A stretch of DNA of 64,000 nucleotides from Agromyces atrinae. Its GTDB lineage: Bacteria > Actinomycetota > Actinomycetes > Actinomycetales > Microbacteriaceae. Positions 1 through 64,000 of this stretch are shown here, piece by piece. The position numbers were made by a program, and so were the translations under genes. The notes beneath the pieces were generated by a model. The model searched no databases and had not been told where the DNA came from. It saw nothing but the letters and a program-made list of their open reading frames with translations. The DNA lies in contig NZ_JACCBI010000001.1 of assembly GCF_013407835.1 (NCBI RefSeq), positions 2,356,001-2,420,000 of the forward strand, in the 5' to 3' direction. Positions within the stretch are counted from its first letter, which is position 1; the number at the start of each line of letters is the position of its first letter.

Positions 1-1
1 T

Positions 2-346
2 CTCTCCGATGCCGGTACGGTCTTCTCCGACTACTGCACGGGCGTCATCCAGGCAGCGGAAGAGATCGCCGGCGCGATCTACGGCTTCTACGACGCCGTG
101 CTCATCGCGGCCGGTGCTGCAGCATTCGGTACGGGAACCGTCTGGACGGGCGGCGGCGGGATCATCGGTTACGGCACAGCCGGCGTCTCGCTTCTCTGGG
201 CGCTCAAGAAGCTCGCCGATGTGAACGACGTGCTGCAGAACATCAGTTCACTGTTCTCGATCCTCGATGCGCTCGACAACCTCACGGGCGACCTCTCGAA
301 CTTCGCCGCAACCCTTCCCGTCCCCTCCATGGAGCAGACCTCATGA
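2..346 (+). CDS. ESX/WXG100-operon protein with hydrophobic hairpin, 3' part
   Basis: The reading frame is open from the window edge, so the N-terminus is missing. About 114 residues remain: an alpha-helical start, a Gly/Ala-rich hydrophobic stretch (around residues 33-62 of the visible part, including GTGTVWTGGGGIIGYG) and a Ser/Leu-rich helical tail. Glycine-rich hydrophobic hairpins after a helical WXG100-type domain are common in type VII secretion substrates and their partners, and the third gene downstream is a clear WXG100 protein. The stop overlaps the next start as ATGA, so the genes are translationally coupled. The exact role (substrate, toxin or chaperone) cannot be told from this fragment. 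Confidence 0.7.
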   Translation, partial: LSDAGTVFSDYCTGVIQAAEEIAGAIYGFYDAVLIAAGAAAFGTGTVWTGGGGIIGYGTAGVSLLWALKKLADVNDVLQNISSLFSILDALDNLTGDLSNFAATLPVPSMEQTS

Positions 347-648
347 CGTCGGCCGACGAACAACTCGACCCGGATGCGGCGTTCGCCGGTCGCGTCAGCG
401 ACGAACGCGCGCCCTTCTCACTGCCGACCGTGGCCGCGAGCGCTCCCGTGCTGATTCAGCTGAGCCGCGAGATGCGAAGCCTGCGCGACAGCACCGACGA
501 CCCGAAGCTGCGCGAGGCACTCACCGGCGTACTCGACGGGCGCGCTTCGCTCTCGTCGATCTTCTCGAGCGGCGTGCTGCCGGAGCCGCCCACAGAAATG
601 CCCAAAGATCTGAGGCTTATCCTCGAAGCGAACGAGGAGACGTCATGA
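343..648 (+). CDS. Small soluble protein of the WXG100 operon
   Basis: A 101-residue protein with no recognised domain. It is acidic and probably helical, with neither signal peptide nor membrane segment. Its ATG overlaps the preceding stop (ATGA), and its own stop overlaps the next gene at 645-648. This tight packing between two ESX-like genes suggests a partner or chaperone of the WXG100 pair, but that is inference from position only. The middle (residues 25-65) has regular Leu/Ile spacing consistent with a helical hairpin. Confidence 0.7.
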   Translation: MTSADEQLDPDAAFAGRVSDERAPFSLPTVAASAPVLIQLSREMRSLRDSTDDPKLREALTGVLDGRASLSSIFSSGVLPEPPTEMPKDLRLILEANEETS

Positions 649-932
649 AGATCGGCCTGAAGACCGCACCAGCGCTCGGCGCCATCGCGAGCATCAACGG
701 GGGCATCGACGAGATCGAGCGAGCACTCGATGCCCTGCAGGTCGCGGTATCGACCCTCGAGTCGCAGTGGGACGGCGACGCGCGCGAAGCAATGTCGGTG
801 GCCGTGCGCGACTGGAACGAGTCGATCGAGCGCATGCGTCGCATCGGGCGTGAAGCGAACCGCGTCGCCCAGCAGTCCGTCGAGCGTGTGGATGCCTTCG
901 ACCGCGGCCGCGCGGGGGCCTGGCACCGATGA
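645..932 (+). CDS. WXG100 family protein (ESX secretion substrate/partner)
   Basis: A 95-residue all-helical protein with a Trp-Asp-Gly turn (LESQWDGDA, about residues 39-47) between two amphipathic helices, matching the size and architecture of WXG100/ESAT-6-like proteins secreted as helical-hairpin dimers by type VII systems. The start at 645 is chosen because the ATG overlaps the upstream stop; the frame is open further upstream, but that stretch is a shadow of the neighbour. The stop overlaps the next gene at 929-932. No EccC-type ATPase is visible, so the secretion machine would lie outside the window. The family is assigned from length and motif. Confidence 0.8.
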   Translation: MKIGLKTAPALGAIASINGGIDEIERALDALQVAVSTLESQWDGDAREAMSVAVRDWNESIERMRRIGREANRVAQQSVERVDAFDRGRAGAWHR

Positions 933-1780
933 GGCGATTGCGCGCGTCGGCGCTCCTCGTGACCGTCGGCCTCGCACTCGGTCTCACCGCGTGCTCCACG
1001 GGCCCCTCGAACAGCGTGCAGGTCACGTACGAGATCGACGGCGCCGAGCGCACCCTCACGTTCTCGCCCGACCAGATCACGTGCACGGATGACCGCGTGC
1101 ACGGGCTCGCGATCTCGAACGACCCGCAGGGCCGCTTCTCGATCGACATCGGCGGCCAGCGCCGCGGCTCGGTCGGCGCCGGCGGCGACGACGGGCTCGT
1201 ACTCTTCGAGGGAACCGACCTGCAGTTGTCGGCATCGGGCAACGTACTTACCGTCGGCGAGTCCGAGGGCGAAGTCGCCGTCGTCGCCGACTGGAAGCCG
1301 GGGGATGACGCGAACGTCGAACCCGAGGATGCCGACCGCTACCCGGCGACGATCTCCGGCTCGATCGAGTGTGACGCGCCCGTCGCCGTGCCGACCGCTC
1401 AGCCTGAAGCCACCTCCGACCCGACGGTCACAGGCGTGAGCGTTCGTTTCACCGGTGACGGCATCTCACACACAGCGACCTTCGAGCCGAGCGACGTCTC
1501 GTGCGACAGCCGTGTGACGGCGACCGGCGTTCAGCCGCACCCCGGCACGCTCGCGCTCGACTCCTCGGGGCGCCTGCAGGTCTCGGTCGTCGACGACACC
1601 GGCACCACGCAGTTCGTCGCGACGGGAGTCAGCGCGACCCCCGAGAGCGACGGTTCGTACTGGCTGCAGAACATCACCGGCGACGTGTCGTACTGGGAAG
1701 GCGAGACGAGCGGCACCCTCTCGCCCGAAGACGCCGTCGAGGCATCGGGCACACTCAGCGCCCTGATCATCTGCCCATAG
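929..1780 (+). CDS. Secreted lipoprotein with two tandem homologous domains
   Basis: A 283-residue protein with a lipoprotein signal peptide: basic N-terminus, hydrophobic core and lipobox LTAC with the acylated Cys at residue 22. The mature part consists of two similar units (about residues 30-152 and 165-283). Each begins with a beta strand of type V-x-Y/R-x-I/F, contains a short motif with one Cys (ITC / VSC) and ends with another (IEC / IIC), so each unit probably carries one disulfide. They are joined by a Pro/Thr/Ala-rich linker. The start overlaps the WXG100 stop by four bases, so the lipoprotein is made with the ESX-like proteins and probably acts outside the membrane with them. Function unknown. 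Confidence 0.85.
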   Translation: MRRLRASALLVTVGLALGLTACSTGPSNSVQVTYEIDGAERTLTFSPDQITCTDDRVHGLAISNDPQGRFSIDIGGQRRGSVGAGGDDGLVLFEGTDLQLSASGNVLTVGESEGEVAVVADWKPGDDANVEPEDADRYPATISGSIECDAPVAVPTAQPEATSDPTVTGVSVRFTGDGISHTATFEPSDVSCDSRVTATGVQPHPGTLALDSSGRLQVSVVDDTGTTQFVATGVSATPESDGSYWLQNITGDVSYWEGETSGTLSPEDAVEASGTLSALIICP

Positions 1781-1787
1781 GCGCGTC

Positions 1788-2551
1788 CTACGCCTGGTCG
1801 GTCGGCATGATCCAGAGTTCGCCGATCGAGGCGTGGCGCGGGCGGGTGACCATGAAGGCGATGCCGTCGGCGATGTCTTCCGGTTGGAGCACCTCGACCT
1901 GCTCGAAGAACGGCGTCGTCATCGCCTCTTGGATCTCGGCGCGATTGTGCGACGCGAGTTCGGTCGCGACGCCGCCGGGCTCGAGCACGCCGACGCGCAC
2001 GTGCCTCTGCGTGACCTCCTGTCGCAACGACTCGGTGAAGCCGTTGACGCCGAACTTCGTGAGGTTGTAGACCCCGTACCCGTTCCACGCCACACGGCCG
2101 GCGATCGAGCTGATGTTGACGATGTCGGCGACTCGGCGCGACCCCGATTCCCCGCCTCGAGCAGGTGAGGAAGCGCGGCGCGCGTGACGTAGAGGAGTCC
2201 GTTGACGTTGACGGCGAGCATCCGCTCCCACTCGTCGACGTCCGCGCCGACGACCGGGCCGAGCAGCATCACGCCGGCGTTGTTGACGAGCACGTCGAGG
2301 CGGCCGAAGCGGTCGACGACGCGCTGCACGGCGGCTTCGGCCTCGGCGCGCACCGTGATGTCGGCGACGACGGCGAGGGCGACCCCGCCCGCCGCCTCGA
2401 TCTCGGCGACGAGAGTGTCGAGTCGGTCGCCGCGGCGGGCGACGACGGCGACCGACGCACCCTCGCTCGCGAGTCGGAGGGCCGCGGCTCGGCCGATGCC
2501 ACTGCTCGCCCCGGTGATGAGGGCGACGGATGACGCGAGGGCGGCGCTCAT
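1788..2551 (-). pseudogene. Short-chain dehydrogenase with a single-base frameshift
   Basis: Two overlapping minus-strand frames together give one complete SDR of about 254 residues. The first frame starts at 2551 and holds the cofactor motif TGASSGIG and the NNAG motif. The second frame carries the catalytic Ser (NISSIAG), the Tyr-x-x-x-Lys pair (YNLTK) and the PGGVATEL loop. They join after HLLEAGNRG. Adding one C to the C4 run at 2142-2145 (G4 on the coding strand) restores one frame reading through SRRVADIVNISS. This is either a real one-base deletion or a homopolymer sequencing error. The start overlaps the stop of the upstream SDR gene by four bases, so the two enzymes form an operon. 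The substrate is unknown. Confidence 0.85.
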
Positions 2552-3399
2552 GCCGCAGACCCGTCGAAGCCGAGCGACGACGAGAGCGCACGGTGCGCGT
2601 CGGCCTGCGCGAGGAGCAGGTTCGCCTTCCGCTCGGCGGCGTCGACGGCATCCGCTCCCGCGAGGAATCGCAGCGGCGGCTCGTCGAGAGCAGCGATCGT
2701 GACGAGCGCGGCGGCGAGCTTGGCCGGGTCTCCGCCCTGCGTGCCGTTCATGTCCTTCCACGCCTCGACGGTCGCGCGCGTGCGCTCGTCGTAATCGTCG
2801 ATGACGAGTTCGGGCCAGATCGACGAGGCGCCCGTGACGAGCAGTTCGGTGCGGAAGAAGCCGGGGTCGACGATCGTGGTCGAGATTCCGAAGGGGGCGA
2901 CGTCGTAGCGGAGTGACTCCATCCAGCCCTCGAGGGCGAACTTCGACGACGCGTAGGCCGAGCAGAAGTCGAGCCCTTCGAGACCGGCGGTCGACGAGAT
3001 CGTGATGACGTGACCGCTCCGCTGTGCGCGCATGACGGGCAGCACGGCTCGAGTGACGTTCAGCGGGCCGAAGAAGTTCGTCTCCATCTGCGCACGGAAC
3101 TGCGCCGGGCTGATGACCTCGAACGATCCGGCGTAGAAGTTGCCGGCGTTGTTGACGAGAACACCGATCGAGCCGAATCGCTCGACAGCGGCATCCACAG
3201 CGGCCTGCGCCGCCTGCTCGTCGGTGATGTCGAGGGAGAGCGCGAGGAGGTTGTCGTGCTCGCCGAGGGCGGCGCGCACGCGATCGGCGTCGCGCGCCGT
3301 GGCGACGACGGAGTGGCCGGCGGCGAGGGCGGCACGGGCGATGTCGACGCCCATGCCGCGCGCGGCACCGGTGACGAACCAGACGGAGGAGTCAGTCAT
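2548..3399 (-). CDS. SDR family NAD(P)-dependent oxidoreductase
   Basis: A 283-residue classical short-chain dehydrogenase/reductase: cofactor-binding TGAARGMG near residue 10, NNAG around residue 88, catalytic Ser in TISSTAG and Tyr/Lys in YASSK, followed by an extended C-terminal substrate-binding part. The start at 3399 (MTDSS) is preferred over an upstream in-frame ATG because an AAAGG ribosome site lies just before it and the Rossmann strand begins at once. It is co-transcribed with the frameshifted SDR downstream (ATGA overlap). The family acts on many alcohols and ketones, and nothing here fixes the substrate. Confidence 0.9.
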   Translation of the reverse strand: MTDSSVWFVTGAARGMGVDIARAALAAGHSVVATARDADRVRAALGEHDNLLALSLDITDEQAAQAAVDAAVERFGSIGVLVNNAGNFYAGSFEVISPAQFRAQMETNFFGPLNVTRAVLPVMRAQRSGHVITISSTAGLEGLDFCSAYASSKFALEGWMESLRYDVAPFGISTTIVDPGFFRTELLVTGASSIWPELVIDDYDERTRATVEAWKDMNGTQGGDPAKLAAALVTIAALDEPPLRFLAGADAVDAAERKANLLLAQADAHRALSSSLGFDGSAA

Positions 3400-3512
3400 G
3401 GACGACCTTTCGACGAGTGAGGGGATGCCCCCAGTCAATGACTCCGCGCTCCGCCGAGGGAGGCTGACTCTGTAGGGGTACCGGCAGTGACCCCCTCAGA
3501 ACCGTCCCGCGC

Positions 3513-3833
3513 TCAGCTCGCCTGGGGCGGCAGGGCAGCGATGAGCGGGTGGTCGAACGACAGGGCGCCCGTGCGAGCGGCGCCTCCGGGCGAACCGACG
3601 GTGTCGAAGAACTCGACGTTGGCCTTGTAGTAGTCGGCCCACTGGTCGGGCAGGTCGTCCTCGTAGTAGATGGCCTCGACGGGGCAGACCGGTTCGCACG
3701 CCCCGCAGTCGACGCACTCGTCGGGGTGGATGTAGAGCGAGCGCTCGCCCTCGTAGATGCAGTCGACGGGGCACTCGTCGATGCAGGCCTTGTCTTTCAC
3801 GTCGACGCAGGGCAGCGCGATCACGTAGGTCAT
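3513..3833 (-). CDS. fdxA: 7Fe ferredoxin (3Fe-4S/4Fe-4S)
   Basis: A 106-residue ferredoxin of the Azotobacter FdI / mycobacterial FdxA type. The cysteines are at 9, 17, 21, 25, 40, 43, 46 and 50. By family knowledge C9, C17 and C50 hold the 3Fe-4S cluster, and C21 with C40, C43 and C46 holds the 4Fe-4S cluster; C25 is the extra conserved Cys. It is a cytosolic low-potential electron carrier. The gene is divergent from soxR and has its own promoter whose spacer is filled by a SoxR box, so it is probably induced when SoxR is oxidised. In SoxR systems ferredoxins can help re-reduce the sensor or supply repair pathways; that role is inference. Confidence 0.93.
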   Translation of the reverse strand: MTYVIALPCVDVKDKACIDECPVDCIYEGERSLYIHPDECVDCGACEPVCPVEAIYYEDDLPDQWADYYKANVEFFDTVGSPGGAARTGALSFDHPLIAALPPQAS

Positions 3834-3859
3834 GCGTCAGCTCTCGAAGTCATCCGGCC

Positions 3860-3890
3860 ACGATAGAATCTCAAGTTAGCTTGAAGTCAA
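3860..3890 (-). promoter_or_regulatory. fdxA promoter with SoxR box in a 19-bp spacer
   Basis: On the minus strand a -35 TTGACT (3885-3890) and a -10 TATCGT (3860-3865) are separated by exactly 19 bp. The spacer is occupied by the inverted repeat TCAAGctaaCTTGA (3871-3884). The overlong 19-bp spacer with a central dyad is the hallmark of MerR/SoxR-activated promoters. The half-sites match the second SoxR box upstream of the dismutase gene. Confidence 0.85.
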
Positions 3891-3913
3891 ACGGATGCCG
3901 GAGGAGGGCGGTC

Positions 3914-4399
3914 ATGTCAGAGAACCCCGATCCCGACGAACTGCTCACGATCGGTGAGATGAGTTCGCGCACGGGAGTCGCACCGTCGGCGCTGCGGTTC
4001 TACGAGGAGCTCGGCCTCATCGCCTCGGTGCGCACGTCCGGCAACCAGCGGCGCTACGCCCGGCACATGCTGCGCCGCGTCTCGCTCGTCACCGTCGCCA
4101 AGCGCCTCGGCATCCCCCTCAGCGACGTGCAGCACGCCTTCGCGTCGGTACCGCTCGACCGCATGCCGAGCCACGCCGAATGGCAGCACGCCTCGCGCGA
4201 CTGGAAGAAGCAGCTCGAAGAGCGCCGCCGGGGCCTCGAACGACTCGAGAGCGAACTCACGGGGTGCATCGGCTGCGGCTGCCTGTCGATGAAGGCGTGC
4301 GCCCTCCTGAATCCGGATGACGCGTTGGCGGCGACCGGAGCCGGACCTCGACGACTCGAGGACGACGAGAACCGTCACGCGGCGTCATCCGAGCAGTGA
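3914..4399 (+). CDS. soxR: Redox-sensitive transcriptional activator SoxR
   Basis: A 161-residue MerR-family regulator. Residues 10-80 form the winged helix ([20 protein letters not shown]), followed by a dimerisation coiled coil and the [2Fe-2S] motif C-x2-C-x-C-x5-C at C118, C121, C123 and C129, diagnostic for SoxR. The start at 3914 follows a strong GAGGAGG site; an upstream in-frame ATG at 3881 would fall inside the operator. SoxR senses redox-cycling compounds by cluster oxidation and twists overlong promoters into an active form. Two such promoters are present, one before fdxA and one before the superoxide dismutase gene 5 bases downstream, so the local regulon can be read directly from the sequence. 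Confidence 0.95.
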
Positions 4400-4403
4400 C
4401 GGT

Positions 4404-4434
4404 TTGACCTCAAGCGAACTTGAGGTTCTAGCCT
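4404..4434 (+). promoter_or_regulatory. sod promoter with near-ideal SoxR box
   Basis: A -35 TTGACC (4404-4409) and a -10 TAGCCT (4429-4434) are spaced by 19 bp. The 20-bp perfect dyad ACCTCAAGCGAACTTGAGGT (4407-4426) fills the spacer and closely resembles the enterobacterial SoxR site (CCTCAAG-N4-CTTGAGG). It starts 5 bases after the soxR stop and drives the dismutase gene at 4470. Confidence 0.88.
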
Positions 4435-4469
4435 TCGGGGAGATCACCCGCCCTCGAAAGGACCCCACC

Positions 4470-5069
4470 GTGACGGTCTACTCACTCCCCGAACTCCCCT
4501 ACGACTACTCCGCACTCGAGCCCCACATCTCGGGCACGATCATGGAGCTGCACCACTCCAAGCACCACCAGGCCTACGTGACCGGCGCCAACGCCGCGCT
4601 CGAGCAGCTCGCCGAGGCGCGCGCCGCGGGCGACTTCGCGAACGTCAACAAGCTCGAGAAGGACCTCGCCTTCAACCTCGGCGGCCACATCAACCACAGC
4701 ACGTTCTGGCAGAACCTCTCGCCCGACGGCGGCGGAGCCCCCGAGGGCGAACTCGCTGCAGCGATCGACGACTCGTTCGGATCGTTCGATGCGTTCCGCG
4801 CGCACTTCACGGCGACCGCGCTCGGCGTGCAGGGATCGGGCTGGGCCGTGCTCGGCTGGGACGGCGTGGGCGCGCGCCCCGTCATCTTCCAGATGTTCGA
4901 CCAGCAGTCGAACGTGCCGCTCGGCGTCACCCCGCTCCTGCAGCTCGACGTCTGGGAGCACGCGTACTACCTCGACTACAAGAACGTGCGCGCCGACTAC
5001 GTGAAGGCGTTCTGGGAGATCGCGAACTGGGCCGACGTGAGCACGCGCTTCGCCGCCGTTGCTCGCTGA
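4470..5069 (+). CDS. sodA: Superoxide dismutase (Mn/Fe type)
   Basis: A 199-residue Mn/Fe superoxide dismutase converting superoxide to oxygen and hydrogen peroxide in the cytosol. Metal ligands are visible: His28 in ELHHSKHH, His in GHINHSTFW, and Asp and His in [14 protein letters not shown]. The GTG start at 4470 is preceded by GAAAGGA and gives the usual short N-terminus ending in [13 protein letters not shown]. Mn and Fe forms cannot be separated by eye. The gene lies directly behind a SoxR box, so it is likely induced by redox-cycling agents. Direct SoxR control of a dismutase, without a SoxS relay, fits the wider bacterial pattern in which SoxR acts directly on its targets. Confidence 0.95.
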
Positions 5070-5139
5070 CTCCCACCCCTCCCCCGGTGGCGGCCGACGG
5101 CTCGTCGGTCGCCACCGCACAGCAGAACGGCCTGAGCGC

Positions 5140-5640
5140 ATGACCACCGACATCCCCTCCCTCTACGAGAGCTTCGGCCTCTACGGCAGCGGGGTCACCC
5201 TCGTCACCGTGCGCGACGGCGACGACGACCGGTTCTTCATCGCCGCCTCCGTGCTCACGAGTTCCGTCGATCCGTTCACGCTCGCGATCTCGGTCGGTCG
5301 CGACCGCGACGCGCTGCCGGCGATCGTCGACGGGGCGACATGGGCCGTCTCCGTGCTCGCCGAACCGCACGTGCCGCTCGTGCGCCGGCTGACCGCGCGC
5401 ACGACGCGCGACGAACGACTCGACGCACTCGGCGCGGCCGGCGCCGAGCGCTCACCCGAGGGGCCGCTCTGGCTGCCCGACGCCCTCGTGACCCTGTGGT
5501 GCACGACACACAGCACGACCCCCGTCAACGACCAAGTGCTGCTCGTCGGCCAGGTCGCCCGCGGCAGCGGTCACGCCGAGAGCGCACCCCTCGTGCGGTG
5601 GAACCGCGAGTTCCGCACCGTCGCAGCACTCAGCGCCTGA
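5140..5640 (+). CDS. Flavin reductase-like, FMN-binding domain protein
   Basis: A 166-residue protein of the flavin reductase/FMN-binding split-barrel family. The motif around residues 13-45 (GVTLVTVRDG..., FIAASVLTSSVDPFTLAISV) is the usual FMN-phosphate-binding strand-loop. Such proteins reduce free FMN/FAD with NAD(P)H, often to feed a monooxygenase, or bind FMN as an oxidoreductase. It follows sod by 70 bp in the same direction, so it may be part of the SoxR-driven transcript. A flavin reductase is itself a source of redox cycling, which makes the pairing plausible. The physiological partner is unknown. Confidence 0.8.
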   Translation: MTTDIPSLYESFGLYGSGVTLVTVRDGDDDRFFIAASVLTSSVDPFTLAISVGRDRDALPAIVDGATWAVSVLAEPHVPLVRRLTARTTRDERLDALGAAGAERSPEGPLWLPDALVTLWCTTHSTTPVNDQVLLVGQVARGSGHAESAPLVRWNREFRTVAALSA

Positions 5641-5747
5641 GGAGGGTCACCTCACCGGATTGTGGGCGGTTGAGGTGTTCACCGTCAGGCAACGCGACGA
5701 TCCAGCCGGAAGGCGCAGGTGCCCCCGGTCGTGCAGCCGCTCGCTAC

Positions 5748-6913
5748 CTATGGTGAGCCCGCCAGCCAATCATCGAGTTGCAAGGCGGTGACGTCGTGTG
5801 TACCTAGCGATGCAAAAGAGCTGCTGCTCACGTCGGCCTTATTGCTGATTGCGGTGACGACGACCAGCGTCACCTTCGCCGCCATGGCGGGGCCGCTGCG
5901 TGCTTGACTGCCCGTCACGCCCGGTATCGGGGCGATGATGTGAGACACATCGGTGAAACCCAGATGCGCAATGCCCGCCACAGTCACTCGGACCGCTCCC
6001 GCGGCCACGAAAGCAGCGACCGATCGCTCATAGGGCGGGTTGCTGTCCATATCACCCGCGACGATGATCGCCGTCGGGATGCGCTGGCTACTCACCGGAG
6101 AAACGCGGCATCCCATCGATATCTGCCACGCCGTCCACGCGAAGATCTGTGCCTCCCGCGAGAAGGGCGGCCGCGCCGCCCAGTGAATGGCCGACCACCA
6201 CCACGCGATCCATATCGGCCCCAGCGAGGACAGGATTGTGTTGCTTCGCGGCGACGAGCGCGTCGAGAAGGGCAGACAAATCCTTCGCCCGAGTCTCCGT
6301 CCAGCTGGCCGCGTTTCGATTGTCTTCGGTAGCGTCGCCCGTTGCGACGAGCCCACTCATAGCGATGGCGCCGTCCAAGATGCGGGTGGCCGCCGCGTCG
6401 AAGGGATGGTCAAGGGCGACGACGATAGCACCGTGACTAGCAAGTTCGGTTGCCCAGGTCGACGCCAACCACCTACTGCTGCCGAGCCCTGGGGAGAAGA
6501 GCACGACGGGAAACGACCCGGCGTGAAAAGTAGCGCTCGGTGTTGCGCGTCCGCGAGCATCTGCAAGTTCGGAGAAGAGCCACCGCGGCAAGCCGTACTG
6601 GCCCGCCAAGCCCTCGATGACGACATCTGCGTCGTTCGCAATGAGCACTGAGGAGACTCCGCGGAGTCCGTCGCCTCCTCGAAGCCCCGCGGGAAAGGGC
6701 CACGATGATGAGACCTGACAAGGCGAGTGCTACGACCTGCCAACGCAGGCCTTCGAGCAGAATCGCAGCCACGAACATCGACACTGCTATCGCCTCGAGA
6801 GCAACGCGCGATCTGCGCTTCCTCGTCGACGAGGTGATCCCAACAACCGCCAGGGCGATCGCATCGCGTCCGTCGGTCGGCCGAACAGAGTCGTCCGAGC
6901 GAATGAGTACACC
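5748..6913 (-). pseudogene. Membrane-anchored alpha/beta hydrolase, broken in several frames
   Basis: Pieces of one hydrolase lie in three minus-strand frames. A TM-rich N-terminal part (about 6910-6690) contains GLRWQVVALALSGLIIVAL. The second frame (to 6088) carries SPGLGSSRWLAS, LDHP and the nucleophile elbow GHSLGG, then hits a stop at PRFSGE. The third frame (6110 to 5748) continues with the acid/His part: AIIVAGDMDS and the catalytic His in AHLGFTDVSH. The order matches lipase / PAF-acetylhydrolase-like enzymes. At least the break near 6100 is unambiguous and the N-terminal break is likely. The clear order but lost frame suggests recent decay or sequence errors. Confidence 0.75.
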
Positions 6914-6979
6914 CCGCGATATCTGGCCACCTCGTCGACAGGACCGACCTCATTGCCGATGCCGTTTGACCCCTTCGCT

Positions 6980-8245
6980 TCAGCGCCGGGCCCCCGCGAC
7001 GGCCGATGGAGCGCTCGCTCTCGTCGACGAGCTCGCGTCGAGCAGCGTGGGCGGGTACTGATCCATCTCGGAAGGTTCGGTCGTGCCGTTCGACGGGCGC
7101 ACGACGGGCGCTAGGAAGATGGCACCCACGACCAGCAGAAGAGGCACGATGAGCGCGATGCGCAGACTCGAGTGCTCACCGATGAAGCCGATGAGCGGAG
7201 GTCCGACCAAGAGAGCCGCGTATCCGATGGTCGCGGCGAATGCGACCCGTCGGGCCGATTCGCCACTCCCCTCTCCTGCTGCGGAGAGTGCGAGGGGGAA
7301 ACCGAGCGAAGCGCCGAGCCCCCAGAGGATGACACCGAGGGCGGCGACGATCTGGTTGTCGACGAACACGACGAGCGCCATACCCGCGGCAGCGCTGATG
7401 ATGCCGATGCGCAGTACCGGTGCGCGGCCGAACCTCGCCACGGCAGCGCCTCCCGCGAAACGTCCGATCGTCATAGCCGCAGCGAATGCGGCGTAGACGG
7501 CCGATCCGAGCGTCGCAGTCACACCATGACCATCGACCATGACCAAGGGGAGCCAGTCGCTCGCCGTTCCCTCGATCAACGCCATCACGAGCACGAGAAG
7601 GGCGATGAGGATGAGGCGTGAGTCCTTCCACACCGGTGTCGCCGGTCGTGCGTTGTCTTGCCGACCCGACAACGGTGCCCGTCCGGTGGAACTGATGATG
7701 CGCGGCGCAGCGGCGGCAAGTACTCCGAGAGCGATGATTCCGACGACGACGAGATGCCATTCGACCGGTACGGCGAGCGCGGTGAAGAGGATCCCGGCCG
7801 ATGCCCCGATGAATGTCCCCAGGCTGAAGGATCCATGCAGTTGAGGCAGGACGGGCCGTTTCGAGAGCCTCTCGATATCGGCGCCCTCGACGTTCGTGGC
7901 GACCTCGCCGCCGCCCATGCCCAGGCCGAACAGGAAGAGCCCGATGACGACGGTGGGGATGGAACCCGAAGCCGCTCCGAGGCCGATCATGGGCATGCTG
8001 AGAATCACGCCGAGAGAGCCGGTGATCATCACGGGCTTCGCGCCGAGACGAGTCACGGCAGGCCCCGACAGCAGAATGCCGAGCATCGAACCAGCCGAGA
8101 GGCCGAGTAGCACGACTCCCATCTCGGCGGTTGAGGCGCCGAGAAGGTCTCGGATTGCCGGTGTTCTGGTGACCCACGAGGCAATGGTGAGGCCGGGCAG
8201 GGCGAAGAGGGCGAACAGCGACAGTCGTCGCGCTCGGAGTGACAT
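6980..8245 (-). CDS. MFS transporter
   Basis: A 421-residue major facilitator superfamily permease with about 12 hydrophobic segments in two halves separated by a charged loop (around residues 190-215, with GRQDNARPATPVWKDSR). The first half has the loop-2-type sequence GPAVTRLGAKPVMI, a degenerate MFS signature. It most resembles FucP/YbjJ-like MFS members, and no drug or sugar specificity can be assigned. The C-terminus is a Ser/Ala-rich cytosolic tail. The next minus-strand gene is a cysteine hydrolase 37 bp upstream, so they may be co-transcribed and controlled by the divergent GlxA-type regulator. Confidence 0.88.
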   Translation of the reverse strand: MSLRARRLSLFALFALPGLTIASWVTRTPAIRDLLGASTAEMGVVLLGLSAGSMLGILLSGPAVTRLGAKPVMITGSLGVILSMPMIGLGAASGSIPTVVIGLFLFGLGMGGGEVATNVEGADIERLSKRPVLPQLHGSFSLGTFIGASAGILFTALAVPVEWHLVVVGIIALGVLAAAAPRIISSTGRAPLSGRQDNARPATPVWKDSRLILIALLVLVMALIEGTASDWLPLVMVDGHGVTATLGSAVYAAFAAAMTIGRFAGGAAVARFGRAPVLRIGIISAAAGMALVVFVDNQIVAALGVILWGLGASLGFPLALSAAGEGSGESARRVAFAATIGYAALLVGPPLIGFIGEHSSLRIALIVPLLLVVGAIFLAPVVRPSNGTTEPSEMDQYPPTLLDASSSTRASAPSAVAGARR

Positions 8246-8282
8246 GGGTTGCTCCAGAGTGGGGGGTGATCGCGAATGCGCG

Positions 8283-8918
8283 CTACTTCGAGAAGAGCGC
8301 TGCCCCCGCCATCGCCGAAGTCGGAAGGTTGTCCTTCGACAGCGCGTGGCCCGCGGAAAGAGCGGCGATCCAGGTGGCGGTGGGCTCGACCGCGGCGAAG
8401 TTGGAGTTCAGCACGGCCATGAGGGTTCTGTGGACCGTCGGGGCATCGGCGTAGCCTGCATCGTTGCCGATGCTGATTGCTCCGGTCGCGTCAGAGAGCA
8501 CTTCGGCCCCCATGGCGTGGGTCTCGGCGTCGGCGGCGGAGGCGAGGATGCAGTTGTTCGTCATGTAGCCGACGAGGGTGATGGTGTCGATCGCGTTCTC
8601 GTGCAGCCAGTCGAGAAGATCGGTGCCGGCGAAGACAGACCCGTACTGCTTCGTGATCGCCTTCCACTCCGAGGTGCGACGTTCTTCGATGTCGGGGTGC
8701 AGCGCGTACCCGGGCAGGGTGGGGTTGAAGACCGGAGCCTCAGTGCCGGCCGAGTGCTGGACGACGACGATCGGGATGCCGTGGGCAGTAGCTGCGTCGA
8801 TTGCCGAGGCGATCTTCTGGATCGAGTCGGAGGGCGCCGGGTACTGGATCTCCATCGGTCCGCTGAAGTACTCCTGCTGGATGTCGACGAGGACAAGGGC
8901 GCGGTGGGGGGTCGTCAT
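8283..8918 (-). CDS. Isochorismatase-family cysteine hydrolase
   Basis: A 211-residue Rossmann-like hydrolase of the isochorismatase/nicotinamidase superfamily. The triad is visible: Asp12 in VLVDIQ, Lys90 in AITK and Cys123 in GYMTNNC, preceded by the cis-peptide region. The family hydrolyses isochorismate, nicotinamide, N-carbamoyl compounds or similar amides; the specificity loop is not diagnostic here. It is divergent from a GlxA-like AraC regulator, an arrangement common for this family in actinobacteria, suggesting the regulator controls hydrolase and transporter. Confidence 0.88.
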   Translation of the reverse strand: MTTPHRALVLVDIQQEYFSGPMEIQYPAPSDSIQKIASAIDAATAHGIPIVVVQHSAGTEAPVFNPTLPGYALHPDIEERRTSEWKAITKQYGSVFAGTDLLDWLHENAIDTITLVGYMTNNCILASAADAETHAMGAEVLSDATGAISIGNDAGYADAPTVHRTLMAVLNSNFAAVEPTATWIAALSAGHALSKDNLPTSAMAGAALFSK

Positions 8919-8997
8919 GGCGATGCTCCTGAGCTGAAGGGATGGCTGAGGTTCTCAGCCTCGCCCGATTCGGTCATGATTCCCATTGGCACGGGTG

Positions 8998-9026
8998 CAA
9001 CGTTACGATGAGATTAGGCCAACGTT
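8998..9026. promoter_or_regulatory. CAACGTT direct repeat in a divergent intergenic region
   Basis: CAACGTT occurs at 8998-9004 and again at 9020-9026, 22 bp apart (about two helical turns). The second copy is part of the dyad CCAACGTTGG (9019-9028). It lies between the cysteine hydrolase and the GlxA-type regulator, where an AraC-family dimer would be expected to bind. Confidence 0.5.
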
Positions 9027-9036
9027 GGGAGCTGTC

Positions 9037-9987
9037 GTGAAGATCGCCGTCTATGCCTTCGATGCTGTGACGATGTTCCATCTCGCCGTGCCACAGATGG
9101 TCTTCGATGAAGTGGATCGCCTCGGCCTCGCCTCGTGGAAGACGGTGCTCTTCTCCGACCGCGGGGGGTCGGTTCGCACCGACGAGGGATACGTGCTCAG
9201 TCGCGTCGAGGGCATCGCCGCCACCGAGGATGCCGACCTCATCGTCATCCCCTCATGGATCGCGGACGGTCGCGAGCCTCGCCCTGCACTGCGCCGGGCA
9301 CTCCTGGCCGCCCACGCGCGGGGTGTGACGATCGTCGGTCTCTGCCTGGGGGCGATCGTTGTCGCCGATATCGGCCTCCTCGACGGTCGAAGCGCAGTGA
9401 CGCACTGGCACTCCGTCGATGAGCTCGCGAGGAAACACCCGGGCGTCGACGTCGATGCGGACGTCCTCTATCTGGATCACGGCGACGTGCTGACCTCGGC
9501 GGGAACCGCATCGGGTATCGACGCGTGCCTCCACATCGTGCGCACGCGGCTCGGCGCCGAAGCCGCGAACACGGTCGCGAGAAGCCTCGTCGTCGCGCCG
9601 CATCGCGAGGGAGGCCAGGCGCAGTACATCGAGCGCGCCGTTGCACCGCGCGCGACCGACGATCCGATCGCCGTGGCCACGACCTGGGCGCTGCAGAACC
9701 TCGGAGCCGAGCTCACGATCGAGAGTCTCGCTTCGGCCGCGCACATGAGCCGCCGCACGTTCGTGCGAACGTTCCGCAACTCGATGGGTGTGACGCCTGC
9801 TGCGTGGGTCAGATCCCGCCGTCTCGATGAGGCCCGCCGACTTCTGGAGACCTCGAATCTCTCGATCGATCAGATCGCCGCGAGCTGCGGCTTCGGCAAC
9901 CCCGTCACACTGCGCCAGAACTTTTCCGCGGCGTTCGGCAGCACGCCGTCGAACTATCGGCGCCGCTTCGACGCGCGGCCCGTGTGA
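9037..9987 (+). CDS. GlxA-family AraC-type transcriptional regulator
   Basis: A 316-residue two-domain regulator. Residues 1-180 form a DJ-1/PfpI-like domain with the nucleophile-elbow Cys in LCLGAIVVAD. Residues about 215-315 form a double helix-turn-helix AraC domain (LASAAHMSRRTFVRTF; IAASCGFGNPVTLRQNFSAAFG). The GTG start at 9037 has GGGA 6 bases upstream and fits the family start KIAVYAFD; an in-frame ATG at 8986 exists but adds an unrelated stretch. Probable ligands are small amide or nitrogen compounds, known only for relatives. It is divergent from the hydrolase/MFS genes. Confidence 0.88.
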   Translation: MKIAVYAFDAVTMFHLAVPQMVFDEVDRLGLASWKTVLFSDRGGSVRTDEGYVLSRVEGIAATEDADLIVIPSWIADGREPRPALRRALLAAHARGVTIVGLCLGAIVVADIGLLDGRSAVTHWHSVDELARKHPGVDVDADVLYLDHGDVLTSAGTASGIDACLHIVRTRLGAEAANTVARSLVVAPHREGGQAQYIERAVAPRATDDPIAVATTWALQNLGAELTIESLASAAHMSRRTFVRTFRNSMGVTPAAWVRSRRLDEARRLLETSNLSIDQIAASCGFGNPVTLRQNFSAAFGSTPSNYRRRFDARPV

Positions 9988-10017
9988 GACGCGACGAGCT
10001 TGACTGCGACAGCCGCG

Positions 10018-10386
10018 CTATCTCGCGCTGTCGTACTGATCGCGAGCGGTGATGACTTCCTCGATGTGACTCTCCGCCCACCGCGCCAGGGCGGTGAGGG
10101 GTTCGCGCAGTGTGCGCCCGAGCGGCGTGAGCTCGTAGTCGACGCGGGGCGGCATCTGGTCGTAGGCGGTGCGCGTGATGATGCCGTCGCGTTCGAGGTC
10201 GCGCAGGGTGTCGGCGAGCACCTTGCCGCTGATTCCGTTGACAGCCTCGCGCACTTCGCCGAAGCGCAGCGGCCCGGTGCTGAGTGCGATGACGATCATC
10301 GCGGTCCACTTGTTGGCGATGCGTGCGAGGGACGTGCGCGAGGGGCAGGTCGCGACCATGACATCCCATGCCGGCAGAGCTTCCAC
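10018..10386 (-). CDS. HxlR-family winged-helix regulator
   Basis: A 122-residue HxlR/DUF24-type regulator: N-terminal Cys (ATCPSRTSLARIANKW), winged-helix core (LRFGEVREAVNGISGKVLADTLRDLERDGII) and C-terminal dimer helix. The GTG start at 10386 has AAAGGAAG upstream; a longer ATG start at 10422 would overlap the operator. The single conserved Cys in this family often senses electrophiles or reactive oxygen. It is divergent from a SnoaL-like protein, with matched palindromes between the two genes, so it probably represses both until oxidised or liganded. Confidence 0.9.
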   Translation of the reverse strand: MEALPAWDVMVATCPSRTSLARIANKWTAMIVIALSTGPLRFGEVREAVNGISGKVLADTLRDLERDGIITRTAYDQMPPRVDYELTPLGRTLREPLTALARWAESHIEEVITARDQYDSAR

Positions 10387-10397
10387 GATTCTTCCTT

Positions 10398-10434
10398 TAG
10401 TTACGTTGAGGTAACAAGTCACTATTTGTAACTA
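10398..10434. promoter_or_regulatory. GTTAC/GTAAC operator array between hxlR-type gene and SnoaL gene
   Basis: TAGTTAC (10398-10404), GTAAC (10411-10415) and GTAACTA (10428-10434) form two nested inverted repeats. The outer arms, TAGTTAC and GTAACTA, are exact complements. HxlR proteins bind such dyads in divergent promoters; the -10-like TATAGA sits at 10433-10438 for the plus-strand gene. Confidence 0.6.
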
Positions 10435-10470
10435 TAGAGGTGATCATCCACCGACCGAAGGAATGAACCG

Positions 10471-10872
10471 ATGACCGAACAGACCCCCGCATCCGTGGCA
10501 TCCACCTACTTCGAGGCACTGGGCCGTGGCGACGTGCCTGCGGCGATGGCCCTGCTCGCCGACGACGTCGTCTGGCACCAGCCCGGCGCCAACCGCTTCT
10601 CGGGCGACCACGCGGGCGTGCCCGGCGTCGGCGCACTCCTCGGCGGCATGATGGAGGCGAGCGCCGGCAGCTTCAGCCTGACCGTTGCTGGCCCCGCGAT
10701 GAGCAACGGAGAACTCGTCGCGATCCCCGTGCGCTTCGCTGGTCAGCGTGAGGGCGCGTCCATGGATATGTCGGGCGTCGACCTCCTGACGGTTCGCCAG
10801 GGCAAGATCGTCGAGGTGCACCTCTTCTCCGAAGACGGGCCCGCCGAAGACGCCTTCTGGGGACAGGCCTAA
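10471..10872 (+). CDS. SnoaL-like / NTF2-fold protein
   Basis: A 133-residue cone-shaped alpha+beta barrel protein. The first helix region (ASVASTYFEALGRGDVPAAMALLADDVVWHQPG) is the classic start of SnoaL-like/NTF2 domains. These bind small hydrophobic molecules and some are isomerases, cyclases or hydrolases. It is divergent from the HxlR-type regulator and directly downstream of its likely operator, so it is probably the regulated target, with a detoxifying role possible. Catalytic residues cannot be assigned. A strong hairpin follows. Confidence 0.85.
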   Translation: MTEQTPASVASTYFEALGRGDVPAAMALLADDVVWHQPGANRFSGDHAGVPGVGALLGGMMEASAGSFSLTVAGPAMSNGELVAIPVRFAGQREGASMDMSGVDLLTVRQGKIVEVHLFSEDGPAEDAFWGQA

Positions 10873-10892
10873 TCACACACTTGCGGGAGCAT

Positions 10893-10926
10893 GATGGGTT
10901 CAGCCGCCCGCGCGGCTGAACCCATC
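10893..10926 (+). terminator. 15-bp stem hairpin after the SnoaL-like gene
   Basis: GATGGGTTCAGCCGC (10893-10907) pairs perfectly with 10912-10926 around a 4-base loop. There is no T tract, as is usual for high-GC actinobacterial terminators. It ends the SnoaL gene and insulates the UvrA-like gene. Confidence 0.8.
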
Positions 10927-10951
10927 CCACCGTGACAGGATCGAGGATTCC

Positions 10952-13468
10952 ATGACCGAGTCGAGGCTCGAGCCCATCGTCGCTCCCGGCGCAATCGAGG
11001 TGCGCGGCGCGCGCGTGCACAACCTCAGAGACATCGACGTCGACGTGCCGCTCGGCCGGCTCGTCGCCATCGCCGGCGTCTCGGGTTCGGGCAAGTCGTC
11101 GCTCGCGATGGGAGTGCTCTACGCCGAGGGGTCGCGCCGATACATCGAGGCCCTCTCGACCTACACGCGCCGACGGATGTCTCACGCGACGCGCGCCGCC
11201 GTCGGCTCGGTGCGACACGTGCCCGCCGCCCTCGCGCTTCGACAGCGACCCGGTGTGCCGAGCGTGCGCTCCACGCTCGGCACCTCGACCGAACTGCTGA
11301 ACGTACTGCGCGTGCTCTACTCGCGCCTCGGCTCGCACGTCTGCCCGAACGGCCACCGGCTCGACCCCACGATCGACGTCGCGGCCGACCTCGACCTCAC
11401 GTGCCCCGTATGCGGTGCCGTGTTCACCCCGCCGGGCGCCGAGTCGCTCGCCTTCAACTCCGACGGAGCGTGCCCGACGTGTTCGGGTACCGGGATCGTG
11501 CGCGACATCGATGACGCGTCGCTCGTGCCCGACCCGTCGAAATCGATCGACGACGGGGCCGTCGCGCCCTGGGGTCTGTTCGGACTCTCGGTCATGCCGC
11601 AGGTCGTCGCCGAGTTCGGCGTGCGCACCGACATCCCCTACCGCGATCTCACGGAGGACGAGCGGCACATCGTGCTCGATGGGCCGCCCGAGAAGCGCGA
11701 GATCCGTGTGCCGTCGAAGACGGGCAAGCTCTTCGACCTGAACTTCACCTACCGCAGCGCACGCCAAGCGGTGAGCGAGGCGATGAAGGGGGCGACGAGC
11801 GAGAAGGGGCTCGCCCGCGTCGGTCGCTTCATCACGAGCCAGACGTGCCCCAGCTGCCACGGCTCGCGGCTCTCCGAGGCCGCGCGCAGCACCCACGTCG
11901 ACGGCATCGATCTCGCTGCTGCGTCGTCGAAGACCCTCGACGAGGTCCTCGACTGGGTGGCGGGGCTGCCACCGACACTCCCCGCCGACATGCGTTCGAT
12001 GGCCGACCTGATCGGCAGCCAGTTCGCAGAGATGGGTCGACGCCTCGTGCAGCTCGGACTCGGCTACCTCGCACTCGATCGTGCGAGCTCGACGCTCTCG
12101 ACCGGTGAACGGCAGCGCGTGCAGTTGGCGCGCGCCGTGCGGAACGAGACCACAGGAGTGCTATACGTGCTCGACGAACCGTCGATCGGGCTGCACCCGG
12201 CCAACATCGACGGACTCGCCGGCATCATGCGCGACCTGCTCGCGGGCGGCAACTCCGTCGTGCTTGTCGACCACGATGTGCAGGTGCTGCGCGAGGCCGA
12301 CTGGATGATCGAGATCGGACCGGGCTCGGGCGCCGCCGGCGGCACCGTCATCGGGCAGGGCACGATCGCCGAGATCGCGGCCAACCCGCGCTCCCTGATC
12401 GGCGGCTTCCTCGTCGAGAGCGAACCGATCCGTGTGCGCGATCGCGCAGCGGAGACGGAGGTCTTCGCGAACGGCTCCATCCGACTGCGCACGAGTCCGA
12501 TCCACACGGTGCACGGTCTCGACGCGGCCTTCCCGACTGGTCGCCTCACCGCGGTCACGGGCATGTCGGGCTCCGGCAAGACGACGCTCGTGCTCGAAAG
12601 CCTCGTGCCGGCCCTCGCCGCGGCCCACGCCGACGAGCCGCTTCCTGCGCACGTCACATCGCTCGATGCTGCGGGCGTGACCCGAGCCGACCTCGTCGAT
12701 GCGACTCCGATCGGCACGAACGTGCGCTCGACCGTCGCGACCTACAGCGGCGTGCTCGACGATCTGCGCCGCGCGTTCGCAGCCCTCCCCGCAGCACAGG
12801 AGCGCGGAACGAAAGCCGGTGACTTCTCCTACAACACGGGCTCACTTCGATGCCCGCGATGCGAGGGCACCGGCCAGGTCGTGCTCGACGTGCAGTTCCT
12901 TCCCGACGTCGACATCGCCTGCCCCGACTGCGGGGGCAGCCGATACGGTCCGGCGGCCGCGGAGTTCCGGCTGCCCGTGTCGGGCGGTGAACGGTCGCTC
13001 CCCGAACTTCTCGCGGTGACCGTCGCCGAGGCCGTCGACCTGCTCGCCGACCTGCCGCGCCCGCGGAAGAAACTGCAGACCCTCGTCGAACTCGGCCTCG
13101 GGTACCTCACACTGGGCGAGGACACCCCGGCGCTCTCGGGAGGCGAGGCTCAACGATTGAAGCTCGCGACGGAACTCGGGCGAACGCACACGGGAACCCT
13201 CTTCGTCTTCGACGAACCCTCGGTCGGCCTGCATCCGCTCGACACGCGCGTGCTCCTCGGAGTGCTCGACCGCCTGCTCGCGACGGGTGCGACCGTCATC
13301 GTGATCGAGCACGACCTCGATGTCATCGCGAACGCCGACCACGTCATCGACCTGGGACCCGGCGGCGGCACGGCCGGCGGACGGATCGTCGCGATCGGCA
13401 CGCCCGAGCAGATCGCCGCACACGCCGAGAGCGTCACGGGTCGGTACCTCGGCACCGTTCTCGCCTGA
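10952..13468 (+). CDS. UvrA paralogue (ABC excinuclease subunit A-like)
   Basis: An 838-residue UvrA-type double ABC ATPase. NBD1 has Walker A GVSGSGKSS, signature LSTGERQRVQLARA and Walker B LYVLDEPSIGLHP. NBD2 has Walker A GMSGSGKTT, signature LSGGEAQRLKLATE and LFVFDEPSVGLHP. Zinc modules are visible (CPVCG, CPTCSGTG; CPSCHG; CPRCEGTG, CPDCGG). It is about 110 residues shorter than canonical UvrA (around 950), mostly in the insertion of NBD1, so it is a class II paralogue (UvrA2/DrrC-like) rather than the housekeeping UvrA. Such paralogues are linked to resistance to DNA-intercalating drugs, but a role in this organism is inference. It is a single gene between a terminator and the convergent siderophore operon. 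Confidence 0.9.
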   Translation: MTESRLEPIVAPGAIEVRGARVHNLRDIDVDVPLGRLVAIAGVSGSGKSSLAMGVLYAEGSRRYIEALSTYTRRRMSHATRAAVGSVRHVPAALALRQRPGVPSVRSTLGTSTELLNVLRVLYSRLGSHVCPNGHRLDPTIDVAADLDLTCPVCGAVFTPPGAESLAFNSDGACPTCSGTGIVRDIDDASLVPDPSKSIDDGAVAPWGLFGLSVMPQVVAEFGVRTDIPYRDLTEDERHIVLDGPPEKREIRVPSKTGKLFDLNFTYRSARQAVSEAMKGATSEKGLARVGRFITSQTCPSCHGSRLSEAARSTHVDGIDLAAASSKTLDEVLDWVAGLPPTLPADMRSMADLIGSQFAEMGRRLVQLGLGYLALDRASSTLSTGERQRVQLARAVRNETTGVLYVLDEPSIGLHPANIDGLAGIMRDLLAGGNSVVLVDHDVQVLREADWMIEIGPGSGAAGGTVIGQGTIAEIAANPRSLIGGFLVESEPIRVRDRAAETEVFANGSIRLRTSPIHTVHGLDAAFPTGRLTAVTGMSGSGKTTLVLESLVPALAAAHADEPLPAHVTSLDAAGVTRADLVDATPIGTNVRSTVATYSGVLDDLRRAFAALPAAQERGTKAGDFSYNTGSLRCPRCEGTGQVVLDVQFLPDVDIACPDCGGSRYGPAAAEFRLPVSGGERSLPELLAVTVAEAVDLLADLPRPRKKLQTLVELGLGYLTLGEDTPALSGGEAQRLKLATELGRTHTGTLFVFDEPSVGLHPLDTRVLLGVLDRLLATGATVIVIEHDLDVIANADHVIDLGPGGGTAGGRIVAIGTPEQIAAHAESVTGRYLGTVLA

Positions 13469-13479
13469 GCGGCGTCACC

Positions 13480-14238
13480 TCACCGGAAGTACACCGCCAC
13501 GGGGTACTCGCCGTCGGTGCGCACCTCGATCGGTGTGTGGAAGATCGACTCGAGCGTCGCGGGCGTCATGATCTCGGCCGGAGTGCCGTTGTGCACGACG
13601 CGACCCTCGGCGAGCGCGATGATGCGATCGGCGTAGGCGGCGGCGAAGTTGATGTCGTGGATGACGACGATGAACGTCTTTCCGAGTTCGTCGGCGGCCT
13701 TTCGCAACTGCTTCATCATCGCGACCGAGTGGCTCATGTCGAGGTTGTTGAGCGGTTCATCGAGCAGCACGTAGTCGGTGTCCTGAGCGAGCACCATCGC
13801 GACGTACGCCCGCTGTCGCTGACCGCCCGAGAGCTCGTCGAGCACGCGTCCTTCGAGGCCGCCGAGGTCGAGGAAGTCGATCGCGTGGTCGATGTGGCGC
13901 ACGTCGTCGGCGGTGAGCCGACCCTGCGAGTGCGGGAAGCGCCCGAAGCCGACGAGCTCGCGCACCGTGAGACGCGTGATGAAGTGGTTCTCCTGACGCA
14001 GGATCGACAGGGTGCGCGCCAGCTCGCGGCTGGGTGCCCGCGCGACATCCAGCCCGCCCACGCTCACGCGACCCGTCGTCGGGTCGGTCAGCCGCCCGAC
14101 GATCGTGAGGAGCGTCGACTTGCCCGCACCGTTCGGGCCGACGAGCGCGGTGATGCCGCCCGCGGGGATCTCGAGGTCGACGGGGCCGAGCACGGTGCTC
14201 GAGCCGTAGCTCTTCGAGACGTCGGTGAGCGAGATCAC
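13480..14238 (-). CDS. Iron-siderophore ABC transporter ATP-binding protein
   Basis: A 252-residue FepC/FhuC-type ATPase: Walker A GPNGAGKST, Q-loop Gln in LRQENH, signature LSGGQRQRAYVAMVLAQ, Walker B VLLDEPLNNLD and switch His in VIHD. The GTG start at 14238 overlaps the permease stop (GTGA). It energises uptake by the two permeases encoded upstream. The Q-loop sequence ENHFITRLTVRELVGFGRFP is typical of actinobacterial VctC/CbrD-like siderophore ATPases. Fourth gene of the operon. Confidence 0.93.
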   Translation of the reverse strand: MISLTDVSKSYGSSTVLGPVDLEIPAGGITALVGPNGAGKSTLLTIVGRLTDPTTGRVSVGGLDVARAPSRELARTLSILRQENHFITRLTVRELVGFGRFPHSQGRLTADDVRHIDHAIDFLDLGGLEGRVLDELSGGQRQRAYVAMVLAQDTDYVLLDEPLNNLDMSHSVAMMKQLRKAADELGKTFIVVIHDINFAAAYADRIIALAEGRVVHNGTPAEIMTPATLESIFHTPIEVRTDGEYPVAVYFR

Positions 14239-15230
14239 AGGGCGCCCTTTCGCAGGAGGTAGATGATGAAGAAGAGGCCGCCGCCGAACTCGATGATGAC
14301 CGAGAGCATGCCCGCCGCGTAGAAGACGTGGTTGAGCACGAAGTAGCCGACGAGCAGCGTGACGACACCGAGCAGGAACGCGAAGGGCAGCACGTGCCGA
14401 TGCTCGGCCGAGCCCGTGAGCTGGTACGCGAGGGTCGCGACGATGAAACCGAAGAACGTCAGCGGGCCGACCATCGTCGTCGAGATCGAGATGAGCACGG
14501 CGGTGAGGATGAGGAGCAGCGTGACCTCGCGCTTGTAGCGGAGACCGAGGTTGACCGAGGTGTCGCGGCCGAGCGCGAGCACGTCGAGGCGGAAGCGGCC
14601 TCGCCACACGACGACGAGCACGATCGCGATGACGATCGCGGCCCACGGCAGGTACTCGACGTTCGAGTTGCTGATGTTGCCGAAGAGCCTCGCCGAGAGG
14701 ATGTCGAACTCGCTCGGCGTCAGCAGCCGTTGCATGAACGTCGACAGCGAACTGAAGCCGATGCCGAGCACGATGCCGACGAGCAGCATGATGTGCAGGT
14801 TGCCGAGTCGCCCCGAGAACAGCCACGAGTACAGCAGCGTCGCGAAGCCCACCATGAGGATGCTCTGCAGCGCGACCTTCAGCAGGCCGTCGGTCGCGGC
14901 GAGCGACTGGGCGCCGAAGAAGAACACGAGCCCCGTCTGCATGACGACGTAGAGCGCGTCGAACCCCATGATCGACGGCGTGAGGATGCGGTTGCCCGTC
15001 GCCGTGTGGAAGAGCACGGTCGCGACGGCCTGGCACGCGGCGACGACGACGATCGTCGCGACGGTCACGAAGCGCCGCCCGACGATGATGCCGAAGCCCC
15101 GACTTCCCGGCTCGGGGCCGATGCCGTAGGTGAGCACGGCGAGGGCGGCGAGAGCCGCGATCCCGAGGAGGATCGCGAGCCGCAGACGCCGGCGGGGCGT
15201 GCGCACGGGGGCGAGGACGCGCTCAGCCAC
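14235..15230 (-). CDS. Iron-siderophore ABC transporter permease (FecCD family)
   Basis: A 331-residue FecCD-type permease with about nine hydrophobic segments and the conserved FecCD features GxxLGIGFSSLSTF and the late region MVGPLTFFGFIVATLAYQL. The GTG start at 15230 lies inside the end of the preceding permease gene (8-base overlap), and the stop overlaps the ATPase start. It probably forms a heterodimeric channel with the other permease, since both FecC- and FecD-like subunits are encoded. The substrate is inferred to be a ferric siderophore from the family and the iron box. Confidence 0.92.
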   Translation of the reverse strand: MAERVLAPVRTPRRRLRLAILLGIAALAALAVLTYGIGPEPGSRGFGIIVGRRFVTVATIVVVAACQAVATVLFHTATGNRILTPSIMGFDALYVVMQTGLVFFFGAQSLAATDGLLKVALQSILMVGFATLLYSWLFSGRLGNLHIMLLVGIVLGIGFSSLSTFMQRLLTPSEFDILSARLFGNISNSNVEYLPWAAIVIAIVLVVVWRGRFRLDVLALGRDTSVNLGLRYKREVTLLLILTAVLISISTTMVGPLTFFGFIVATLAYQLTGSAEHRHVLPFAFLLGVVTLLVGYFVLNHVFYAAGMLSVIIEFGGGLFFIIYLLRKGAL

Positions 15231-16134
15231 GACTGCGCTGCCGGAGGAGGAGGGTGATGAACACGGCCGATCCGACGATGCCGAGGATCATCGACACGGG
15301 GATCTCGAAGGGCGCACGGATGACGCGGCCGATGATGTCGCACACGATGATGATCGCGACGCCGCCGAGGCACACCCACGGGATGTTCGAGCGCAGGTTG
15401 TCGCCGCGGATCATCGAGACGAGGTTCGGCACGACGAGCCCGAGGAAGGGCAGGAAACCGACGACGACCGTCGTGACCCCGGTCGCGACGGCGACGAGCG
15501 ACGTACCGACGAGGATGACGCGGTCGTAGTGCACACCCACGCTCGTCGCGACATCCTTGCCGAGGCCAGCGACGGTAAAGCGATCGGCGACGATGTAGGC
15601 GATCACGACGATGACGCCGACGACCCACAGCACCTCGTACCGCCCGCGCACGACGCTCGTGAAGCTGCCCATGAACCACGTGCCGAGCATCTGCAGCAGG
15701 TTCGTCGAGACCGCGAGGTAGGTCGTGAAGGCCGAGACGACCGCGCCGAGCATGATGCCGATGAGGGGCACGATGAGCGACGACCGCAGCGCGACGCGGC
15801 GGAGCACGCCGAGGAACACGAGGGTCCCGAGGAACGCGAAGATGCTCGCGACGATCATCTTGCCGGTGAGGCCGACGTTCGGCGCGAGGATGACGGTGAG
15901 CAGCAGACCGAGGGCCGCCCACTCGGCCGTGCCCGTCGTGCTCGGCTCGACGAAGCGGTTCTGCACGAGCAACTGCATGATGAGCCCCGAGACGCTCATC
16001 GCACAGCCCGCGAGCACGAGGGCGATCGTGCGCGGTACGCGCGAGATCCAGAAGATCTCGCCGCCGAACTCATCACGGCCGAGGTCGTAGACGCCGACGA
16101 AGAGCGACGCGACGACGAGGCCCGCGACGAGCAC
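15223..16134 (-). CDS. Iron-siderophore ABC transporter permease, start uncertain
   Basis: A FecCD-family permease with the typical sequence LVLAGCAMSVSGLIMQLLVQNR near the N-terminus, GIMLGAVVSAFTTY and the late motif VGFLPFLGLVVPNLVSMIRG. The frame is open back into the binding-protein gene, but no ATG, GTG or TTG lies where the family N-terminus should begin. The GTG at 16134 used here starts inside the first membrane segment (303 residues). A more natural start would be near 16197 (about 324 residues), where the codon in place is ATC directly behind the binding-protein stop. Either a rare start codon, translational coupling or a base error is possible. Operon partner of the next permease. 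Confidence 0.85.
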   Translation of the reverse strand: MLVAGLVVASLFVGVYDLGRDEFGGEIFWISRVPRTIALVLAGCAMSVSGLIMQLLVQNRFVEPSTTGTAEWAALGLLLTVILAPNVGLTGKMIVASIFAFLGTLVFLGVLRRVALRSSLIVPLIGIMLGAVVSAFTTYLAVSTNLLQMLGTWFMGSFTSVVRGRYEVLWVVGVIVVIAYIVADRFTVAGLGKDVATSVGVHYDRVILVGTSLVAVATGVTTVVVGFLPFLGLVVPNLVSMIRGDNLRSNIPWVCLGGVAIIIVCDIIGRVIRAPFEIPVSMILGIVGSAVFITLLLRQRSRG

Positions 16135-16205
16135 GAAGGCGCACGGAAGCGCCCAGCGGCTGTGCCGCCGGGCGCTCCTCGTCGCGACCGTGCTGATGGG
16201 TCGTG

Positions 16206-17180
16206 CTACTTCGCTGCGCCGAACGCCTCGGCGACGGCCGCGTAGAGCGCGGTGTACGCCTGGATCGACTCGTCGAGGTAGAAGTTCGGGTCGAGGTAGA
16301 CGACCTGCCCCTTCTGCACGGCCGGCACGTTGGCGAGCGCCTCGGAGCCTTCGATGAGCTCCTTCGCGGGCACGTAGCCCTCTTCGTTGAATGCGCCGTC
16401 GCGGTCGAGCACGACGAGCCACTCGGGGTTCGCCGCGGCGATGGCCTCGACGCTGATGTCGTCGCCGTGCGAGGTGTCCTCGGCGGCCTGCTCGATCGCG
16501 GGCACGAGGTCGAGGGTCGGGAAGAGCGTTCCGACGCCGCGTCCGTCGCCGGGAGCGGCGTAGGCGATCTCGCCGCCCGACGTGATGAGTCCGATGACCG
16601 AGTCGGTGCCGTTGTAGGCCGCCTTCGCGTCGGCGATGGCCGCGTCGAAGTCGTCGGCGATCTGCTGCGCCTCGTCGTCGCGGTCGAAGATCTGCCCGAG
16701 GATCGCGACCTGGCGCTTGAGCTCGCTCGCGTGGTCTTCGCCGTCGCGCGCGTTGATCTCGATCGTCGCGGGCTGGATGGCCGTGAGGTCGGCGTAGATC
16801 TCGCTGAAGCGGTAGCCGCCGATGATGAGATCGGGGTCGGCCTCGACGATCGCCTCGATGTCGGGCTCGCGGTGGAGGCCCACGTCGAGCACGTCGTCGC
16901 CGACGAGCGACGGCCACAGGTCGTACATGAGCGGCTTCGGGGCCGCGACGACCTCGACGCCCCAATCGCTCAGCGTCTGGAACGTGGTGTTGTCGAGCGC
17001 GACGAGACGCTCGGGGTTCACGGGAACCTCGATCGAGCCGTGGTTGTCCTCGATGGTGACGGTCGAGGCGGTCGTCGCCGCGGGCTCGGCGGCCTCGGTC
17101 GACGCGCACGAGGCGAGGGCGAGCACGCCGACGACGGCGATCGTCAGGGCGCTGAGGGACGGACGGAGGGCAGACTTCAC
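16206..17180 (-). CDS. Iron-siderophore ABC transporter substrate-binding lipoprotein
   Basis: A 324-residue FepB/FhuD-like (class III) binding protein. The GTG start at 17180 gives a short basic N-terminus and a lipobox LASC (Cys at about residue 23). The mature part begins TVTIEDNHGSIEVPVNPERLVALDN, the standard start of periplasmic-binding domain PF01497, and contains DLIIGGYR before the long interdomain helix. First gene of a four-gene operon with two permeases and an ATPase. A likely iron-dependent repressor box lies 68 bp upstream, so it should be derepressed in low iron. The identity of the siderophore is not visible. Confidence 0.93.
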   Translation of the reverse strand: MKSALRPSLSALTIAVVGVLALASCASTEAAEPAATTASTVTIEDNHGSIEVPVNPERLVALDNTTFQTLSDWGVEVVAAPKPLMYDLWPSLVGDDVLDVGLHREPDIEAIVEADPDLIIGGYRFSEIYADLTAIQPATIEINARDGEDHASELKRQVAILGQIFDRDDEAQQIADDFDAAIADAKAAYNGTDSVIGLITSGGEIAYAAPGDGRGVGTLFPTLDLVPAIEQAAEDTSHGDDISVEAIAAANPEWLVVLDRDGAFNEEGYVPAKELIEGSEALANVPAVQKGQVVYLDPNFYLDESIQAYTALYAAVAEAFGAAK

Positions 17181-17247
17181 GACAGGTGCTCCAATGCGTG
17201 GGGATGGGTGTCGCAGTGCGACGGAGGGGCAGCCGGCCGGGCGTAAC

Positions 17248-17266
17248 CATGGAAAGGCTAACCTAA
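17248..17266 (-). promoter_or_regulatory. IdeR/DtxR-like iron box upstream of the siderophore operon
   Basis: AGGCTAACCTAA (17255-17266) matches the right side of the actinobacterial iron box TTAGGTTAGGCTAACCTAA exactly. The full 19-bp window matches at 14 positions, with the left half-site degenerate. It lies 68-86 bp upstream of the binding-protein start. Confidence 0.75.
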
Positions 17267-17337
17267 GTAGCGTGCCCTTGTCGAGGGACAGGCCGTGAGA
17301 AATGCGCGCTGCGCTGGCCTCTGGCATCCGGGGTTCC

Positions 17338-17343
17338 TAGGCT
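17338..17343 (+). promoter_or_regulatory. -10 box TAGGCT for a leaderless transcript
   Basis: TAGGCT is followed by six bases (GGGGTC) and then the ATG at 17350, placing the expected transcription start at or next to the start codon. No Shine-Dalgarno sequence is present. The same geometry occurs before the genes at 20005 and 52317. Confidence 0.65.
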
Positions 17344-17349
17344 GGGGTC

Positions 17350-18114
17350 ATGACGAACAAGGTTGATGTACTGCGCCAACTCCACACCGACGAAGCGCTC
17401 CTGCAGGTCGTGAACGTGTGGGACGCGATCAGCGCCCGTGCGATCGCCGAGCTGCCCGACACGAAGGCGATCGCGACCGCGGGTCACTCGATCGCCGCGT
17501 CGCACGGCTACGACGACGGCCGGATCCCCGTCGAACTCATGATCGCGGCCGTCGGGCGCATCGCCGCCGCGACCGACCTGCCCGTCACCGCCGACCTCGA
17601 CGACGGCTACGCCGACGCGGGCGAGACCGTGCGCCAGGCCATCGGGGTCGGCATCGTCGGCGCGAACGTCGAAGACCGCCTGAAGCCCCTCGACGAGTCG
17701 GTCGCCGTCGTGCGCGCGATCATCGCCGCGGGCGAGGCCGAGGGCACGGGCTTCGCGCTCAACGCCCGTACCGACGCGTTCGTGCGCGGCGGCGACCGCC
17801 CCGTCTCCGAGAGCGTCGCCGACGCGATCGAGCGCGGCAAGGCCTACCTCGACGCCGGTGCAACCTGCATCTTCGTGCCCGGCAACTTCGGCGAAGCGGT
17901 CGTCTCCGACCTCGTCGCCGGCATCGGCGAGCGCCGCGTGAGCCTCATCGGCTTCCCCGAGATCCCCGCGCCCGAGCGCCTCCAGTCGCTCGGCGTCGCG
18001 CGCCTCTCGTATGGCCCGCTCACCCAGCGCGTCGCTCTCCAGGCCCTGCAGGACGCCGCACTCCACCTCTACCGCGGCGGAAAGCTGCCGGAAGACCTGC
18101 CCGCTCTCAACTGA
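17350..18114 (+). CDS. Isocitrate lyase / PEP mutase family protein
   Basis: A 254-residue TIM-barrel enzyme of the ICL/PEP-mutase superfamily. It shows the N-terminal substrate region VVNVWDAISARAIAELPDTKAIATAGHS, the metal-binding acidic motif TADLDDGYAD, NVED and the late GFPEIPAPERLQSLGVARLSYGP. It is far shorter than isocitrate lyase and lacks the KKCGH catalytic Cys motif, so it is a 2-methylisocitrate-lyase- or oxaloacetate-hydrolase-like member acting on a 2-oxo/2-hydroxy acid C-C or C-P bond. It appears leaderless and stands alone, ended by a strong hairpin. Confidence 0.88.
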   Translation: MTNKVDVLRQLHTDEALLQVVNVWDAISARAIAELPDTKAIATAGHSIAASHGYDDGRIPVELMIAAVGRIAAATDLPVTADLDDGYADAGETVRQAIGVGIVGANVEDRLKPLDESVAVVRAIIAAGEAEGTGFALNARTDAFVRGGDRPVSESVADAIERGKAYLDAGATCIFVPGNFGEAVVSDLVAGIGERRVSLIGFPEIPAPERLQSLGVARLSYGPLTQRVALQALQDAALHLYRGGKLPEDLPALN

Positions 18115-18128
18115 TCGACCGTCGTCCG

Positions 18129-18161
18129 TCGTGCGGGGGTGACGTGCTCTCCCCCGCACGA
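18129..18161 (+). terminator. Hairpin after the PEP-mutase-like gene
   Basis: TCGTGCGGGGG (18129-18139) pairs perfectly with CCCCCGCACGA (18151-18161) across an 11-base loop. It separates the enzyme gene from the ABC exporter genes. Confidence 0.78.
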
Positions 18162-18243
18162 TGGATGACGCAGGGTGCACTCTCTCGATAGCCTGGTGGC
18201 GAACCCGCCCGGCCCCGCACGCGCTGCCACCGAGAGGACCCCC

Positions 18244-19146
18244 ATGCCGACCGGCGTACCGATTGAAGTCACCGGCCTCACCAAACGATTCGGCGGGGTG
18301 ACCGCCGTCGACGATCTGAGCTTCACCGTCGAGCCCGGCCGGGTCACCGGCTTCCTCGGGCCGAACGGCGCAGGCAAGACGACGACCCTCCGCTCTCTGC
18401 TCGGTCTCGTCCGGCCGACCGAGGGCACCGCGACCTTCGGCGGCACCGCGTACCGCGATCTCACGCAGCCGCTCGCGACCGTCGGCGCGGCCCTCGAGGC
18501 CGCGAGCTTCCACCCCGGGCGCACGGCGCGCAACCACCTCGCCGTGTACGCGACGGCGGCGGGCCTTCCGAAAGCACGCGTGCAGGCCGTGCTCGAACAG
18601 GTCGGCATCGCGCAGTACGCCGACCGCCGTGTCGGCGGCTACTCGCTCGGCATGCGCCAGCGCCTCGGCCTCGCCTACACGCTCCTCGGCGACCCCGGCG
18701 TGCTCGTGCTCGACGAGCCGATCAACGGTCTCGACCCCGAGGGCATCAAGTGGATCCGCGGGTTCCTCCGCAGCCTCGCCGCCGACGGGCGCACCGTCCT
18801 CGTGAGCTCGCACCTGCTCTCCGAGGTGCAGCAGTCGGTCGACGAGGTCATCATCATCGCGCGCGGCAAGCTCGTGCACACGGGCAGCCTCGCGAGCGTC
18901 GACACCGACGCCGGGCACTCCGTCGTCGTCGACTCGCCGGATCGCCCCGCGCTGGCATCCGCTCTGCAGGCCGCGGGCCTCGCCTTCACCGAGGGCCGCA
19001 CGGGCTTCATCGTCGCCGACGGCGACACCGGCCGTATCGGTCACATCGCCTTCGTCGCCGGAGTCGAGGTGAGCGCTCTGCACCGTCAGAAGTCGGGCCT
19101 CGAAGACTCCTTCCTCGCGCTCGTCGGAGGAGGTGACGCCGCGTGA
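18244..19146 (+). CDS. ABC exporter ATP-binding protein
   Basis: A 300-residue ATPase of the CcmA/BcrA (ABC-2) type: Walker A GPNGAGKTT, signature YSLGMRQRLGLA (an S-L-G-M variant of LSGGQ typical for BcrA-like ATPases), Walker B VLVLDEPINGLDPEG and H-loop VSSHLLSEV, followed by a C-terminal regulatory part. The start at 18244 has GAGAGGA upstream. The stop overlaps the permease gene (GTGA). BcrA-like pairs export peptides, lipids or antibiotics; the substrate is unknown. A possible -10 (TAGCCT) lies about 50 bp upstream. Confidence 0.92.
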   Translation: MPTGVPIEVTGLTKRFGGVTAVDDLSFTVEPGRVTGFLGPNGAGKTTTLRSLLGLVRPTEGTATFGGTAYRDLTQPLATVGAALEAASFHPGRTARNHLAVYATAAGLPKARVQAVLEQVGIAQYADRRVGGYSLGMRQRLGLAYTLLGDPGVLVLDEPINGLDPEGIKWIRGFLRSLAADGRTVLVSSHLLSEVQQSVDEVIIIARGKLVHTGSLASVDTDAGHSVVVDSPDRPALASALQAAGLAFTEGRTGFIVADGDTGRIGHIAFVAGVEVSALHRQKSGLEDSFLALVGGGDAA

Positions 19147-19967
19147 ACGGCTTCCGCGCTCTCGCCGCCGAGTTCCAGAAGGTGCTCACCACCCGCACCT
19201 GGTGGATCCTCGCGATCATCCTCGTCGTCTACGTCGGCGCCGTCTCGGGCGGCCTCGCCGCGTTCTTCGGCTGGTCGACGAACGATCCCGACATCGCCGC
19301 CCAGGGCGGAGCGGTGCCCCCGGGCACGAACCTCTCGCCGCTCATCTACAGCTTCGCGTCGTCGATCGGGTACGTGTTCCCCGTGCTGCTCGGTGCGCTC
19401 GCGACGACGGGCGAGTTCCGTCACCAGACGCTCACGCCGACGTTCCTCGCCAACCCGCACCGCGCGGTCGTGCTGTGGGCGAAGTTCGCGGCCCTCCTCC
19501 TCATCGGTGCCTTCTACGGAGTGCTCGCCTTCGCGGCATCCGTCGGCGCGGGCGCCGTCGCGCTCTCGGCGTTCGATCTCGGAACCGGGCTCGACTCGTC
19601 CGACACGTGGGCGCTCATCGGACGCGGCATCCTCGCGATGGCGTTGTGGGCCGGCATCGGCGTGGGTCTCGGAGCCCTCGTTCCGAGCCAGGTCGCATCG
19701 ATCGTCATCGTCATCGCGTTCACCCAGTTCGTCGAGCCGATCCTGCGCACCGTCGCGATGCTCTCCGACGTCACGCGCGAGATCGGCAAGTTCCTGCCGG
19801 GGGCGGCGAGCGACGCCCTCGTCGGCGCGAGCTTCTACTCGGTCATGGGCGGCAGCGGCGACGGCGCGACCCTCGAGTGGTGGGCCGGCGGCCTCGTGCT
19901 TCTCGGCATCGCGGTCGTCATCACGAAGCTCGGCTACTTCACGAGCTGGCGCCGCGACGTCACCTGA
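19143..19967 (+). CDS. ABC-2 type exporter permease
   Basis: A 274-residue membrane protein with six hydrophobic segments, a large extracytoplasmic loop after the first (DIAAQGGAVPPGTNLSPLIY) and the ABC-2 coupling region EFRHQTLTPTFLANPHR. The GTG start overlaps the ATPase stop, so the two are a translationally coupled half-transporter pair. The family is lantibiotic/multidrug permease-like, and no specificity is visible. Confidence 0.9.
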   Translation: MNGFRALAAEFQKVLTTRTWWILAIILVVYVGAVSGGLAAFFGWSTNDPDIAAQGGAVPPGTNLSPLIYSFASSIGYVFPVLLGALATTGEFRHQTLTPTFLANPHRAVVLWAKFAALLLIGAFYGVLAFAASVGAGAVALSAFDLGTGLDSSDTWALIGRGILAMALWAGIGVGLGALVPSQVASIVIVIAFTQFVEPILRTVAMLSDVTREIGKFLPGAASDALVGASFYSVMGGSGDGATLEWWAGGLVLLGIAVVITKLGYFTSWRRDVT

Positions 19968-19992
19968 TCCACGGCGCGGGCCGGGGCGGGCG

Positions 19993-19998
19993 TAGGAT
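19993..19998 (+). promoter_or_regulatory. -10 box TAGGAT for a leaderless transcript
   Basis: TAGGAT is followed by exactly six bases (CGCGAC) and the ATG at 20005. No ribosome-binding site is present, so the mRNA is predicted to be leaderless. Confidence 0.6.
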
Positions 19999-20004
19999 CG
20001 CGAC

Positions 20005-20385
20005 ATGATCGTCGTCGCGAGTATCTTCGCCGCCCTGGCCGCGCTCCTCCACGTCTACATCTTCCTGATGGAGAGCCTGTGGTGGACCAAGCCGCGTACG
20101 CGGAAGACCTTCGGCATTACGAGCGCCGAGGTCGCCGAGATCACGAAGCCTCTCGCGTACAACCAGGGCTTCTACAACCTGTTCCTCGCGATCGGCGTCG
20201 TCATCGGTTTCGTCCTGCTCGCCGTCGGCGAGCCCGAGGCGGGCCGTGCGCTCGTGCTGTTCTCGCTCGCGTCGATGTTCGTCGCCGCGCTCGTGCTCGT
20301 CACGGCCGATTCGACGAAGGCGCGCGCCGCGGCCACGCAGGGCACGCTGCCGCTCATCGGCTTCGTGCTGTTCCTGTTCGTCTGA
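20005..20385 (+). CDS. DUF1304 family membrane protein
   Basis: A 126-residue protein with four predicted membrane segments and the DUF1304 hallmarks: MESLWWTKPRTRKTFG after the first segment and AYNQGFYNLFLAIG in the second. The family is found near various stress genes but has no established function. The ATG directly follows a TAGGAT -10 box, so the transcript is probably leaderless. The gene is convergent with the next one, nine bases apart. Confidence 0.88.
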   Translation: MIVVASIFAALAALLHVYIFLMESLWWTKPRTRKTFGITSAEVAEITKPLAYNQGFYNLFLAIGVVIGFVLLAVGEPEAGRALVLFSLASMFVAALVLVTADSTKARAAATQGTLPLIGFVLFLFV

Positions 20386-20394
20386 GCCGCTCGC

Positions 20395-20781
20395 TCAGTC
20401 GTCGGTCGGGAACGACTCCTCCTTGACGGCGACGCCCTCGCTCGCGAGCTTCGCGACGAGGTGCGCGGCGTGGTTCGTGCTGAGGATCAGGCGGCTGAAC
20501 TCGCCGCCCGAGAGGTCGAGCACGACCGCCTGACGCTTGCCCTTGACGACGACGAAGTCGCGCCCCCCGTGGTTCTTCCACGCGCCGACGGCCACGGTGA
20601 GGGGCACGTGCGTTCCGCGGGTACGGATGCCGCGGATCCAGATCCACGGATCATCGGTGATCGTCGCCGAACGGATGTCGCTGCGGGCCACCACGACGTC
20701 GCTCGATCGCACCGCGAGGGCCTTCTCGGCGGTCGTCAGCTGGATCTCGAGTCGGTCGGGGTGCACACGCAGGTTCGCCAT
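20395..20781 (-). CDS. Conserved hypothetical protein, small beta-rich
   Basis: A 128-residue soluble protein with alternating hydrophobic strands (LRVHPDRLEIQLT, SDVVVARSDIRSATI, RDFVVVKGKRQAVVLDL) ending in an alpha helix (HAAHLVAKLASEGV). The pattern is compatible with a PH-like or bacterial PH-domain fold, but I cannot assign a family with certainty. The upstream bases CAGGAT-N6-ATG may again be a leaderless start. It faces a 328-bp intergenic region with a spaced inverted repeat. Confidence 0.75.
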   Translation of the reverse strand: MANLRVHPDRLEIQLTTAEKALAVRSSDVVVARSDIRSATITDDPWIWIRGIRTRGTHVPLTVAVGAWKNHGGRDFVVVKGKRQAVVLDLSGGEFSRLILSTNHAAHLVAKLASEGVAVKEESFPTDD

Positions 20782-21109
20782 TCATCCATCCTGCCCGAGT
20801 GAGTCTCCAGAGAGTATGTGTGCTTCGCACAAACTCTGACCCCTGTCCGCAATTCAGGCGGGCACCCGTGTCGACCCGGCTGCAGCCCACTCAGAAGTGC
20901 GACGCGCCGTGCGCCGACCTGAATTGCGAACAGGGTGGGGCAGGAGGGAGCGAGGGCGAGAGCAGGGGTGAGCGATCGGGTGATCTTTCCGGGTACCGGG
21001 GCACGTGTCCCTCGGTCGTCGGCAGGCTGGCACCACATGACGCGCACGCCCGCGGCATCCTTCACCTCGGGCGGACGCATCGCCCTCGCTCGACGAAAGG
21101 ACCCCACGC
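20782..21109. other. Divergent intergenic region with an 18-bp inverted repeat
   Basis: No gene is visible in these 328 bp. CCCTGTCCGCAATTCAGG (20841-20858) returns inverted at 20918-20935 with one mismatch and 59 bp between the arms. A smaller dyad (TTGTGCGAAGCACA on the minus strand) overlaps 20818-20833. The region separates the minus-strand hypothetical gene from the HdeD-like gene and could hold an operator pair or looping site. A GAAAGGA ribosome site for the HdeD-like gene is at 21095-21101. Confidence 0.6.
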
Positions 21110-21670
21110 ATGACACAGACCATCACCGTTCGAGGAGACGCCGGCAGCGGCATCCGTTTCGCCCTGGGGTTCGGCGGTGTGCTGGCGATCGTGGTCGGCG
21201 CGCTCGTACTCCTCTGGCCCGCGAAGACGGCGATGGTCGTGACGGCCATCATCGCTATCTACGCCATCATCGCCGGCATCGTCTACGCGACGGGCGGCAT
21301 CGTCAGCAAGACCCGCGGCGGGTGGGCGCGCGTCGGACTCATCGTGCTCGGCGTGCTGTTCATCGCTGCCGGCATCGTGGCGTTCGCCAACCTGTCACAG
21401 ACGACCGCCGGCCTCGCGGTCTTCCTCGGCATCCTCGTCGGCGTGATGTGGATCGTGGAGGGGATCACCGCACTGTCGACCTTGCGCGACGCGGCGTCGA
21501 AGGGCTGGTCGGTGCTGTTCGCGGCTTTCAGCATCGTGGCCGGCATCATTCTGCTCTTCGCACCGGCGTGGGGGGCGAGCACGCTGTGGTGGCTCCTCGG
21601 GCTCTCGCTCCTCATCCTCGGCGTGATCAACATCGTCCGCGCCATCTCCTACGGGCGCCGAACGGCCTGA
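21110..21670 (+). CDS. HdeD-like (DUF308) membrane protein
   Basis: A 186-residue protein with six hydrophobic helices arranged as three pairs, matching DUF308/HdeD proteins. Typical segments are GFGGVLAIVVGALVLLWP, GIVAFANLSQTTAGLAVFLG and GLSLLILGVINIVRAI. In E. coli HdeD contributes to acid resistance at high cell density; the general role in actinobacteria is unknown. The gene has a ribosome site (GAAAGGA) and is convergent with the AarF-like kinase gene, ten bases away. Confidence 0.88.
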   Translation: MTQTITVRGDAGSGIRFALGFGGVLAIVVGALVLLWPAKTAMVVTAIIAIYAIIAGIVYATGGIVSKTRGGWARVGLIVLGVLFIAAGIVAFANLSQTTAGLAVFLGILVGVMWIVEGITALSTLRDAASKGWSVLFAAFSIVAGIILLFAPAWGASTLWWLLGLSLLILGVINIVRAISYGRRTA

Positions 21671-21679
21671 TCGTCGGAA

Positions 21680-23752
21680 CTAGCGCGGGGCCCGCATCAA
21701 GGACGAGCGGAGCGACCGGAGGACGAGAAGCATGCCGGCGAGGCCGACGATCGTCCCGAGGAACGGGAACAGCGAGACATCGGGAGTCAGCTGCGGGCCC
21801 CCACCCGACACCATCAGGAGCACCGACGTGATGATGAGCGCGACACCGACGAGGGTCGTGGTCAGCTGGCCGACGAGACCGCCGATCCAGTTGCGCTCGG
21901 GCAGGTCGCGGAACATCCTGAGGCTCATGCCGAATGTGCCGTTCTCGAGCTGCGAGCCGATCGCCTCGATCCGACGGGGCAGACGTCGCAGCTGTTCGCC
22001 GATCACCTGGAGCTGCGTCTGCGCATCGGCGACCATGCCGTGCACGCTCACCATCTGACGCGCGAAGTGCGGGGTGCGCGAGAGCGCCTGACCGACCATG
22101 TCGTAGTCGGGCACGAGCTGTCTCAGAGTTCCTTCGAGCGACGAGATCGTTCGGAAGACGAGCACGAGCGCGGGCGGCATCGAGAGCTCGTGATCGCGCA
22201 GCACGTCGATGACCTCCTGGAAGATCGCCGAGTCGGTGCGCCCGTTCTGGATGCGCGTGAGGATGACGCCGATCTGGTGCTGCAGCGCTGCCCGGTCGAG
22301 CTCGGCACCATCGGACGGCTGGCCGACGACCATGAGCAGGAGGTCGGTGAGCGCGATGTCGTCTTCGGCAGCGATCGCCGACATCATCGCAACGAGCACG
22401 CGGCGGAGGCTCCGTTCGAGGATGCCGATCGAACCGAAGTCGATGAGCGAGATCTCGCCGTCGGGCCGGAGGATGATGTTGCCCGGGTGCAGGTCGGCGT
22501 GGAAGACGCCCCGCACGGTGACCTGCTCGAAGACCGAGTCGACGAGCGTGTCGGCGACGTCGCGCGCGGTCGGCAGCGGCTTCTCGCTCGTGACGGCCGC
22601 CGCGACGGTGACGCCACCCGCCTCGATCGCTCGAGCATCGGTCTGCACCATGGGCGCCGCTCCGGCCCACGGCACATCGCCGTGGAGGTTCGAGAAGGGG
22701 ATGCCCTGCACGTGCTCCTGCACCATCATGCGTTCGGTGCAGAGATCGGGATAGACGACGGGCACGTGCACCGTCGACCCGCTCGACTTCGCGAGCGTGC
22801 CGCGCAACAGCTCGGTGTTCGCGAGCTCGATGCGGTAGTCGAGTTCCTCCGCGAGTGAGCGCACGAACTCTCCGGCGAGCGCGTTCAGCCCGTAGGCTCG
22901 CGCCCACGATGCGCGACGCTCGGCCTGGGCGGCGAGTCGCACGATGATGTCGGAGTCGATGAGCACCGACGCTCGAGCATCGGGCCGCTGCACCTTGACG
23001 ACGACGAGCGCACCCTCGGTCTCCTCCGGGCCGGGGTGGAGGCGCGCCGAGTGCACTTGGGCGAGGGATGCCGCGGCAAGCGGCTTCTCGTCGATCCATG
23101 CGAACGAGTCGGCGATCGGCCCACCGAGCTCAAGCTCGATCGCCGTCCTGACGTCGTCCCACGGCAGCGGTGTGGTCTGCATCTGCAGAGTCGCGAAGGC
23201 CGTCGTGAACTCGCTCGGCAGGATGTCGTCCCGTGTCGAGAGCACCTGCCCGACCTTGACGAATGTGACGCCCGCCTCGTTCATCGCCGAGACGAGCGCA
23301 GCGGGCACGTCCTGATCTTCACCGCGGCGGTGGCTGCCGTAGAGACTGAAGCCGTGCTTGGAGGCGATGCGGAGGGTCTGCACGTAGCGGCGCATGCGCT
23401 TCCGTCGGCGGATGATGCCCTTGACCGTGCGGATCGGGTGCCAGCCACGTCCCGAGGGCCAGAACAGCTCGGAGAGCATGATGACGACGACGGCGACGGC
23501 GAACTGCCAGCCGAGCGCAACCGCGATGAAGATGACGCCCATGGGGCTCGAGACGATGAACTGACCGTCGACCATGACGTCGCCCGCTTCGAGAGCCGCG
23601 CGCACGAGAGGCACCGAGACCGCGTAGACGACCGCGACGAACACGATCGCTCGGGCCCAGCCGATGGCGGTTCCGAGGACGTGCTGGGCGACCCAGGCCG
23701 CACTGACGGAGAAGACTGCCCCGAGTAGGACAGTGGCTATGGCCTCGAACAT
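21680..23752 (-). CDS. ABC1/AarF/UbiB-family atypical kinase, membrane-anchored
   Basis: A 690-residue ABC1/UbiB-type atypical kinase. Two to three N-terminal membrane helices (to about residue 95) precede the kinase core: KxGQ motif FVKVGQ (about 166), the alanine-rich loop AAASLAQVH that replaces the P-loop, the Lys in VVVKVQRP, catalytic HADLHPGN and metal-binding LIDFGSIG. Two more helices end the protein (VGVALIITSVLLMVSGG; FLGTIVGLAGMLLVL). The family supports isoprenoid quinone or lipid metabolism; actinobacteria use menaquinone, so a UbiB role is not direct. Probably transcribed alone, 102 bp from the FUSC gene. Confidence 0.92.
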   Translation of the reverse strand: MFEAIATVLLGAVFSVSAAWVAQHVLGTAIGWARAIVFVAVVYAVSVPLVRAALEAGDVMVDGQFIVSSPMGVIFIAVALGWQFAVAVVVIMLSELFWPSGRGWHPIRTVKGIIRRRKRMRRYVQTLRIASKHGFSLYGSHRRGEDQDVPAALVSAMNEAGVTFVKVGQVLSTRDDILPSEFTTAFATLQMQTTPLPWDDVRTAIELELGGPIADSFAWIDEKPLAAASLAQVHSARLHPGPEETEGALVVVKVQRPDARASVLIDSDIIVRLAAQAERRASWARAYGLNALAGEFVRSLAEELDYRIELANTELLRGTLAKSSGSTVHVPVVYPDLCTERMMVQEHVQGIPFSNLHGDVPWAGAAPMVQTDARAIEAGGVTVAAAVTSEKPLPTARDVADTLVDSVFEQVTVRGVFHADLHPGNIILRPDGEISLIDFGSIGILERSLRRVLVAMMSAIAAEDDIALTDLLLMVVGQPSDGAELDRAALQHQIGVILTRIQNGRTDSAIFQEVIDVLRDHELSMPPALVLVFRTISSLEGTLRQLVPDYDMVGQALSRTPHFARQMVSVHGMVADAQTQLQVIGEQLRRLPRRIEAIGSQLENGTFGMSLRMFRDLPERNWIGGLVGQLTTTLVGVALIITSVLLMVSGGGPQLTPDVSLFPFLGTIVGLAGMLLVLRSLRSSLMRAPR

Positions 23753-23854
23753 CGAACCTCCCGGTGACGCCCCGACCCTAGCCCGGCGTTCCCGCGGCGA
23801 CCGGCGAGGAGCCGAGGTTTCACCCTCTTCGCCGCCTCTGCGCCATCTCTCGCT

Positions 23855-25840
23855 TCACCCGCCCTTCACCCGTCTCTCGGCACCGACCTGCTGTGCGATG
23901 AGCGCGGAGCGGGCGGTCGCAAGATCGCCCGCGACCGCGGGGAGCACTCCGCCCGGCAGCTCGACGTCGACCGGCCTACGGCGCGCCGTGATGGCGTCCG
24001 CCAGATCGTCGAGGGCCGAAGCGACCGCGTCGACCGCTTCAGCATCCTGCGCCGCCCCTGACGCCTCCGCCTCTGTCGCGGCCGCCGTCACGGCATCCGT
24101 CACGCGCTCGAGTGCCGCCACCTCGGGAAGCCACGACGCCGAGGCGGCGCTGATCGCCGGCGGCTCAGCGAGCGCTTTCGCCACGGTCGTCCGCAGGTCG
24201 GAGATACGGCGGTAGACACCGCGCCGCAGCGTCGAGCGATCCGGGTCGTCGGGCTGGCTCAGCGCGACGCGCGCGTAGACACTGATCGCGTGCGCGAGCG
24301 CCGCCACGGGCACGGCGAGGTGGCGCGGCGCATGCCACGTCTGCGGCCACGGCAGGTAGCCGAGGACGAGCACGATCGCGCACCCGAGAAGCGTGTCGAG
24401 CAGGCGGGCCTCGACGAGGCTCGAGCTGTCGCTCACGTGCAGTTCGACGAGCAGTACCGCGAGCGGCGTCGTCACGATCGAGTACAGCCCGTAGTTCCGC
24501 GGCATGACGATGGGCATACTCGCGGCGAGGATCAGGATGACGAGGATCTGCCAGCCGTCCCGCGGAATGACGGCGACCGCGAGTGCGCCGATCGCGACGC
24601 CGATGAGGGTTCCCACTCCGCGCTGCACGGCGCGACCGAAGATCGAACCGAAGTCGGGCTTCATGACCTGTGCGACCGTCAGCATGACGAGGTAGGGGCG
24701 TTCGAGCTGCCACGCGGCGCACAGCGCTTGGGCGACGGCGATGCAGAGCACGAGCCGCAGGATCGAGTTCCACAGTTCGGTACCCGAGGTGAGGGCGCGG
24801 CCGGCGCCGCGGAGGCGACCGATGACGGTGGGCGCCTGCGGCAGCGCGAGATCGGTGCCATCGCCCACCGGGCCGCTCGCCCGCGCACTCACGCCGGAGA
24901 CGACGTGGGCCACATGCGCGATCGACGTGGCGAGCGCCGGGTCGCCCCCGCTCGCGTGCGGCGCACTCGGTGCCGGACGAGCAGGGTTCGAGACCCACGC
25001 CGCGACGCCTCGCAGATAGTCGAGCACCTCAGCATCGACATCCCGTTCGTCCTCGGCGGCGGCGATCGCGGCATCCACGACCGGAGCCGACGCGTTCAGC
25101 ACGGCGACGAGCGTCTGCCACCGCCGATCGTGGGCGGCGAGCTCGGTGCGGGCGGCGACGAGCACGTCGTAGGCGTCGTTGAGAGCGCCCGTCAGAGCGT
25201 CGCCCGCCGCTGTGCGGCCCGCTGCGCTGCCGGCCGACAGCTGGGCGACGATCGCGTCGTAGACACGCGCGACGGCGCGACGCTCGGGCGCGAACTCCCG
25301 GCCCTCGTACGCCGCAGCTGCCATCGTCAGGAGCAGTCGCCACGCAGCCCCGGCGAAGAAGATGAGAGGAGCCATCCACGGCGAGGAGAGGCCGAAATCG
25401 GCGTTGGCCGCCGTCACCGTGTACATGAGGAAGTACACGGCCGATTTCGATGCCGTCGCGCTGATCGCACCCGAGATTCCCGAGAGCAGTGCAGCCACGA
25501 TCACCGCGACGAGCGTCGCCACGACGTGCCCGTGCACCGCGGTTCCGATTCCGAACCCGATCGTCGCCATCATCGATGCGAGGGCCATACGGTGCACGCG
25601 CTCGATGCCGGCGGAACCGAGGTCCATGGCCGACGCCACGAGGGCTCCCATCGACGCGAGCGCCCCCGCACCGATCACCGCGTCGTTCGTGGGCGCGAAC
25701 AACAGGGCGAGACCGACGGGCGCCGTGATGCCCACGGCGGTGAGTGCGACCCTGTCCCACGGAATCGGCGCCCGCTGAGAACGAGTGAGCGCACGCATCC
25801 ACGCTTTCGACTCCTCGACAGCGTGGGCGATCCGGCTCAT
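23855..25840 (-). CDS. FUSC family membrane protein
   Basis: A 661-residue protein with two blocks of five to six hydrophobic helices (residues about 25-175 and 365-500), each followed by a long cytosolic helical region, as in FUSC/YccS/aromatic-acid-efflux AaeB-like proteins. The second block has the family stretch RAVQRGVGTLIGVAIGALAVAVIP. Members are linked to efflux of small organic acids. The ATG at 25840 overlaps the stop of the DMT-type gene, placing it as the last gene of the gadB-led run; acid-anion export would fit that context, but this is inference. Confidence 0.85.
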   Translation of the reverse strand: MSRIAHAVEESKAWMRALTRSQRAPIPWDRVALTAVGITAPVGLALLFAPTNDAVIGAGALASMGALVASAMDLGSAGIERVHRMALASMMATIGFGIGTAVHGHVVATLVAVIVAALLSGISGAISATASKSAVYFLMYTVTAANADFGLSSPWMAPLIFFAGAAWRLLLTMAAAAYEGREFAPERRAVARVYDAIVAQLSAGSAAGRTAAGDALTGALNDAYDVLVAARTELAAHDRRWQTLVAVLNASAPVVDAAIAAAEDERDVDAEVLDYLRGVAAWVSNPARPAPSAPHASGGDPALATSIAHVAHVVSGVSARASGPVGDGTDLALPQAPTVIGRLRGAGRALTSGTELWNSILRLVLCIAVAQALCAAWQLERPYLVMLTVAQVMKPDFGSIFGRAVQRGVGTLIGVAIGALAVAVIPRDGWQILVILILAASMPIVMPRNYGLYSIVTTPLAVLLVELHVSDSSSLVEARLLDTLLGCAIVLVLGYLPWPQTWHAPRHLAVPVAALAHAISVYARVALSQPDDPDRSTLRRGVYRRISDLRTTVAKALAEPPAISAASASWLPEVAALERVTDAVTAAATEAEASGAAQDAEAVDAVASALDDLADAITARRRPVDVELPGGVLPAVAGDLATARSALIAQQVGAERRVKGG

Positions 25841-26742
25841 TCGGCGCGACTCTCCGCTCGCGACAGGGCGAAGACGCCGACGATGGCGATCGCGCCGGCC
25901 ACCGCGAACACGACGAACGCCCACGGCGCGGCACTGCTCGCCTCCCCGAGGATGACGATGCCGAGCGTCACCGCGACGGCCGGGTCGACGACCGTGAGGC
26001 CCGCGACGACGACATCGGGACGGTTCGCCGCGTGGGCTCGCTGCACGAAGTAGACCGAGAGGCCTCCCGCGATTCCGATGCCCGCGATGCAGACGAGGGT
26101 GAGCGTGTTCTCGACATTCCACGTCAGACCGCCCGAGTGCAATGCGGTCTGCACGCGCAGAATGACGGTCTTGCCGAGCGTCGCGACGAAGGCGGAGTAG
26201 ATGCCGCCGAGCAGTACCCACATGACGGGCGGCGTGCGGCGGTGGCGGCCGAGGTACCAGACGGCGGCAGTCGTCACGAGGACGAAACCGAGCACGACGA
26301 GGATCGCGATGAGCTGCACGTCGGTGATCGCGTGCTGCGTGCTGACGAGGGCGGCGACGGTGACGAAACCGGCGACACCGACGACGCACGTGGCGATCGA
26401 GATCAGTACCGCGCGCGACGGCATCTGGTGGGCGAAGAGAGCCGTGAGGAGCACGGTGAACACGAGAGCGACGACACCGATGGGCTGCACGACCATGAGC
26501 GGTGCGAAGGCGAGGCTGCCCATTTGCAGCACGATGGCGACACCGAGCATGACCCCGCCGATGAGCCAGAAGCGGTTGCGGACGAGGTTCACGGCCTTCG
26601 AACCGGAGGCGCCACTCGCCACTCCCGCTTCCATCGAGCGGACGCCTCGAGCCTGCAAGAGGTTGCCGACGGCGAGGGCCGCGGCCGAGGTGACGGCGAG
26701 TGCGATTCCGATCAGGGGTGCCGAGCTCGGTTCCACGGTCAT
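25837..26742 (-). CDS. DMT-superfamily (EamA/NIPA-like) transporter
   Basis: A 301-residue permease with nine to ten short hydrophobic helices. The repeat pattern (LAVGNLLQARGVRSMEAG ... GGLSVYFVQRAHAANRPDVVVAGLTVVDP) resembles actinobacterial DMT-family proteins of NIPA/EamA type, thought to move metabolites or Mg2+. The ATG overlaps the antiporter stop (26739-26742), and its stop overlaps the FUSC start. It is a candidate for the missing amino-acid/GABA exchange step of the GadB module, but its family gives no direct support for that. Confidence 0.82.
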   Translation of the reverse strand: MTVEPSSAPLIGIALAVTSAAALAVGNLLQARGVRSMEAGVASGASGSKAVNLVRNRFWLIGGVMLGVAIVLQMGSLAFAPLMVVQPIGVVALVFTVLLTALFAHQMPSRAVLISIATCVVGVAGFVTVAALVSTQHAITDVQLIAILVVLGFVLVTTAAVWYLGRHRRTPPVMWVLLGGIYSAFVATLGKTVILRVQTALHSGGLTWNVENTLTLVCIAGIGIAGGLSVYFVQRAHAANRPDVVVAGLTVVDPAVAVTLGIVILGEASSAAPWAFVVFAVAGAIAIVGVFALSRAESRAE

Positions 26743-28391
26743 CTCTCGCTTTCCAGATGGAGCTTCACGCTGATCTCGTACGCGTCGAGCTCGTCGAGGA
26801 CGTATCGCAGGGCGCTCGTGCTGTGGCGCCCGGAGCGGCCGAGTTCGTGCAGTCGCTCGCGCATCACGGCGAGCAGCGCGAGTTCGAACTCGAGCGCCTC
26901 GGGGGTCACCGCGTCGCCGGCCGAATCGAGTCCCGCGATGAACCTCGATGCCGGCAGCGCGTAGACCTCGGGCGAGAACGGCCTCCGGTCGCTCCGATGT
27001 ACGCGCCCGCCGTCGATCGCCTCGAGCGCGGATGACCGCAGCCGGGCATCGATCTCGCGGATCTCCTCGCGCGGCGGCCCGCTCTCGCCCGCCCGGCGCA
27101 GCCCGAGCAGGCGCGCGAGCACGGGCAGCGTGAGTCCCTGCAGCAGGAGGCTCCCGGCCGCGACGAGGAACGCGATGAACACCAAGAGGTCGCGGTCGGG
27201 GGTGTCGCGCGGCAAGGTCTGCGCCGCAGCCAAGGTCACGGCACCGCGCATGCCCGCCCACACGATGATCGTGTTGTGCTTCCACGTCAGGGGCGACGAC
27301 TCGAAGTAGTCGATGTCGGCGCGCATACGACCGACGCGCGGGTCATGGGCTCCGTCGTCGCGCGCCGAGATGCGGCTCCGCACCGCTTTCTTCACACGCA
27401 CGGTGTGCACCCGCAGCATGGGGAAGACATAGGCGGCGCGCACCAGCATGAGAATCACGAAGGCGAGAGCAGCGACGCCGACGCCCATCATGAGCCCGTC
27501 GTCCGACGAGAGATTGCTCTCGACGATGCCCCACAGTTCGAGACCCATGATGAGGAACACCACGCCCTCGAGCAGGAACGCGATCGTGCGCCAGTTCAAC
27601 TTGTCGGAGATGCGCTGCTCGGGGGTCAGCCAACGCACCGAGCCCTGCCCGCACACCACTCCCGCGACGACGGCCGCGACGAGTCCCGAACCGCCGAGGG
27701 CGTCGGTCGGCAGGTAGGCGAGGTAGGGGATCGTCAGGCCGAGGGCCGTGTTCGCCGTCGCGCTCGTCGTCCATGCGCGCAACCGCAACGCGATGGCGCC
27801 CGCGAGCGCGCCGATGAGGATCGCCGAGAGAACCGCCCACGCGAACGAGCCAAGAGTCGTCAGGAACGAGAACCCGGCGGCGCCGGCGACGATCGCTGTG
27901 CGCAGGAGAACGAGGGCCGTCGCATCGTTCAGCAGCGACTCGCCCTGCAGCACCGTCACGACGCGGCGGGGAACGCCGAGCTTCTGCACGATCGTCGTCG
28001 CGACGGCATCCGTGGGGCTGAGGATCGCGCCGAGCGCGACGGCCAGCGGGAAGCCGAGGCCGGGGATCGCCCAGAAGAAGAACAGTCCGAGCACGAGTGA
28101 GCTCACGACGACGAGCAGCACGCTGAGGCCCCCGATCGCCGCGAAGTCGCGGCGGAACTCGATGGCCGGGGCTGAGACGGCGGCCGAGAAGAGCAGGGGT
28201 GGCAGGACCGCGATGAGGATGACGTCGGGTGGCACCTCGACGGCGGGTACGGCCGGGATGAAACTGATGCACACCCCGACGGCGACGAGGATGAGCGGGC
28301 CGGCCACCCCGGTACGGCTCGAGAGCGAGTGGGAGAACACCACGATGAGGATCGCGGCGATGACCACGATGATGGCGAGGTCGATCGACAT
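26739..28391 (-). CDS. Na+/H+ antiporter, CPA1 family
   Basis: A 550-residue CPA1/NhaP-type antiporter with about 12 membrane helices. Key features are the ion-binding region ALGAILSPTDAVATTIVQK and GESLLNDATALVLLR (the Asp pair typical for NhaP/NHE) and the Arg in GMRGAVTLAAAQTLP. A cytosolic C-terminal tail of about 150 residues ends the protein. It exchanges cytosolic Na+/K+ and H+. The start at 28391 shares one base with the preceding CPA2 stop (TGATG). Two antiporters side by side behind gadB suggest pH homeostasis. Confidence 0.92.
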   Translation of the reverse strand: MSIDLAIIVVIAAILIVVFSHSLSSRTGVAGPLILVAVGVCISFIPAVPAVEVPPDVILIAVLPPLLFSAAVSAPAIEFRRDFAAIGGLSVLLVVVSSLVLGLFFFWAIPGLGFPLAVALGAILSPTDAVATTIVQKLGVPRRVVTVLQGESLLNDATALVLLRTAIVAGAAGFSFLTTLGSFAWAVLSAILIGALAGAIALRLRAWTTSATANTALGLTIPYLAYLPTDALGGSGLVAAVVAGVVCGQGSVRWLTPEQRISDKLNWRTIAFLLEGVVFLIMGLELWGIVESNLSSDDGLMMGVGVAALAFVILMLVRAAYVFPMLRVHTVRVKKAVRSRISARDDGAHDPRVGRMRADIDYFESSPLTWKHNTIIVWAGMRGAVTLAAAQTLPRDTPDRDLLVFIAFLVAAGSLLLQGLTLPVLARLLGLRRAGESGPPREEIREIDARLRSSALEAIDGGRVHRSDRRPFSPEVYALPASRFIAGLDSAGDAVTPEALEFELALLAVMRERLHELGRSGRHSTSALRYVLDELDAYEISVKLHLESER

Positions 28392-29548
28392 CAGTGCACC
28401 TTTCGGCGAATCGCCATGGCGGTCGCGGGGAGGATGAGGATGGAGAGCATGCCCGCGGCGACGAGCACCGAGGCGGCTGCGGGCGGCAGGACGCCACTCG
28501 AGACGCCGATCGCGGTCACCGCGACGATGATCGGCAGGCCCGTCGCACCCATGAGGCCGACGGCGATGCGCTCGCGCCACGAGGCGCCCGCAGGGGCGGC
28601 GAGCATCGAGGGGATGCCGCGCACGACGAGGAAGACGACGAGGGTCACCGGCACGAATGCGATGAGGATCGGGGTCTCGAGAAGCGCGGCGAGGTCGAAC
28701 GTGACGCCCGTGTAGACGAAGAAGACGGGAACGAGGAAGCCGAATGCGACGCCCTCGATCTTGCTCTCGACGGCATCGCGGTCGGGTTCGCTCGCGTCGC
28801 GCATGACGAGGCGCCAGACGATGCCCGCGGTGAACGCGCCGAGCAGCATGTCGATGTCGAGCGCGATACTGAGGGCGACGAGGGCCGTGAGCATCACGAA
28901 GACCGCGCGGATCGCGAACTGCCCCGAGGTGTGCAGCGTCGTATTGACGAACCGGTACATCGCTCCGTGCGGGAGCGAGACCGACAGCCAGATCGCCGCG
29001 GCCGCGACGAGCGCGAAGATCACGAGCACCACGGTCGAGGGACCGGGCGAGCGTGAACCGAGGAAGACCGAGATCGCGAGCAGCGGACCGAACTCGCCGA
29101 CGGCACCGATCGCGCCGACGGCGAGCCCGAAGGGAGATCGGAGCTCGCCGGCATCCCGGAGGATAGGCAGGAGCGTGCCGAGTGCCGTCGAACAGAGCGC
29201 GATGCCGATGATGACGGCGGCCCCGCCCGGGTCGAGCACCATCCCGATTCCGAGCCCGACCGCAATGCTGATCAGCCAGCCGCCAACAGCGTTTCGCCCC
29301 GTCCGCCCGCGAAAGGCAGCGAAGTCGATCTCGCTTCCCGCGATGAAGAACAGCATCGCGAGACCGATCGAGGCGAGCGTCGCCATGAACGCCGACGGGC
29401 CGGCCCACCCGAGCACGCTCGGGCCGATGACGATACCGAGGAGGAGTTCGAAGACGACGATGGGGATGCGCACCCACGGCGAGAGGCCGCGAACGACGAG
29501 GGGCGCGAGCAGTGCCATCAGAGGCACGAGGAAGAGGACCGCTTCCAC
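28391..29548 (-). CDS. Cation:proton antiporter, CPA2 family
   Basis: A 385-residue KefB/GerN-type antiporter membrane domain with 12-13 helices and no C-terminal RCK domain. It has the N-terminal VFELLLGIVIGPSVLG, the FFIAGSEIDF helix and GAIGAVGEFGPLLAI. The GTG start at 29548 follows the GAP-family gene by only six bases. CPA2 members exchange K+ or Na+ for H+; without regulatory domains, gating cannot be predicted. It is coupled to the CPA1 antiporter downstream. Confidence 0.9.
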   Translation of the reverse strand: MEAVLFLVPLMALLAPLVVRGLSPWVRIPIVVFELLLGIVIGPSVLGWAGPSAFMATLASIGLAMLFFIAGSEIDFAAFRGRTGRNAVGGWLISIAVGLGIGMVLDPGGAAVIIGIALCSTALGTLLPILRDAGELRSPFGLAVGAIGAVGEFGPLLAISVFLGSRSPGPSTVVLVIFALVAAAAIWLSVSLPHGAMYRFVNTTLHTSGQFAIRAVFVMLTALVALSIALDIDMLLGAFTAGIVWRLVMRDASEPDRDAVESKIEGVAFGFLVPVFFVYTGVTFDLAALLETPILIAFVPVTLVVFLVVRGIPSMLAAPAGASWRERIAVGLMGATGLPIIVAVTAIGVSSGVLPPAAASVLVAAGMLSILILPATAMAIRRKVH

Positions 29549-29554
29549 GCGTCG

Positions 29555-30226
29555 TCACCCCGCCAGGTCGGCGATACCGGCACCGATGAGCTTGAAGCCG
29601 AGGATGACGAAGAGCACCGTCATGATGACCGCGTGGTTCGAGACGAGCCACGTGCGTGCGCCCGTGAGCAGCCCTTCCACCTTCGACGGGGCGACGACGC
29701 TGATGACCCAGGGAATCGCGACACCGATGACACCGATCAACCCGAAGATGAGGATGACGGCGACGATCTCGTGCACGGGGAGTGACGCCTGCGAGATACG
29801 ACCACCCGCGGCGATGAGCAGCGGCAGGTCTTTCGGCGAGAGCGGGCCCGAGATGATGACGCCCACGAGGAACGCGCCGCCGAGGCCCAGCCCGTCGAGG
29901 CGGGCCATCCACTTCGGCGTCTCGTGCGACCCGCGATTGCGCCACTGCAGCACGGCGAGGACGAGGAGCCCGAGACCGAGCACGATCTCGATGACGTCGA
30001 TCGTGATGTGCGGACCCGAGTCGGGATCGTCGGCTCCCGCAGACCGGCCGATGAGTACCAGTGACGCCACAAGACCGATGGCGAAGGTGTAACACCCGGC
30101 GATGAAGGCCGTGCCGTTGGTGCGGCCGTTGCCGGCGGTGGCCATCAAGATGACCGCGACGATCGAGAGCGGACTGATCGCGATCGCGATGCCCAGTGTC
30201 AGCAGGTCGGCGAGAACAACGATCAT
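29555..30226 (-). CDS. GAP family (Sap, LysE-like) membrane protein
   Basis: A 223-residue six-helix protein of the GAP/Sap family, related to LysE-type exporters. It shows LLTLGIAIAISPLSIVAVILM at the start, then SGPLSPKDLPLLIAAGG and a final TVLFVILGFKLIGAGI. In mycobacteria Sap is linked to glycolipid and sulfolipid transport. The ATG overlaps the upstream stop at 30223-30226. In this operon it may export a small molecule; specificity unknown. Confidence 0.85.
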   Translation of the reverse strand: MIVVLADLLTLGIAIAISPLSIVAVILMATAGNGRTNGTAFIAGCYTFAIGLVASLVLIGRSAGADDPDSGPHITIDVIEIVLGLGLLVLAVLQWRNRGSHETPKWMARLDGLGLGGAFLVGVIISGPLSPKDLPLLIAAGGRISQASLPVHEIVAVILIFGLIGVIGVAIPWVISVVAPSKVEGLLTGARTWLVSNHAVIMTVLFVILGFKLIGAGIADLAG

Positions 30227-31563
30227 CCGTCACCCTCGGCGGGCGCGGCCGACGGCGCGACGTCGTCGGGTCGGCGCTGCAGCAATTCGGCGACGAGCAG
30301 AACCAGCAGCGCGACGATGAGGGTGCCGATGACGTGCCCGACTGTCAGGGGACGCATCGCGAAGAGCACAACGACCGCGAGCACGCCGAGGCCGATGCGC
30401 ACCCCCACGCGGTACCGGCCGAGCCACCGACCGAACGCCCCGGTCTGCAGCCCCCGGGTCGCGAGCGAACGGCGCGCAGACCCGGTCAGCGAGTCGGTCA
30501 CGCGGCGCAGGCGCCCGGCGGCGCGCGAGCGGCCGGTCACCCAGCCGACGAGGGCGATGATGAGCCCCACGAGTGCGAAGATCCACGCGGTCTGGCGCAT
30601 GTCATCGATGAGCTGCGTGTAGATGACGTCGATCGCGCTCGGCGAGAGGGCGAGCTGCGAGGCGACCGATGCCACGAGGAGCGAGCCGATGCCGAGGGTC
30701 GCGCCGAGGGAAGCCGCGCCGAGTCCGATTCCGAGACCACTGCCGAGCACGGCGACACTCCGCCGCCGCGCAAGGGCGATACCCAACCCGAACAGCACGA
30801 GGGTGACGACCGGCAGCCACCAACCCACGGCGTCGGCGACCGCGTAGCCGGTACGGATGGCGATGAGGCTCTCGCCGCTGCCAACGATGATGGTGCGATC
30901 GATCACCGGAATGAGGGATGCGACTCCGATGCCCTGCTCGGTGAGGTTCGTCTTCACACCCTCGACAAGCGGGCCCACGGCGATGCCGAGTCGGTTGTCG
31001 GGCGTGAGTACGACGACCCCGCCGCCATCCGACGTCGAGGCGAGGGTGAGGGCCCGGTGCGCGCCGCGCAGGGTCATCTCGAACACGTCCGAGAACGCTT
31101 CGGATTCGATGACGGCGGCCACCGACGACGAGACGATGTTCTCCATGCCCGCAGCCGCCGGCTGGCGCAGGAGGCCGAGCGCGGCCGCCGCCCGGTCATC
31201 CATTCCGAGTTCGATGATGCCGTCGAACACGGCATCCGTCACTTCGACGAAGTCGACCTGCGAACGCACAGCCGTCATGGTCTCGTCGATGATGACCTGC
31301 TGCACCGCGGGGTCGTCGACGATCGGAGCCAGAGTCGAGACGAATGCCTCCTCCTCGACGAGCTGCGCACGCGTCCATGCGCCGACGATCGACACGGGCA
31401 CGAGGATCGTGGCGATCACGATGATCAGCGTGGACGCCACCGAGCGCCACCAACCGCCCCGGGGCCTCTCGTCCACGCCGATGCGCCGAGCGAGGGCGGC
31501 ATTCTCGGCCTCAACGGCCTTCAGCCGAACCGTGAGCGTTTCGATATCCGGCGTAGCAGTCAT
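30223..31563 (-). CDS. Membrane protein with large extracytoplasmic domain, unknown function
   Basis: A 446-residue protein: a short N-terminal coiled coil (ETLTVRLKAVEAENAALARR), a first membrane helix (TLIIVIATILVPVSIVGAW), a roughly 200-residue external domain, three central helices (about 230-320) and two C-terminal helices. The external part resembles the actinobacterial family of integral membrane proteins of unknown function found beside GAP-family genes. The start at 31563 has AGGAGTG ahead of it. It overlaps the GAP gene by four bases and probably belongs to the same complex or stress response. Confidence 0.82.
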   Translation of the reverse strand: MTATPDIETLTVRLKAVEAENAALARRIGVDERPRGGWWRSVASTLIIVIATILVPVSIVGAWTRAQLVEEEAFVSTLAPIVDDPAVQQVIIDETMTAVRSQVDFVEVTDAVFDGIIELGMDDRAAAALGLLRQPAAAGMENIVSSSVAAVIESEAFSDVFEMTLRGAHRALTLASTSDGGGVVVLTPDNRLGIAVGPLVEGVKTNLTEQGIGVASLIPVIDRTIIVGSGESLIAIRTGYAVADAVGWWLPVVTLVLFGLGIALARRRSVAVLGSGLGIGLGAASLGATLGIGSLLVASVASQLALSPSAIDVIYTQLIDDMRQTAWIFALVGLIIALVGWVTGRSRAAGRLRRVTDSLTGSARRSLATRGLQTGAFGRWLGRYRVGVRIGLGVLAVVVLFAMRPLTVGHVIGTLIVALLVLLVAELLQRRPDDVAPSAAPAEGDG

Positions 31564-31573
31564 GGGTGCACTC

Positions 31574-32626
31574 CTAGGGCGTGACGCTGCGCGCTCGACC
31601 GGCATTGTGGACGTTGCGGAGGAACAGGATGATCCAGCTGAAGATGAGCACGGCGGAGACGAGCTCGACGGCAGTGAGGTTGTAGATGCCCGTGGCGAAG
31701 AGTACGGCGAGCACGATGATCACTCCGACGTAGACGAAGCCGAGCGCCACGAAGACCTTGGGCATCGAGGGGATGAACCACGGCAGACCGATGACGAGGG
31801 CGGCGAAGGCGACGCCCATGCCTGTCGCGACCGTGTTGTGAAGCAGGAAGAAACGGTCGACGGGGAAGACGCCGACGCACGCGAGCAGCACGCCGAGCAG
31901 CACGAACAGTGCGCGCACGATCGCACGACGGCGACGATCGGTCGTCGTCGCGGCGGGCAGCGCCGCGGTGCCGAAGCGTGCGATGGTCGTGATCAGCACT
32001 CCCGACACGACGAGAGTGAGATTGAAGGTCAGCGCCGACACGTCGTGCGTGATACCGAGGGCGGACAGGTTCATCTGCCACCACTGCGGGTCGGTCGAGC
32101 TCAGCATCGCCGCGACCATGCCGACCACGAGGAAGATGGCGAGCACGAGCGAGAGGTGGCGAGGCGAGAGGCTCGCGCCGCTCACGAAGGCGAGGTAGGC
32201 GCTGAGCGCCGCCGCGGTCGCCGCGAGCACGACAGCCGGCGACGCGTACACGGTCGCTCCGACGAAGCTACGGTCGAGGATCGTCGCGAGACCGATCCAG
32301 CCGAGGAGCGCGATCGCACCGTGAGCGGCCGAGAGGGCGATGAGGTCGAACCAGCGATAGCGCGCGGCATCAGTGTCATCCGGATCGACATCGGCGGCGC
32401 GTCGGGGAAGGAGGCGCGACACCGCGAAGCCGACGGCGGCCGCGATCGCGCCCGCGATGGCGGTGAAGTCACCGAGCGAACGACGACCGTCGATCGGGAG
32501 TTCTCGCCCCCAGAAGACGAACACGGCGACGAGCGCCGTGGCCGCGAAGGCGAAGGCGCCGACAGCGAGAGCGAACGACTCGTCGTCGAGCGCCGGGCGC
32601 GAGGCTCGGGCGATCGAGGTGCTCAC
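31574..32626 (-). CDS. DUF998-like multi-pass membrane protein
   Basis: A 350-residue protein with about nine hydrophobic helices. The central part (WWQMNLSALGITHD, then SALTFNLTLVVSGVL) fits DUF998, a family of six-helix membrane proteins of unknown role; the N-terminal 150 residues add three to four helices. The GTG start at 32626 overlaps the preceding stop. It sits ten bases before the next operon gene. No catalytic residue can be named. Confidence 0.8.
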   Translation of the reverse strand: MSTSIARASRPALDDESFALAVGAFAFAATALVAVFVFWGRELPIDGRRSLGDFTAIAGAIAAAVGFAVSRLLPRRAADVDPDDTDAARYRWFDLIALSAAHGAIALLGWIGLATILDRSFVGATVYASPAVVLAATAAALSAYLAFVSGASLSPRHLSLVLAIFLVVGMVAAMLSSTDPQWWQMNLSALGITHDVSALTFNLTLVVSGVLITTIARFGTAALPAATTTDRRRRAIVRALFVLLGVLLACVGVFPVDRFFLLHNTVATGMGVAFAALVIGLPWFIPSMPKVFVALGFVYVGVIIVLAVLFATGIYNLTAVELVSAVLIFSWIILFLRNVHNAGRARSVTP

Positions 32627-33297
32627 GGAGCGACCGGCCGGTTGCGGTCCCAGAAGGGCAGCACGATGAGCGATGCGAGGAGGAAGCAGATGGCGCCGAT
32701 GAAGGTGCCGTTGTTCGCGAGCGAACCGCTGAGCGCATCGCCGCTCGGCAGAATGAATGCGCCGACCGCCGAGATCCCGAACGCGACGCATCCGACGAAG
32801 TTGATGAAGACCGACCACCAGGCGCGACGGCCGAGATCCCAGAGCTTCGCGACGTGGGCGTAGGCGATGAACGCGACGAAGCCGCTCACGAGGAACGCGA
32901 CGGAGCCGCCGGCATCCGGGTTCCAGACGAAGCGTTCTTCACTCGTGATGGTCTTCGCGTGCAGTGCGCCCGTCGTGCTCACGTTGAACATGATCGTGCC
33001 GAACGACTGCGTCGCCGCGGTGAGCCATTCGGCCCGGACCATCCGCCCCGGCGGGTACGACACCGGCACCGAGATGGCTCCGCTGAGGAACAACTGGATG
33101 AGACCGGCGGTCGTGAAGAACCACGCGCCGATGAAGAAGAGCAGGTTCGATCCGCTCGAACCAAGTGCCTCACTGAGCCCCGGAGCCGAACCGAGCGCGA
33201 AGAACGCGGAGCCGATCATGAAGCCCCAGCACTGCTTCGTCACGGTCGGGACGAACAGCCTCCGCGGCGGGTCGATGGTGGTCGTGGCGGCGGTCAT
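32623..33297 (-). CDS. Five- to six-helix membrane protein (YrhK-like)
   Basis: A 224-residue membrane protein. The first helices (GFMIGSAFFALGSAPGL, LLFFIGAWFFTTAGLIQLF) resemble YrhK-like proteins, and the rest adds three helices and ends WDRNRPVAP. It follows gadB by 78 bp and overlaps the DUF998-like gene, so it is the first membrane gene of the module. It is not a GadC-type antiporter (far too short). A role is unknown; the family match is by pattern only. Confidence 0.75.
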   Translation of the reverse strand: MTAATTTIDPPRRLFVPTVTKQCWGFMIGSAFFALGSAPGLSEALGSSGSNLLFFIGAWFFTTAGLIQLFLSGAISVPVSYPPGRMVRAEWLTAATQSFGTIMFNVSTTGALHAKTITSEERFVWNPDAGGSVAFLVSGFVAFIAYAHVAKLWDLGRRAWWSVFINFVGCVAFGISAVGAFILPSGDALSGSLANNGTFIGAICFLLASLIVLPFWDRNRPVAP

Positions 33298-33375
33298 GGT
33301 CTCGCTCTCTCGGTGCGTGCCGGTGGGACGCTGCGGGGAGGACGTCGAGCACGACGCCCTCCCCGCAGTGAACGA

Positions 33376-34779
33376 TCAGTGGTGGAAGTGCGAGTGCGCG
33401 ACGTCGGGCAGCGGCGTCGTGAGCGCGTTCAGGTACTCGACCTCACCCTTGATGTCAGACAGCAGTGCCGAAGCGAGGTCACGGCTGAGCCCGACCTTGA
33501 CGACGATGCGCTGCAGGATGACATCGGACATGTCGTCGGCCATCGGGTACGCCGGCACGAGCCAACCCTTCATGCGCAGGCGGTCGGCGAGGTCGTAGAG
33601 GCTCCACGTCTGGGTGTAGCCGTCCTTCAGCACCCACGCGAACACGGGGATCGTGTCGCCCTTGCTCACGAGCTCGAACGGACCGATCTTCGCGATCTCG
33701 CTCGAGAGGTACGTGGCGACGTCGATCGAGTTCTGCTGCACCTCGCGGTAGCCCTCGAAGCCGAGACGGAGGAACTGGTAGTACTGCAGCAGCACCTGCG
33801 CGCCCGGGCGCGAGAAGTTCAGCGCGAGGGTCGGCATGTCGCCGCCGAGGTAGCTGACGTGGAAGATCATGCTCTCGGGCAGTACCGCGGTGTTGCGCCA
33901 GACGACCCAGCCCACGCCGGGGTACACGAGACCGTACTTGTGGCCCGACGTCGAGATCGAGTTGACGCGATCGAGCTGGAAGTCCCACACGAGGTCGGGC
34001 TGGCAGAACGGGGCGACCATCGCACCCGATGCGCCGTCGATGTGGATCTTCACATCGAGCCCGGTCTTCTCCTGGATCTCGTCGAGCTTCTTCGAGATCG
34101 CGACGGCGTCGTCGTAGAGGCCCGTGAAGGTCTGGCCGAGGATCGCGACGACACCGATCGTGTTCTCGTCGACGTAGTCCTCGAGGTTGTAGCCGTCGAG
34201 GATGATGTGGTCGGGGCTCACCGGCACGTACCGCGCCTCGATGTCCCAGTAGTTGCAGAACTTCTCCCAGACGACCTGCACGGCCGCCGACATGATGAGG
34301 TTCGGCTTCTCGGTCGACTTGCCCTCGGCGCGGCGCTTCTCCTGCCACAGTCGCTTGAGCGCCAGACCGCCGAGCATGCAGGCCTCCGACGAACCGATCG
34401 TCGAGGTGCCGATGGTGTCGGAGACGTCCGGCACGTTCCACAGATCGGCGAGGATGCGCCAACAGCGGTCCTCGATCGCCGCCGTCGCCGGGTACTCGTC
34501 CTTGTCGATCATGTTCTTGTCGGCGGCTTCGAGGTAGAGCTTCTTAGCCTCGTCGTCCATCCACGTCGACACGAAGGTCGCGAGGTTCAGCCGCGAGTTG
34601 CCGTCGAGGATCGCCTCGTCGTGGACGATCTGGTAGGCCGTCGAGGGCAGGCTCGGGCTCTTCGGAAGGGTGAACTTGTCGAACTCTGTCGCCTCACCGG
34701 GCCGCACGAAGACCGGGTTGATGCTGACGTTGGGGTCGATGTTGGTGCTTTGGCGGGCATTGCTGTTGTTGGTGGTCAC
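33376..34779 (-). CDS. gadB: Glutamate decarboxylase (PLP-dependent)
   Basis: A 467-residue GadA/GadB-type enzyme that converts glutamate to GABA and CO2 with consumption of a cytosolic proton. It has the substrate region IGTSTIGSSEACMLGGLALK, IHIDGASG with the PLP-stacking/pairing Asp, and the PLP lysine Lys281 in SISTSGHKYGLVYPG. The C-terminus ends VAHSHFHH, His-rich like the pH-gating tail of the E. coli enzyme whose penultimate His closes the active site at neutral pH. No GadC Glu/GABA antiporter is encoded nearby. The gene follows an amidohydrolase and leads a row of ion and small-molecule transporters. Confidence 0.96.
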   Translation of the reverse strand: MTTNNSNARQSTNIDPNVSINPVFVRPGEATEFDKFTLPKSPSLPSTAYQIVHDEAILDGNSRLNLATFVSTWMDDEAKKLYLEAADKNMIDKDEYPATAAIEDRCWRILADLWNVPDVSDTIGTSTIGSSEACMLGGLALKRLWQEKRRAEGKSTEKPNLIMSAAVQVVWEKFCNYWDIEARYVPVSPDHIILDGYNLEDYVDENTIGVVAILGQTFTGLYDDAVAISKKLDEIQEKTGLDVKIHIDGASGAMVAPFCQPDLVWDFQLDRVNSISTSGHKYGLVYPGVGWVVWRNTAVLPESMIFHVSYLGGDMPTLALNFSRPGAQVLLQYYQFLRLGFEGYREVQQNSIDVATYLSSEIAKIGPFELVSKGDTIPVFAWVLKDGYTQTWSLYDLADRLRMKGWLVPAYPMADDMSDVILQRIVVKVGLSRDLASALLSDIKGEVEYLNALTTPLPDVAHSHFHH

Positions 34780-34831
34780 TGTCGCTCCTGAAGGTTGGCG
34801 CGGATGGTGGTGTGGATGTCGAGTCGAGATT

Positions 34832-36115
34832 TCACAGCGTGTTCTTGACGACCTGCCCGTTCTTGACGATGAGCTTGAAGTTCACGTCGGGGTCGGCGAT
34901 GAGCGAGAGGTCAGCGATCGGGTCGCCTTCGACGAGGATGACGTCGGCCCATGCACCCTCGGCGAGCACGCCGATCTTGCCGCCACGGTACGTGTTGCGT
35001 TCGCCGGCGAGCTCGAACAGCGCGGCGTTGCCCGAAGTGAGCATCTTGAGCGCGTCGACGTTGCTGTAGAACTCGCTGAGGCGCGCGGCCATGACGCTCT
35101 GACGTGCGGCCGACTGCGGCTCGAGCAGCAGATCGGTGCCCCACGCGGTCTTCACGCCGTACTGCTTCGCCCACTCGTATACCTGCTCGGTGCCGTGGCA
35201 GATCTCGGCGTTCTTGCCGGCGCGCACAGGATCAGGGTAGTGGTGGTCGTCTTCGGCGAAGGGCTGCATCGAGAGCCACGTCTCGGTCTCACCGATGCGG
35301 CGGATCGTCGCTTCGTCGGCGAGGTGACCGTGTTCGATCGACCTGACGCCCGCGTCGATCGCACGGGAGATGCCCGCGGGGGTGTAGACGTGGGTGGCGA
35401 CGTAGGTGCCGTAGTCCGATGCGGCCTCGACGGCGGCCGTGATCTCATCGGGCGTGTACTGCAGCGTGGCGAGCGGGTCGTACATCGATGCCGCGCCGCC
35501 GCCCAGAGTGAGCTTGATCTGGCTCGCCCCCTGACGGAGCTGCTCGCGCACCGCGGCGAGCACACGGGGCACTCCGTCGGCGATGCGCGTGAAGTGGATG
35601 TCCTCGGTGCGGGCGGGCTTGCCGCCGAACTCCTCGGGCACGTCGTAGACGAACGAGAAGTCGGCGTGACCGGACGTCTGCGAGATCATCGCCTGGCTGG
35701 GGAAGATGCGCGGCCCTTCGAACGTGCCGCGGTCGATGAGGCCCTTGATGGGGGCGGTGTCACCGCCCATGTCGCGCACCGTCGTGAAGCCGCGGAGAAG
35801 CATGCGCTTCGCCTCGGCGATGGTGTTGCCGTAGAGGGAGCCTGTGGGTCCCTGCAGGAAGTCGACCATGGTGTTCGCGTTGCCCATGAGGTGCACGTGA
35901 GCGTCCGAGAGGCCCGGCATGAGGAAGCGCCCCTTGCCGTCGATCTCGATGACGCCGTCGGAGGCATCACCGGCGACGGGAGACGAGGAGACAGCGACGA
36001 TGTGCGTGCCCTCGATCAGCACGTCGGCGTTGTCTTGGGTCGCGTCGTTGATTCCATCGAACACGCGGACGTTGCGAATTATCATTCTCTGAGGTGCATG
36101 TGTCCCTGTCGCCAT
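34832..36115 (-). CDS. Metal-dependent amidohydrolase (imidazolonepropionase-like)
   Basis: A member of the amidohydrolase superfamily, about 427 residues from the start used here: N-terminal beta-sandwich (MIIRNVRVFDG), the metal motif MPGLSDAHVHLMG, a metal His in THVYTPAG, the His in SIEHGH and the late Asp in AWGTDL. Such enzymes hydrolyse dipeptides (prolidase-like), imidazolone rings or other amides. The start could also be 36085 (family-typical) or 36148. It precedes gadB by 52 bp; releasing an amino acid such as glutamate from an amide or dipeptide would feed GadB, which is an attractive inference. Confidence 0.88.
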   Translation of the reverse strand: MATGTHAPQRMIIRNVRVFDGINDATQDNADVLIEGTHIVAVSSSPVAGDASDGVIEIDGKGRFLMPGLSDAHVHLMGNANTMVDFLQGPTGSLYGNTIAEAKRMLLRGFTTVRDMGGDTAPIKGLIDRGTFEGPRIFPSQAMISQTSGHADFSFVYDVPEEFGGKPARTEDIHFTRIADGVPRVLAAVREQLRQGASQIKLTLGGGAASMYDPLATLQYTPDEITAAVEAASDYGTYVATHVYTPAGISRAIDAGVRSIEHGHLADEATIRRIGETETWLSMQPFAEDDHHYPDPVRAGKNAEICHGTEQVYEWAKQYGVKTAWGTDLLLEPQSAARQSVMAARLSEFYSNVDALKMLTSGNAALFELAGERNTYRGGKIGVLAEGAWADVILVEGDPIADLSLIADPDVNFKLIVKNGQVVKNTL

Positions 36116-36332
36116 GGCGGCGAGACTATGCCGCCACCTCACCGGCATGGCGCGACGGGGTGAGATTTCGCCCCACCGCTCATCCGCGTGATGACGCCGG
36201 CCATCACCCGTCCCTCACCCCCAGTTCATCCTGTTGGGCAGGCGGCAAGTGTGAGTAGTGTTCGTTTCTGAGCAGCCCGCGAACGGATCGGCGCACCGCT
36301 CGTATCGGCGTTCCAGCGCGAGGAGTAGACAT

Positions 36333-36563
36333 ATGCCGGAAAAGGAAACTACAGCCCAGAAGACGTCGAACGGCAAGGTGGTCGTCGCAATCATTATCGC
36401 CGTCGTCGCGCTCGCCTTCGTCTTCTCGAACGTGGCCCCCGCCACGCTCAAGTTCCTCTTCCTCCAGTTCACGATGCCCGCATGGGGCTGGTTCCTCGCC
36501 GTACTCGTCGCGGGCGTCGTCATCGGATCGCTCTTCCCGTGGTTCCGCCCGCGGAAGAAGTAG
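36333..36563 (+). CDS. LapA-like (DUF1049) small membrane protein
   Basis: A 76-residue protein with two hydrophobic helices (VVVAIIIAVVALAFVFSNV and AWGWFLAVLVAGVVIGSLF) and a basic C-terminus PWFRPRKK, matching the LapA/DUF1049 pattern. The ATG at 36333 follows GAGGAG. It may help lipopolysaccharide assembly in Gram-negatives; in actinobacteria the role is unknown. It precedes the Ntn-hydrolase gene by ten bases and probably shares its transcript. Confidence 0.85.
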   Translation: MPEKETTAQKTSNGKVVVAIIIAVVALAFVFSNVAPATLKFLFLQFTMPAWGWFLAVLVAGVVIGSLFPWFRPRKK

Positions 36564-36573
36564 AGGCGCCCCG

Positions 36574-37575
36574 ATGTGCACCCGAGTGGTGTGGGACGAC
36601 GCCGACGGCGCCGTGATCGTCGGTCGCAACATGGACTATCACCGCGACCTCGGCACCAATCTCTGGTTACTCCCCCGCGGCGTCCGTCGGGATGACGGTG
36701 TGCACGGCGCGCTCATGTGGACGGCACGTTTCGGCAGCATCGTCGCGACCGCCTTCGACATGATCTCGGTCGACGGCCTGAACGAGGCCGGGCTCGCCGG
36801 ACACGTGCTCTGGCTCGCCGAGTCGTCGTACGGCGAACTCGACCCCGCACGGCCCGCACTCAGCCAGGCTGTCTGGCTGCAGTACTTCCTCGACAACTTC
36901 GCGACCGTCGCCGAGGCCGTGGACTGGATCGAGTCGACGCGCGTGCAGGTCGTGCAATTGAGCGACCCCGCAAGCGGCGAGGTTCCGGCGATCCACCTCG
37001 CCCTCGACGATGCGACCGGTGACTCCGCGATCATCGAGTACATCGACGGCGCGCTCGAGGTGCATCACAGTCGCGAGTACCGGGTCATGACCAATTCGCC
37101 GAAGTACGACGAGCAGCTCGCGCTTCTCGCCGAGATCGAGGGCTTCGGCGGCGAGAGGCCACTCCCGGGTACGACTCTCGCGACCGATCGCTTCGCACGC
37201 GCCGCGCACTACGTGCAGCGACTGCCTCAGCCCGAGTCGCAGCTCGCAGCGATCGCGTCGATGTTCAGCGTCATCCGCAACGCCGCTCAGCCGTTCCGGC
37301 TGCCCGACGCCGGCCGCCCCGACTCGTCGCAGACGATCTGGCAGGTCGTCATCGACCTCACCCGACGCCGCTACGTCTTCGAGTCGACGACGCGCCCGAA
37401 CATCGTCTGGATCGACCTCGCCGACGCCGACTTCAGCGAGGGCGCGCCGCAGCTGAAGCTCGACCTCGCGAGCAGTCTCGCCGTCGAGGGCGGCCTGGCG
37501 GGCAACGTCACGGGTCGCTTCGAGGAGCAGGGTGCATTGCGCTTCCTCTCGCTGAGCGACCTGCGCCGACCGTGA
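36574..37575 (+). CDS. Choloylglycine hydrolase-family amidase (Ntn hydrolase)
   Basis: A 333-residue linear-amide C-N hydrolase of the penicillin V acylase/bile salt hydrolase family. The nucleophile is Cys2 (MCTRVVW), exposed after removal of Met1, followed by the conserved Arg/Asp-containing GRNMDYH and later EYRVMTNSP. It has no signal peptide, so it acts in the cytosol. In environmental actinobacteria these enzymes may cleave N-acyl homoserine lactones, N-acyl amino acids or penicillin V. Its stop is eight bases from a LuxR regulator gene, so enzyme and regulator are linked. Confidence 0.9.
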   Translation: MCTRVVWDDADGAVIVGRNMDYHRDLGTNLWLLPRGVRRDDGVHGALMWTARFGSIVATAFDMISVDGLNEAGLAGHVLWLAESSYGELDPARPALSQAVWLQYFLDNFATVAEAVDWIESTRVQVVQLSDPASGEVPAIHLALDDATGDSAIIEYIDGALEVHHSREYRVMTNSPKYDEQLALLAEIEGFGGERPLPGTTLATDRFARAAHYVQRLPQPESQLAAIASMFSVIRNAAQPFRLPDAGRPDSSQTIWQVVIDLTRRRYVFESTTRPNIVWIDLADADFSEGAPQLKLDLASSLAVEGGLAGNVTGRFEEQGALRFLSLSDLRRP

Positions 37576-37582
37576 CGATGAC

Positions 37583-39133
37583 GTGAACCTCACCGATGAC
37601 GACCTCGCCGTCCGAGAGCTCCGCCACGCCGTCGCGACGGGGCGGCCCGACACGATAGCGCACGCCGCGATGGCGAACGTCTGGCCGCTCTACAGCTCGC
37701 ACGTCGATGAGCTGCTGCCGATCGTCGAGGCGCTGCCGTCGTCGGTCCTGGAGCGCTACCCCGTGCTCCGCATCCTGCACCGCATGACGCCCGTGCTCGC
37801 CCGGAATGTGCGACCGTTCAAGCCCCTCGTGCACCCGGATGACGCACGCACGATGACCCCGGACGAGCTCGACATCCTCACCCTGGTGCAGATCATCGGG
37901 TTCCGTTTCAGCGGCGACGTCGCGGCGGCGTTGATCTATGCCCGGCGTCTCGACTCGCGCATCACGCAGACCCCCTCGGCGTCGCGAGAGCGCATCGATG
38001 GGCCGCTCTGGTACTACCACCAGCAGATCGGATCGACGTTGCTCGCCGCGGGTCTGACCTCCGAGGCGATGCGACAGTTCTCGATCTCGCGGCAGCTCGG
38101 GCAGCTCTCGCAGCAGACCGATGCTGAGCGGATGGCGCTCAGCCGCAACGCGCTCGCGCACGCCGTTCGCGGCGGGCTCGACGACGCCGAACGCGCTCTC
38201 ACCGAGGCTCATGCGCATCCGCGCCCGTCGCCGCCTCATGCGAGCGCCATCCTCCTCACCGAGCAGACGACGCGCGCGCTCATCGACGTCGAGCGCATGG
38301 AGCCGGGTGCCGCAGACCTCGTGGCTCGCCTCGAACCGTACGACAGCATCCAGCTCACGTGGCCGTTCGCCCTTCTCGCACGAACTCGCTTCCTCATCGC
38401 CCACCACCGCGCCGATGAGGCCCTCGAAGCGATCCGTCTCGCGAGCGACTCGCACCCCGACCAGCACGGCTCCTTCGCCTCCGACGTCATCAACTCGGCC
38501 TCCATCGACGCTCTGTGGGCAGCGGGGGCGACGACGGCGGCGCACCGCCTGGTCGAGTCGTCCGGCCGTCACGGCCAGCTCACCCACGTCGCGATCATCC
38601 GTCACGCCCTGCTCGAGTCGCGTTTCGACGTCGCCGAGCAGGGCATTCGACGCGCGTCGACCGACCATCTCCTCGGCCCGGGGCAGCGTGCCGAGCTCGT
38701 GCTCCTCTCGGCGTGGTTGCACTCGGCCGCGACCGACACGATCGACCCGCAGGAGGCTCGACACGTGGCACGACTGACACAATCCCGCGGCCTCCGCCGC
38801 GTGCTCGCGACGCTTCCGCTGCGGGTGATCGAGCACATCCGTGAGGGCCTCTCCGACGCCGAGGCCGCCGAGTTCGAGACGGCGATGCACGGTATCTCCT
38901 CGACCGACCGCCCCCCGAACCCGCGGCTCACACCGCGAGAGCTGCGCGTACTCAACTCGCTGTCGGCGATGGCGACGACCGCAGAGATCGCCTCGAGCCT
39001 CCATGTGTCGCCGAACACGATCAAGACGCAGTTGCGCGCGGTGTACCGCAAGCTCGGCTGCTCGACGCGCGAAGACGCGATCATGATCGCGTCGAGGCTG
39101 CACCTGCTCGCCGTCGAGAACGAGGCGACCTGA
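37583..39133 (+). CDS. LuxR-type regulator with TPR-like sensor region (paralogue 1)
   Basis: A 516-residue regulator with a C-terminal LuxR helix-turn-helix (about 450-510; LTPRELRVLNSLS, VSPNTIKTQLRAVYRKLGC). The N-terminal 440 residues are helical repeats resembling the TPR arm of MalT/LAL regulators, but no P-loop ATPase domain is present. The GTG start at 37583 sits 8 bases after the amide hydrolase gene. The same architecture recurs in the genes at 41583 and 43400, with shared blocks such as YDSIQLTWPFALLAR and DGPLWYYHQQIGST. The stop overlaps the ThrE gene (TGATG), so it is in an operon with the hydrolase and two exporters. Confidence 0.88.
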   Translation: MNLTDDDLAVRELRHAVATGRPDTIAHAAMANVWPLYSSHVDELLPIVEALPSSVLERYPVLRILHRMTPVLARNVRPFKPLVHPDDARTMTPDELDILTLVQIIGFRFSGDVAAALIYARRLDSRITQTPSASRERIDGPLWYYHQQIGSTLLAAGLTSEAMRQFSISRQLGQLSQQTDAERMALSRNALAHAVRGGLDDAERALTEAHAHPRPSPPHASAILLTEQTTRALIDVERMEPGAADLVARLEPYDSIQLTWPFALLARTRFLIAHHRADEALEAIRLASDSHPDQHGSFASDVINSASIDALWAAGATTAAHRLVESSGRHGQLTHVAIIRHALLESRFDVAEQGIRRASTDHLLGPGQRAELVLLSAWLHSAATDTIDPQEARHVARLTQSRGLRRVLATLPLRVIEHIREGLSDAEAAEFETAMHGISSTDRPPNPRLTPRELRVLNSLSAMATTAEIASSLHVSPNTIKTQLRAVYRKLGCSTREDAIMIASRLHLLAVENEAT

Positions 39134-40485
39134 TGTCATCGACCGAGGGCGAGGGGACCCCCGCGGCGGGCTTCATCGATCGCGCCCGTGACGCGCTGCA
39201 GGCGCTTCGACCCCGTGCGACACCCGACACGATCGGTGACGACGAAACAGGCATCCTCTCGATGCTCGGCGAACTCGGCGCTTCGCTCCTCGATTCGTCG
39301 CTCGCGACGAGCGACGTGGAGGACACTCTCAATACGCTCGCAGCGCAGTACGGACGCGCCGATCTCCGTGTGTTCGTCCTCCCGACGATCGTGCTCGTCG
39401 AAGACCCGAGCACGTCGCCCGCGCAGACCGCCATCTTCGCGGCAGGTCAATACGCCCTACGCCTCGACCAAGCCGGCGAGGTCGAGCGGCTCGTGCGGCA
39501 CGCCAGGGAACGGACCACGCCACCTGCAGAGGTGGTCGCCTCGCTCAGCACCATTCGTGCCATGCGACCACGGTTCGGCTCCGTGCTCACGGTGACCGGC
39601 TACATGCTGCTCACCGTGGGTTTCGGGATGGTGCTGAACCCGACGGTCACGGCTCTTCCGGTCTACGTCGTGCTCGGCGTCATCGTCGGCTCGATCATGC
39701 TCGTCGGCAATCGTGTCGCAACTCTCTCCCTCATCCTTCCCGTGCTCACCGCGTTCTCGGTCACGCTCCTCATCTCGCTCCTCGTGCGGCCCTGGGTGCA
39801 CGACGACGTACTGCGCCTCGTTGCGCCCTCACTCGTCTCACTGTTACCGGGTCTCACGCTCACGATCGCGGCCGTCGAGCTCACCTCCGGGCAGGTGATG
39901 GCGGGGGCGAGTCGGCTCGTCTACGGCATCGCGCGACTCGGACTCTTGGCCTTCGGCGTCTACGCGGGCATCACGGTCGCAGGCGAGCCTCCCGCGCCGA
40001 CGAGCGCACCCACCCAACTCGGCGCATGGGCCCCGTGGGTCGGCATCGCCCTCGTGAGCGTCGGCTACTACCTCTACTCGGTGGCGCCGCGCCGCTCGCT
40101 CCTCTGGATCCTCTATGCACTCGTCGTGGCCTACTCGGCGCAATTGCTCGGCAACCTGCTCGTCGGCCCCGAACTCTCGGGGCTCATCGGCGCCCTCGTC
40201 GTCATCCCCGCGATCATGCTCGCCGGGCGGGTGAAGGGCTCTCCCTCGACGTCCGTCATGCTGACGTGCGCGTACTGGCTGCTCGTGCCGGGCGCGATGG
40301 GCTTCATCGGTCTGAGCGAAGCGGCGGCGGGAACGGCGGGTGCGTCGGGCACGATCCTCCGCACCTTCGGGTCGCTCACGGCCATCGCGATCGGCATGGT
40401 GCTCGGCGCCGGGCTCAGCCGCGACGTGAGCGCGATCGGTCGCGAGTGGAGACAGACACGAACACGAGGACGGACAGACGGATGA
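39133..40485 (+). CDS. thrE: ThrE-family threonine/serine exporter
   Basis: A 450-residue fused ThrE protein: N-terminal cytosolic/hydrolase-like domain (residues 30-150; LGELGASLLDSSLATSDVEDT), then ten or so membrane helices covering the DUF1212 and DUF3815 parts. In Corynebacterium ThrE exports threonine and serine. The ATG overlaps the LuxR stop and its stop overlaps the AI-2E gene (ATGA at 40482-40485). Substrate by homology; it could export related amino acids or peptides. Confidence 0.9.
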   Translation: MSSTEGEGTPAAGFIDRARDALQALRPRATPDTIGDDETGILSMLGELGASLLDSSLATSDVEDTLNTLAAQYGRADLRVFVLPTIVLVEDPSTSPAQTAIFAAGQYALRLDQAGEVERLVRHARERTTPPAEVVASLSTIRAMRPRFGSVLTVTGYMLLTVGFGMVLNPTVTALPVYVVLGVIVGSIMLVGNRVATLSLILPVLTAFSVTLLISLLVRPWVHDDVLRLVAPSLVSLLPGLTLTIAAVELTSGQVMAGASRLVYGIARLGLLAFGVYAGITVAGEPPAPTSAPTQLGAWAPWVGIALVSVGYYLYSVAPRRSLLWILYALVVAYSAQLLGNLLVGPELSGLIGALVVIPAIMLAGRVKGSPSTSVMLTCAYWLLVPGAMGFIGLSEAAAGTAGASGTILRTFGSLTAIAIGMVLGAGLSRDVSAIGREWRQTRTRGRTDG

Positions 40486-41558
40486 CAGTCGAACAACCCA
40501 CACGCGGAATCCTCGCCGGGCTGAGCCGACCCTTCGCGACGGGATTCATCCTGACGCTCGGCGGTCTGACGGCGATCGGTCTCGGTGTGGCCGTCTCGAG
40601 CCTGTCGACGGTACTCATCTCGATCGCCTTCGCCCTCTTCGTCGCGCTCGGCCTCGACCCCGTCGTCCAGTCGCTCGTGAAGCGCGGCGTCGGCCGTGGC
40701 TGGTCGATCACGATCGTCTTCACCGCGCTCGCCCTCCTCGTCGCAGGGGTCCTGATGCTCGTGCTCCCGACGCTCGTCGGGCAGATCACGCAGTTCGCCA
40801 CCGACATCCCCCACCTCATCGCGAGCTTCCAGAACTCGAGCACGTTCGCCTGGCTGCAGAAGACGTTCGGCACCGACGTCAGCAGCGTCGTCTCCGAGAT
40901 CGAGGCGTACCTCGTGCACCCCGATCGCGTCGCGACACTCGGCCGCGGAGTGCTTCAGGTCGGCGGCACGATCGCTGCGACACTGTCGGGAATCATCATC
41001 GTGCTGGTGCTCAGCCTCTACTTCCTCGCTTCGCTACCGGCCATCACGACGGGATTCACGCGCCTGCTGCCGGCCCGCAACCGCCCGAAGGCCGCCGCCA
41101 TGACCGAAGAGATCACGTCATCGGTCGGCAGCTACCTCGGCGGGATGGTCGTGCTCGCGTTCTGCAATGCGATCGTCGCGCTCGTCCTGCACCTCGCGCT
41201 TGCACTGCCGTTCCCCCTGCTCATGGCGGTCATCGCCTTCTGCATCACTCTCATCCCGCTCGTCGGTTCGGTGCTCTACTGGGGGCTCGCGACGGTCATC
41301 GCGCTCTTCACCGGGCCGCTCGCGGCACTCATTTTCGCCGCCGTCTACCTCCTCTACATGCAGCTCGAGGCATACGTCTTGACACCCAGAGTGATGAGCC
41401 GCGCGATCTCGGTTCCCGGCGCTCTCGTCGTCATCGGCGCCCTCGTCGGCGGCACACTGCTCGGTCTGCTCGGGGCTCTCATCGCCATCCCCGTGACGGC
41501 GTCGGTGCTTCTCATCATCAAGCAGATACTCGTGCCGAAGCAGGACGCGAAGGTGTGA
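40482..41558 (+). CDS. AI-2E (TqsA/PerM) family transporter
   Basis: A 358-residue membrane protein of the AI-2E/PerM family with seven to eight helices. N-terminal GLTAIGLGVAVSSLSTVLISIAFALFVALGLDPVV, an amphipathic middle and the C-terminal motif AYVLTPRVMSRAISVPGALVVIGALVGGTLLGLLGALIAIP are diagnostic. Members export signals or other solutes or act as Na+(Li+)/H+ antiporters. It ends an operon with the amide hydrolase, LuxR and ThrE genes; with an acyl-amide-cleaving enzyme nearby, a signal-related role is conceivable. It is convergent with the second LuxR gene. Confidence 0.9.
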   Translation: MTVEQPTRGILAGLSRPFATGFILTLGGLTAIGLGVAVSSLSTVLISIAFALFVALGLDPVVQSLVKRGVGRGWSITIVFTALALLVAGVLMLVLPTLVGQITQFATDIPHLIASFQNSSTFAWLQKTFGTDVSSVVSEIEAYLVHPDRVATLGRGVLQVGGTIAATLSGIIIVLVLSLYFLASLPAITTGFTRLLPARNRPKAAAMTEEITSSVGSYLGGMVVLAFCNAIVALVLHLALALPFPLLMAVIAFCITLIPLVGSVLYWGLATVIALFTGPLAALIFAAVYLLYMQLEAYVLTPRVMSRAISVPGALVVIGALVGGTLLGLLGALIAIPVTASVLLIIKQILVPKQDAKV

Positions 41559-41582
41559 CGGACCGGTGCCGGGCGAGTCCGA

Positions 41583-43130
41583 TCAGGTCGCGACTTCTCC
41601 GGCAAGCAAGTGCAGGCGCGTGGCGATCCTGACGGCTTCCGCGCGTGACGAGCAGCCGAGCTTGCGGTAGAGGGTTCTCAGCTGCGACTTCACGGTGTTG
41701 GGCGACACGTGGAACGCCGAGGCCATCGATGCGGTCGACGAGTGCACGGCGAGGGCATTCAGAATCCGCTGCTCACCGGCGGTGAGCGTGGGGCGCCGGG
41801 CGATCTCGAACGTGGCGAGCCCCGCGGTCAGGGCGTCGAACTCGACCCCCGACTCTCCCGAGAGCAGCGTGCTCGCGTGCTCGATCAGTTGCTTCGGCAG
41901 CGCGGCGAACTGACGGCGGCTGTCGTCGCGCCTCGCCGTGCGTGAGATCTGCAACGCCATGTCGCGCGTGATCTCACCCGTGCGCCCGAACTCGAGCCAC
42001 CCCGCGAGCAGCACGACTTCCGAACGCTGTGCGGGCCCGAGGCTGTGATCGGCGGCGAGAAGGCGGAGGTCGTGCGCCGCGGCGTCGAAGCGGCCGTCCT
42101 GCAGCGAGAGCCGCACGACAGCGAGCCTGGTGAGTACCCCGCTCGCGCCCTTGTCTTCGGCAACGCGATGCGCCCAGGCGATGTCGCCGGTCGCGAGGAA
42201 GGCCTGGATCGATTTCGCGGCGATCACGTCGGAGGCGAAGGAGCCGTCCTGCACGATGTGCGCATCGGCGGCGAGGTGGATCGCCTCGAGTGCATCTTCC
42301 GGCTGTTCGCGGGCGAGGAATGAACGACACCGCGCGAGGAGGGCGAACGGCCAGCTCACCTCGATGCTGTCGTAGGGTTCCATCGCGGAGAGCAGCTCAT
42401 CGACGTCATCCGTCATGCGGTCGACGGCGAGGAGACCCGCCGCAGCCGCCTCCGACGTGGTGACCGCACAGAGGTGGCCGTGCGTCGGCTCGGGCAACTG
42501 CTGCGCATCGGCGAGCGCACGGTCTGCCTCACCGAGCGAGCCGCGCACCGCGTGCGCGAGTGCGGTTCGCCCGAGCGCCATCCGCTCGGCATCGGTCTGC
42601 AGCGAGAACTTGCCGAGCTGACGCGAGGTGGCGAACTCGAGCAGCGCCCCGCTCGTGTCGCCCGCCGACAGCAGGGTCGATCCGATCTGGTGGTGGAAGA
42701 ACCAGAGCGGTCCGTCCATGCGGTCGCGCGACTCGACGCGCGTCTGCAGCAAGCGGTCCTCGAGTCGTCGTGCGTAACTGACCGAGGCTGCTGTATCGCC
42801 GGAGAGTCGGAAGGCGATCATGTGGGCCAGGTAGACGAAGTCGAGTTCTTCCGGGCTCATCGAGCGCGCGTCGTCAGCGTAGACGACGGGCTTGAAGGGT
42901 CGCGACGTGCGCGCCAGCACGGGGGTCATCGGGTGCAGCACGCGCAGCATCGGGTGCCGCTCGAGCACCGGGCTCGGGAGTGCGGCGATGGCCATCGTGA
43001 GCATGTCGGTGTGGTCGCTGTAGAGCGGCCAGATGTTCGTGGATGCAGCGCGAGCGATCGTCTCGGCATTGCCGGAGCCGAGAGCTCGGGTGAGTTCGTC
43101 GCTCGCTCGGCGGGAGTCGTTGAGGTTCAT
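41583..43130 (-). CDS. LuxR-type regulator with TPR-like sensor region (paralogue 2)
   Basis: A 515-residue paralogue of the regulators at 37583 and 43400. N-terminal helical repeats (PFKPVVYADDARSMSPEELD; DGPLWFFHHQIGST; YDSIEVSWPFALLAR) and a C-terminal LuxR HTH (LTAGEQRILNALAV; VSPNTVKSQLRTLYRKLGC). The ATG at 43130 has GGAGGCGG upstream. It is a single gene, convergent with the AI-2E gene and tandem behind paralogue 3. As with its relatives, there is no ATPase or ligand-binding domain I recognise. The duplication probably arose locally. Confidence 0.87.
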   Translation of the reverse strand: MNLNDSRRASDELTRALGSGNAETIARAASTNIWPLYSDHTDMLTMAIAALPSPVLERHPMLRVLHPMTPVLARTSRPFKPVVYADDARSMSPEELDFVYLAHMIAFRLSGDTAASVSYARRLEDRLLQTRVESRDRMDGPLWFFHHQIGSTLLSAGDTSGALLEFATSRQLGKFSLQTDAERMALGRTALAHAVRGSLGEADRALADAQQLPEPTHGHLCAVTTSEAAAAGLLAVDRMTDDVDELLSAMEPYDSIEVSWPFALLARCRSFLAREQPEDALEAIHLAADAHIVQDGSFASDVIAAKSIQAFLATGDIAWAHRVAEDKGASGVLTRLAVVRLSLQDGRFDAAAHDLRLLAADHSLGPAQRSEVVLLAGWLEFGRTGEITRDMALQISRTARRDDSRRQFAALPKQLIEHASTLLSGESGVEFDALTAGLATFEIARRPTLTAGEQRILNALAVHSSTASMASAFHVSPNTVKSQLRTLYRKLGCSSRAEAVRIATRLHLLAGEVAT

Positions 43131-43399
43131 TCCGCCTCCGATCGCCCGCTCGCGCGGCATCCGACAGCTGCTGTACACGTGACCATACTCATCCGAATCT
43201 CCCCAAATCCAGCCGGCCGCGGGGGCTTCTCTGACCCCGCCTCCGCCTTCTGTCTATCGGACTTCCGCGGCGCGTAGCACCCCGCCCCGAGCACATCACC
43301 CTCACCATCACCCGGTCACCACCCGGGCCGTACCCCGGATTCGCCCGCGAGGGACATTCGCACGCCCCCCGCACTGGGGTCACAGCGACACGCGGGGCC

Positions 43400-44944
43400 T
43401 CATCCCTCATCGAGGGTGAGGATGTGCAGGTGCTCGGCGATACGGAGCGCGTCCTCACGAGTGGAGCAGCCGAGCTTCGTGTAGATCGATCGCAGTTGCG
43501 ACTTGATGGTGTTCGGAGAGACCTCGAACGCCTGAGCCATGGTCGCCGTCGATGCGCGATCGCGAAGCGCATGCAGCACGCGCAACTCGCCCGCCGTGAG
43601 GACCGGCCGCGCGTTCATCTCGAAGTGCTCGACGCCCGCGGTGGCGACGTCGAACTCGTCCGCCATGTCGGCGTCGAGACGTGCGCGAACGCACGCGACG
43701 AGCTGACGCGGCATGAGGGCGATGATCCGCCGGTTCTCCGGCTTCCGAATGACCCGGTGCATGCGGAGCGCGGTATCGCGATCGAGGTCACCCGATCGAA
43801 CGAACTCGAGCCAGCCGGCGAGTACGACGCTCTCGCCCCGCTGGGCGGGGCCGAGGCTCTGGTCGCTTCCGAGCACTCGCAGGTAGAGAGCGGCATCATC
43901 CGAGGCTCCTTGCCGGAGCGCGAGGCGCACTGCCGCGAGGCGCGTGAGGACTCCCGGCTCCGCGATCGACGCGACGATAGCGCGAGCGCGGCTGACATCA
44001 CCGGCCAGCACGAGCGCATCTATCGAACCGGAGTCGACGACGTCACTCGCGAAGCACCCGGGCTGGAGGGAGTGCGACTCACGGGCCAGTCGAATGGCTT
44101 CGAGGGCGTCGTCGGGGTGCTGCCGGAAGAGCAGGGCGCGCGTGCGGGCGAGAAGCGCGAACGGCCACGTGAGATCCGTCGAGTCGTACGGGGCGAGCGC
44201 GGCGATGCGCTCATCGACGTCATCCGACATCCGATCGACGGCGATGAGCGCGTCGGTCGTGTTCTCTGTGCTGATGCACGACGTGGCGTGTGCGGGCGTG
44301 AGCGTATCGAGCATCCGAGCCTCGCCGAGGGCGAGCTCGGCGTCGACGAGGGCGCCCCTGAAGGCGTGCGCGAGGGCGATGCGACCGAGGGCCGTGCGCT
44401 CGGCATCGAACTGCGCAGACAGCTTGCCGAGCTGACGCGCCATCGCGAGTTCGCGAAGTGCTCCCGCCGAGTCGCCGGCCGCGAGGAACGTCGATCCGAT
44501 CTGATGGTGGAAGAACCAGAGCGGGCCGTCGATCCGGTCACGGGAGGCGATGCGTACACTCTGCACACGGTCGAGGAGGCGGCCGGCGTAGACGAGCGCC
44601 GACTCGATGTCGCCGCTCGCCCGGAAGGCGATCAGCTGGGAGAGCACGACGAAGTCGACTTCCTCGGGCGTCATCGACCGCGCCGCCCCCGAGTCGACGC
44701 GCGGCTTGAACGCGCGCGACGTTCGCGACAGCACGGCCGTCATCGGGTGCACCAGTCGGAGCGCGGGGTAGCGATCGAGCACGCTGTCGTGAAGCGTCGC
44801 GACGGAGGTGATGAGCAGCTCGGTGTGGGAGGTGAGGAGCGGCCACACGTTGAACATCGCGACACGCGCGATCGTCTCGGGCTGCCCGGACTCCACGGCG
44901 CGGATGAGTTCGTCGCGTGCCACGTCGGGCTGGTTCAGATTCAC
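43400..44944 (-). CDS. LuxR-type regulator with TPR-like sensor region (paralogue 3)
   Basis: A 514-residue LuxR regulator of the same local family, with blocks DGPLWFFHHQIGST and YDSTDLTWPFALLAR and the HTH LTAGELRVLHALRD / VSPNTIKSQLRSIYTKLGC. The GTG start at 44944 overlaps the last codon and stop of the ABC ATPase gene (GTGA), so it is translated with the oligopeptide transporter operon. The arrangement suggests that the regulator senses a peptide or its uptake, or feeds back on the operon; this is inference. A 14-bp palindrome lies at the operon promoter. Confidence 0.88.
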   Translation of the reverse strand: MNLNQPDVARDELIRAVESGQPETIARVAMFNVWPLLTSHTELLITSVATLHDSVLDRYPALRLVHPMTAVLSRTSRAFKPRVDSGAARSMTPEEVDFVVLSQLIAFRASGDIESALVYAGRLLDRVQSVRIASRDRIDGPLWFFHHQIGSTFLAAGDSAGALRELAMARQLGKLSAQFDAERTALGRIALAHAFRGALVDAELALGEARMLDTLTPAHATSCISTENTTDALIAVDRMSDDVDERIAALAPYDSTDLTWPFALLARTRALLFRQHPDDALEAIRLARESHSLQPGCFASDVVDSGSIDALVLAGDVSRARAIVASIAEPGVLTRLAAVRLALRQGASDDAALYLRVLGSDQSLGPAQRGESVVLAGWLEFVRSGDLDRDTALRMHRVIRKPENRRIIALMPRQLVACVRARLDADMADEFDVATAGVEHFEMNARPVLTAGELRVLHALRDRASTATMAQAFEVSPNTIKSQLRSIYTKLGCSTREDALRIAEHLHILTLDEG

Positions 44945-46434
44945 TCGTCTACCCCTATCCACGCGCGCCGGTGCGCTGTTCGCACCGGGAGAGAGTGCGG
45001 GTTCGGGGATCCGCGGAAGAAGGAGTCCGCGGATACGGTCTCCTCGATGTGTCCCTGCCGCATCACTGCGACACGGTGAGCGATTCGCCGCACGGCGGCG
45101 ACGTCGTGAGAGATGAAGACGTAGGTGGCACCGGTCCGGTCCTGCAGATCGATGAGCAGGTCGAGGATGTCGGAGGCTGCGGCCGCGTCGAGGGCTGAGG
45201 TGGGTTCGTCGCACACGATGATCGGTGCGGTCCCGGCGAATGCCCGGGCGATCGCGACGCGTTGCTTCTGCCCGCCCGACAATTCGTGCGGCAACCGGTC
45301 GAGGAGGTTACGAGGAAGCCCGACGCGAGCGGCGAGCTGATCGGGTGTCTCATCACCGGCGAGCAGTGAGATCGCACGCGCGAGCGTGCGGCGTACGGTC
45401 CGCCGCGGGTTCAGGGATGACTCAGGGCTCTGGAAGACCATCTGCACCGGTCGCGGCGACGCAGGGGCATCGACGGTGACCGATCCGCCGTGCGGGGCGA
45501 CCCCGGCGAGCGCTCGGCCGAGCGTGGTCTTCCCGCTGCCCGATTCACCGACGACGGCGAGAGTCTCGCCTCGAGAGAGGTGCAGATCGACACCGTCGAT
45601 CACTCGCCGCGACCCGTGGTCGACCGTGAGGCGGGAGGCGACGAGTACCGGCGGCCGGCCGGACGACGTCGCCGGCGGCCTCACGGGTGCGTCTCGTCGG
45701 GGATGATCGGCGAGCAGCTGCTCGGTACTCACCGTGTGCGTCTCGCCGCCGGGAGCGAGTGCCGTCGCGCGCTCGCACCACGATGCGACGGTAGCGAGAT
45801 CATGGCTGATGAAGAGGCTCGCGAACCCCTGCTCGCGGCGACGGCGCTCGATCATGTCGAGGATTTCGATCCGCATCGCACCGCTCTGCGCCGTTGTCGG
45901 CTCATCGAGGATGAGGAGTCGCGGCCGACCCGCGAGGGCGAGAGCGATCATCGCTCGCTGCTGCTGCCCGCCCGAGAGCTCGTGGGGGTATCGCCTCGCC
46001 ATGAGGTCGGGGGGCAGGCCGACGTCGTCGAGCGACTCGTCGGCGGCTCGCACCGCGGCACGCGCCACACGTCCGTTCATGCGGTGCACCTCGGCGAGCT
46101 GCGCCCCGATCCGGGCCGTGGGGTCGAGAGCCCGTGCCGGGTCCTGGTAGACGACCCCGATGTCACGTCGTCTGTAGTCGCGAAGGGCCGCGCCGCCGAG
46201 CGATCGGAGGTCGCGTCCCGCCACCTCAAGGCGCCGACTGCGAACGCTCGCCCCGCGCGGCAGGAATCGCGTCAGGGTGAGCGCGATCGAGCTCTTCCCC
46301 GATCCGGATTCTCCGACGAGTCCGTGACGCTCACCCTCGTCGATCCGGAGGTCGATGCTCCGCACGACGGGGAGCACTCCCCCGTCGATCCTGTAGTCGA
46401 TCGAGAGCCCCTCGATGCTCACGAGTGCACTCAT
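44941..46434 (-). CDS. Oligopeptide ABC transporter, fused double ATPase
   Basis: A 497-residue fusion of two DppD/DppF-like ATPases. NBD1 (residues 1-250): GESGSGKSS, LSGGQQQRAMIALALA, LLILDEPTTAQSG. NBD2 (260-490): GESGSGKTT, LSGGQKQRVAIARAFA, IIVCDEPTSALDA. NBD1 lacks the usual D-loop ALD (it reads AQSGAM), while NBD2 has SALDAAA, so the two sites are asymmetric. It overlaps the permease gene upstream and the LuxR gene downstream. It powers import of peptides, nickel or similar by the permeases and binding protein encoded before it. Confidence 0.92.
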   Translation of the reverse strand: MSALVSIEGLSIDYRIDGGVLPVVRSIDLRIDEGERHGLVGESGSGKSSIALTLTRFLPRGASVRSRRLEVAGRDLRSLGGAALRDYRRRDIGVVYQDPARALDPTARIGAQLAEVHRMNGRVARAAVRAADESLDDVGLPPDLMARRYPHELSGGQQQRAMIALALAGRPRLLILDEPTTAQSGAMRIEILDMIERRRREQGFASLFISHDLATVASWCERATALAPGGETHTVSTEQLLADHPRRDAPVRPPATSSGRPPVLVASRLTVDHGSRRVIDGVDLHLSRGETLAVVGESGSGKTTLGRALAGVAPHGGSVTVDAPASPRPVQMVFQSPESSLNPRRTVRRTLARAISLLAGDETPDQLAARVGLPRNLLDRLPHELSGGQKQRVAIARAFAGTAPIIVCDEPTSALDAAAASDILDLLIDLQDRTGATYVFISHDVAAVRRIAHRVAVMRQGHIEETVSADSFFRGSPNPHSLPVRTAHRRAWIGVDE

Positions 46435-47288
46435 CGGCGGACGACCTCCGTGAGGGCATCTCCGATGAGGGCGACCGAGACGACGAGCGAGGCGAGCGCG
46501 AGCGCCGGGAACGCGAGAGTCCAGGGGGCACCCTGCAGGTAGGCGCGGTTCTCGTTCACCGCGAGACCCCAGTCCGCCGAGGGTGGCGCCGCGGCGAGCC
46601 CGAGGAACGAGAGGGATGCCGCGACGAAGACGGCCGCTCCGAGGCTGAGTGTCGCCTGCACGACGACCTGGGGCCACACGTTCGGGAGGATCTCGGCCCA
46701 CAGCACGCGCGCGCTCCGCTCGCCCTGCACCTCAGCACTCGTGACGTAGTCCTTGCCCATCTCGACGAGCACCTCGGCCCGGACGACGCGGGCGATCCCC
46801 GGAGTGAAGAGCACGCCGATCGCGAGGATCAGGACGCCGGGTCGACTGCCGAAGGCTCCGACGATGACGATCAGGAAGATCACGGCAGGGATCGCGACGA
46901 AGGCGTCGAAGGCGCGCGTGATGAGTTGATCGAGCCACCCTCGGTGGTAGCCCGCGATGAGGCCGAGCACCGTGCCGAGCGCAGCGGCGAGCGCCGTACC
47001 GAGGGGGCCGACGAGGAGGGCCGACTCGGCGCCGGCGAGAACACGGGCGAAGACATCCCGCCCGATGCGATCGGTACCGAACCAGTGCTCGGCGCCGGGG
47101 GGTGCGAGGCGAACACCGCTGTCGGCGAACGGCTCGACGCCGAACGAGCGCCATCCGACGGCCACGATGACCCAGGCGAGCACGACGACCGCGCTGATCA
47201 CGAAAGCGGGTCGCCGCACGAGCATCGACCACATCGGGCGCCGTCCGGCCACTCTCGCGCTGTCCGCGTTCACGATGTCGGCGATCAT
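46431..47288 (-). CDS. Oligopeptide/nickel ABC transporter permease (DppC type)
   Basis: A 285-residue permease of the OppC/DppC type: five to six helices, the N-terminal external motif EHWFGTDRIGRDVFARVLAGA (typical DppC), and the EAA loop EILPNVWPQVVVQATLSLG. Start and stop overlap both neighbours (ATGA), typical of an Opp operon. It forms the membrane channel together with the DppB-type subunit. Confidence 0.92.
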   Translation of the reverse strand: MIADIVNADSARVAGRRPMWSMLVRRPAFVISAVVVLAWVIVAVGWRSFGVEPFADSGVRLAPPGAEHWFGTDRIGRDVFARVLAGAESALLVGPLGTALAAALGTVLGLIAGYHRGWLDQLITRAFDAFVAIPAVIFLIVIVGAFGSRPGVLILAIGVLFTPGIARVVRAEVLVEMGKDYVTSAEVQGERSARVLWAEILPNVWPQVVVQATLSLGAAVFVAASLSFLGLAAAPPSADWGLAVNENRAYLQGAPWTLAFPALALASLVVSVALIGDALTEVVRR

Positions 47289-48265
47289 CGGCTCTGACCT
47301 CTGAAGCGGACCCGCGGGTCGATGAGGGTGAAGGCGACGTCGGCGAGGAGCACGGCGAGCACTCCCACCGTCGCCGCGATCGTGACTCCGGCAGCGAGCA
47401 CCGAGGCGTCCTTCCTCTGTGTCGCCGTGACGAGCAGTTCACCGAGGCCGGGATAGCCGAACAGCGTCTCGACGACCGCACTGCCGACGAGCAGCGAGCC
47501 GAGGTAGACCCCGAGTATCGACACCGTGGGGATGAGGGCGTTGCGAGCGACGTGGCCTCGCACGATCGCCCCGGCGCCGAGTCCCGAGACGACGGCCGTG
47601 CGATAGTGCGGCGAGCGCGTGACGTCGATGATGCCCGAGCGTGTCGTGCGGGCGATGACGGCGAGGGAGCCGATGGCGAGGGTGAGAGCCGGCAGGATCA
47701 GAGCTCGGAGTTCCGGCACTGCCCCGTCGCCGAATGCCGCGCCGGACTGCACGGGGAAGACGGGGATCGCCACGGCGAAGACGATGAGGAGCACGACTCC
47801 GATCACGAACTCGGGCACGGCGGCGAGCGCCAGGAGGATGACGGTAGACGCGCGGTCCCGCCGCGAGCCCGCGCACAGTGCCTGAAGGATGCCGATGCCG
47901 ATCGCGACGGGCATGAGCAGTGCGAACGCCAGCAGGCCGAGGGCCATCGAGTTGCCGAGACGCCCGAGCACGAGGTCGAACGTGGGTGTCGCGTACACGA
48001 TGCTCGTGCCCCAGTCGCCCGTCACGAATCCCGCGAGCCACGCGATGTAACGTTCCAACACCCCCGCGTCGACGCCGTGTGCGACGTTCCACGCCGCGAC
48101 CTGCTCCACGGTCGCCGCGGGGCCGAGCGCGTTGCGGCCCGGGTTGCCCGGCAGCACCTGCACGAACACGAAGATCAGGGCGGAAGCGGCGAGCACGACG
48201 ATCGGTATCTGCGCGACTCGCTGCGCAATGAATCTCACCGATCCGGCGTGCCCTCGTGACGTCAT
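47285..48265 (-). CDS. Oligopeptide/nickel ABC transporter permease (DppB type)
   Basis: A 326-residue permease of the OppB/DppB type with six helices: N-terminal QRVAQIPIVVLAASALIFVFVQVLPGNPGR, the motif DWGTSIVYATPTFDLV, the EAA-like loop GHVARNALIPTVSILGVYLG and the final LIDPRVRF. Overlaps the binding-protein and DppC genes by four bases each. Peptide versus nickel specificity cannot be read from the permease. Confidence 0.92.
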   Translation of the reverse strand: MTSRGHAGSVRFIAQRVAQIPIVVLAASALIFVFVQVLPGNPGRNALGPAATVEQVAAWNVAHGVDAGVLERYIAWLAGFVTGDWGTSIVYATPTFDLVLGRLGNSMALGLLAFALLMPVAIGIGILQALCAGSRRDRASTVILLALAAVPEFVIGVVLLIVFAVAIPVFPVQSGAAFGDGAVPELRALILPALTLAIGSLAVIARTTRSGIIDVTRSPHYRTAVVSGLGAGAIVRGHVARNALIPTVSILGVYLGSLLVGSAVVETLFGYPGLGELLVTATQRKDASVLAAGVTIAATVGVLAVLLADVAFTLIDPRVRFRGQSR

Positions 48266-49797
48266 GGCTCGATCGAGATTCCCGCGAAGTTGTAGCCCGT
48301 GTAGAAGTCGATCGCCCCGATGAACTCGCCCTTCACACGCGGGTTCTGCAGCGCCTGCGACTTCGAGTAGGCGGGGATGACGACGGGAACGTCACTCCAC
48401 TGCACGTGGGCGATCCGATCGGCGAGTTCCTGACGTGCGACGGCATCGGTCGTCGCATCGAACTGCGCAGTGAGCTCCTCAAGGGCGGGGTTGGCATAGT
48501 GCGAGGCGTTCCAGGGAGCGCCGGCCCCGTAGACGAGCGAGACGTACTGCGACGGCACGCGCTTCGCCCAGTTCGTCACGGTTACCGGTGCGGTCAGCCA
48601 GGGCGACGCCTCGCCGTCGGCGAAGTACTGCTCGGTGCTCAGGACCTCGAGGCCGACCTCGAACCCCGGCACGGCGTTGAGTTGCTGCTGCAGGACCTCA
48701 CCGAGCAACTGGTTGGCGGTCGTCAGGGTAAACGAGGGCGTCCGGCCACCGAGCAGCTCCGCCACCATCTCGAGGTCCTGCTCGCGCTGCACGAGGCCGC
48801 TCGGCTGCGGGCTGTAGTCGGGGAAGAAGGTCGTATCGTTCGCGACGTCGGCGTTGCCCTCGTAGACGTTCGCGACGAGAGCTTCGCGATCGATCGCCCA
48901 GGCGAGCGCTTCGCGCACGGCGACGTCATCGAAGGGCGGAGCGGTCACATCGAGGAAGATGCCGTCGAACCTGTTGTAGCCCGACGAGATGGTCTCGTAC
49001 TGCGACACATCGATCGTCGACGCGCTCTCGACGGTCAGCCCGATGCGGTCGATCTCATCGGCCTGGAAGGCGAGCACCGACGCGGCGAAGTCGTCGTAGA
49101 TCTTCAGCTCCACTCCATCGAGCTCGATCGCGTCGGCATTCCAGTAGTCGGGGTTCGCGACGTACGTCGCGCCCACGCCGATCGTGTAGTCCTCGAGAAG
49201 GAACTGGCCGGCACCGATCGGGTTCTCGAGCCAGGAGCCGACCTCGTAGTCGGCGGGCAGGATCCCGGTGTTCGTTCCCGTGAACAGGATCGGCAGATCG
49301 GAGAACGGCCGGGAGAGGGTGAACTCGACCGAGTCCTCGTCGCCCACCGCGACGGACTCGACGATGCCGACGAAGGCGCCGTGGCCGGGCGACACGCTGT
49401 CATCGGCGATGAGCGCATCGAAGGTCGAGACGACGTCGGCGGCCGTCACGGGGGAGCCATCGTTGAACCGGGCGTCGGGGCGCAGCTCGATCGTCCAGAC
49501 GAGCCCGTCGTCGGATGCCGTCCAGTCGACCGCGAGACGGGGCATGAGCTCGCCGTCACGGGTGAGACTCACGAGCGGCTCGGTCACGAGGCCCGTGATC
49601 GCCATGGCGCTCTGGTCGGCCGCCGTCAGCGGGTCGATCTCACTCGCCGGGTCGGTGATCGGCATCCGGTAGACGGCCGCCTGCTCGGTGCTCGCGACGT
49701 CGCTCGTCGCACACGCTGCGCCGCCGGCGGCGACGGCGAGGGTGAGAAGAGCGGCGAGAGTCACCCGAACGGCCGGGCGGGAGACCTGATCGCGCAT
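48262..49797 (-). CDS. Oligopeptide ABC transporter substrate-binding lipoprotein (family 5)
   Basis: A 511-residue extracytoplasmic solute-binding protein of family 5 (OppA/DppA). The signal peptide ends with VAAGGAAC, an unusual lipobox with Gly at -3, lipid-anchoring Cys at about residue 28. SBP_bac_5 features include EPLVSLTRDGELMPRLAVDW and LRPDARFNDGSPVTAADVVSTF. The ATG at 49797 has AAAGG six bases upstream; a GTG two codons earlier is less likely. First gene of a five-gene operon with DppB, DppC, double ATPase and LuxR. Confidence 0.92.
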   Translation of the reverse strand: MRDQVSRPAVRVTLAALLTLAVAAGGAACATSDVASTEQAAVYRMPITDPASEIDPLTAADQSAMAITGLVTEPLVSLTRDGELMPRLAVDWTASDDGLVWTIELRPDARFNDGSPVTAADVVSTFDALIADDSVSPGHGAFVGIVESVAVGDEDSVEFTLSRPFSDLPILFTGTNTGILPADYEVGSWLENPIGAGQFLLEDYTIGVGATYVANPDYWNADAIELDGVELKIYDDFAASVLAFQADEIDRIGLTVESASTIDVSQYETISSGYNRFDGIFLDVTAPPFDDVAVREALAWAIDREALVANVYEGNADVANDTTFFPDYSPQPSGLVQREQDLEMVAELLGGRTPSFTLTTANQLLGEVLQQQLNAVPGFEVGLEVLSTEQYFADGEASPWLTAPVTVTNWAKRVPSQYVSLVYGAGAPWNASHYANPALEELTAQFDATTDAVARQELADRIAHVQWSDVPVVIPAYSKSQALQNPRVKGEFIGAIDFYTGYNFAGISIEP

Positions 49798-49841
49798 GAG
49801 CACCTTTCGTCGGACACACCCGGGCAGCGGGATATTTTCTT

Positions 49842-49873
49842 CCTATAGTGGCGCACGACGATGACGCGTCATC
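49842..49873 (-). promoter_or_regulatory. Peptide-operon promoter -10 and 14-bp palindrome
   Basis: On the minus strand a -10 TATAGG (49842-49847) lies 44 bp before the binding-protein start. GATGACGCGTCATC (49860-49873) is a perfect 14-bp dyad centred about where the -35 would be, and no good -35 is present. This is what an activator- or repressor-dependent promoter looks like; the LuxR gene at the operon's end is the obvious candidate regulator. Confidence 0.55.
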
Positions 49874-50014
49874 AGTGGCATCACCCGGTTTTCATCCGCC
49901 CGCCCTCCGAAGACGGGGCCGCACGGCAGAAACTCGCGGATTCAATTCGACACCTGTCGCGAAACCGGGCAGATCATGGCTCAATCTCGGCGTCGACCCG
50001 ACGCGACCACGGCG

Positions 50015-51322
50015 TCAGCCCGGGCGCACCGCCGAAGCCGCCGCCTTCGCCGCGACCGGCAGCGCCTCGATGATGCGCGCGAGGGCGGCGTCGTCGTGAG
50101 CGGCCGTGACGAACCACGCCTCGAAGACCGACGGCGGCAGGTTCACCCCGGCGTCCTGCATCGCGTGGAAGAACGGCGGGTAGCGCCACGACTCCTGGCT
50201 CAGCACGCCCGCGTAGTCGCGCACTCCCCCGGCGACGGATTCACCGAAGACGAAGCTGAACAGGTTGCCCGCCGTCTGCACCGCGTGGGCGACTCCCGCC
50301 GCCGTGAGTGCGGCGGAGACCTCGGCCGACACCGCGGCGGCCGTTCGATCGAGGTGCGCGTACACCGCGTCATCCGCTCCGCGCAGCGTCGCGAGACCGG
50401 CGGCGACGGCGACCGGGTTACCCGAGAGAGTGCCCGCCTGGTAGACGGGGCCGAGCGGTGCGAGGTGCTCCATGACGTCGGCGCGACCGCCGAGGGCCGC
50501 GACGGGCAGTCCGCCGCCGATGACCTTGCCGAAGGTGAAGAGATCGGGCGTGTACGACCGGTCGAGTCCCCAGTAACCCGCGGACGAGACCCGGAACCCG
50601 GTGAGCACCTCGTCGACGATGAGCAGCGACCCGTTCGCGTGGGCGATCTCGGCGAGCGCGGCGTTGAAGCCGGCATCCGGGGCGACGACGCCCATGTTCG
50701 CGGCCGCGGACTCGACGATTAGCCCTGCGATGCGGTCGCCGTGTTCGGCGAACGCCGCGCGCACAGCATCGAGGTCGTTGTAGGGCAGCACGAGGGTGAG
50801 CGCCGCGATGGGGGCGGGCACGCCGGCCGAGCCGGGCAGGGCGAACGTCGCGACTCCCGAGCCCGCGGCGGCGAGCAGGCCGTCGGAGTGACCGTGGTAG
50901 TGACCGGCGAACTTGATGAGCAGGTCGCGGCCCGTGAATCCGCGCGCGAGACGGATCGCCGTCATCGTCGCCTCGGTGCCCGTCGAGACGAGGCGCACGC
51001 GCTCGACGGGAGCGACGCGTTCCTCGATGAGTTCGGCGAGCTCGGTCTCGGCGGGGGTCGATGCGCCGAACGAGAGACCGCGTGCCGCGGCATCCGTCAC
51101 GGCCTTCACGACGTCGGGGTGCGCGTGGCCGAGGATCGCAGGCCCCCAGCTCGCGACGAGGTCGACGTACTCGCGGCCCTCGGCGTCGGTCACGTACGGG
51201 CCCTGGGCCGACACGAGGAAGCGCGGCGTGCCGCCGACCGAGCCGTAGGCGCGCACGGGCGAGTTCACCCCGCCGGGGATCGCGGCGAGCGCGCGTTCGA
51301 AGAGTGCGGTGTTGTCGGTCAT
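50015..51322 (-). CDS. hemL: Glutamate-1-semialdehyde 2,1-aminomutase
   Basis: A 435-residue class III aminotransferase-fold enzyme that converts glutamate-1-semialdehyde to 5-aminolevulinate in the C5 route of haem synthesis. It shows the start [21 protein letters not shown], the motif [17 protein letters not shown], the PLP-Asp in [10 protein letters not shown] and the PLP-Lys in [14 protein letters not shown]. The ATG overlaps the hemB stop (51319-51322), so the two haem genes are coupled. It is of normal length, and adjacent hemB-hemL is a common actinobacterial order. Confidence 0.96.
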
Positions 51323-52317
51323 GCGTCGATCCCGTCGTTGAGCCAGCCGGCGAGCTCGGTCGCCCAGTACGTGAGCACGCCGTCGGCGCCGGCGCGCGTG
51401 ATGGCCGTGACCGACTCGATGACGGCGCGGCGCCGGTCGATCCAGCCGTGCATCGCGGCCGCCTCGATCATCGAGTACTCGCCCGACACCTGGTAGGCCC
51501 AGACGGGCACGTCGCTCGTCGCCGCGACATCCGCCAGCACATCGAGGTAGAAGCTCGCGGGCTTCACCATGACGATGTCGGCGCCCTCCTCGATGTCGAT
51601 GACGGCTTCGCGCACTCCCTCGCGGCCATTGCCGGGGTCGAGCTGGTACGCGCGCCGGTCGCCCTGGAGGGTCGACTCGACGGCGTCGCGGAACGGCCCG
51701 TAGAGAGCGGAGGCGTACTTCGCCGAGTACGCGAGGATCGCGGTGTCGACGAGGCCGGCCTCGTCGAGCGCCTCGCGCACGGCGGCGACCTGGCCGTCCA
51801 TCATTCCCGAGAGGCCGAGCAGCTGCGAGCCGGCGCGGGCCTGCTCGAGCGCCATCGCCTGGTAGCGCTCGAGGGTCGCATCGTTGTCGACGCGGCCGTC
51901 GGAGTCGAGGATGCCGCAGTGGCCGTGATCGGTGAACTCGTCGAGGCACAGGTCGGTCTGCACGACGATCGCGTCGCCGGCCTCCTCGCGCACGACCTGC
52001 GTCGCGAGGTTCAGGATGCCGCGCGGGTCGGTCGCCCCGGAGCCGCGCGCATCGCGCTCGGCGGGAACACCGAAGAGCATGACGCCGCCGACGCCGGCCT
52101 CGGCGGCCTCGGTCACGGCACGTCGCACGCTGTCGAGGCTGTGCTGCACGACGCCCGGCATCGAGCCGATCGGCATGGCCTCCTCGACGCCCTCGCGCAC
52201 GAAGAGCGGCAGGGTCAGGTCGGCGGGGTGCAGGCGCGTTTCGCGCACGGCCCGACGCAGAGCGGATGACTGGCGCAAGCGCCGCGGACGGACCCGGGGA
52301 ATCGGAGTGTCACTCAC
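51319..52317 (-). CDS. hemB: Delta-aminolevulinic acid dehydratase (porphobilinogen synthase)
   Basis: A 332-residue HemB that condenses two 5-aminolevulinates to porphobilinogen. Active-site lysines lie in [17 protein letters not shown] and [12 protein letters not shown], with the substrate-lid region between. The zinc-site region reads [18 protein letters not shown], with two Cys and His in place of three Cys. The GTG start at 52317 follows TAGGCT by six bases with no ribosome site, so the transcript is probably leaderless. Its promoter and start lie within the left direct repeat of the island, so the insertion occurred just upstream of hemB without removing its promoter. Confidence 0.96.
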
Positions 52318-52347
52318 CCGACCAGCCTACGCGCGCTCCCGGTAGGC
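52311..52347. repeat. Left 37-bp direct repeat flanking the accessory island
   Basis: These 37 bp match 62233-62269 at 32 positions (differences at repeat positions 6, 9, 10, 19, 28) in the same orientation. The left copy contains the hemB start codon (GTG, 52317) and its -10 box TAGGCT (minus strand, 52324-52329). It marks the left edge of the inserted region. Confidence 0.8.
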
Positions 52348-52740
52348 GGAGTCGGGTCAGATCGACTGGAGCTCGCGGCGGACGTCTCGTCGGAGACGTC
52401 TACGAGTGTGGCACTCCGATCGAGTACGAGACGGATCATCTAGCCGCGAGAACGTCAAGCGCCCGTTGATCGAAGACAGGTGCGCAGCCTGGTGACTCCG
52501 CCGAAACGCTGACCAGCTTGAGTTTCGACTGCGCCCTGTGAACCATGAGTTTCGAACGCCGGAATGCGGGGGTTCTGACCGCTCGAGACGAGGTGGTCAG
52601 AAACGATCGTTTCCGGCGTGATCCGTTCTGTCGTCCCGAAACGGGGTCCGTTAACGTTCACCCGAATCCCGATACGGCGGGGGTTCTCGGTCGGCTCGCG
52701 AACCGGCGTTGAGCCAGCGCCATACGGTAGTTCGGTTGGC
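52348..52740. other. Left island margin without a gene, hairpin and inverted motif
   Basis: I see no convincing gene in these roughly 390 bp. They hold a hairpin (GACGTCTC at 52381-52388 pairing with 52393-52400), an 8-bp inverted repeat TTCTGACC / GGTCAGAA (52573-52580, 52595-52602) and the 28-bp inverted-repeat copy A. Short open frames here have no recognised domains or ribosome sites. The stretch is probably decayed mobile-element DNA behind the DUF1254 gene. Confidence 0.6.
52590..52617 (+). repeat. 28-bp inverted repeat copy A (AAACGATCGTTT core)
   Basis: GAGGTGGTCAG followed by AAACGATCGTTTCCGGC. The reverse complement occurs at 60689-60716 with 26 of 28 identical positions, and 17 bases of it recur inverted in the palindrome at 54186-54215. 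The two 28-bp copies face each other across 8 kb like transposon ends. Confidence 0.7.
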
Positions 52741-54069
52741 CTATCTCTTGATGATCTTCGGCGGGGTGAAGTCTCCGGCAAGGGTTTCGGTAGTGGGCGA
52801 GTAGAGCCGGAGCATCGGGGCGAACGCTCCCTGTGGTGCAGGTAGCCAGTTCGCTTCGCGCTCGGTCCCCGGGGATGCGTACTGAATGTAGATGTCGAGT
52901 GAACCGTCAGGGTTGACGATCAGTGGGTCTCGGTCGCGAATCACGAAACGGTTCAGGGGGTTCGGGACCTGGAAGCCGTCGCCGTCGTACATCGTGAGGG
53001 ACCAGAAGGCATCCACGCCCGGCTGTTGGCCGGCGTCGAAGTGGAGCACGTAGTTGTGCTCTCCGGTGAACGGTTGACCGTCGGCGTCGACGAAGGCGTT
53101 GGGGTAGATCGCGTCCTCGGGCAGGTTTGCTCCGAGCCCGGCCATTGCGACAAGAGCGCGCACGCGATACGAGGTGCCGTACGTCCCGAACGACTGTTCC
53201 CAGTTCCACCCGTTTCGCACGATGCCGATGCTGGCTTCGGTCATCGCTTTCACGAGATCCTGCAGGGCCGTGTCTCGGGCTGCCGAGACGGCGGCAGTGG
53301 CAGCAGCGTCGAGCACCGCAGGGTTGAAGTCCTCGCCTGGCACGATCCCGATGGCGCGCATCCGGTGCAGGATCGGGTAGTCGTTAGCGTGCGGAGGGTT
53401 CTCTTTCAGCAACTCGGCAAAGAGTGTGAAGAACTCAACGCTGTTGAGCGCGTTCACCTGGTCTAGAGGCGGTGTCACATCATCCACGCGCGGGTCAACG
53501 GGTGCCGCAGAAGGCGTGCCTGATTCTTGGCCGTATGCGTCCATACGGGTGATGCGGTATTGGCCTTGGATGCGGTGAACTTCCGCGAAATCGTCGGGGC
53601 CGTTGCTCTGTGTGCGACCCATGACCCAGACGTGCGGCGTCGGTGCGACGATCAGGTCGAGTCCTCTGGGGACTTCGCCGCTCCACGCGGGTGGCGCGAT
53701 GAGGAAGTCGCGAGCTTCACCGAGGGTGTTTCGGCTGCCAGGAACGGCGAAGATGTCCGTCCACATGTCGAGCATGGGCGTGAGGTAGTACCGGTCAGGC
53801 GCATCGGGCGTGTGCAGAATCACAGGTCCGTCTCGGAGATCGAGCCACGCGAACGAGTAGAGCGTGTCGAAGTTGAAACGCACGACGTCCTTGGATTCTG
53901 CTGCGGGGTATTCCCGGGCGTGTGCGAACTGGTTTGCCGGTGCCCGCAACAACGCAGTATTCGCGTCCGGGACGTTCGTCATCTGGCGCCGCGTGAACTC
54001 CATCGTCACGAGCGGGTACGCGTACAGGTACGCGTCGACGGCAACCTTGCTGAGATCGAATTGCGACAT
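52741..54069 (-). CDS. DUF1254/DUF1214 domain protein
   Basis: A 442-residue protein of the DUF1254 (N-terminal) plus DUF1214 (C-terminal) family. Diagnostic blocks are DAYLYAYPLVTMEFTRRQM, VRFNFDTLYSFAWLDL, YLTPMLDMWTDIFAVPGSR, FDAGQQPGVDAFWSLTMYDGDGF and NPDGSLDIYIQYASPG. It has no signal peptide. The biochemical role of the family is not established; members occur near stress and degradation genes. The start at 54069 has GGGAGAA upstream. Its base composition is less extreme than hemB's, fitting its place in the island. A 30-bp palindrome lies 117 bp upstream. Confidence 0.9.
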   Translation of the reverse strand: MSQFDLSKVAVDAYLYAYPLVTMEFTRRQMTNVPDANTALLRAPANQFAHAREYPAAESKDVVRFNFDTLYSFAWLDLRDGPVILHTPDAPDRYYLTPMLDMWTDIFAVPGSRNTLGEARDFLIAPPAWSGEVPRGLDLIVAPTPHVWVMGRTQSNGPDDFAEVHRIQGQYRITRMDAYGQESGTPSAAPVDPRVDDVTPPLDQVNALNSVEFFTLFAELLKENPPHANDYPILHRMRAIGIVPGEDFNPAVLDAAATAAVSAARDTALQDLVKAMTEASIGIVRNGWNWEQSFGTYGTSYRVRALVAMAGLGANLPEDAIYPNAFVDADGQPFTGEHNYVLHFDAGQQPGVDAFWSLTMYDGDGFQVPNPLNRFVIRDRDPLIVNPDGSLDIYIQYASPGTEREANWLPAPQGAFAPMLRLYSPTTETLAGDFTPPKIIKR

Positions 54070-54185
54070 TAAGTTATTCTCCCTGGCTCCCTGGTACCTC
54101 GAAGACTAGGGTGAACCGCGCTCCCGAGGCCACAGTTCCGAATGGCGCAGCCCGCAACCACCGATGTCAGAAAGGTGCGCGCCTG

Positions 54186-54215
54186 GCCTGCCGGAAACGA
54201 TCGTTTACGGCAGGC
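54186..54215. repeat. 30-bp near-perfect palindrome, motif copy B
   Basis: GCCTGCCGGAAACGA is followed directly by TCGTTTACGGCAGGC, a 15+15 palindrome with one mismatch. Its core AAACGATCGTTT is shared with copies A and C. It lies between the DUF1254 start and the IS5-like element, 28 bp from the latter, and may be an operator or a relic of an element end. Confidence 0.7.
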
Positions 54216-54294
54216 GCACGAGTTCTCGTCGGACTCGCACCGCTAGGGCGTGTTGATCAAGAGGTTCCGCTCCTCGGTGGGTGAGTCTTGAACG

Positions 54295-55180
54295 GTGACG
54301 CGACAGGAAATCTCTGACGAGGCGTGGGCCGTGATGGAGCCGTTGATGCCGACGGTGACCGGTCGGTCGCGGCCGTGGACGGATCACCGGCTCGCTATCG
54401 AGGGGATGGCGTGGAAGTACCGGACCGGTGCGCCGTGGCGTGACGTTCCGGAACGGTTCGGGAAGTGGAACTCGATCTACAAGCGGTTCAACCGGTGGGC
54501 CGGGGACGGCACCTGGCAGAAGCTGCTCACCTAGGTGCAGAAGCAGGCCGACGCCGCTGGGGAAATCGACTGGGTCGTCTCGATCGACTCCACGATCGCG
54601 CGCGTGCATCAGCACGGCGCGACCCTCGCCCGGGACACAGGGGGCTGTGCCGAATCACAAGAATCCGTGGTCCGAGCCGCCTGATCACGGGATCGGACGC
54701 TCCCGCGGCGGGCTGACGACCAAACTGCACCTGGTCTGCGACGGCCGCGGCCGGCCGCTGAGCATGATGATCACCGCCGGGAACATCAACGACACCACGA
54801 TGATGAGCGCGGTGCTGGAGAACATCCGCGTTCCCCGCGACGGGAAGGGCCGCCCCCGCACCCGCCCCGACCGGGTGCTCGCCGACAAGGGGTACCCCTC
54901 AAGGGCGAACCGCGCCTGGCTCCGCGACCGGAGGATCGCGGCGACCATCCCCGAGCGGGACGACCAGATCGCGCACCGCCGCAAGAAGCCGGGCCGGCCG
55001 ATCGCTTTCGGCGACAAGCAGAAGGAACGCTACAAGGGACGCAACGTCGTAGAACGCTGCTTCAACCGTCTCAAGCAGTGGCGCGGCATCGCGATGCGCT
55101 CGGACAAACTCGCCCGCAACTACCGAGCCGCCGTCAGCCTCGCCGCGGCGCTGATCTGGATCAAGACCGATCTCCGCTGA
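54295..55180 (+). pseudogene. IS5-family transposase, nonsense codon and frameshift
   Basis: The DDE transposase is spread over two frames. The first part starts TRQEISDEAWAVMEPLMP and runs to a TAG at 54532-54534, continuing in frame with EIDWVVSIDSTIARVHQHGA (first catalytic Asp). After LARDTG the frame changes at a G5 run (54640-54644); the second frame gives AVPNHKNPWSEPP, RPDRVLADKGYPSRA (second Asp) and GRNVVERCFNRLKQWRG (Glu). An amber stop plus a one-base shift in a homopolymer show real inactivation rather than programmed frameshifting. Confidence 0.85.
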
Positions 55181-55490
55181 GCGCTTCGCGCTCCTGCAGC
55201 GTGCGCTCAAGCTGTCCCACCGTCGGCGCACCCGCAAAGCCGCGCTCGGTCAGATAGACCCTGCACGCCAAGTCGGCAGTGTTCCCCTGGGACGGGAACA
55301 AGTCCTGACCGTCTAGAAGAATCGTGGGCGAGCCCGCGAAACCAGAGCTCACCGCCTCAGCCTCGGTGCGGATCAACACGAACTCCACCGGAACATCGCC
55401 CCGTCCGATCGAGTCGAGCACCAGCCGTACTCGATCGCCCGCCTCCTGCCAATTCGGGCAATCCTCGATATGCAGCACCTGGATCTTCAC
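55161..55490 (-). CDS. Thioredoxin-fold 'DF family' (seleno)protein-like
   Basis: A 109-residue thioredoxin-like protein. Its start LHIEDCPNW has the Cys (residue 11) where the family has a redox Cys or selenocysteine. It ends SGFAGSPTILLDGQDLFP ... LACRVYLTERGFAGAPTVGQLERTL, the conserved tail of small actinobacterial proteins often found in mercury or copper islands. The GTG at 55490 is preferred over a longer start at 55550 that would lie inside the IS inverted repeat. It overlaps the 3' end of the dead transposase and lies inside the inverted repeats, so it travelled with the element. A redox or metal-handling role is inferred. Confidence 0.72.
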   Translation of the reverse strand: MKIQVLHIEDCPNWQEAGDRVRLVLDSIGRGDVPVEFVLIRTEAEAVSSGFAGSPTILLDGQDLFPSQGNTADLACRVYLTERGFAGAPTVGQLERTLQEREALSGDRS

Positions 55491-55592
55491 ACGCCCATTC
55501 TCCCACGCAACTCGCGGCGGCTGGCCGCCCCGCACCTTCTTGATCAACACGCCCTAGAGCTACCAGTCACGCGGGAATGCACACGACTGGCC

Positions 55593-55621
55593 TTGAGTTG
55601 GATACCCCCAGGGGGTATTTT
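55593..55621 (+). promoter_or_regulatory. csoR promoter with CsoR operator in the spacer
   Basis: A -35 TTGAGT (55593-55598) and a -10 TATTTT (55616-55621) are separated by 17 bp. ATACCCCCAGGGGGTAT (55602-55618), a perfect 8+1+8 palindrome typical for CsoR/RcnR family operators, covers the spacer and touches the -10. Repression by apo-CsoR and release by Cu(I) is expected. Confidence 0.88.
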
Positions 55622-55627
55622 TTAATC

Positions 55628-55909
55628 ATGAACGGGTACACCGACAACAAGGCTGATCTGCGTAAGCGGTTGAGTCGCGTCGAGGGTCAGGTGCGAGGGA
55701 TCGCACGGATGGTCGACGAAGACAAGTACTGCATCGACATCCTCACGCAGGTTTCTGCAGCGACGAAAGCGCTCGAAACGGTGGCGTTGTCGCTGCTGAG
55801 CGATCATCTGAGTCATTGCGTCGCCGAGGCCAGCGCTGAGGGCGGCGAAGTCGCGGCAGAGAAGGTCCGCGAGGCTAACGAAGCCATTGCCCGCCTGGTC
55901 CGTTCATAA
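55628..55909 (+). CDS. csoR: Copper-sensing transcriptional repressor CsoR
   Basis: A 93-residue DUF156/CsoR repressor with an all-helical fold. The Cu(I) ligands C35, H60 and C64 show the exact C-x24-H-x3-C spacing of CsoR, in YCIDILTQV and DHLSHCV; RVEGQVRGIARM is the DNA-contacting N-terminal helix. The ATG at 55628 is only seven bases after the -10, so the mRNA may be leaderless. It is the first gene of the copper cluster (csoR, HMA protein, copB), autoregulated through its own operator. Confidence 0.95.
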   Translation: MNGYTDNKADLRKRLSRVEGQVRGIARMVDEDKYCIDILTQVSAATKALETVALSLLSDHLSHCVAEASAEGGEVAAEKVREANEAIARLVRS

Positions 55910-55941
55910 CCGCCACGTCTGTCTACTTGAAGGAGCACACG

Positions 55942-56268
55942 ATGACTGATCGCATTGAACTTGGCCTGAAGGACGAGAACGCTGGCTGCGCGTGCTGTGC
56001 CGTTCCATCGAACACCGAGGCATCCACACCCACTGCGGCCTCGTCTTCCTCGGAAGAGGTTTTGGTTGCGGGTATGACGTGCTCGCATTGCGTGTCGAGC
56101 GTCAGTGACGAACTGACGGCTGTGGACGGTGTCGAGTCCGTCGACGTCGACTTGAACGCCGGCGGCATCTCCCGCGTGACCATCCACAGCGCAGCACCGG
56201 TCGATCCTGCTGCTGTGAGGGCTGCGGTCGAAGAGGCCGGCTATACCCTCGCGACCAGCCAGGCCTGA
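55942..56268 (+). CDS. Heavy-metal-associated (HMA) domain protein, CopZ-like
   Basis: A 108-residue protein. Residues 38-108 form an HMA domain with the Cu(I) motif GMTCSHC (C47, C50) and the ferredoxin-like beta-alpha pattern. An N-terminal extension carries a second cysteine cluster (GCACCAV, C16, C18, C19) not present in standard CopZ. It follows csoR and precedes the ATPase, and has the ribosome site GAAGGAG. It likely buffers or delivers Cu(I) to the ATPase. The extra cysteine cluster suggests a second metal site. Confidence 0.88.
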   Translation: MTDRIELGLKDENAGCACCAVPSNTEASTPTAASSSSEEVLVAGMTCSHCVSSVSDELTAVDGVESVDVDLNAGGISRVTIHSAAPVDPAAVRAAVEEAGYTLATSQA

Positions 56269-56322
56269 GTCGCTAACTGTCTGCACCCGGCTCGACCGGG
56301 CGCATCCGAGCAAGGAGTTCCG

Positions 56323-58443
56323 ATGAGCCAGCATGACGAACATAGCCATCACGCCGCGCACGAGAACCACGGCAGCGCGCCGACAACGGAGCATGACCAC
56401 GCGGCGATGAGCCACGATCACGACACTTCGCCAGAACATAGCGGCCATGGTGGTCACAGCGGACATGGTGGCCACGGTGATCATGTGGGCCAGTTCCGGC
56501 GGTTGTTCTGGATCATGCTGATCCTCGCGGTCCCGGTTGTCGGGTTCTCGATGCTGTTCTCGATGCTGCTCGGATACCCACTGCCAGACACCGCCTGGGT
56601 CGGGTGGATCTCCCCGGTTCTCGGAACCGTCATGTATGTGTGGGGCGGTGCCCCGTTCCTCACCGGCGCGGTGAGTGAGCTTCGCGCCCGTAAGCCCGGG
56701 ATGATGCTGCTGATCGCCCTCGCGATCACGGTGGCGTTCCTCGCGTCATGGGGTGCGAGTCTGGGCCTGTTGCACCACGAGTTGGATTTCTGGTGGGAGC
56801 TGGCCCTGCTGATCGTGATCATGCTGCTTGGTCACTGGATCGAGATGCGCTCTCTCGCGCAGACCACCTCGGCACTGGATTCCCTTGCCGCTCTGCTGCC
56901 CGATGAGGCGGAGAAGGTAGAGGGCGACACGACAACCACTGTCGCGCCTGCTGACTTGCTGGTGGGGGATGTCGTGGTGGTGCGCCCCGGCGGGCGGGTC
57001 CCCGCGGACGGGCGGATCGTGCAGGGCTCGGCGAGCATGGACGAGTCGATGATCACTGGCGAGTCCCGGCCGGTGCGCCGTAGCGACGGCGATCGGGTGA
57101 TCGCCGGCACGGTCGCGACCGATTCTGGTGTGCGGGTGGAGATCACTGCGATCGGTGAGGACACTGCTCTGGCGGGGATTCAGAAGCTAGTGACCGAGGC
57201 GCAGAGTTCGTCGTCGCGGGCGCAACGGCTCGCGGATAAGGCGGCGGGGTGGTTGTTCTGGTTCGCGCTCGGCGCTGCCGCGATCACCGCGATCGTGTGG
57301 ACGGTCGTCGGCCAGCCCGACGCCGCGGTGATCCGCACGATCACCGTGCTCGTGATCGCCTGCCCGCACGCTCTCGGCTTGGCGATCCCACTGGTTGTGT
57401 CGATCGCGACGGAGCGCGCCGCCCGTGGGGGTGTGCTGATCAAGGATCGTCTCGCGCTGGAGAGCATGCGTACCGTCGACACGGTCCTGTTCGACAAGAC
57501 CGGCACCCTCACTAAGGGCACCCCCGCCGTTACCGCGATCGACCCCGTCTCCGGCACCGATTCCGACCAGTTGCTGGCGTGGGCTGCGGCCGCGGAAGCG
57601 GACTCCGAGCACCCCCTCGCCCGCGCGATCGTGAACGCGGCCAAGGAGAAGAACCTCACCGTTCCCGCGTCCTCTGACTTCGAGTCGTCCCCGGCTGTCG
57701 GAGTTCGTGCGCGTGTCGATGGACACGTTATGCAAGTCGGTGGACCGTACATGCTCGAGCAGGAGAACGCCCACGAGCTGCCGGTTGCCGACGAGTGGCG
57801 CAATGAGGGTGCGATCATCCTCCACGTCCTCGTCGACGGCAAGGTTGCGGGCGCTCTACGCCTGGCAGACGAGATCCGCTCCGAGTCGCGTCACGCAGTC
57901 GAGGCCCTCCATGAGCGCGGTGTGCAGGTGGTCATGATCACCGGTGATGCCGATGCGGTCGCCGCCTCCGTGGCGGGCGAGCTGGGCATCGATCGTTACT
58001 TCGCCGGGGTGCGACCGGAGGACAAGGCCTCGAAGGTCAAAGAGCTGCAAGGCGAAGGCCGGAAGGTCGCGATGGTCGGAGACGGTGTGAACGATGCGCC
58101 TGCGCTCGCGCAGGCGGATGTCGGTATCGCCATCGGTGCGGGAACGGATGTCGCGATCGCCTCCGCCGGCGTCATCCTCGCCAGCGACGACCCCCGGTCG
58201 GTGCTCTCGGTGATCGAACTGTCCCGAGCCAGCTACCGGAAGATGAAGCAGAACCTCTGGTGGGCCGCCGGCTACAACCTCCTCTCCGTCCCGCTCGCAG
58301 CAGGCGTACTCGCCCCCATCGGTTTCGTGCTCCCGATGTCCGTGGGTGCCGTGCTGATGTCGTTGTCGACCATCGTCGTCGCGCTCAACGCGCAGCTGCT
58401 GCGCCGGCTGGACCTGCGCCCCGACGCAGTGGCCAGCAAGTAG
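56323..58443 (+). CDS. copB: Copper-translocating P-type ATPase, CopB type
   Basis: A 706-residue P1B-3-type ATPase. The N-terminus (1-55) is His-rich (SHHAAHENH, GHGGHSGHGGHGDH) rather than an HMA domain. The transmembrane metal motif is CPH at 347-349, distinguishing CopB from the CPC-type CopA. Asp391 in DKTGTLTKG is phosphorylated; GDGVNDAP is the hinge. It has the usual eight helices. CopB pumps Cu(II)/Ag(I) or Cu(I) out of the cell. It follows the HMA gene by about 55 bp, and the cluster is under the CsoR operator. Confidence 0.95.
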   Translation: MSQHDEHSHHAAHENHGSAPTTEHDHAAMSHDHDTSPEHSGHGGHSGHGGHGDHVGQFRRLFWIMLILAVPVVGFSMLFSMLLGYPLPDTAWVGWISPVLGTVMYVWGGAPFLTGAVSELRARKPGMMLLIALAITVAFLASWGASLGLLHHELDFWWELALLIVIMLLGHWIEMRSLAQTTSALDSLAALLPDEAEKVEGDTTTTVAPADLLVGDVVVVRPGGRVPADGRIVQGSASMDESMITGESRPVRRSDGDRVIAGTVATDSGVRVEITAIGEDTALAGIQKLVTEAQSSSSRAQRLADKAAGWLFWFALGAAAITAIVWTVVGQPDAAVIRTITVLVIACPHALGLAIPLVVSIATERAARGGVLIKDRLALESMRTVDTVLFDKTGTLTKGTPAVTAIDPVSGTDSDQLLAWAAAAEADSEHPLARAIVNAAKEKNLTVPASSDFESSPAVGVRARVDGHVMQVGGPYMLEQENAHELPVADEWRNEGAIILHVLVDGKVAGALRLADEIRSESRHAVEALHERGVQVVMITGDADAVAASVAGELGIDRYFAGVRPEDKASKVKELQGEGRKVAMVGDGVNDAPALAQADVGIAIGAGTDVAIASAGVILASDDPRSVLSVIELSRASYRKMKQNLWWAAGYNLLSVPLAAGVLAPIGFVLPMSVGAVLMSLSTIVVALNAQLLRRLDLRPDAVASK

Positions 58444-58494
58444 CAAGAAACAGTCGGGACGACGGACGTAGGCTGAGAGGAACGGGAGGTGAGT

Positions 58495-58956
58495 ATGTCG
58501 CTGATCAACGTCGCACAACAGGTGCGGGGACCGCGCACGCTCACTCACACCGTCTTGGCCGTCATCGCGGTCGCCGTGGGCATCATCGCCGGCCTGCTGG
58601 CGATGCACTCCTTCAACTCGCACGCGACAACTGCCGGCCACCACGACACCGTCGCTGTCAGCACTCAAGCCGGAGCGTCCGACCATCATCGCGATGCGTC
58701 CGCTTCCGCCGTCTTGCCGGACTCACCGCAAGTGGACGCGGGATGCGCGACGTGCGGGGGCACGGACTCGATGACGTGGATGGCGTGCGTCCTCGCGCTC
58801 CTGGTCGCCACAATCCTGCTCGGACGGATCGGGCTCGGCTGGCGGCACTCGACACTGATCGAAATGCTCACGGCCGCGACGACGCGCTGGCCCGCCCGCG
58901 CTCACGCCCTCCCGCCACCCCCCTCTCTCACGGTCCTCTGCATCAGTCGCACGTGA
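58495..58956 (+). CDS. DUF6153-like membrane protein of copper islands
   Basis: A 153-residue protein: an N-terminal membrane helix (AVIAVAVGIIAGLLAMHSF), an external Ser/His-rich part with GHHDTV and DHHRDASAS, a CxxC motif (CATCGG), a second helix (WMACVLALLVATILLGRI) and the conserved C-terminal VLCISRT, which is typical of DUF6153 proteins found in actinobacterial copper clusters. The ATG at 58495 has GGGAGG ahead of it. Its function is unknown; copper handling at the membrane is inferred from the His/Cys content and context. Confidence 0.8.
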   Translation: MSLINVAQQVRGPRTLTHTVLAVIAVAVGIIAGLLAMHSFNSHATTAGHHDTVAVSTQAGASDHHRDASASAVLPDSPQVDAGCATCGGTDSMTWMACVLALLVATILLGRIGLGWRHSTLIEMLTAATTRWPARAHALPPPPSLTVLCISRT

Positions 58957-59038
58957 TGGCGCGCTAGCCCGCTCTGCGGGCACGCACCCCTGGCACCGGC
59001 AGTAGCCGGGCCTCATCACCGACCCTTGGAGAACACTC

Positions 59039-59638
59039 ATGAAGATTCGACCCGCGGCGATCGCCGCACTCACCCTCACAGCTCTGCTCGCTCTCACCGG
59101 CTGCGCCGGAAACACCGGTTCCGGCGACGGCATGGAAGGCATGGACCACGGCGGAAGCTCGTCCGCACCCGCCGACACAGCCGACGCGAATGACGCCGAC
59201 ATCATGTTCGCCAGCATGATGAAGGAGCACCACGCGCAGGCCATCGAAATGTCCGACGTCCTTCTCAGCAAGGACGGCGTCGATGAACGCGTCGTTGCTC
59301 TCGCGGAAGAGATCAAGGCCGCTCAGGAGCCGGAGATCCAGAAGATGGATCAGTGGCTTGAAGACTGGGGCGCGGAGATGGACAGCATGGAGGGCATGGA
59401 TCACGGCGACGGCATGATGTCCGAGGAAGACATGCAGGCCCTCGAAGATGCCACCGGTCCCGATGCGGGGCGTCTGTTCCTCGAGCAGATGATCCAGCAC
59501 CACGAGGGCGCTGTCGACATGGCACAGGAAGAAGTCGACAACGGTCAGAACAGCGACGCCGTCGCACTCGCTGAGACGATCATCGACGCGCAGACCGAAG
59601 AGATCGCCACCATGAAGGAGATCCTCGCAACCCTGTGA
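59039..59638 (+). CDS. DUF305 family lipoprotein
   Basis: A 199-residue lipoprotein: lipobox LTGC (Cys about residue 22), a Met/His-rich linker (MEGMDHGGSS) and a DUF305 domain of ferritin-like helical duplicated type with motifs MMKEHHAQAIEM and MIQHHEGAVDM. Methionine-rich stretches (MDSMEGMDHGDGMM) suggest Cu(I) or Ag(I) binding. DUF305 proteins are common in metal-resistance islands and are thought to bind metals outside the membrane. Located after copB and ended by a strong hairpin. Confidence 0.9.
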   Translation: MKIRPAAIAALTLTALLALTGCAGNTGSGDGMEGMDHGGSSSAPADTADANDADIMFASMMKEHHAQAIEMSDVLLSKDGVDERVVALAEEIKAAQEPEIQKMDQWLEDWGAEMDSMEGMDHGDGMMSEEDMQALEDATGPDAGRLFLEQMIQHHEGAVDMAQEEVDNGQNSDAVALAETIIDAQTEEIATMKEILATL

Positions 59639-59643
59639 TCCAT

Positions 59644-59676
59644 TGGGTGGGGTGCGGGACTCCCGCACCCCACCCA
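59644..59676 (+). terminator. 15-bp stem terminator after the DUF305 gene
   Basis: TGGGTGGGGTGCGGG (59644-59658) pairs perfectly with 59662-59676 around a 3-base loop. It ends the csoR-copB-DUF305 transcript just behind the lipoprotein gene. Confidence 0.85.
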
Positions 59677-59698
59677 GTGATCTGTTGCGCACACCATC

Positions 59699-60565
59699 AT
59701 GCGAACCCTCAAGACGTCCATGCTGCCCACCTTCCGAACGCGACGCCGTGCGGCACTGACGGTCGCGACAACGATCTCGGCCAGCATCGTGCTGGCCGGG
59801 TGCACCGCACCCGCCGAGCCCACCACCGGACACGACCACGCCACCACCATCAGCCACGTTCACGCGATCGTGCCCAACCCCGCAGAGGACGGGTACCTCC
59901 TGGGCGCCCATGACGGGATCTACACGGCCACATCCGATGGCGAGGTCGGCTCCCGTATCGAGACCACCGACTTCGACGCGATGGGCCTCATCACCGTCGG
60001 TGACGCTCTCCTCGCGTCCGGGCATCCCGGACCGACCACGCCCCCAGAACTCGGCTCCCCCAACCTCGGAATCATCCGGAGCGACGACAGCGCCAGATCT
60101 TGGACGCCCGTCTCGTTCACTGGCGAGAAAGACTTCCACGTCCTTGCCGCCGGGAAGAACGACACCCTCTACGGGATCGCCTCGGACTCCGCGGAGCTCC
60201 TCCGCACCGACGATCTCGGTGAGACCTGGTCGCCGGTCGGAGAAATCCTGGCGTTCAGCCTCGTCCTCGACAACGCGGGACAACTGATCGCTGCCACCCC
60301 AGACGGGCTGCAAATCAGCACTGATGAGGGCGCCACCTTCGCGCCCCTGAACGACGCACCTGCGCTCTACCTCCTCGCCGTATCGCCTGACGGCAAACAG
60401 CTGGTCGGTGTCGGCCGCGGCGGGCAGATCTGGGCCAGCACAGGATCCAACGCCGAGTGGGTTCCCGCCGGCGTCACCCATGGCTCCGCGCAAGCGCTCG
60501 CGACCACGAACGACGGTGACATCTTGGTCTTTGATGACAGCGGCCTGGCGGCAATCGCCAAGTAG
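59699..60565 (+). CDS. F510_1955-type BNR/sialidase-like lipoprotein
   Basis: A 288-residue lipoprotein with a signal peptide and lipobox LAGC (about residue 34), followed by a His-rich start (HDHATTISHVHAI) and beta-propeller blades with Asp-box-like sequences (RSDDSARSWTPV, RTDDLGETWSPV, STDEGATFAPL). The family (F510_1955, glycosylhydrolase-like) is linked to copper and mercury islands; the repeats are structural, and no hydrolase site is evident. Located after the terminator, about 60 bp from the DUF305 gene. Last intact gene of the copper cluster. Confidence 0.82.
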   Translation: MRTLKTSMLPTFRTRRRAALTVATTISASIVLAGCTAPAEPTTGHDHATTISHVHAIVPNPAEDGYLLGAHDGIYTATSDGEVGSRIETTDFDAMGLITVGDALLASGHPGPTTPPELGSPNLGIIRSDDSARSWTPVSFTGEKDFHVLAAGKNDTLYGIASDSAELLRTDDLGETWSPVGEILAFSLVLDNAGQLIAATPDGLQISTDEGATFAPLNDAPALYLLAVSPDGKQLVGVGRGGQIWASTGSNAEWVPAGVTHGSAQALATTNDGDILVFDDSGLAAIAK

Positions 60566-60688
60566 CCGAGAAGACGACATCTCCAGCGGAAGGCGCTCAC
60601 TTGTCCCGCTATACGCCGAAACTGTCTGCCGATAAGAGGTTTCGGCGAACCATAGCGGCACGCCTTCGAGCGCCGACTAACTGCTGCT

Positions 60689-60716
60689 GCCGCAAACGAT
60701 CGATTCTGACCACCTC
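60689..60716 (-). repeat. 28-bp inverted repeat copy C
   Basis: The reverse complement of these 28 bp matches copy A (52590-52617) at 26 of 28 positions. Copies A and C point inwards across 8.1 kb that covers the DUF1254 gene, the IS5-like element and the copper cluster. No 5-bp target duplication is visible outside them. Confidence 0.7.
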
Positions 60717-60771
60717 CCGATTGTGGATGGGTGGTGCCACACATGAACTCGCCTTGTGTTTCCGACTTGAC

Positions 60772-61120
60772 TCACTTGTACGGCGACTCAGTCCTCTCGA
60801 CCTGGTGATACTCGCTGAATTCCTTTGGCGTGAGATCGGATATTGCCTCGGACATTCCATCGGGATCGATGCTTGGTCCTACAACAGTGCGGAACCCCTG
60901 GCGCGCGTGAAAGCTAGGAACTCCAAGGTCTATTCCACCAACGATGATCGATTCAGGATCTTGATCGCGGATTACGGGATGCTGCGGAGTCAGGAGATCG
61001 AAATTGAGGAACTGCTTGATACCGGCAGCCCACGGAACGTGGATGAACTTTGGCTTGCTACCACCCTCCATGAGCGGCGAGATCAGCCGCCACTCACGCT
61101 CAGCGGCGAACGACGAACTT
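60772..61120 (-). pseudogene. DUF2971-like protein, 3' fragment
   Basis: A roughly 117-codon minus-strand fragment with the DUF2971 signature FAAEREWRLIS near its start, ESIIVGGIDLG in the middle and the tail VERTESPYK. The N-terminal half (with the usual Trp/His-rich part) is missing: upstream of about 61120 the frame is only the shadow of the plus-strand gene. The stop at 60772 is intact. Base composition is well below that of the flanking chromosome. It is a remnant of an accessory gene; DUF2971 proteins occur in defence-type and mobile loci, but their role is unknown. Confidence 0.65.
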
Positions 61121-61888
61121 GTGACTGACACCACCAACCTCGAGAACCGTCTTGTTGATATCCACGTGGCGCCTCTAGACCACCATGACCTAGGCAAGAT
61201 ACTCGACGTTGGCGAACATCTTTTGAATCTCGATTTCTCGAGAATCCGCACCCGCCTTCTGAATACTGCAGTCGGCACGGCAAGTATCGCGCATGCTCTC
61301 GCGCTTGCCTGCTGTAACGAGCGAGACATCACCCAGGGAGGCAAGGAGAAGGTCATCTTCACTGAAGATGACTTTCGGGAAGCCGCGCAAGCCTACGTAC
61401 GCACGCGGTCGGGTGCGGTAAAGGCCAGATTCACCCGCGCTCTCAAAGTTCACCGCAAACGGATGTATGACAACACCGAGATAATCCTCCGTGCCCTCAC
61501 ACAGCTCCCAGAAAGCGGCGGAACGGTCGGGCAGATTCTTGCGATTATTCGTGTCGAGAAGCCCAGCTACCCGTCGAGCAACGCGACCAAGTACCTTCAG
61601 GAGCTGCAAGAAGAGGCGCGCGGTTCGCTGATACGTAAGACGTCATCCGGTGTCTACCGATTCGATGAACCACTCCAGCACGCATACGCAAAGGCATACT
61701 TCGGAGAACCCTCAGACGAGACCGAGGGGACACCAATTAGCGATTGGGAGTCAGCGTTCATTAGCCAGGGCAAGGAGTTCATAACCCGTCTGCTCGTTCA
61801 AAGGGAGATTGAAGAAAATCGATACGCCATGACGGACGATGAACCTACCGAAGAGTGGGAGCTCGAGGAAAATGAATCGAAGGCGTAG
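61121..61888 (+). CDS. C-terminal part of an AAA-ATPase-like protein
   Basis: From the GTG at 61121 a 255-residue frame starts with RLVDIHVAPLDHHDLGKILD, typical of the sensor-2/lid region after an AAA ATPase core. It goes on with HALALACCNERDI, an acidic/basic helix region and a winged-helix-like domain (ALTQLPESGGTVGQILAII ... YLQELQEEARGSLIRKTSSGVYRF). Walker A and B motifs are absent, so the 5' part was lost at the same point where the DUF2971 fragment ends. It is probably non-functional. The low-GC composition fits foreign origin. Confidence 0.6.
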   Translation: MTDTTNLENRLVDIHVAPLDHHDLGKILDVGEHLLNLDFSRIRTRLLNTAVGTASIAHALALACCNERDITQGGKEKVIFTEDDFREAAQAYVRTRSGAVKARFTRALKVHRKRMYDNTEIILRALTQLPESGGTVGQILAIIRVEKPSYPSSNATKYLQELQEEARGSLIRKTSSGVYRFDEPLQHAYAKAYFGEPSDETEGTPISDWESAFISQGKEFITRLLVQREIEENRYAMTDDEPTEEWELEENESKA

Positions 61889-62232
61889 CGAAGCATGACC
61901 CTGCCAGCTCAGTCGCAGCGGAGCGCCCCTACCGAATAGATCTGAGATTCGCCGACAGATCCCCTTTCAGATCCAGTAGCTAGTTTAGAAACGTGCTGCT
62001 GAGCATCCTCTACAAACCAGTATGTAGTTGGGCGCTGCACGGGCAGCGCCCAACTGGTCCCTCTCGGGCGCTTCATCACGTCGGTTCCAGTGGGGGCGGA
62101 TTCGCTCACACCGAGCGATTCCGCTGCACGCAATCGTGCGAGCTTGGAATGAGGGGCCCTCAAATCCGGTGTCGAAGCGTCGACCAGCCACACAGGCCGA
62201 TAAGCACTGACGCAGAGGCTGTAACCGCTGGC
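61889..62232. other. Right island margin with one hairpin, no gene
   Basis: No convincing coding sequence is seen in this 344-bp stretch. A strong hairpin (AGTTGGGCGCTGC at 62026-62038 with 62043-62055, loop of four) looks like a terminator for the plus-strand fragment. The part from 62060 to 62232 has no ribosome sites or domains. It ends at the right direct repeat. Confidence 0.6.
62026..62055 (+). terminator. 13-bp stem hairpin in the right island margin
   Basis: AGTTGGGCGCTGC pairs perfectly with GCAGCGCCCAACT around ACGG. It lies 138 bp after the AAA-like fragment and before the right repeat. No T tract. Confidence 0.65.
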
Positions 62233-62269
62233 CACTCGCCGAACCAGCCTGCGCGCGCTGCCGGTAGGC
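62233..62269. repeat. Right 37-bp direct repeat flanking the accessory island
   Basis: It matches 52311-52347 at 32 of 37 positions. In this copy the hemB features have decayed (minus-strand -10 TAGGCT to CAGGCT; start GTG to GCG). On the plus strand it ends in TAGGCT (62265-62270), which serves as the -10 box for the nfeD transcript. Confidence 0.8.
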
Positions 62270-62318
62270 TTGATCTGATGTCCGCGGGGGCGGGCATCAC
62301 GACCCGGAGGGAGCCTCG

Positions 62319-62789
62319 ATGCTCACGCCCTTCCTGATCATCGGTGGCATCGGTCTGCTCATCCTGATCATCTCGCTCGTCGTCGGAGACATCTTCGACC
62401 ACTTCGAGATCGGTGATGGCGCGATCTCGGGCACGGCGCTCGGCGTCGCCGCCACGGTCTTCGGCGCGGCCGGCGTGCTGACCGCCGGCGCCGACCTCGA
62501 CATCGTGTGGGCCTATGTGCTCGCCGCGGTGCTCGCCGTCGCCGCCTACGTCGTCGCGCTGCTCCTCGTGAAGCGCCTCACCGCGTCATCCGATGGAGAG
62601 CTGCAGAGCGCCGTGGGCCTCACGGGCATCTCGCGCTCCGACATCTCCGTCGCGGGCGGCGAGGTGAGCCTCGACGGACCGCACGAGATCGAGCGCCGCC
62701 TCGCGTTCTCCGACCAGCCGATCCCCGAGGGTGTGCGTATCCGCGTCATCGAACACACCGGCACCCGGGTCAAGGTCGAACCGGCCTGA
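62319..62789 (+). CDS. NfeD-like membrane protein
   Basis: A 156-residue protein: three to four membrane helices (LIIGGIGLLILIISLVVG, GTALGVAATVFGAAGVLTAG, VLAAVLAVAAYVVALLLV) and a C-terminal OB-fold domain (AVGLTGISRSDISVAGGEVSL ... RVIEHTGTRVKVEPA), the NfeD pattern. NfeD proteins work with flotillins in membrane microdomains, and the next gene is a flotillin, 86 bp downstream. CGGAGGGA is the ribosome site. A 19-codon open frame (62278-62337) begins seven bases after TAGGCT and overlaps the start; it may be a leader peptide. Confidence 0.9.
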   Translation: MLTPFLIIGGIGLLILIISLVVGDIFDHFEIGDGAISGTALGVAATVFGAAGVLTAGADLDIVWAYVLAAVLAVAAYVVALLLVKRLTASSDGELQSAVGLTGISRSDISVAGGEVSLDGPHEIERRLAFSDQPIPEGVRIRVIEHTGTRVKVEPA

Positions 62790-62875
62790 CCCCGACGCGA
62801 CACCGCCGGACCTGACATCCACCGGCCCCCGGCCGGACCACGACCACGCTCCGAACAGTCCATCGAGAGGACAGC

Positions 62876-64000
62876 ATGGAATCCCAGCCCTACATTCAAG
62901 TGATCGCGATCGTGGCGATCATCGTCGCGGTGCTCGCACTCGTCGTGTTCATCGCGCGCCGCATTCGCCGCGTACCGCCGAACGAGGCGCTCGTCATCGT
63001 CGGCCGTGGCGCCGGCCGCAAGGCGGCGGGTGAACCGACCGGACAGCGCGTCGTCATCGGCGGCCGCACCTTCGTCTGGCCGATCCTGCAGCAGGGCTTC
63101 TCGATCTCGCTCGAGCAGCGCCAGATCGGCATCACCGTCGAGGGTGTCGACAAGAACCGCATCAAGATCGCGATCAAGGCCTCGATCAACTTCAAGGTCT
63201 CGGGCACCGAAGAGGGCGTGCGCCGCGCCGCCCAGCGATTCCTCTCGCAGCAGGGCGCTCTCACCGACATCATCAAGGAGTCGCTCGAGGGTTCGCTGCG
63301 CTCCATCGTCGGTGACATGACGATCGAGCAGATCATCTCCGACCGCAAGAGCCTCTCCGACCGGGTCGTCGCCGAGACGAAGACCGACCTCGTCGAGCAG
63401 GGCCTCCAGGTCGACCTCCTCAACATCTCCGACATCTCGACGCCGGGCAGCGACTACCTCGCGAACCTCGGTCGTGCCGAAGCCGCGCGTGCCCGCCAGG
63501 TCGCCGAGGTCTCCGAGGCCGAGGCCGCACGTGCGAGTGAGTTCGCGCGCATCGAGGCGGCCGAGCAGATCGCCGAGCGTCAGAAGGCTCTGAGCCTCCG
63601 CCAGGCGACGATCAAGGCCGAGACCGACAAGGCGAACGCCGAGGCCGAGGCCGCCGGTCAGCTCGCGAAGGCCGGCCAAGACCGCCTCGTCGCCGTCGAG
63701 GAGCGCGAGGCGCTCACCGAGCAGGCGCTCGTCGAGCAGGAGCGCCTCGACATCGAGGTGCGCAAGCCCGCCGAGGCCGAGGCGTACGCCGAGGTTCAGC
63801 GCGCGACCGCCCAGCGTGACGCCGCGAACGCCGCGACCGAGGCCGACGCCTTCAAGCGCACGAAGATCGCCGAGGCGAACAAGGTCGCCGCCGTGCAGGA
63901 CGCCGAGGCGTCCGCCGCCGCCGTCCGCTTCGCCGGTGAGGCCGAGCGTGACCGCCAGGTCGCCCTCGCCGCCGGTATCACCGCCGAGGGTGAGGCACGC
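62876..64000 (+). CDS. Flotillin family protein (SPFH domain), 5' part
   Basis: A 375-codon open frame that runs off the window. It has an N-terminal membrane helix (VIAIVAIIVAVLALVVFIARR), the flotillin start VPPNEALVIVGRGAGRK, an SPFH domain (to about residue 190, LISDISTPG-like LLNISDIST) and long Ala/Glu-rich coiled-coil repeats (AEAARARQVAEVSEAEAARA), typical for flotillins (YqiK/FloT). The ATG at 62876 has GAGAGGA upstream. It probably scaffolds ordered membrane domains with NfeD. The C-terminus is outside the window. Confidence 0.93.
   Translation, partial: MESQPYIQVIAIVAIIVAVLALVVFIARRIRRVPPNEALVIVGRGAGRKAAGEPTGQRVVIGGRTFVWPILQQGFSISLEQRQIGITVEGVDKNRIKIAIKASINFKVSGTEEGVRRAAQRFLSQQGALTDIIKESLEGSLRSIVGDMTIEQIISDRKSLSDRVVAETKTDLVEQGLQVDLLNISDISTPGSDYLANLGRAEAARARQVAEVSEAEAARASEFARIEAAEQIAERQKALSLRQATIKAETDKANAEAEAAGQLAKAGQDRLVAVEEREALTEQALVEQERLDIEVRKPAEAEAYAEVQRATAQRDAANAATEADAFKRTKIAEANKVAAVQDAEASAAAVRFAGEAERDRQVALAAGITAEGEAR

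Follow-up and report, generated by a model that had tools for sequence, protein, structure and literature searches.

A 9.9-kb copper-resistance island between hemB and nfeD of Agromyces atrinae and the imperfect 37-bp direct repeat at its ends

In the window analysed here (the whole stretch of 64,000 nucleotides, to which all positions refer), 9.9 kb of imported DNA with copper-resistance genes aboard lie between hemB and an nfeD-type gene of the soil actinobacterium Agromyces atrinae. Both ends of this island carry traces of the promoters of both host genes, which raises the question of how an insertion into such a control region came about and why both genes seem to have kept a promoter.

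The repeat and its two promoter halves

Comparison of the two island ends (Table 1) revealed 32 identical bases out of 37, ungapped and in direct orientation, with a start-to-start spacing of 9,922 bp. When the 151 bp surrounding the hemB start were scored against positions 52401-64000 (ungapped, +1/-2), the repeat reached 22, compared to a mean of 11.6 and a maximum of 18 in 400 dinucleotide shuffles (Gumbel fit, p 4.5e-6) and a top score of 15 for 60 real 151-bp segments from the same window. Comparing 300 bp at each end led to p 1.2e-7, with 1,000 shuffles peaking at 14. The direct repeat described in the initial annotation is thus real, and its individual letters could be read off the sequence as claimed: on the minus strand, the right copy has GCG for GTG and CAGGCT for TAGGCT, and on the plus strand, the left copy reads TAGGCG at 52343 where the right copy has TAGGCT at 62265. 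At 37 bp, it exceeds usual transposon target duplications in length. A degenerate pattern of the repeat occurred just twice across 60 genomes of the genus, both times in the genome of Agromyces atrinae. Among named sequences, the best match to hemB comes from A. bracchium (80%), in line with the genus Agromyces.

Table 1. Features of the hemB-nfeD region (positions within the window)
Feature	Position	Strand	Remarks
hemB (5-aminolevulinate dehydratase, PF00490)	51319..52317	-	
Left 37-bp copy	52311..52347	+	hemB codons 1-2, putative hemB promoter, nfeD -10 relic TAGGCG (last base just outside)
hemB -10 box TAGGCT	52324..52329	-	conserved across genus
Left arm, 28-bp inverted repeat (26/28)	52590..52617	+	outer end of copper segment
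DUF1254/DUF1214 protein	52741..54069	-	
Third copy of palindromic core (AAACGATCGTTT)	54195..54206	.	
IS5-family element with passenger gene	54244..55556	+	TA at both ends
DF-family (seleno)protein-like passenger ORF in IS	55161..55550	-	63.5 bits, below NCBIfam cut-off of 70
CsoR/RicR-type repressor	55577..55909	+	Trns_repr_metal over Pfam cut-off; RicR model below its cut-off
CopZ-like HMA protein	55927..56268	+	HMA over Pfam cut-off; CopZ models below theirs
Copper-translocating P-type ATPase	56323..58443	+	
DUF6153 protein	58489..58956	+	
DUF305 / CopM-type metallochaperone	59039..59638	+	
F510_1955 family protein	59699..60565	+	
Right arm, 28-bp inverted repeat	60689..60716	-	
C-terminal remnant, DUF2971-like	60772..61131	-	
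C-terminal remnant, 482-aa-type ATP-binding protein (PADLOC PDC-S59)	61121..61888	+	P-loop half missing
Right 37-bp copy	62233..62269	+	relic hemB start GCG and -10 CAGGCT; nfeD -10 (last base just outside)
nfeD -10-like box TAGGCT	62265..62270	+	fits genus motif CCGnTAGGGT
nfeD-type membrane protein gene	62319..62789	+	no Pfam/NCBIfam match; name from initial annotation and flotillin neighbour
Flotillin/SPFH gene (Band_7)	62876..64000	+	extends 336 bp past window end

Each half of the repeat resembles a motif that is conserved in the genus. The hemB motif CGTAGG(C/G)T-N5-8-GTGA was found at 48 of 50 hemB loci, including that of Agromyces atrinae, and is absent in L210 and L212; the -10 spacing of TAGGCT-N6-GTG presumably reflects a leaderless mRNA. 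A box of the type CCGnTAGGGT was detected upstream of nfeD in 31 of 34 other genomes, with the motif beginning at -49 to -66 from the start codon, and in Agromyces atrinae it begins at -57 from the ATG. Promoter activity of both boxes is presumed from these motifs.

The left copy has an intact hemB block and over its first 23 bp is identical to the block at the hemB start in G014, G029, and G056, while its nfeD-like box is spoiled at the last base. In the right copy, the last 10 bp match the nfeD box of the genus, while the hemB-like half (19/23) has a spoiled -10 box and start codon. Four of the five mismatches sit in the hemB half, which is dispensable to the right copy. A comparable relic of a hemB start appeared in none of 34 other nfeD upstream regions (300 bp each), the best match being 15/23. 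The case for complementary decay is built on five substitutions within the 37 bp and one just outside. Folding of 261 bp at the left end of the island gave a z of -2.1; a search for RNA elements resulted in one match, mir-5345 (E 0.49, far below the gathering score), which we take as chance.

The locus in related genomes

The initial annotation had proposed to look for relatives with adjacent hemB and nfeD and one copy of the 37-bp sequence. Using nfeD DNA as a query, 56 of 60 genomes of the genus revealed matches at E <= 1e-3, the weaker ones mostly short, and nfeD was counted in 35 genomes (own included) at E <= 1e-43, so that diverged nfeD genes in the other 25 genomes may be missed. Checking roughly 13-17 kb upstream of nfeD in the 34 other genomes, we found hemB beside nfeD only in G014, divergent and free of the island; adjacency therefore exists but is not the general arrangement, and the second part of the proposal found no support, since the 37-bp pattern at <=3 mismatches was found in none of the 59 other genomes, with no single-copy relative among them. 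In G014, 350 bp lie between hemB and nfeD, the promoters are placed separately, and the 37-bp sequence is absent. Within this gap (L048:1850-2189) lies a palindromic stretch, GGAATCCGGC...GCCGGATTCC, possibly a small repeat element that has made the gap longer.

Gene-by-gene comparison of 12 other genomes, 10 from the genus and 2 from another one, revealed the order hemC-hemD-hemB-hemL on one strand, with hemC assigned by PF01379, hemL by the class-III aminotransferase domain PF00202, and hemD by uroporphyrinogen-III synthase models with scores below their cut-offs. Between hemD and hemB, G014 harbors nfeD, flotillin, and a short-chain dehydrogenase gene; G029, G038, and G056 harbor a short-chain dehydrogenase gene (PF00106 in G029), and the interval of Agromyces atrinae holds nfeD and flotillin together with a patatin-type gene (PF01734). 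A quick HemB tree (52 rows) placed G014, G029, G038, and G056 as the sister clade of Agromyces atrinae with moderate support (SH-aLRT 83, not starred), while the SPFH tree left the placement of Agromyces atrinae versus G014 unresolved. Given the island-free G014, the HemB clade, and the gene contents, the ancestor of this small clade probably already had nfeD-flotillin beside hemB, with the island arriving later. A convergent arrival of nfeD-flotillin beside hemB is also conceivable. Among 249 sampled genomes of the family, SPFH relatives were found in 27 and hemB in 213; among the matches listed, an SPFH gene of 55-56% identity faces hemB at a distance of about 4.5 kb in three genomes of another genus (G094, G168, and G224).

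Of 58 genomes with hemD and hemB on the same contig, 21 (own included) have more than 1 kb between the two genes, and the gap of Agromyces atrinae is the largest of them with 13.8 kb. By eye, the largest other insertions comprise sugar transport, oxidoreductase, regulator, and membrane genes. In Agromyces, this spot inside the heme operon seems to take up cargo of various kinds again and again. None of 23 other gaps, 20 of them above 1 kb, contained a repeat of the hemB start; two short gaps scored above the maximum of 20 shuffles (G059, 15 vs. 13; G036, 13 vs. 12) and G043 tied with it (16 vs. 16; 20 shuffles), their matches beginning 85-90 bp upstream of the hemB start. In the same region, about 29 kb (20781-50015) lie between hemL and a gene at 20398-20781 that adjoins hemL in 12 compared genomes, representing a second large insertion or a rearrangement.

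Possible origins of the repeat

The account that in our judgement fits best, and that we hold to be somewhat probable rather than proven, is that one compact divergent promoter was duplicated at insertion, followed by reciprocal decay. According to this, hemB and nfeD would have been divergent neighbors in an ancestor of the lineage, with their promoters back to back within about 40 bp. An accessory patch would then have entered between them, and the promoter region would have been duplicated on insertion. Afterwards, the left copy may have lost the -10 box of nfeD and the right copy the -10 box and start codon of hemB, so that each would have kept just the promoter facing the gene it still touched. 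The patch may have held or later gathered the copper-export cluster, the IS5-family element, and the broken defence-like genes, and it now looks immobile. We infer the direction of change, the order of events, and the single-copy ancestor.

The initial annotation had already suggested a duplicated ancestral divergent promoter. Adjacency in G014, the conserved halves, and their complementary decay agree with it, as do the score of the repeat, well beyond chance, the lack of a comparable hemB relic at 34 other nfeD genes, and the drop in G+C at 60.5-62 kb; against it stand the missing single-copy ancestor among 59 genomes and the wide gap with separate promoters in G014. Relics of both promoters in each copy fit the decayed duplicate of one compact divergent promoter, but imperfect attachment arms fit almost equally well, since the same halves would then be non-native, and sequence alone does not separate the two. 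No agent leaving a 37-bp duplication was identified.

In another reading, which we consider possible but doubtful, the real transposon is the 8.1-kb stretch bounded by the 28-bp inverted repeats, and the 37-bp repeat goes back to an earlier, separate event. Terminal inverted repeats (28 bp, 26/28) do bound the copper segment, and 26 bp of the left arm (52591-52616) occur exactly in another genus (G280, L213:1502-1527), about 300 bp from what by eye looks like a tRNA 3' fragment. This shared stretch is possibly the end of a mobile element. On the other hand, no target duplication was visible by eye at the arms, whose flanks share no direct repeat, and the only transposase found among the scanned ORFs belongs to the inner IS5 element, a unit with ends of its own. 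A 23-bp arm pattern (<=2 mismatches) was detected in only one of 298 other genomes of the family, again G280, and a 19-bp arm core (<=1 mismatch) in none of 395 other genomes in an order sample. Moreover, this reading leaves the 37-bp repeat unexplained. Comparison of the arms with plasmids in search of known transposon ends resulted in only weak or unrelated matches; viral contigs revealed no match to one arm pattern, and a looser one matched three contigs that share only a 14-bp palindrome and a few bases beyond. In both G280 and the island, two GTTTCGA motifs lie 42-82 bp before the 26-bp match, and ARAGORN detected no intact tRNA in L235.

Within the duplication account, break repair may serve as a mechanism rather than as an alternative: a staggered double-strand break in the promoter would have been filled on both sides and a foreign fragment ligated by Ku-dependent end joining. 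The genome encodes Ku (PF02735, E 1e-50), so that end joining of a staggered break is possible, though the presence of Ku shows this and nothing more, and an overhang of 37 nt is long. The lack of a recombinase found nearby, the site not being reused, and the mosaic of truncated genes in the right part of the island are in line with such a repair, which we put forward tentatively and regard as rather unlikely.

The initial annotation had suggested an attachment site. In such a case, an element would have integrated at the 5' end of hemB and since lost its integrase, with the repeats as its attL and attR. The crossover core would be an identical block, for instance the 8 bp CGCGCGCT, and the non-native halves would be attP arms that never were identical. 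The pattern of mismatches suits such arms equally well. Islands at the 5' end of dusA, as far as described in PMC4482086, are flanked by semiconserved direct repeats of 21-28 bp and supply a new 5' end with a promoter, and the length and imperfect identity of the 37-bp repeat roughly fit this type. As had been noted, no integrase was found among the 15 island ORFs scanned against Pfam, a scan outside which other, mostly overlapping, ORFs lie, and the nearest of three matches to PF00589 (tyrosine recombinase) in the whole genome is 1.28 Mb from the island. As to the checks that had been proposed, no linked recombinase turned up in these scans, and none of the 20 other gaps above 1 kb revealed a hemB-start repeat as a sign of further use of the site. 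No attP-like match was obtained with the right copy plus 6-8 bp of flank: among the best 8 of 28 phage matches the lowest E is 1, and among the best 8 of 18 plasmid matches it is 0.02, from 23 bp inside an Asp/Glu racemase gene. A 27-bp pattern was absent from viral contigs. This reading is therefore weak and unsupported, and we consider it unlikely.

Finally, coincidence between two unrelated promoters rich in CGCG and TAGGC, prompted by the promoter-like ends with TAGGC on one strand of each, is hardly credible in view of the shuffle and real-segment nulls. Shared promoter function was likewise rejected as the cause of the match, since one matching half per copy seems functionless and cannot have been produced by it.

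If the duplicated divergent promoter is the right explanation, the insertion struck the control region of this heme gene without doing harm because the promoter itself was duplicated, and the locus offers a readable case of how a two-way promoter divides into two one-way ones. This split is the interesting part, though it rests on very few bases. No precedent was found in a narrow literature search on two-way promoters and promoter duplication. We think it quite improbable that there is a whole class of insertions directed at compact divergent promoters, duplicating their target and thereby leaving both host genes with a promoter at no cost; were this true, the two copies would specialise, each losing one direction, as a division of labour at the promoter level.

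Island cargo and comparison with known systems

The island is composite, consisting of about 240 bp without clear genes at its left end, a plasmid-type copper cluster within the 28-bp inverted repeats, an IS5-family insertion, and truncated defence-like genes. The flanks have a G+C content of about 66-74% and the copper part one of 60-71%, and at 60.5-62 kb it drops to 55-56%. The remnants of the DUF2971-like gene and the defence-candidate PDC-S59 ATPase meet at their broken 5' ends (about 61,120-61,130), and this junction is the scar of a deletion or rearrangement. The copper genes are ordinary cargo; CsoR, an HMA chaperone, a copper P-type ATPase, and DUF305 follow each other in the order of an actinobacterial copper-resistance cluster.

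With dusA-specific genomic islands, as far as PMC4482086 describes them, the island shares its position at the 5' end of a housekeeping gene, flanking att-like direct repeats that are imperfect (here 32/37), and putative host-gene promoters before and after insertion. In contrast, an integrase is the one universal feature of those islands in that account, while none was found among the 15 ORFs scanned in the hemB-nfeD island, and the dusA site is described there as used in more than 200 bacteria, while no reuse was found at hemB in the gaps compared.

Like other IS5-family elements (NF033580), the 1.3-kb element of the island has a transposase, inverted ends, and TA at both ends. It differs by its passenger ORF, which it shares with copies on two Microbacterium plasmids. 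These copies are 99.3-99.4% identical to it, which argues for a recent insertion, and other plasmid matches (80-88%) span only the transposase part of about 930 bp.

The closest parallels to the copper cluster considered here are on actinobacterial plasmids, for example that of Microbacterium proteolyticum (NZ_CP121273.1), which harbors csoR-copZ-ATPase-DUF6153-DUF305-F510_1955 in the same order and of the same families, with ATPase DNA 81.6% identical to that of the island. While the plasmid cluster has an extra second ATPase and a four-helix copper-binding protein, that of the island is chromosomal and carries a DUF1254 gene and the IS5-family element upstream.
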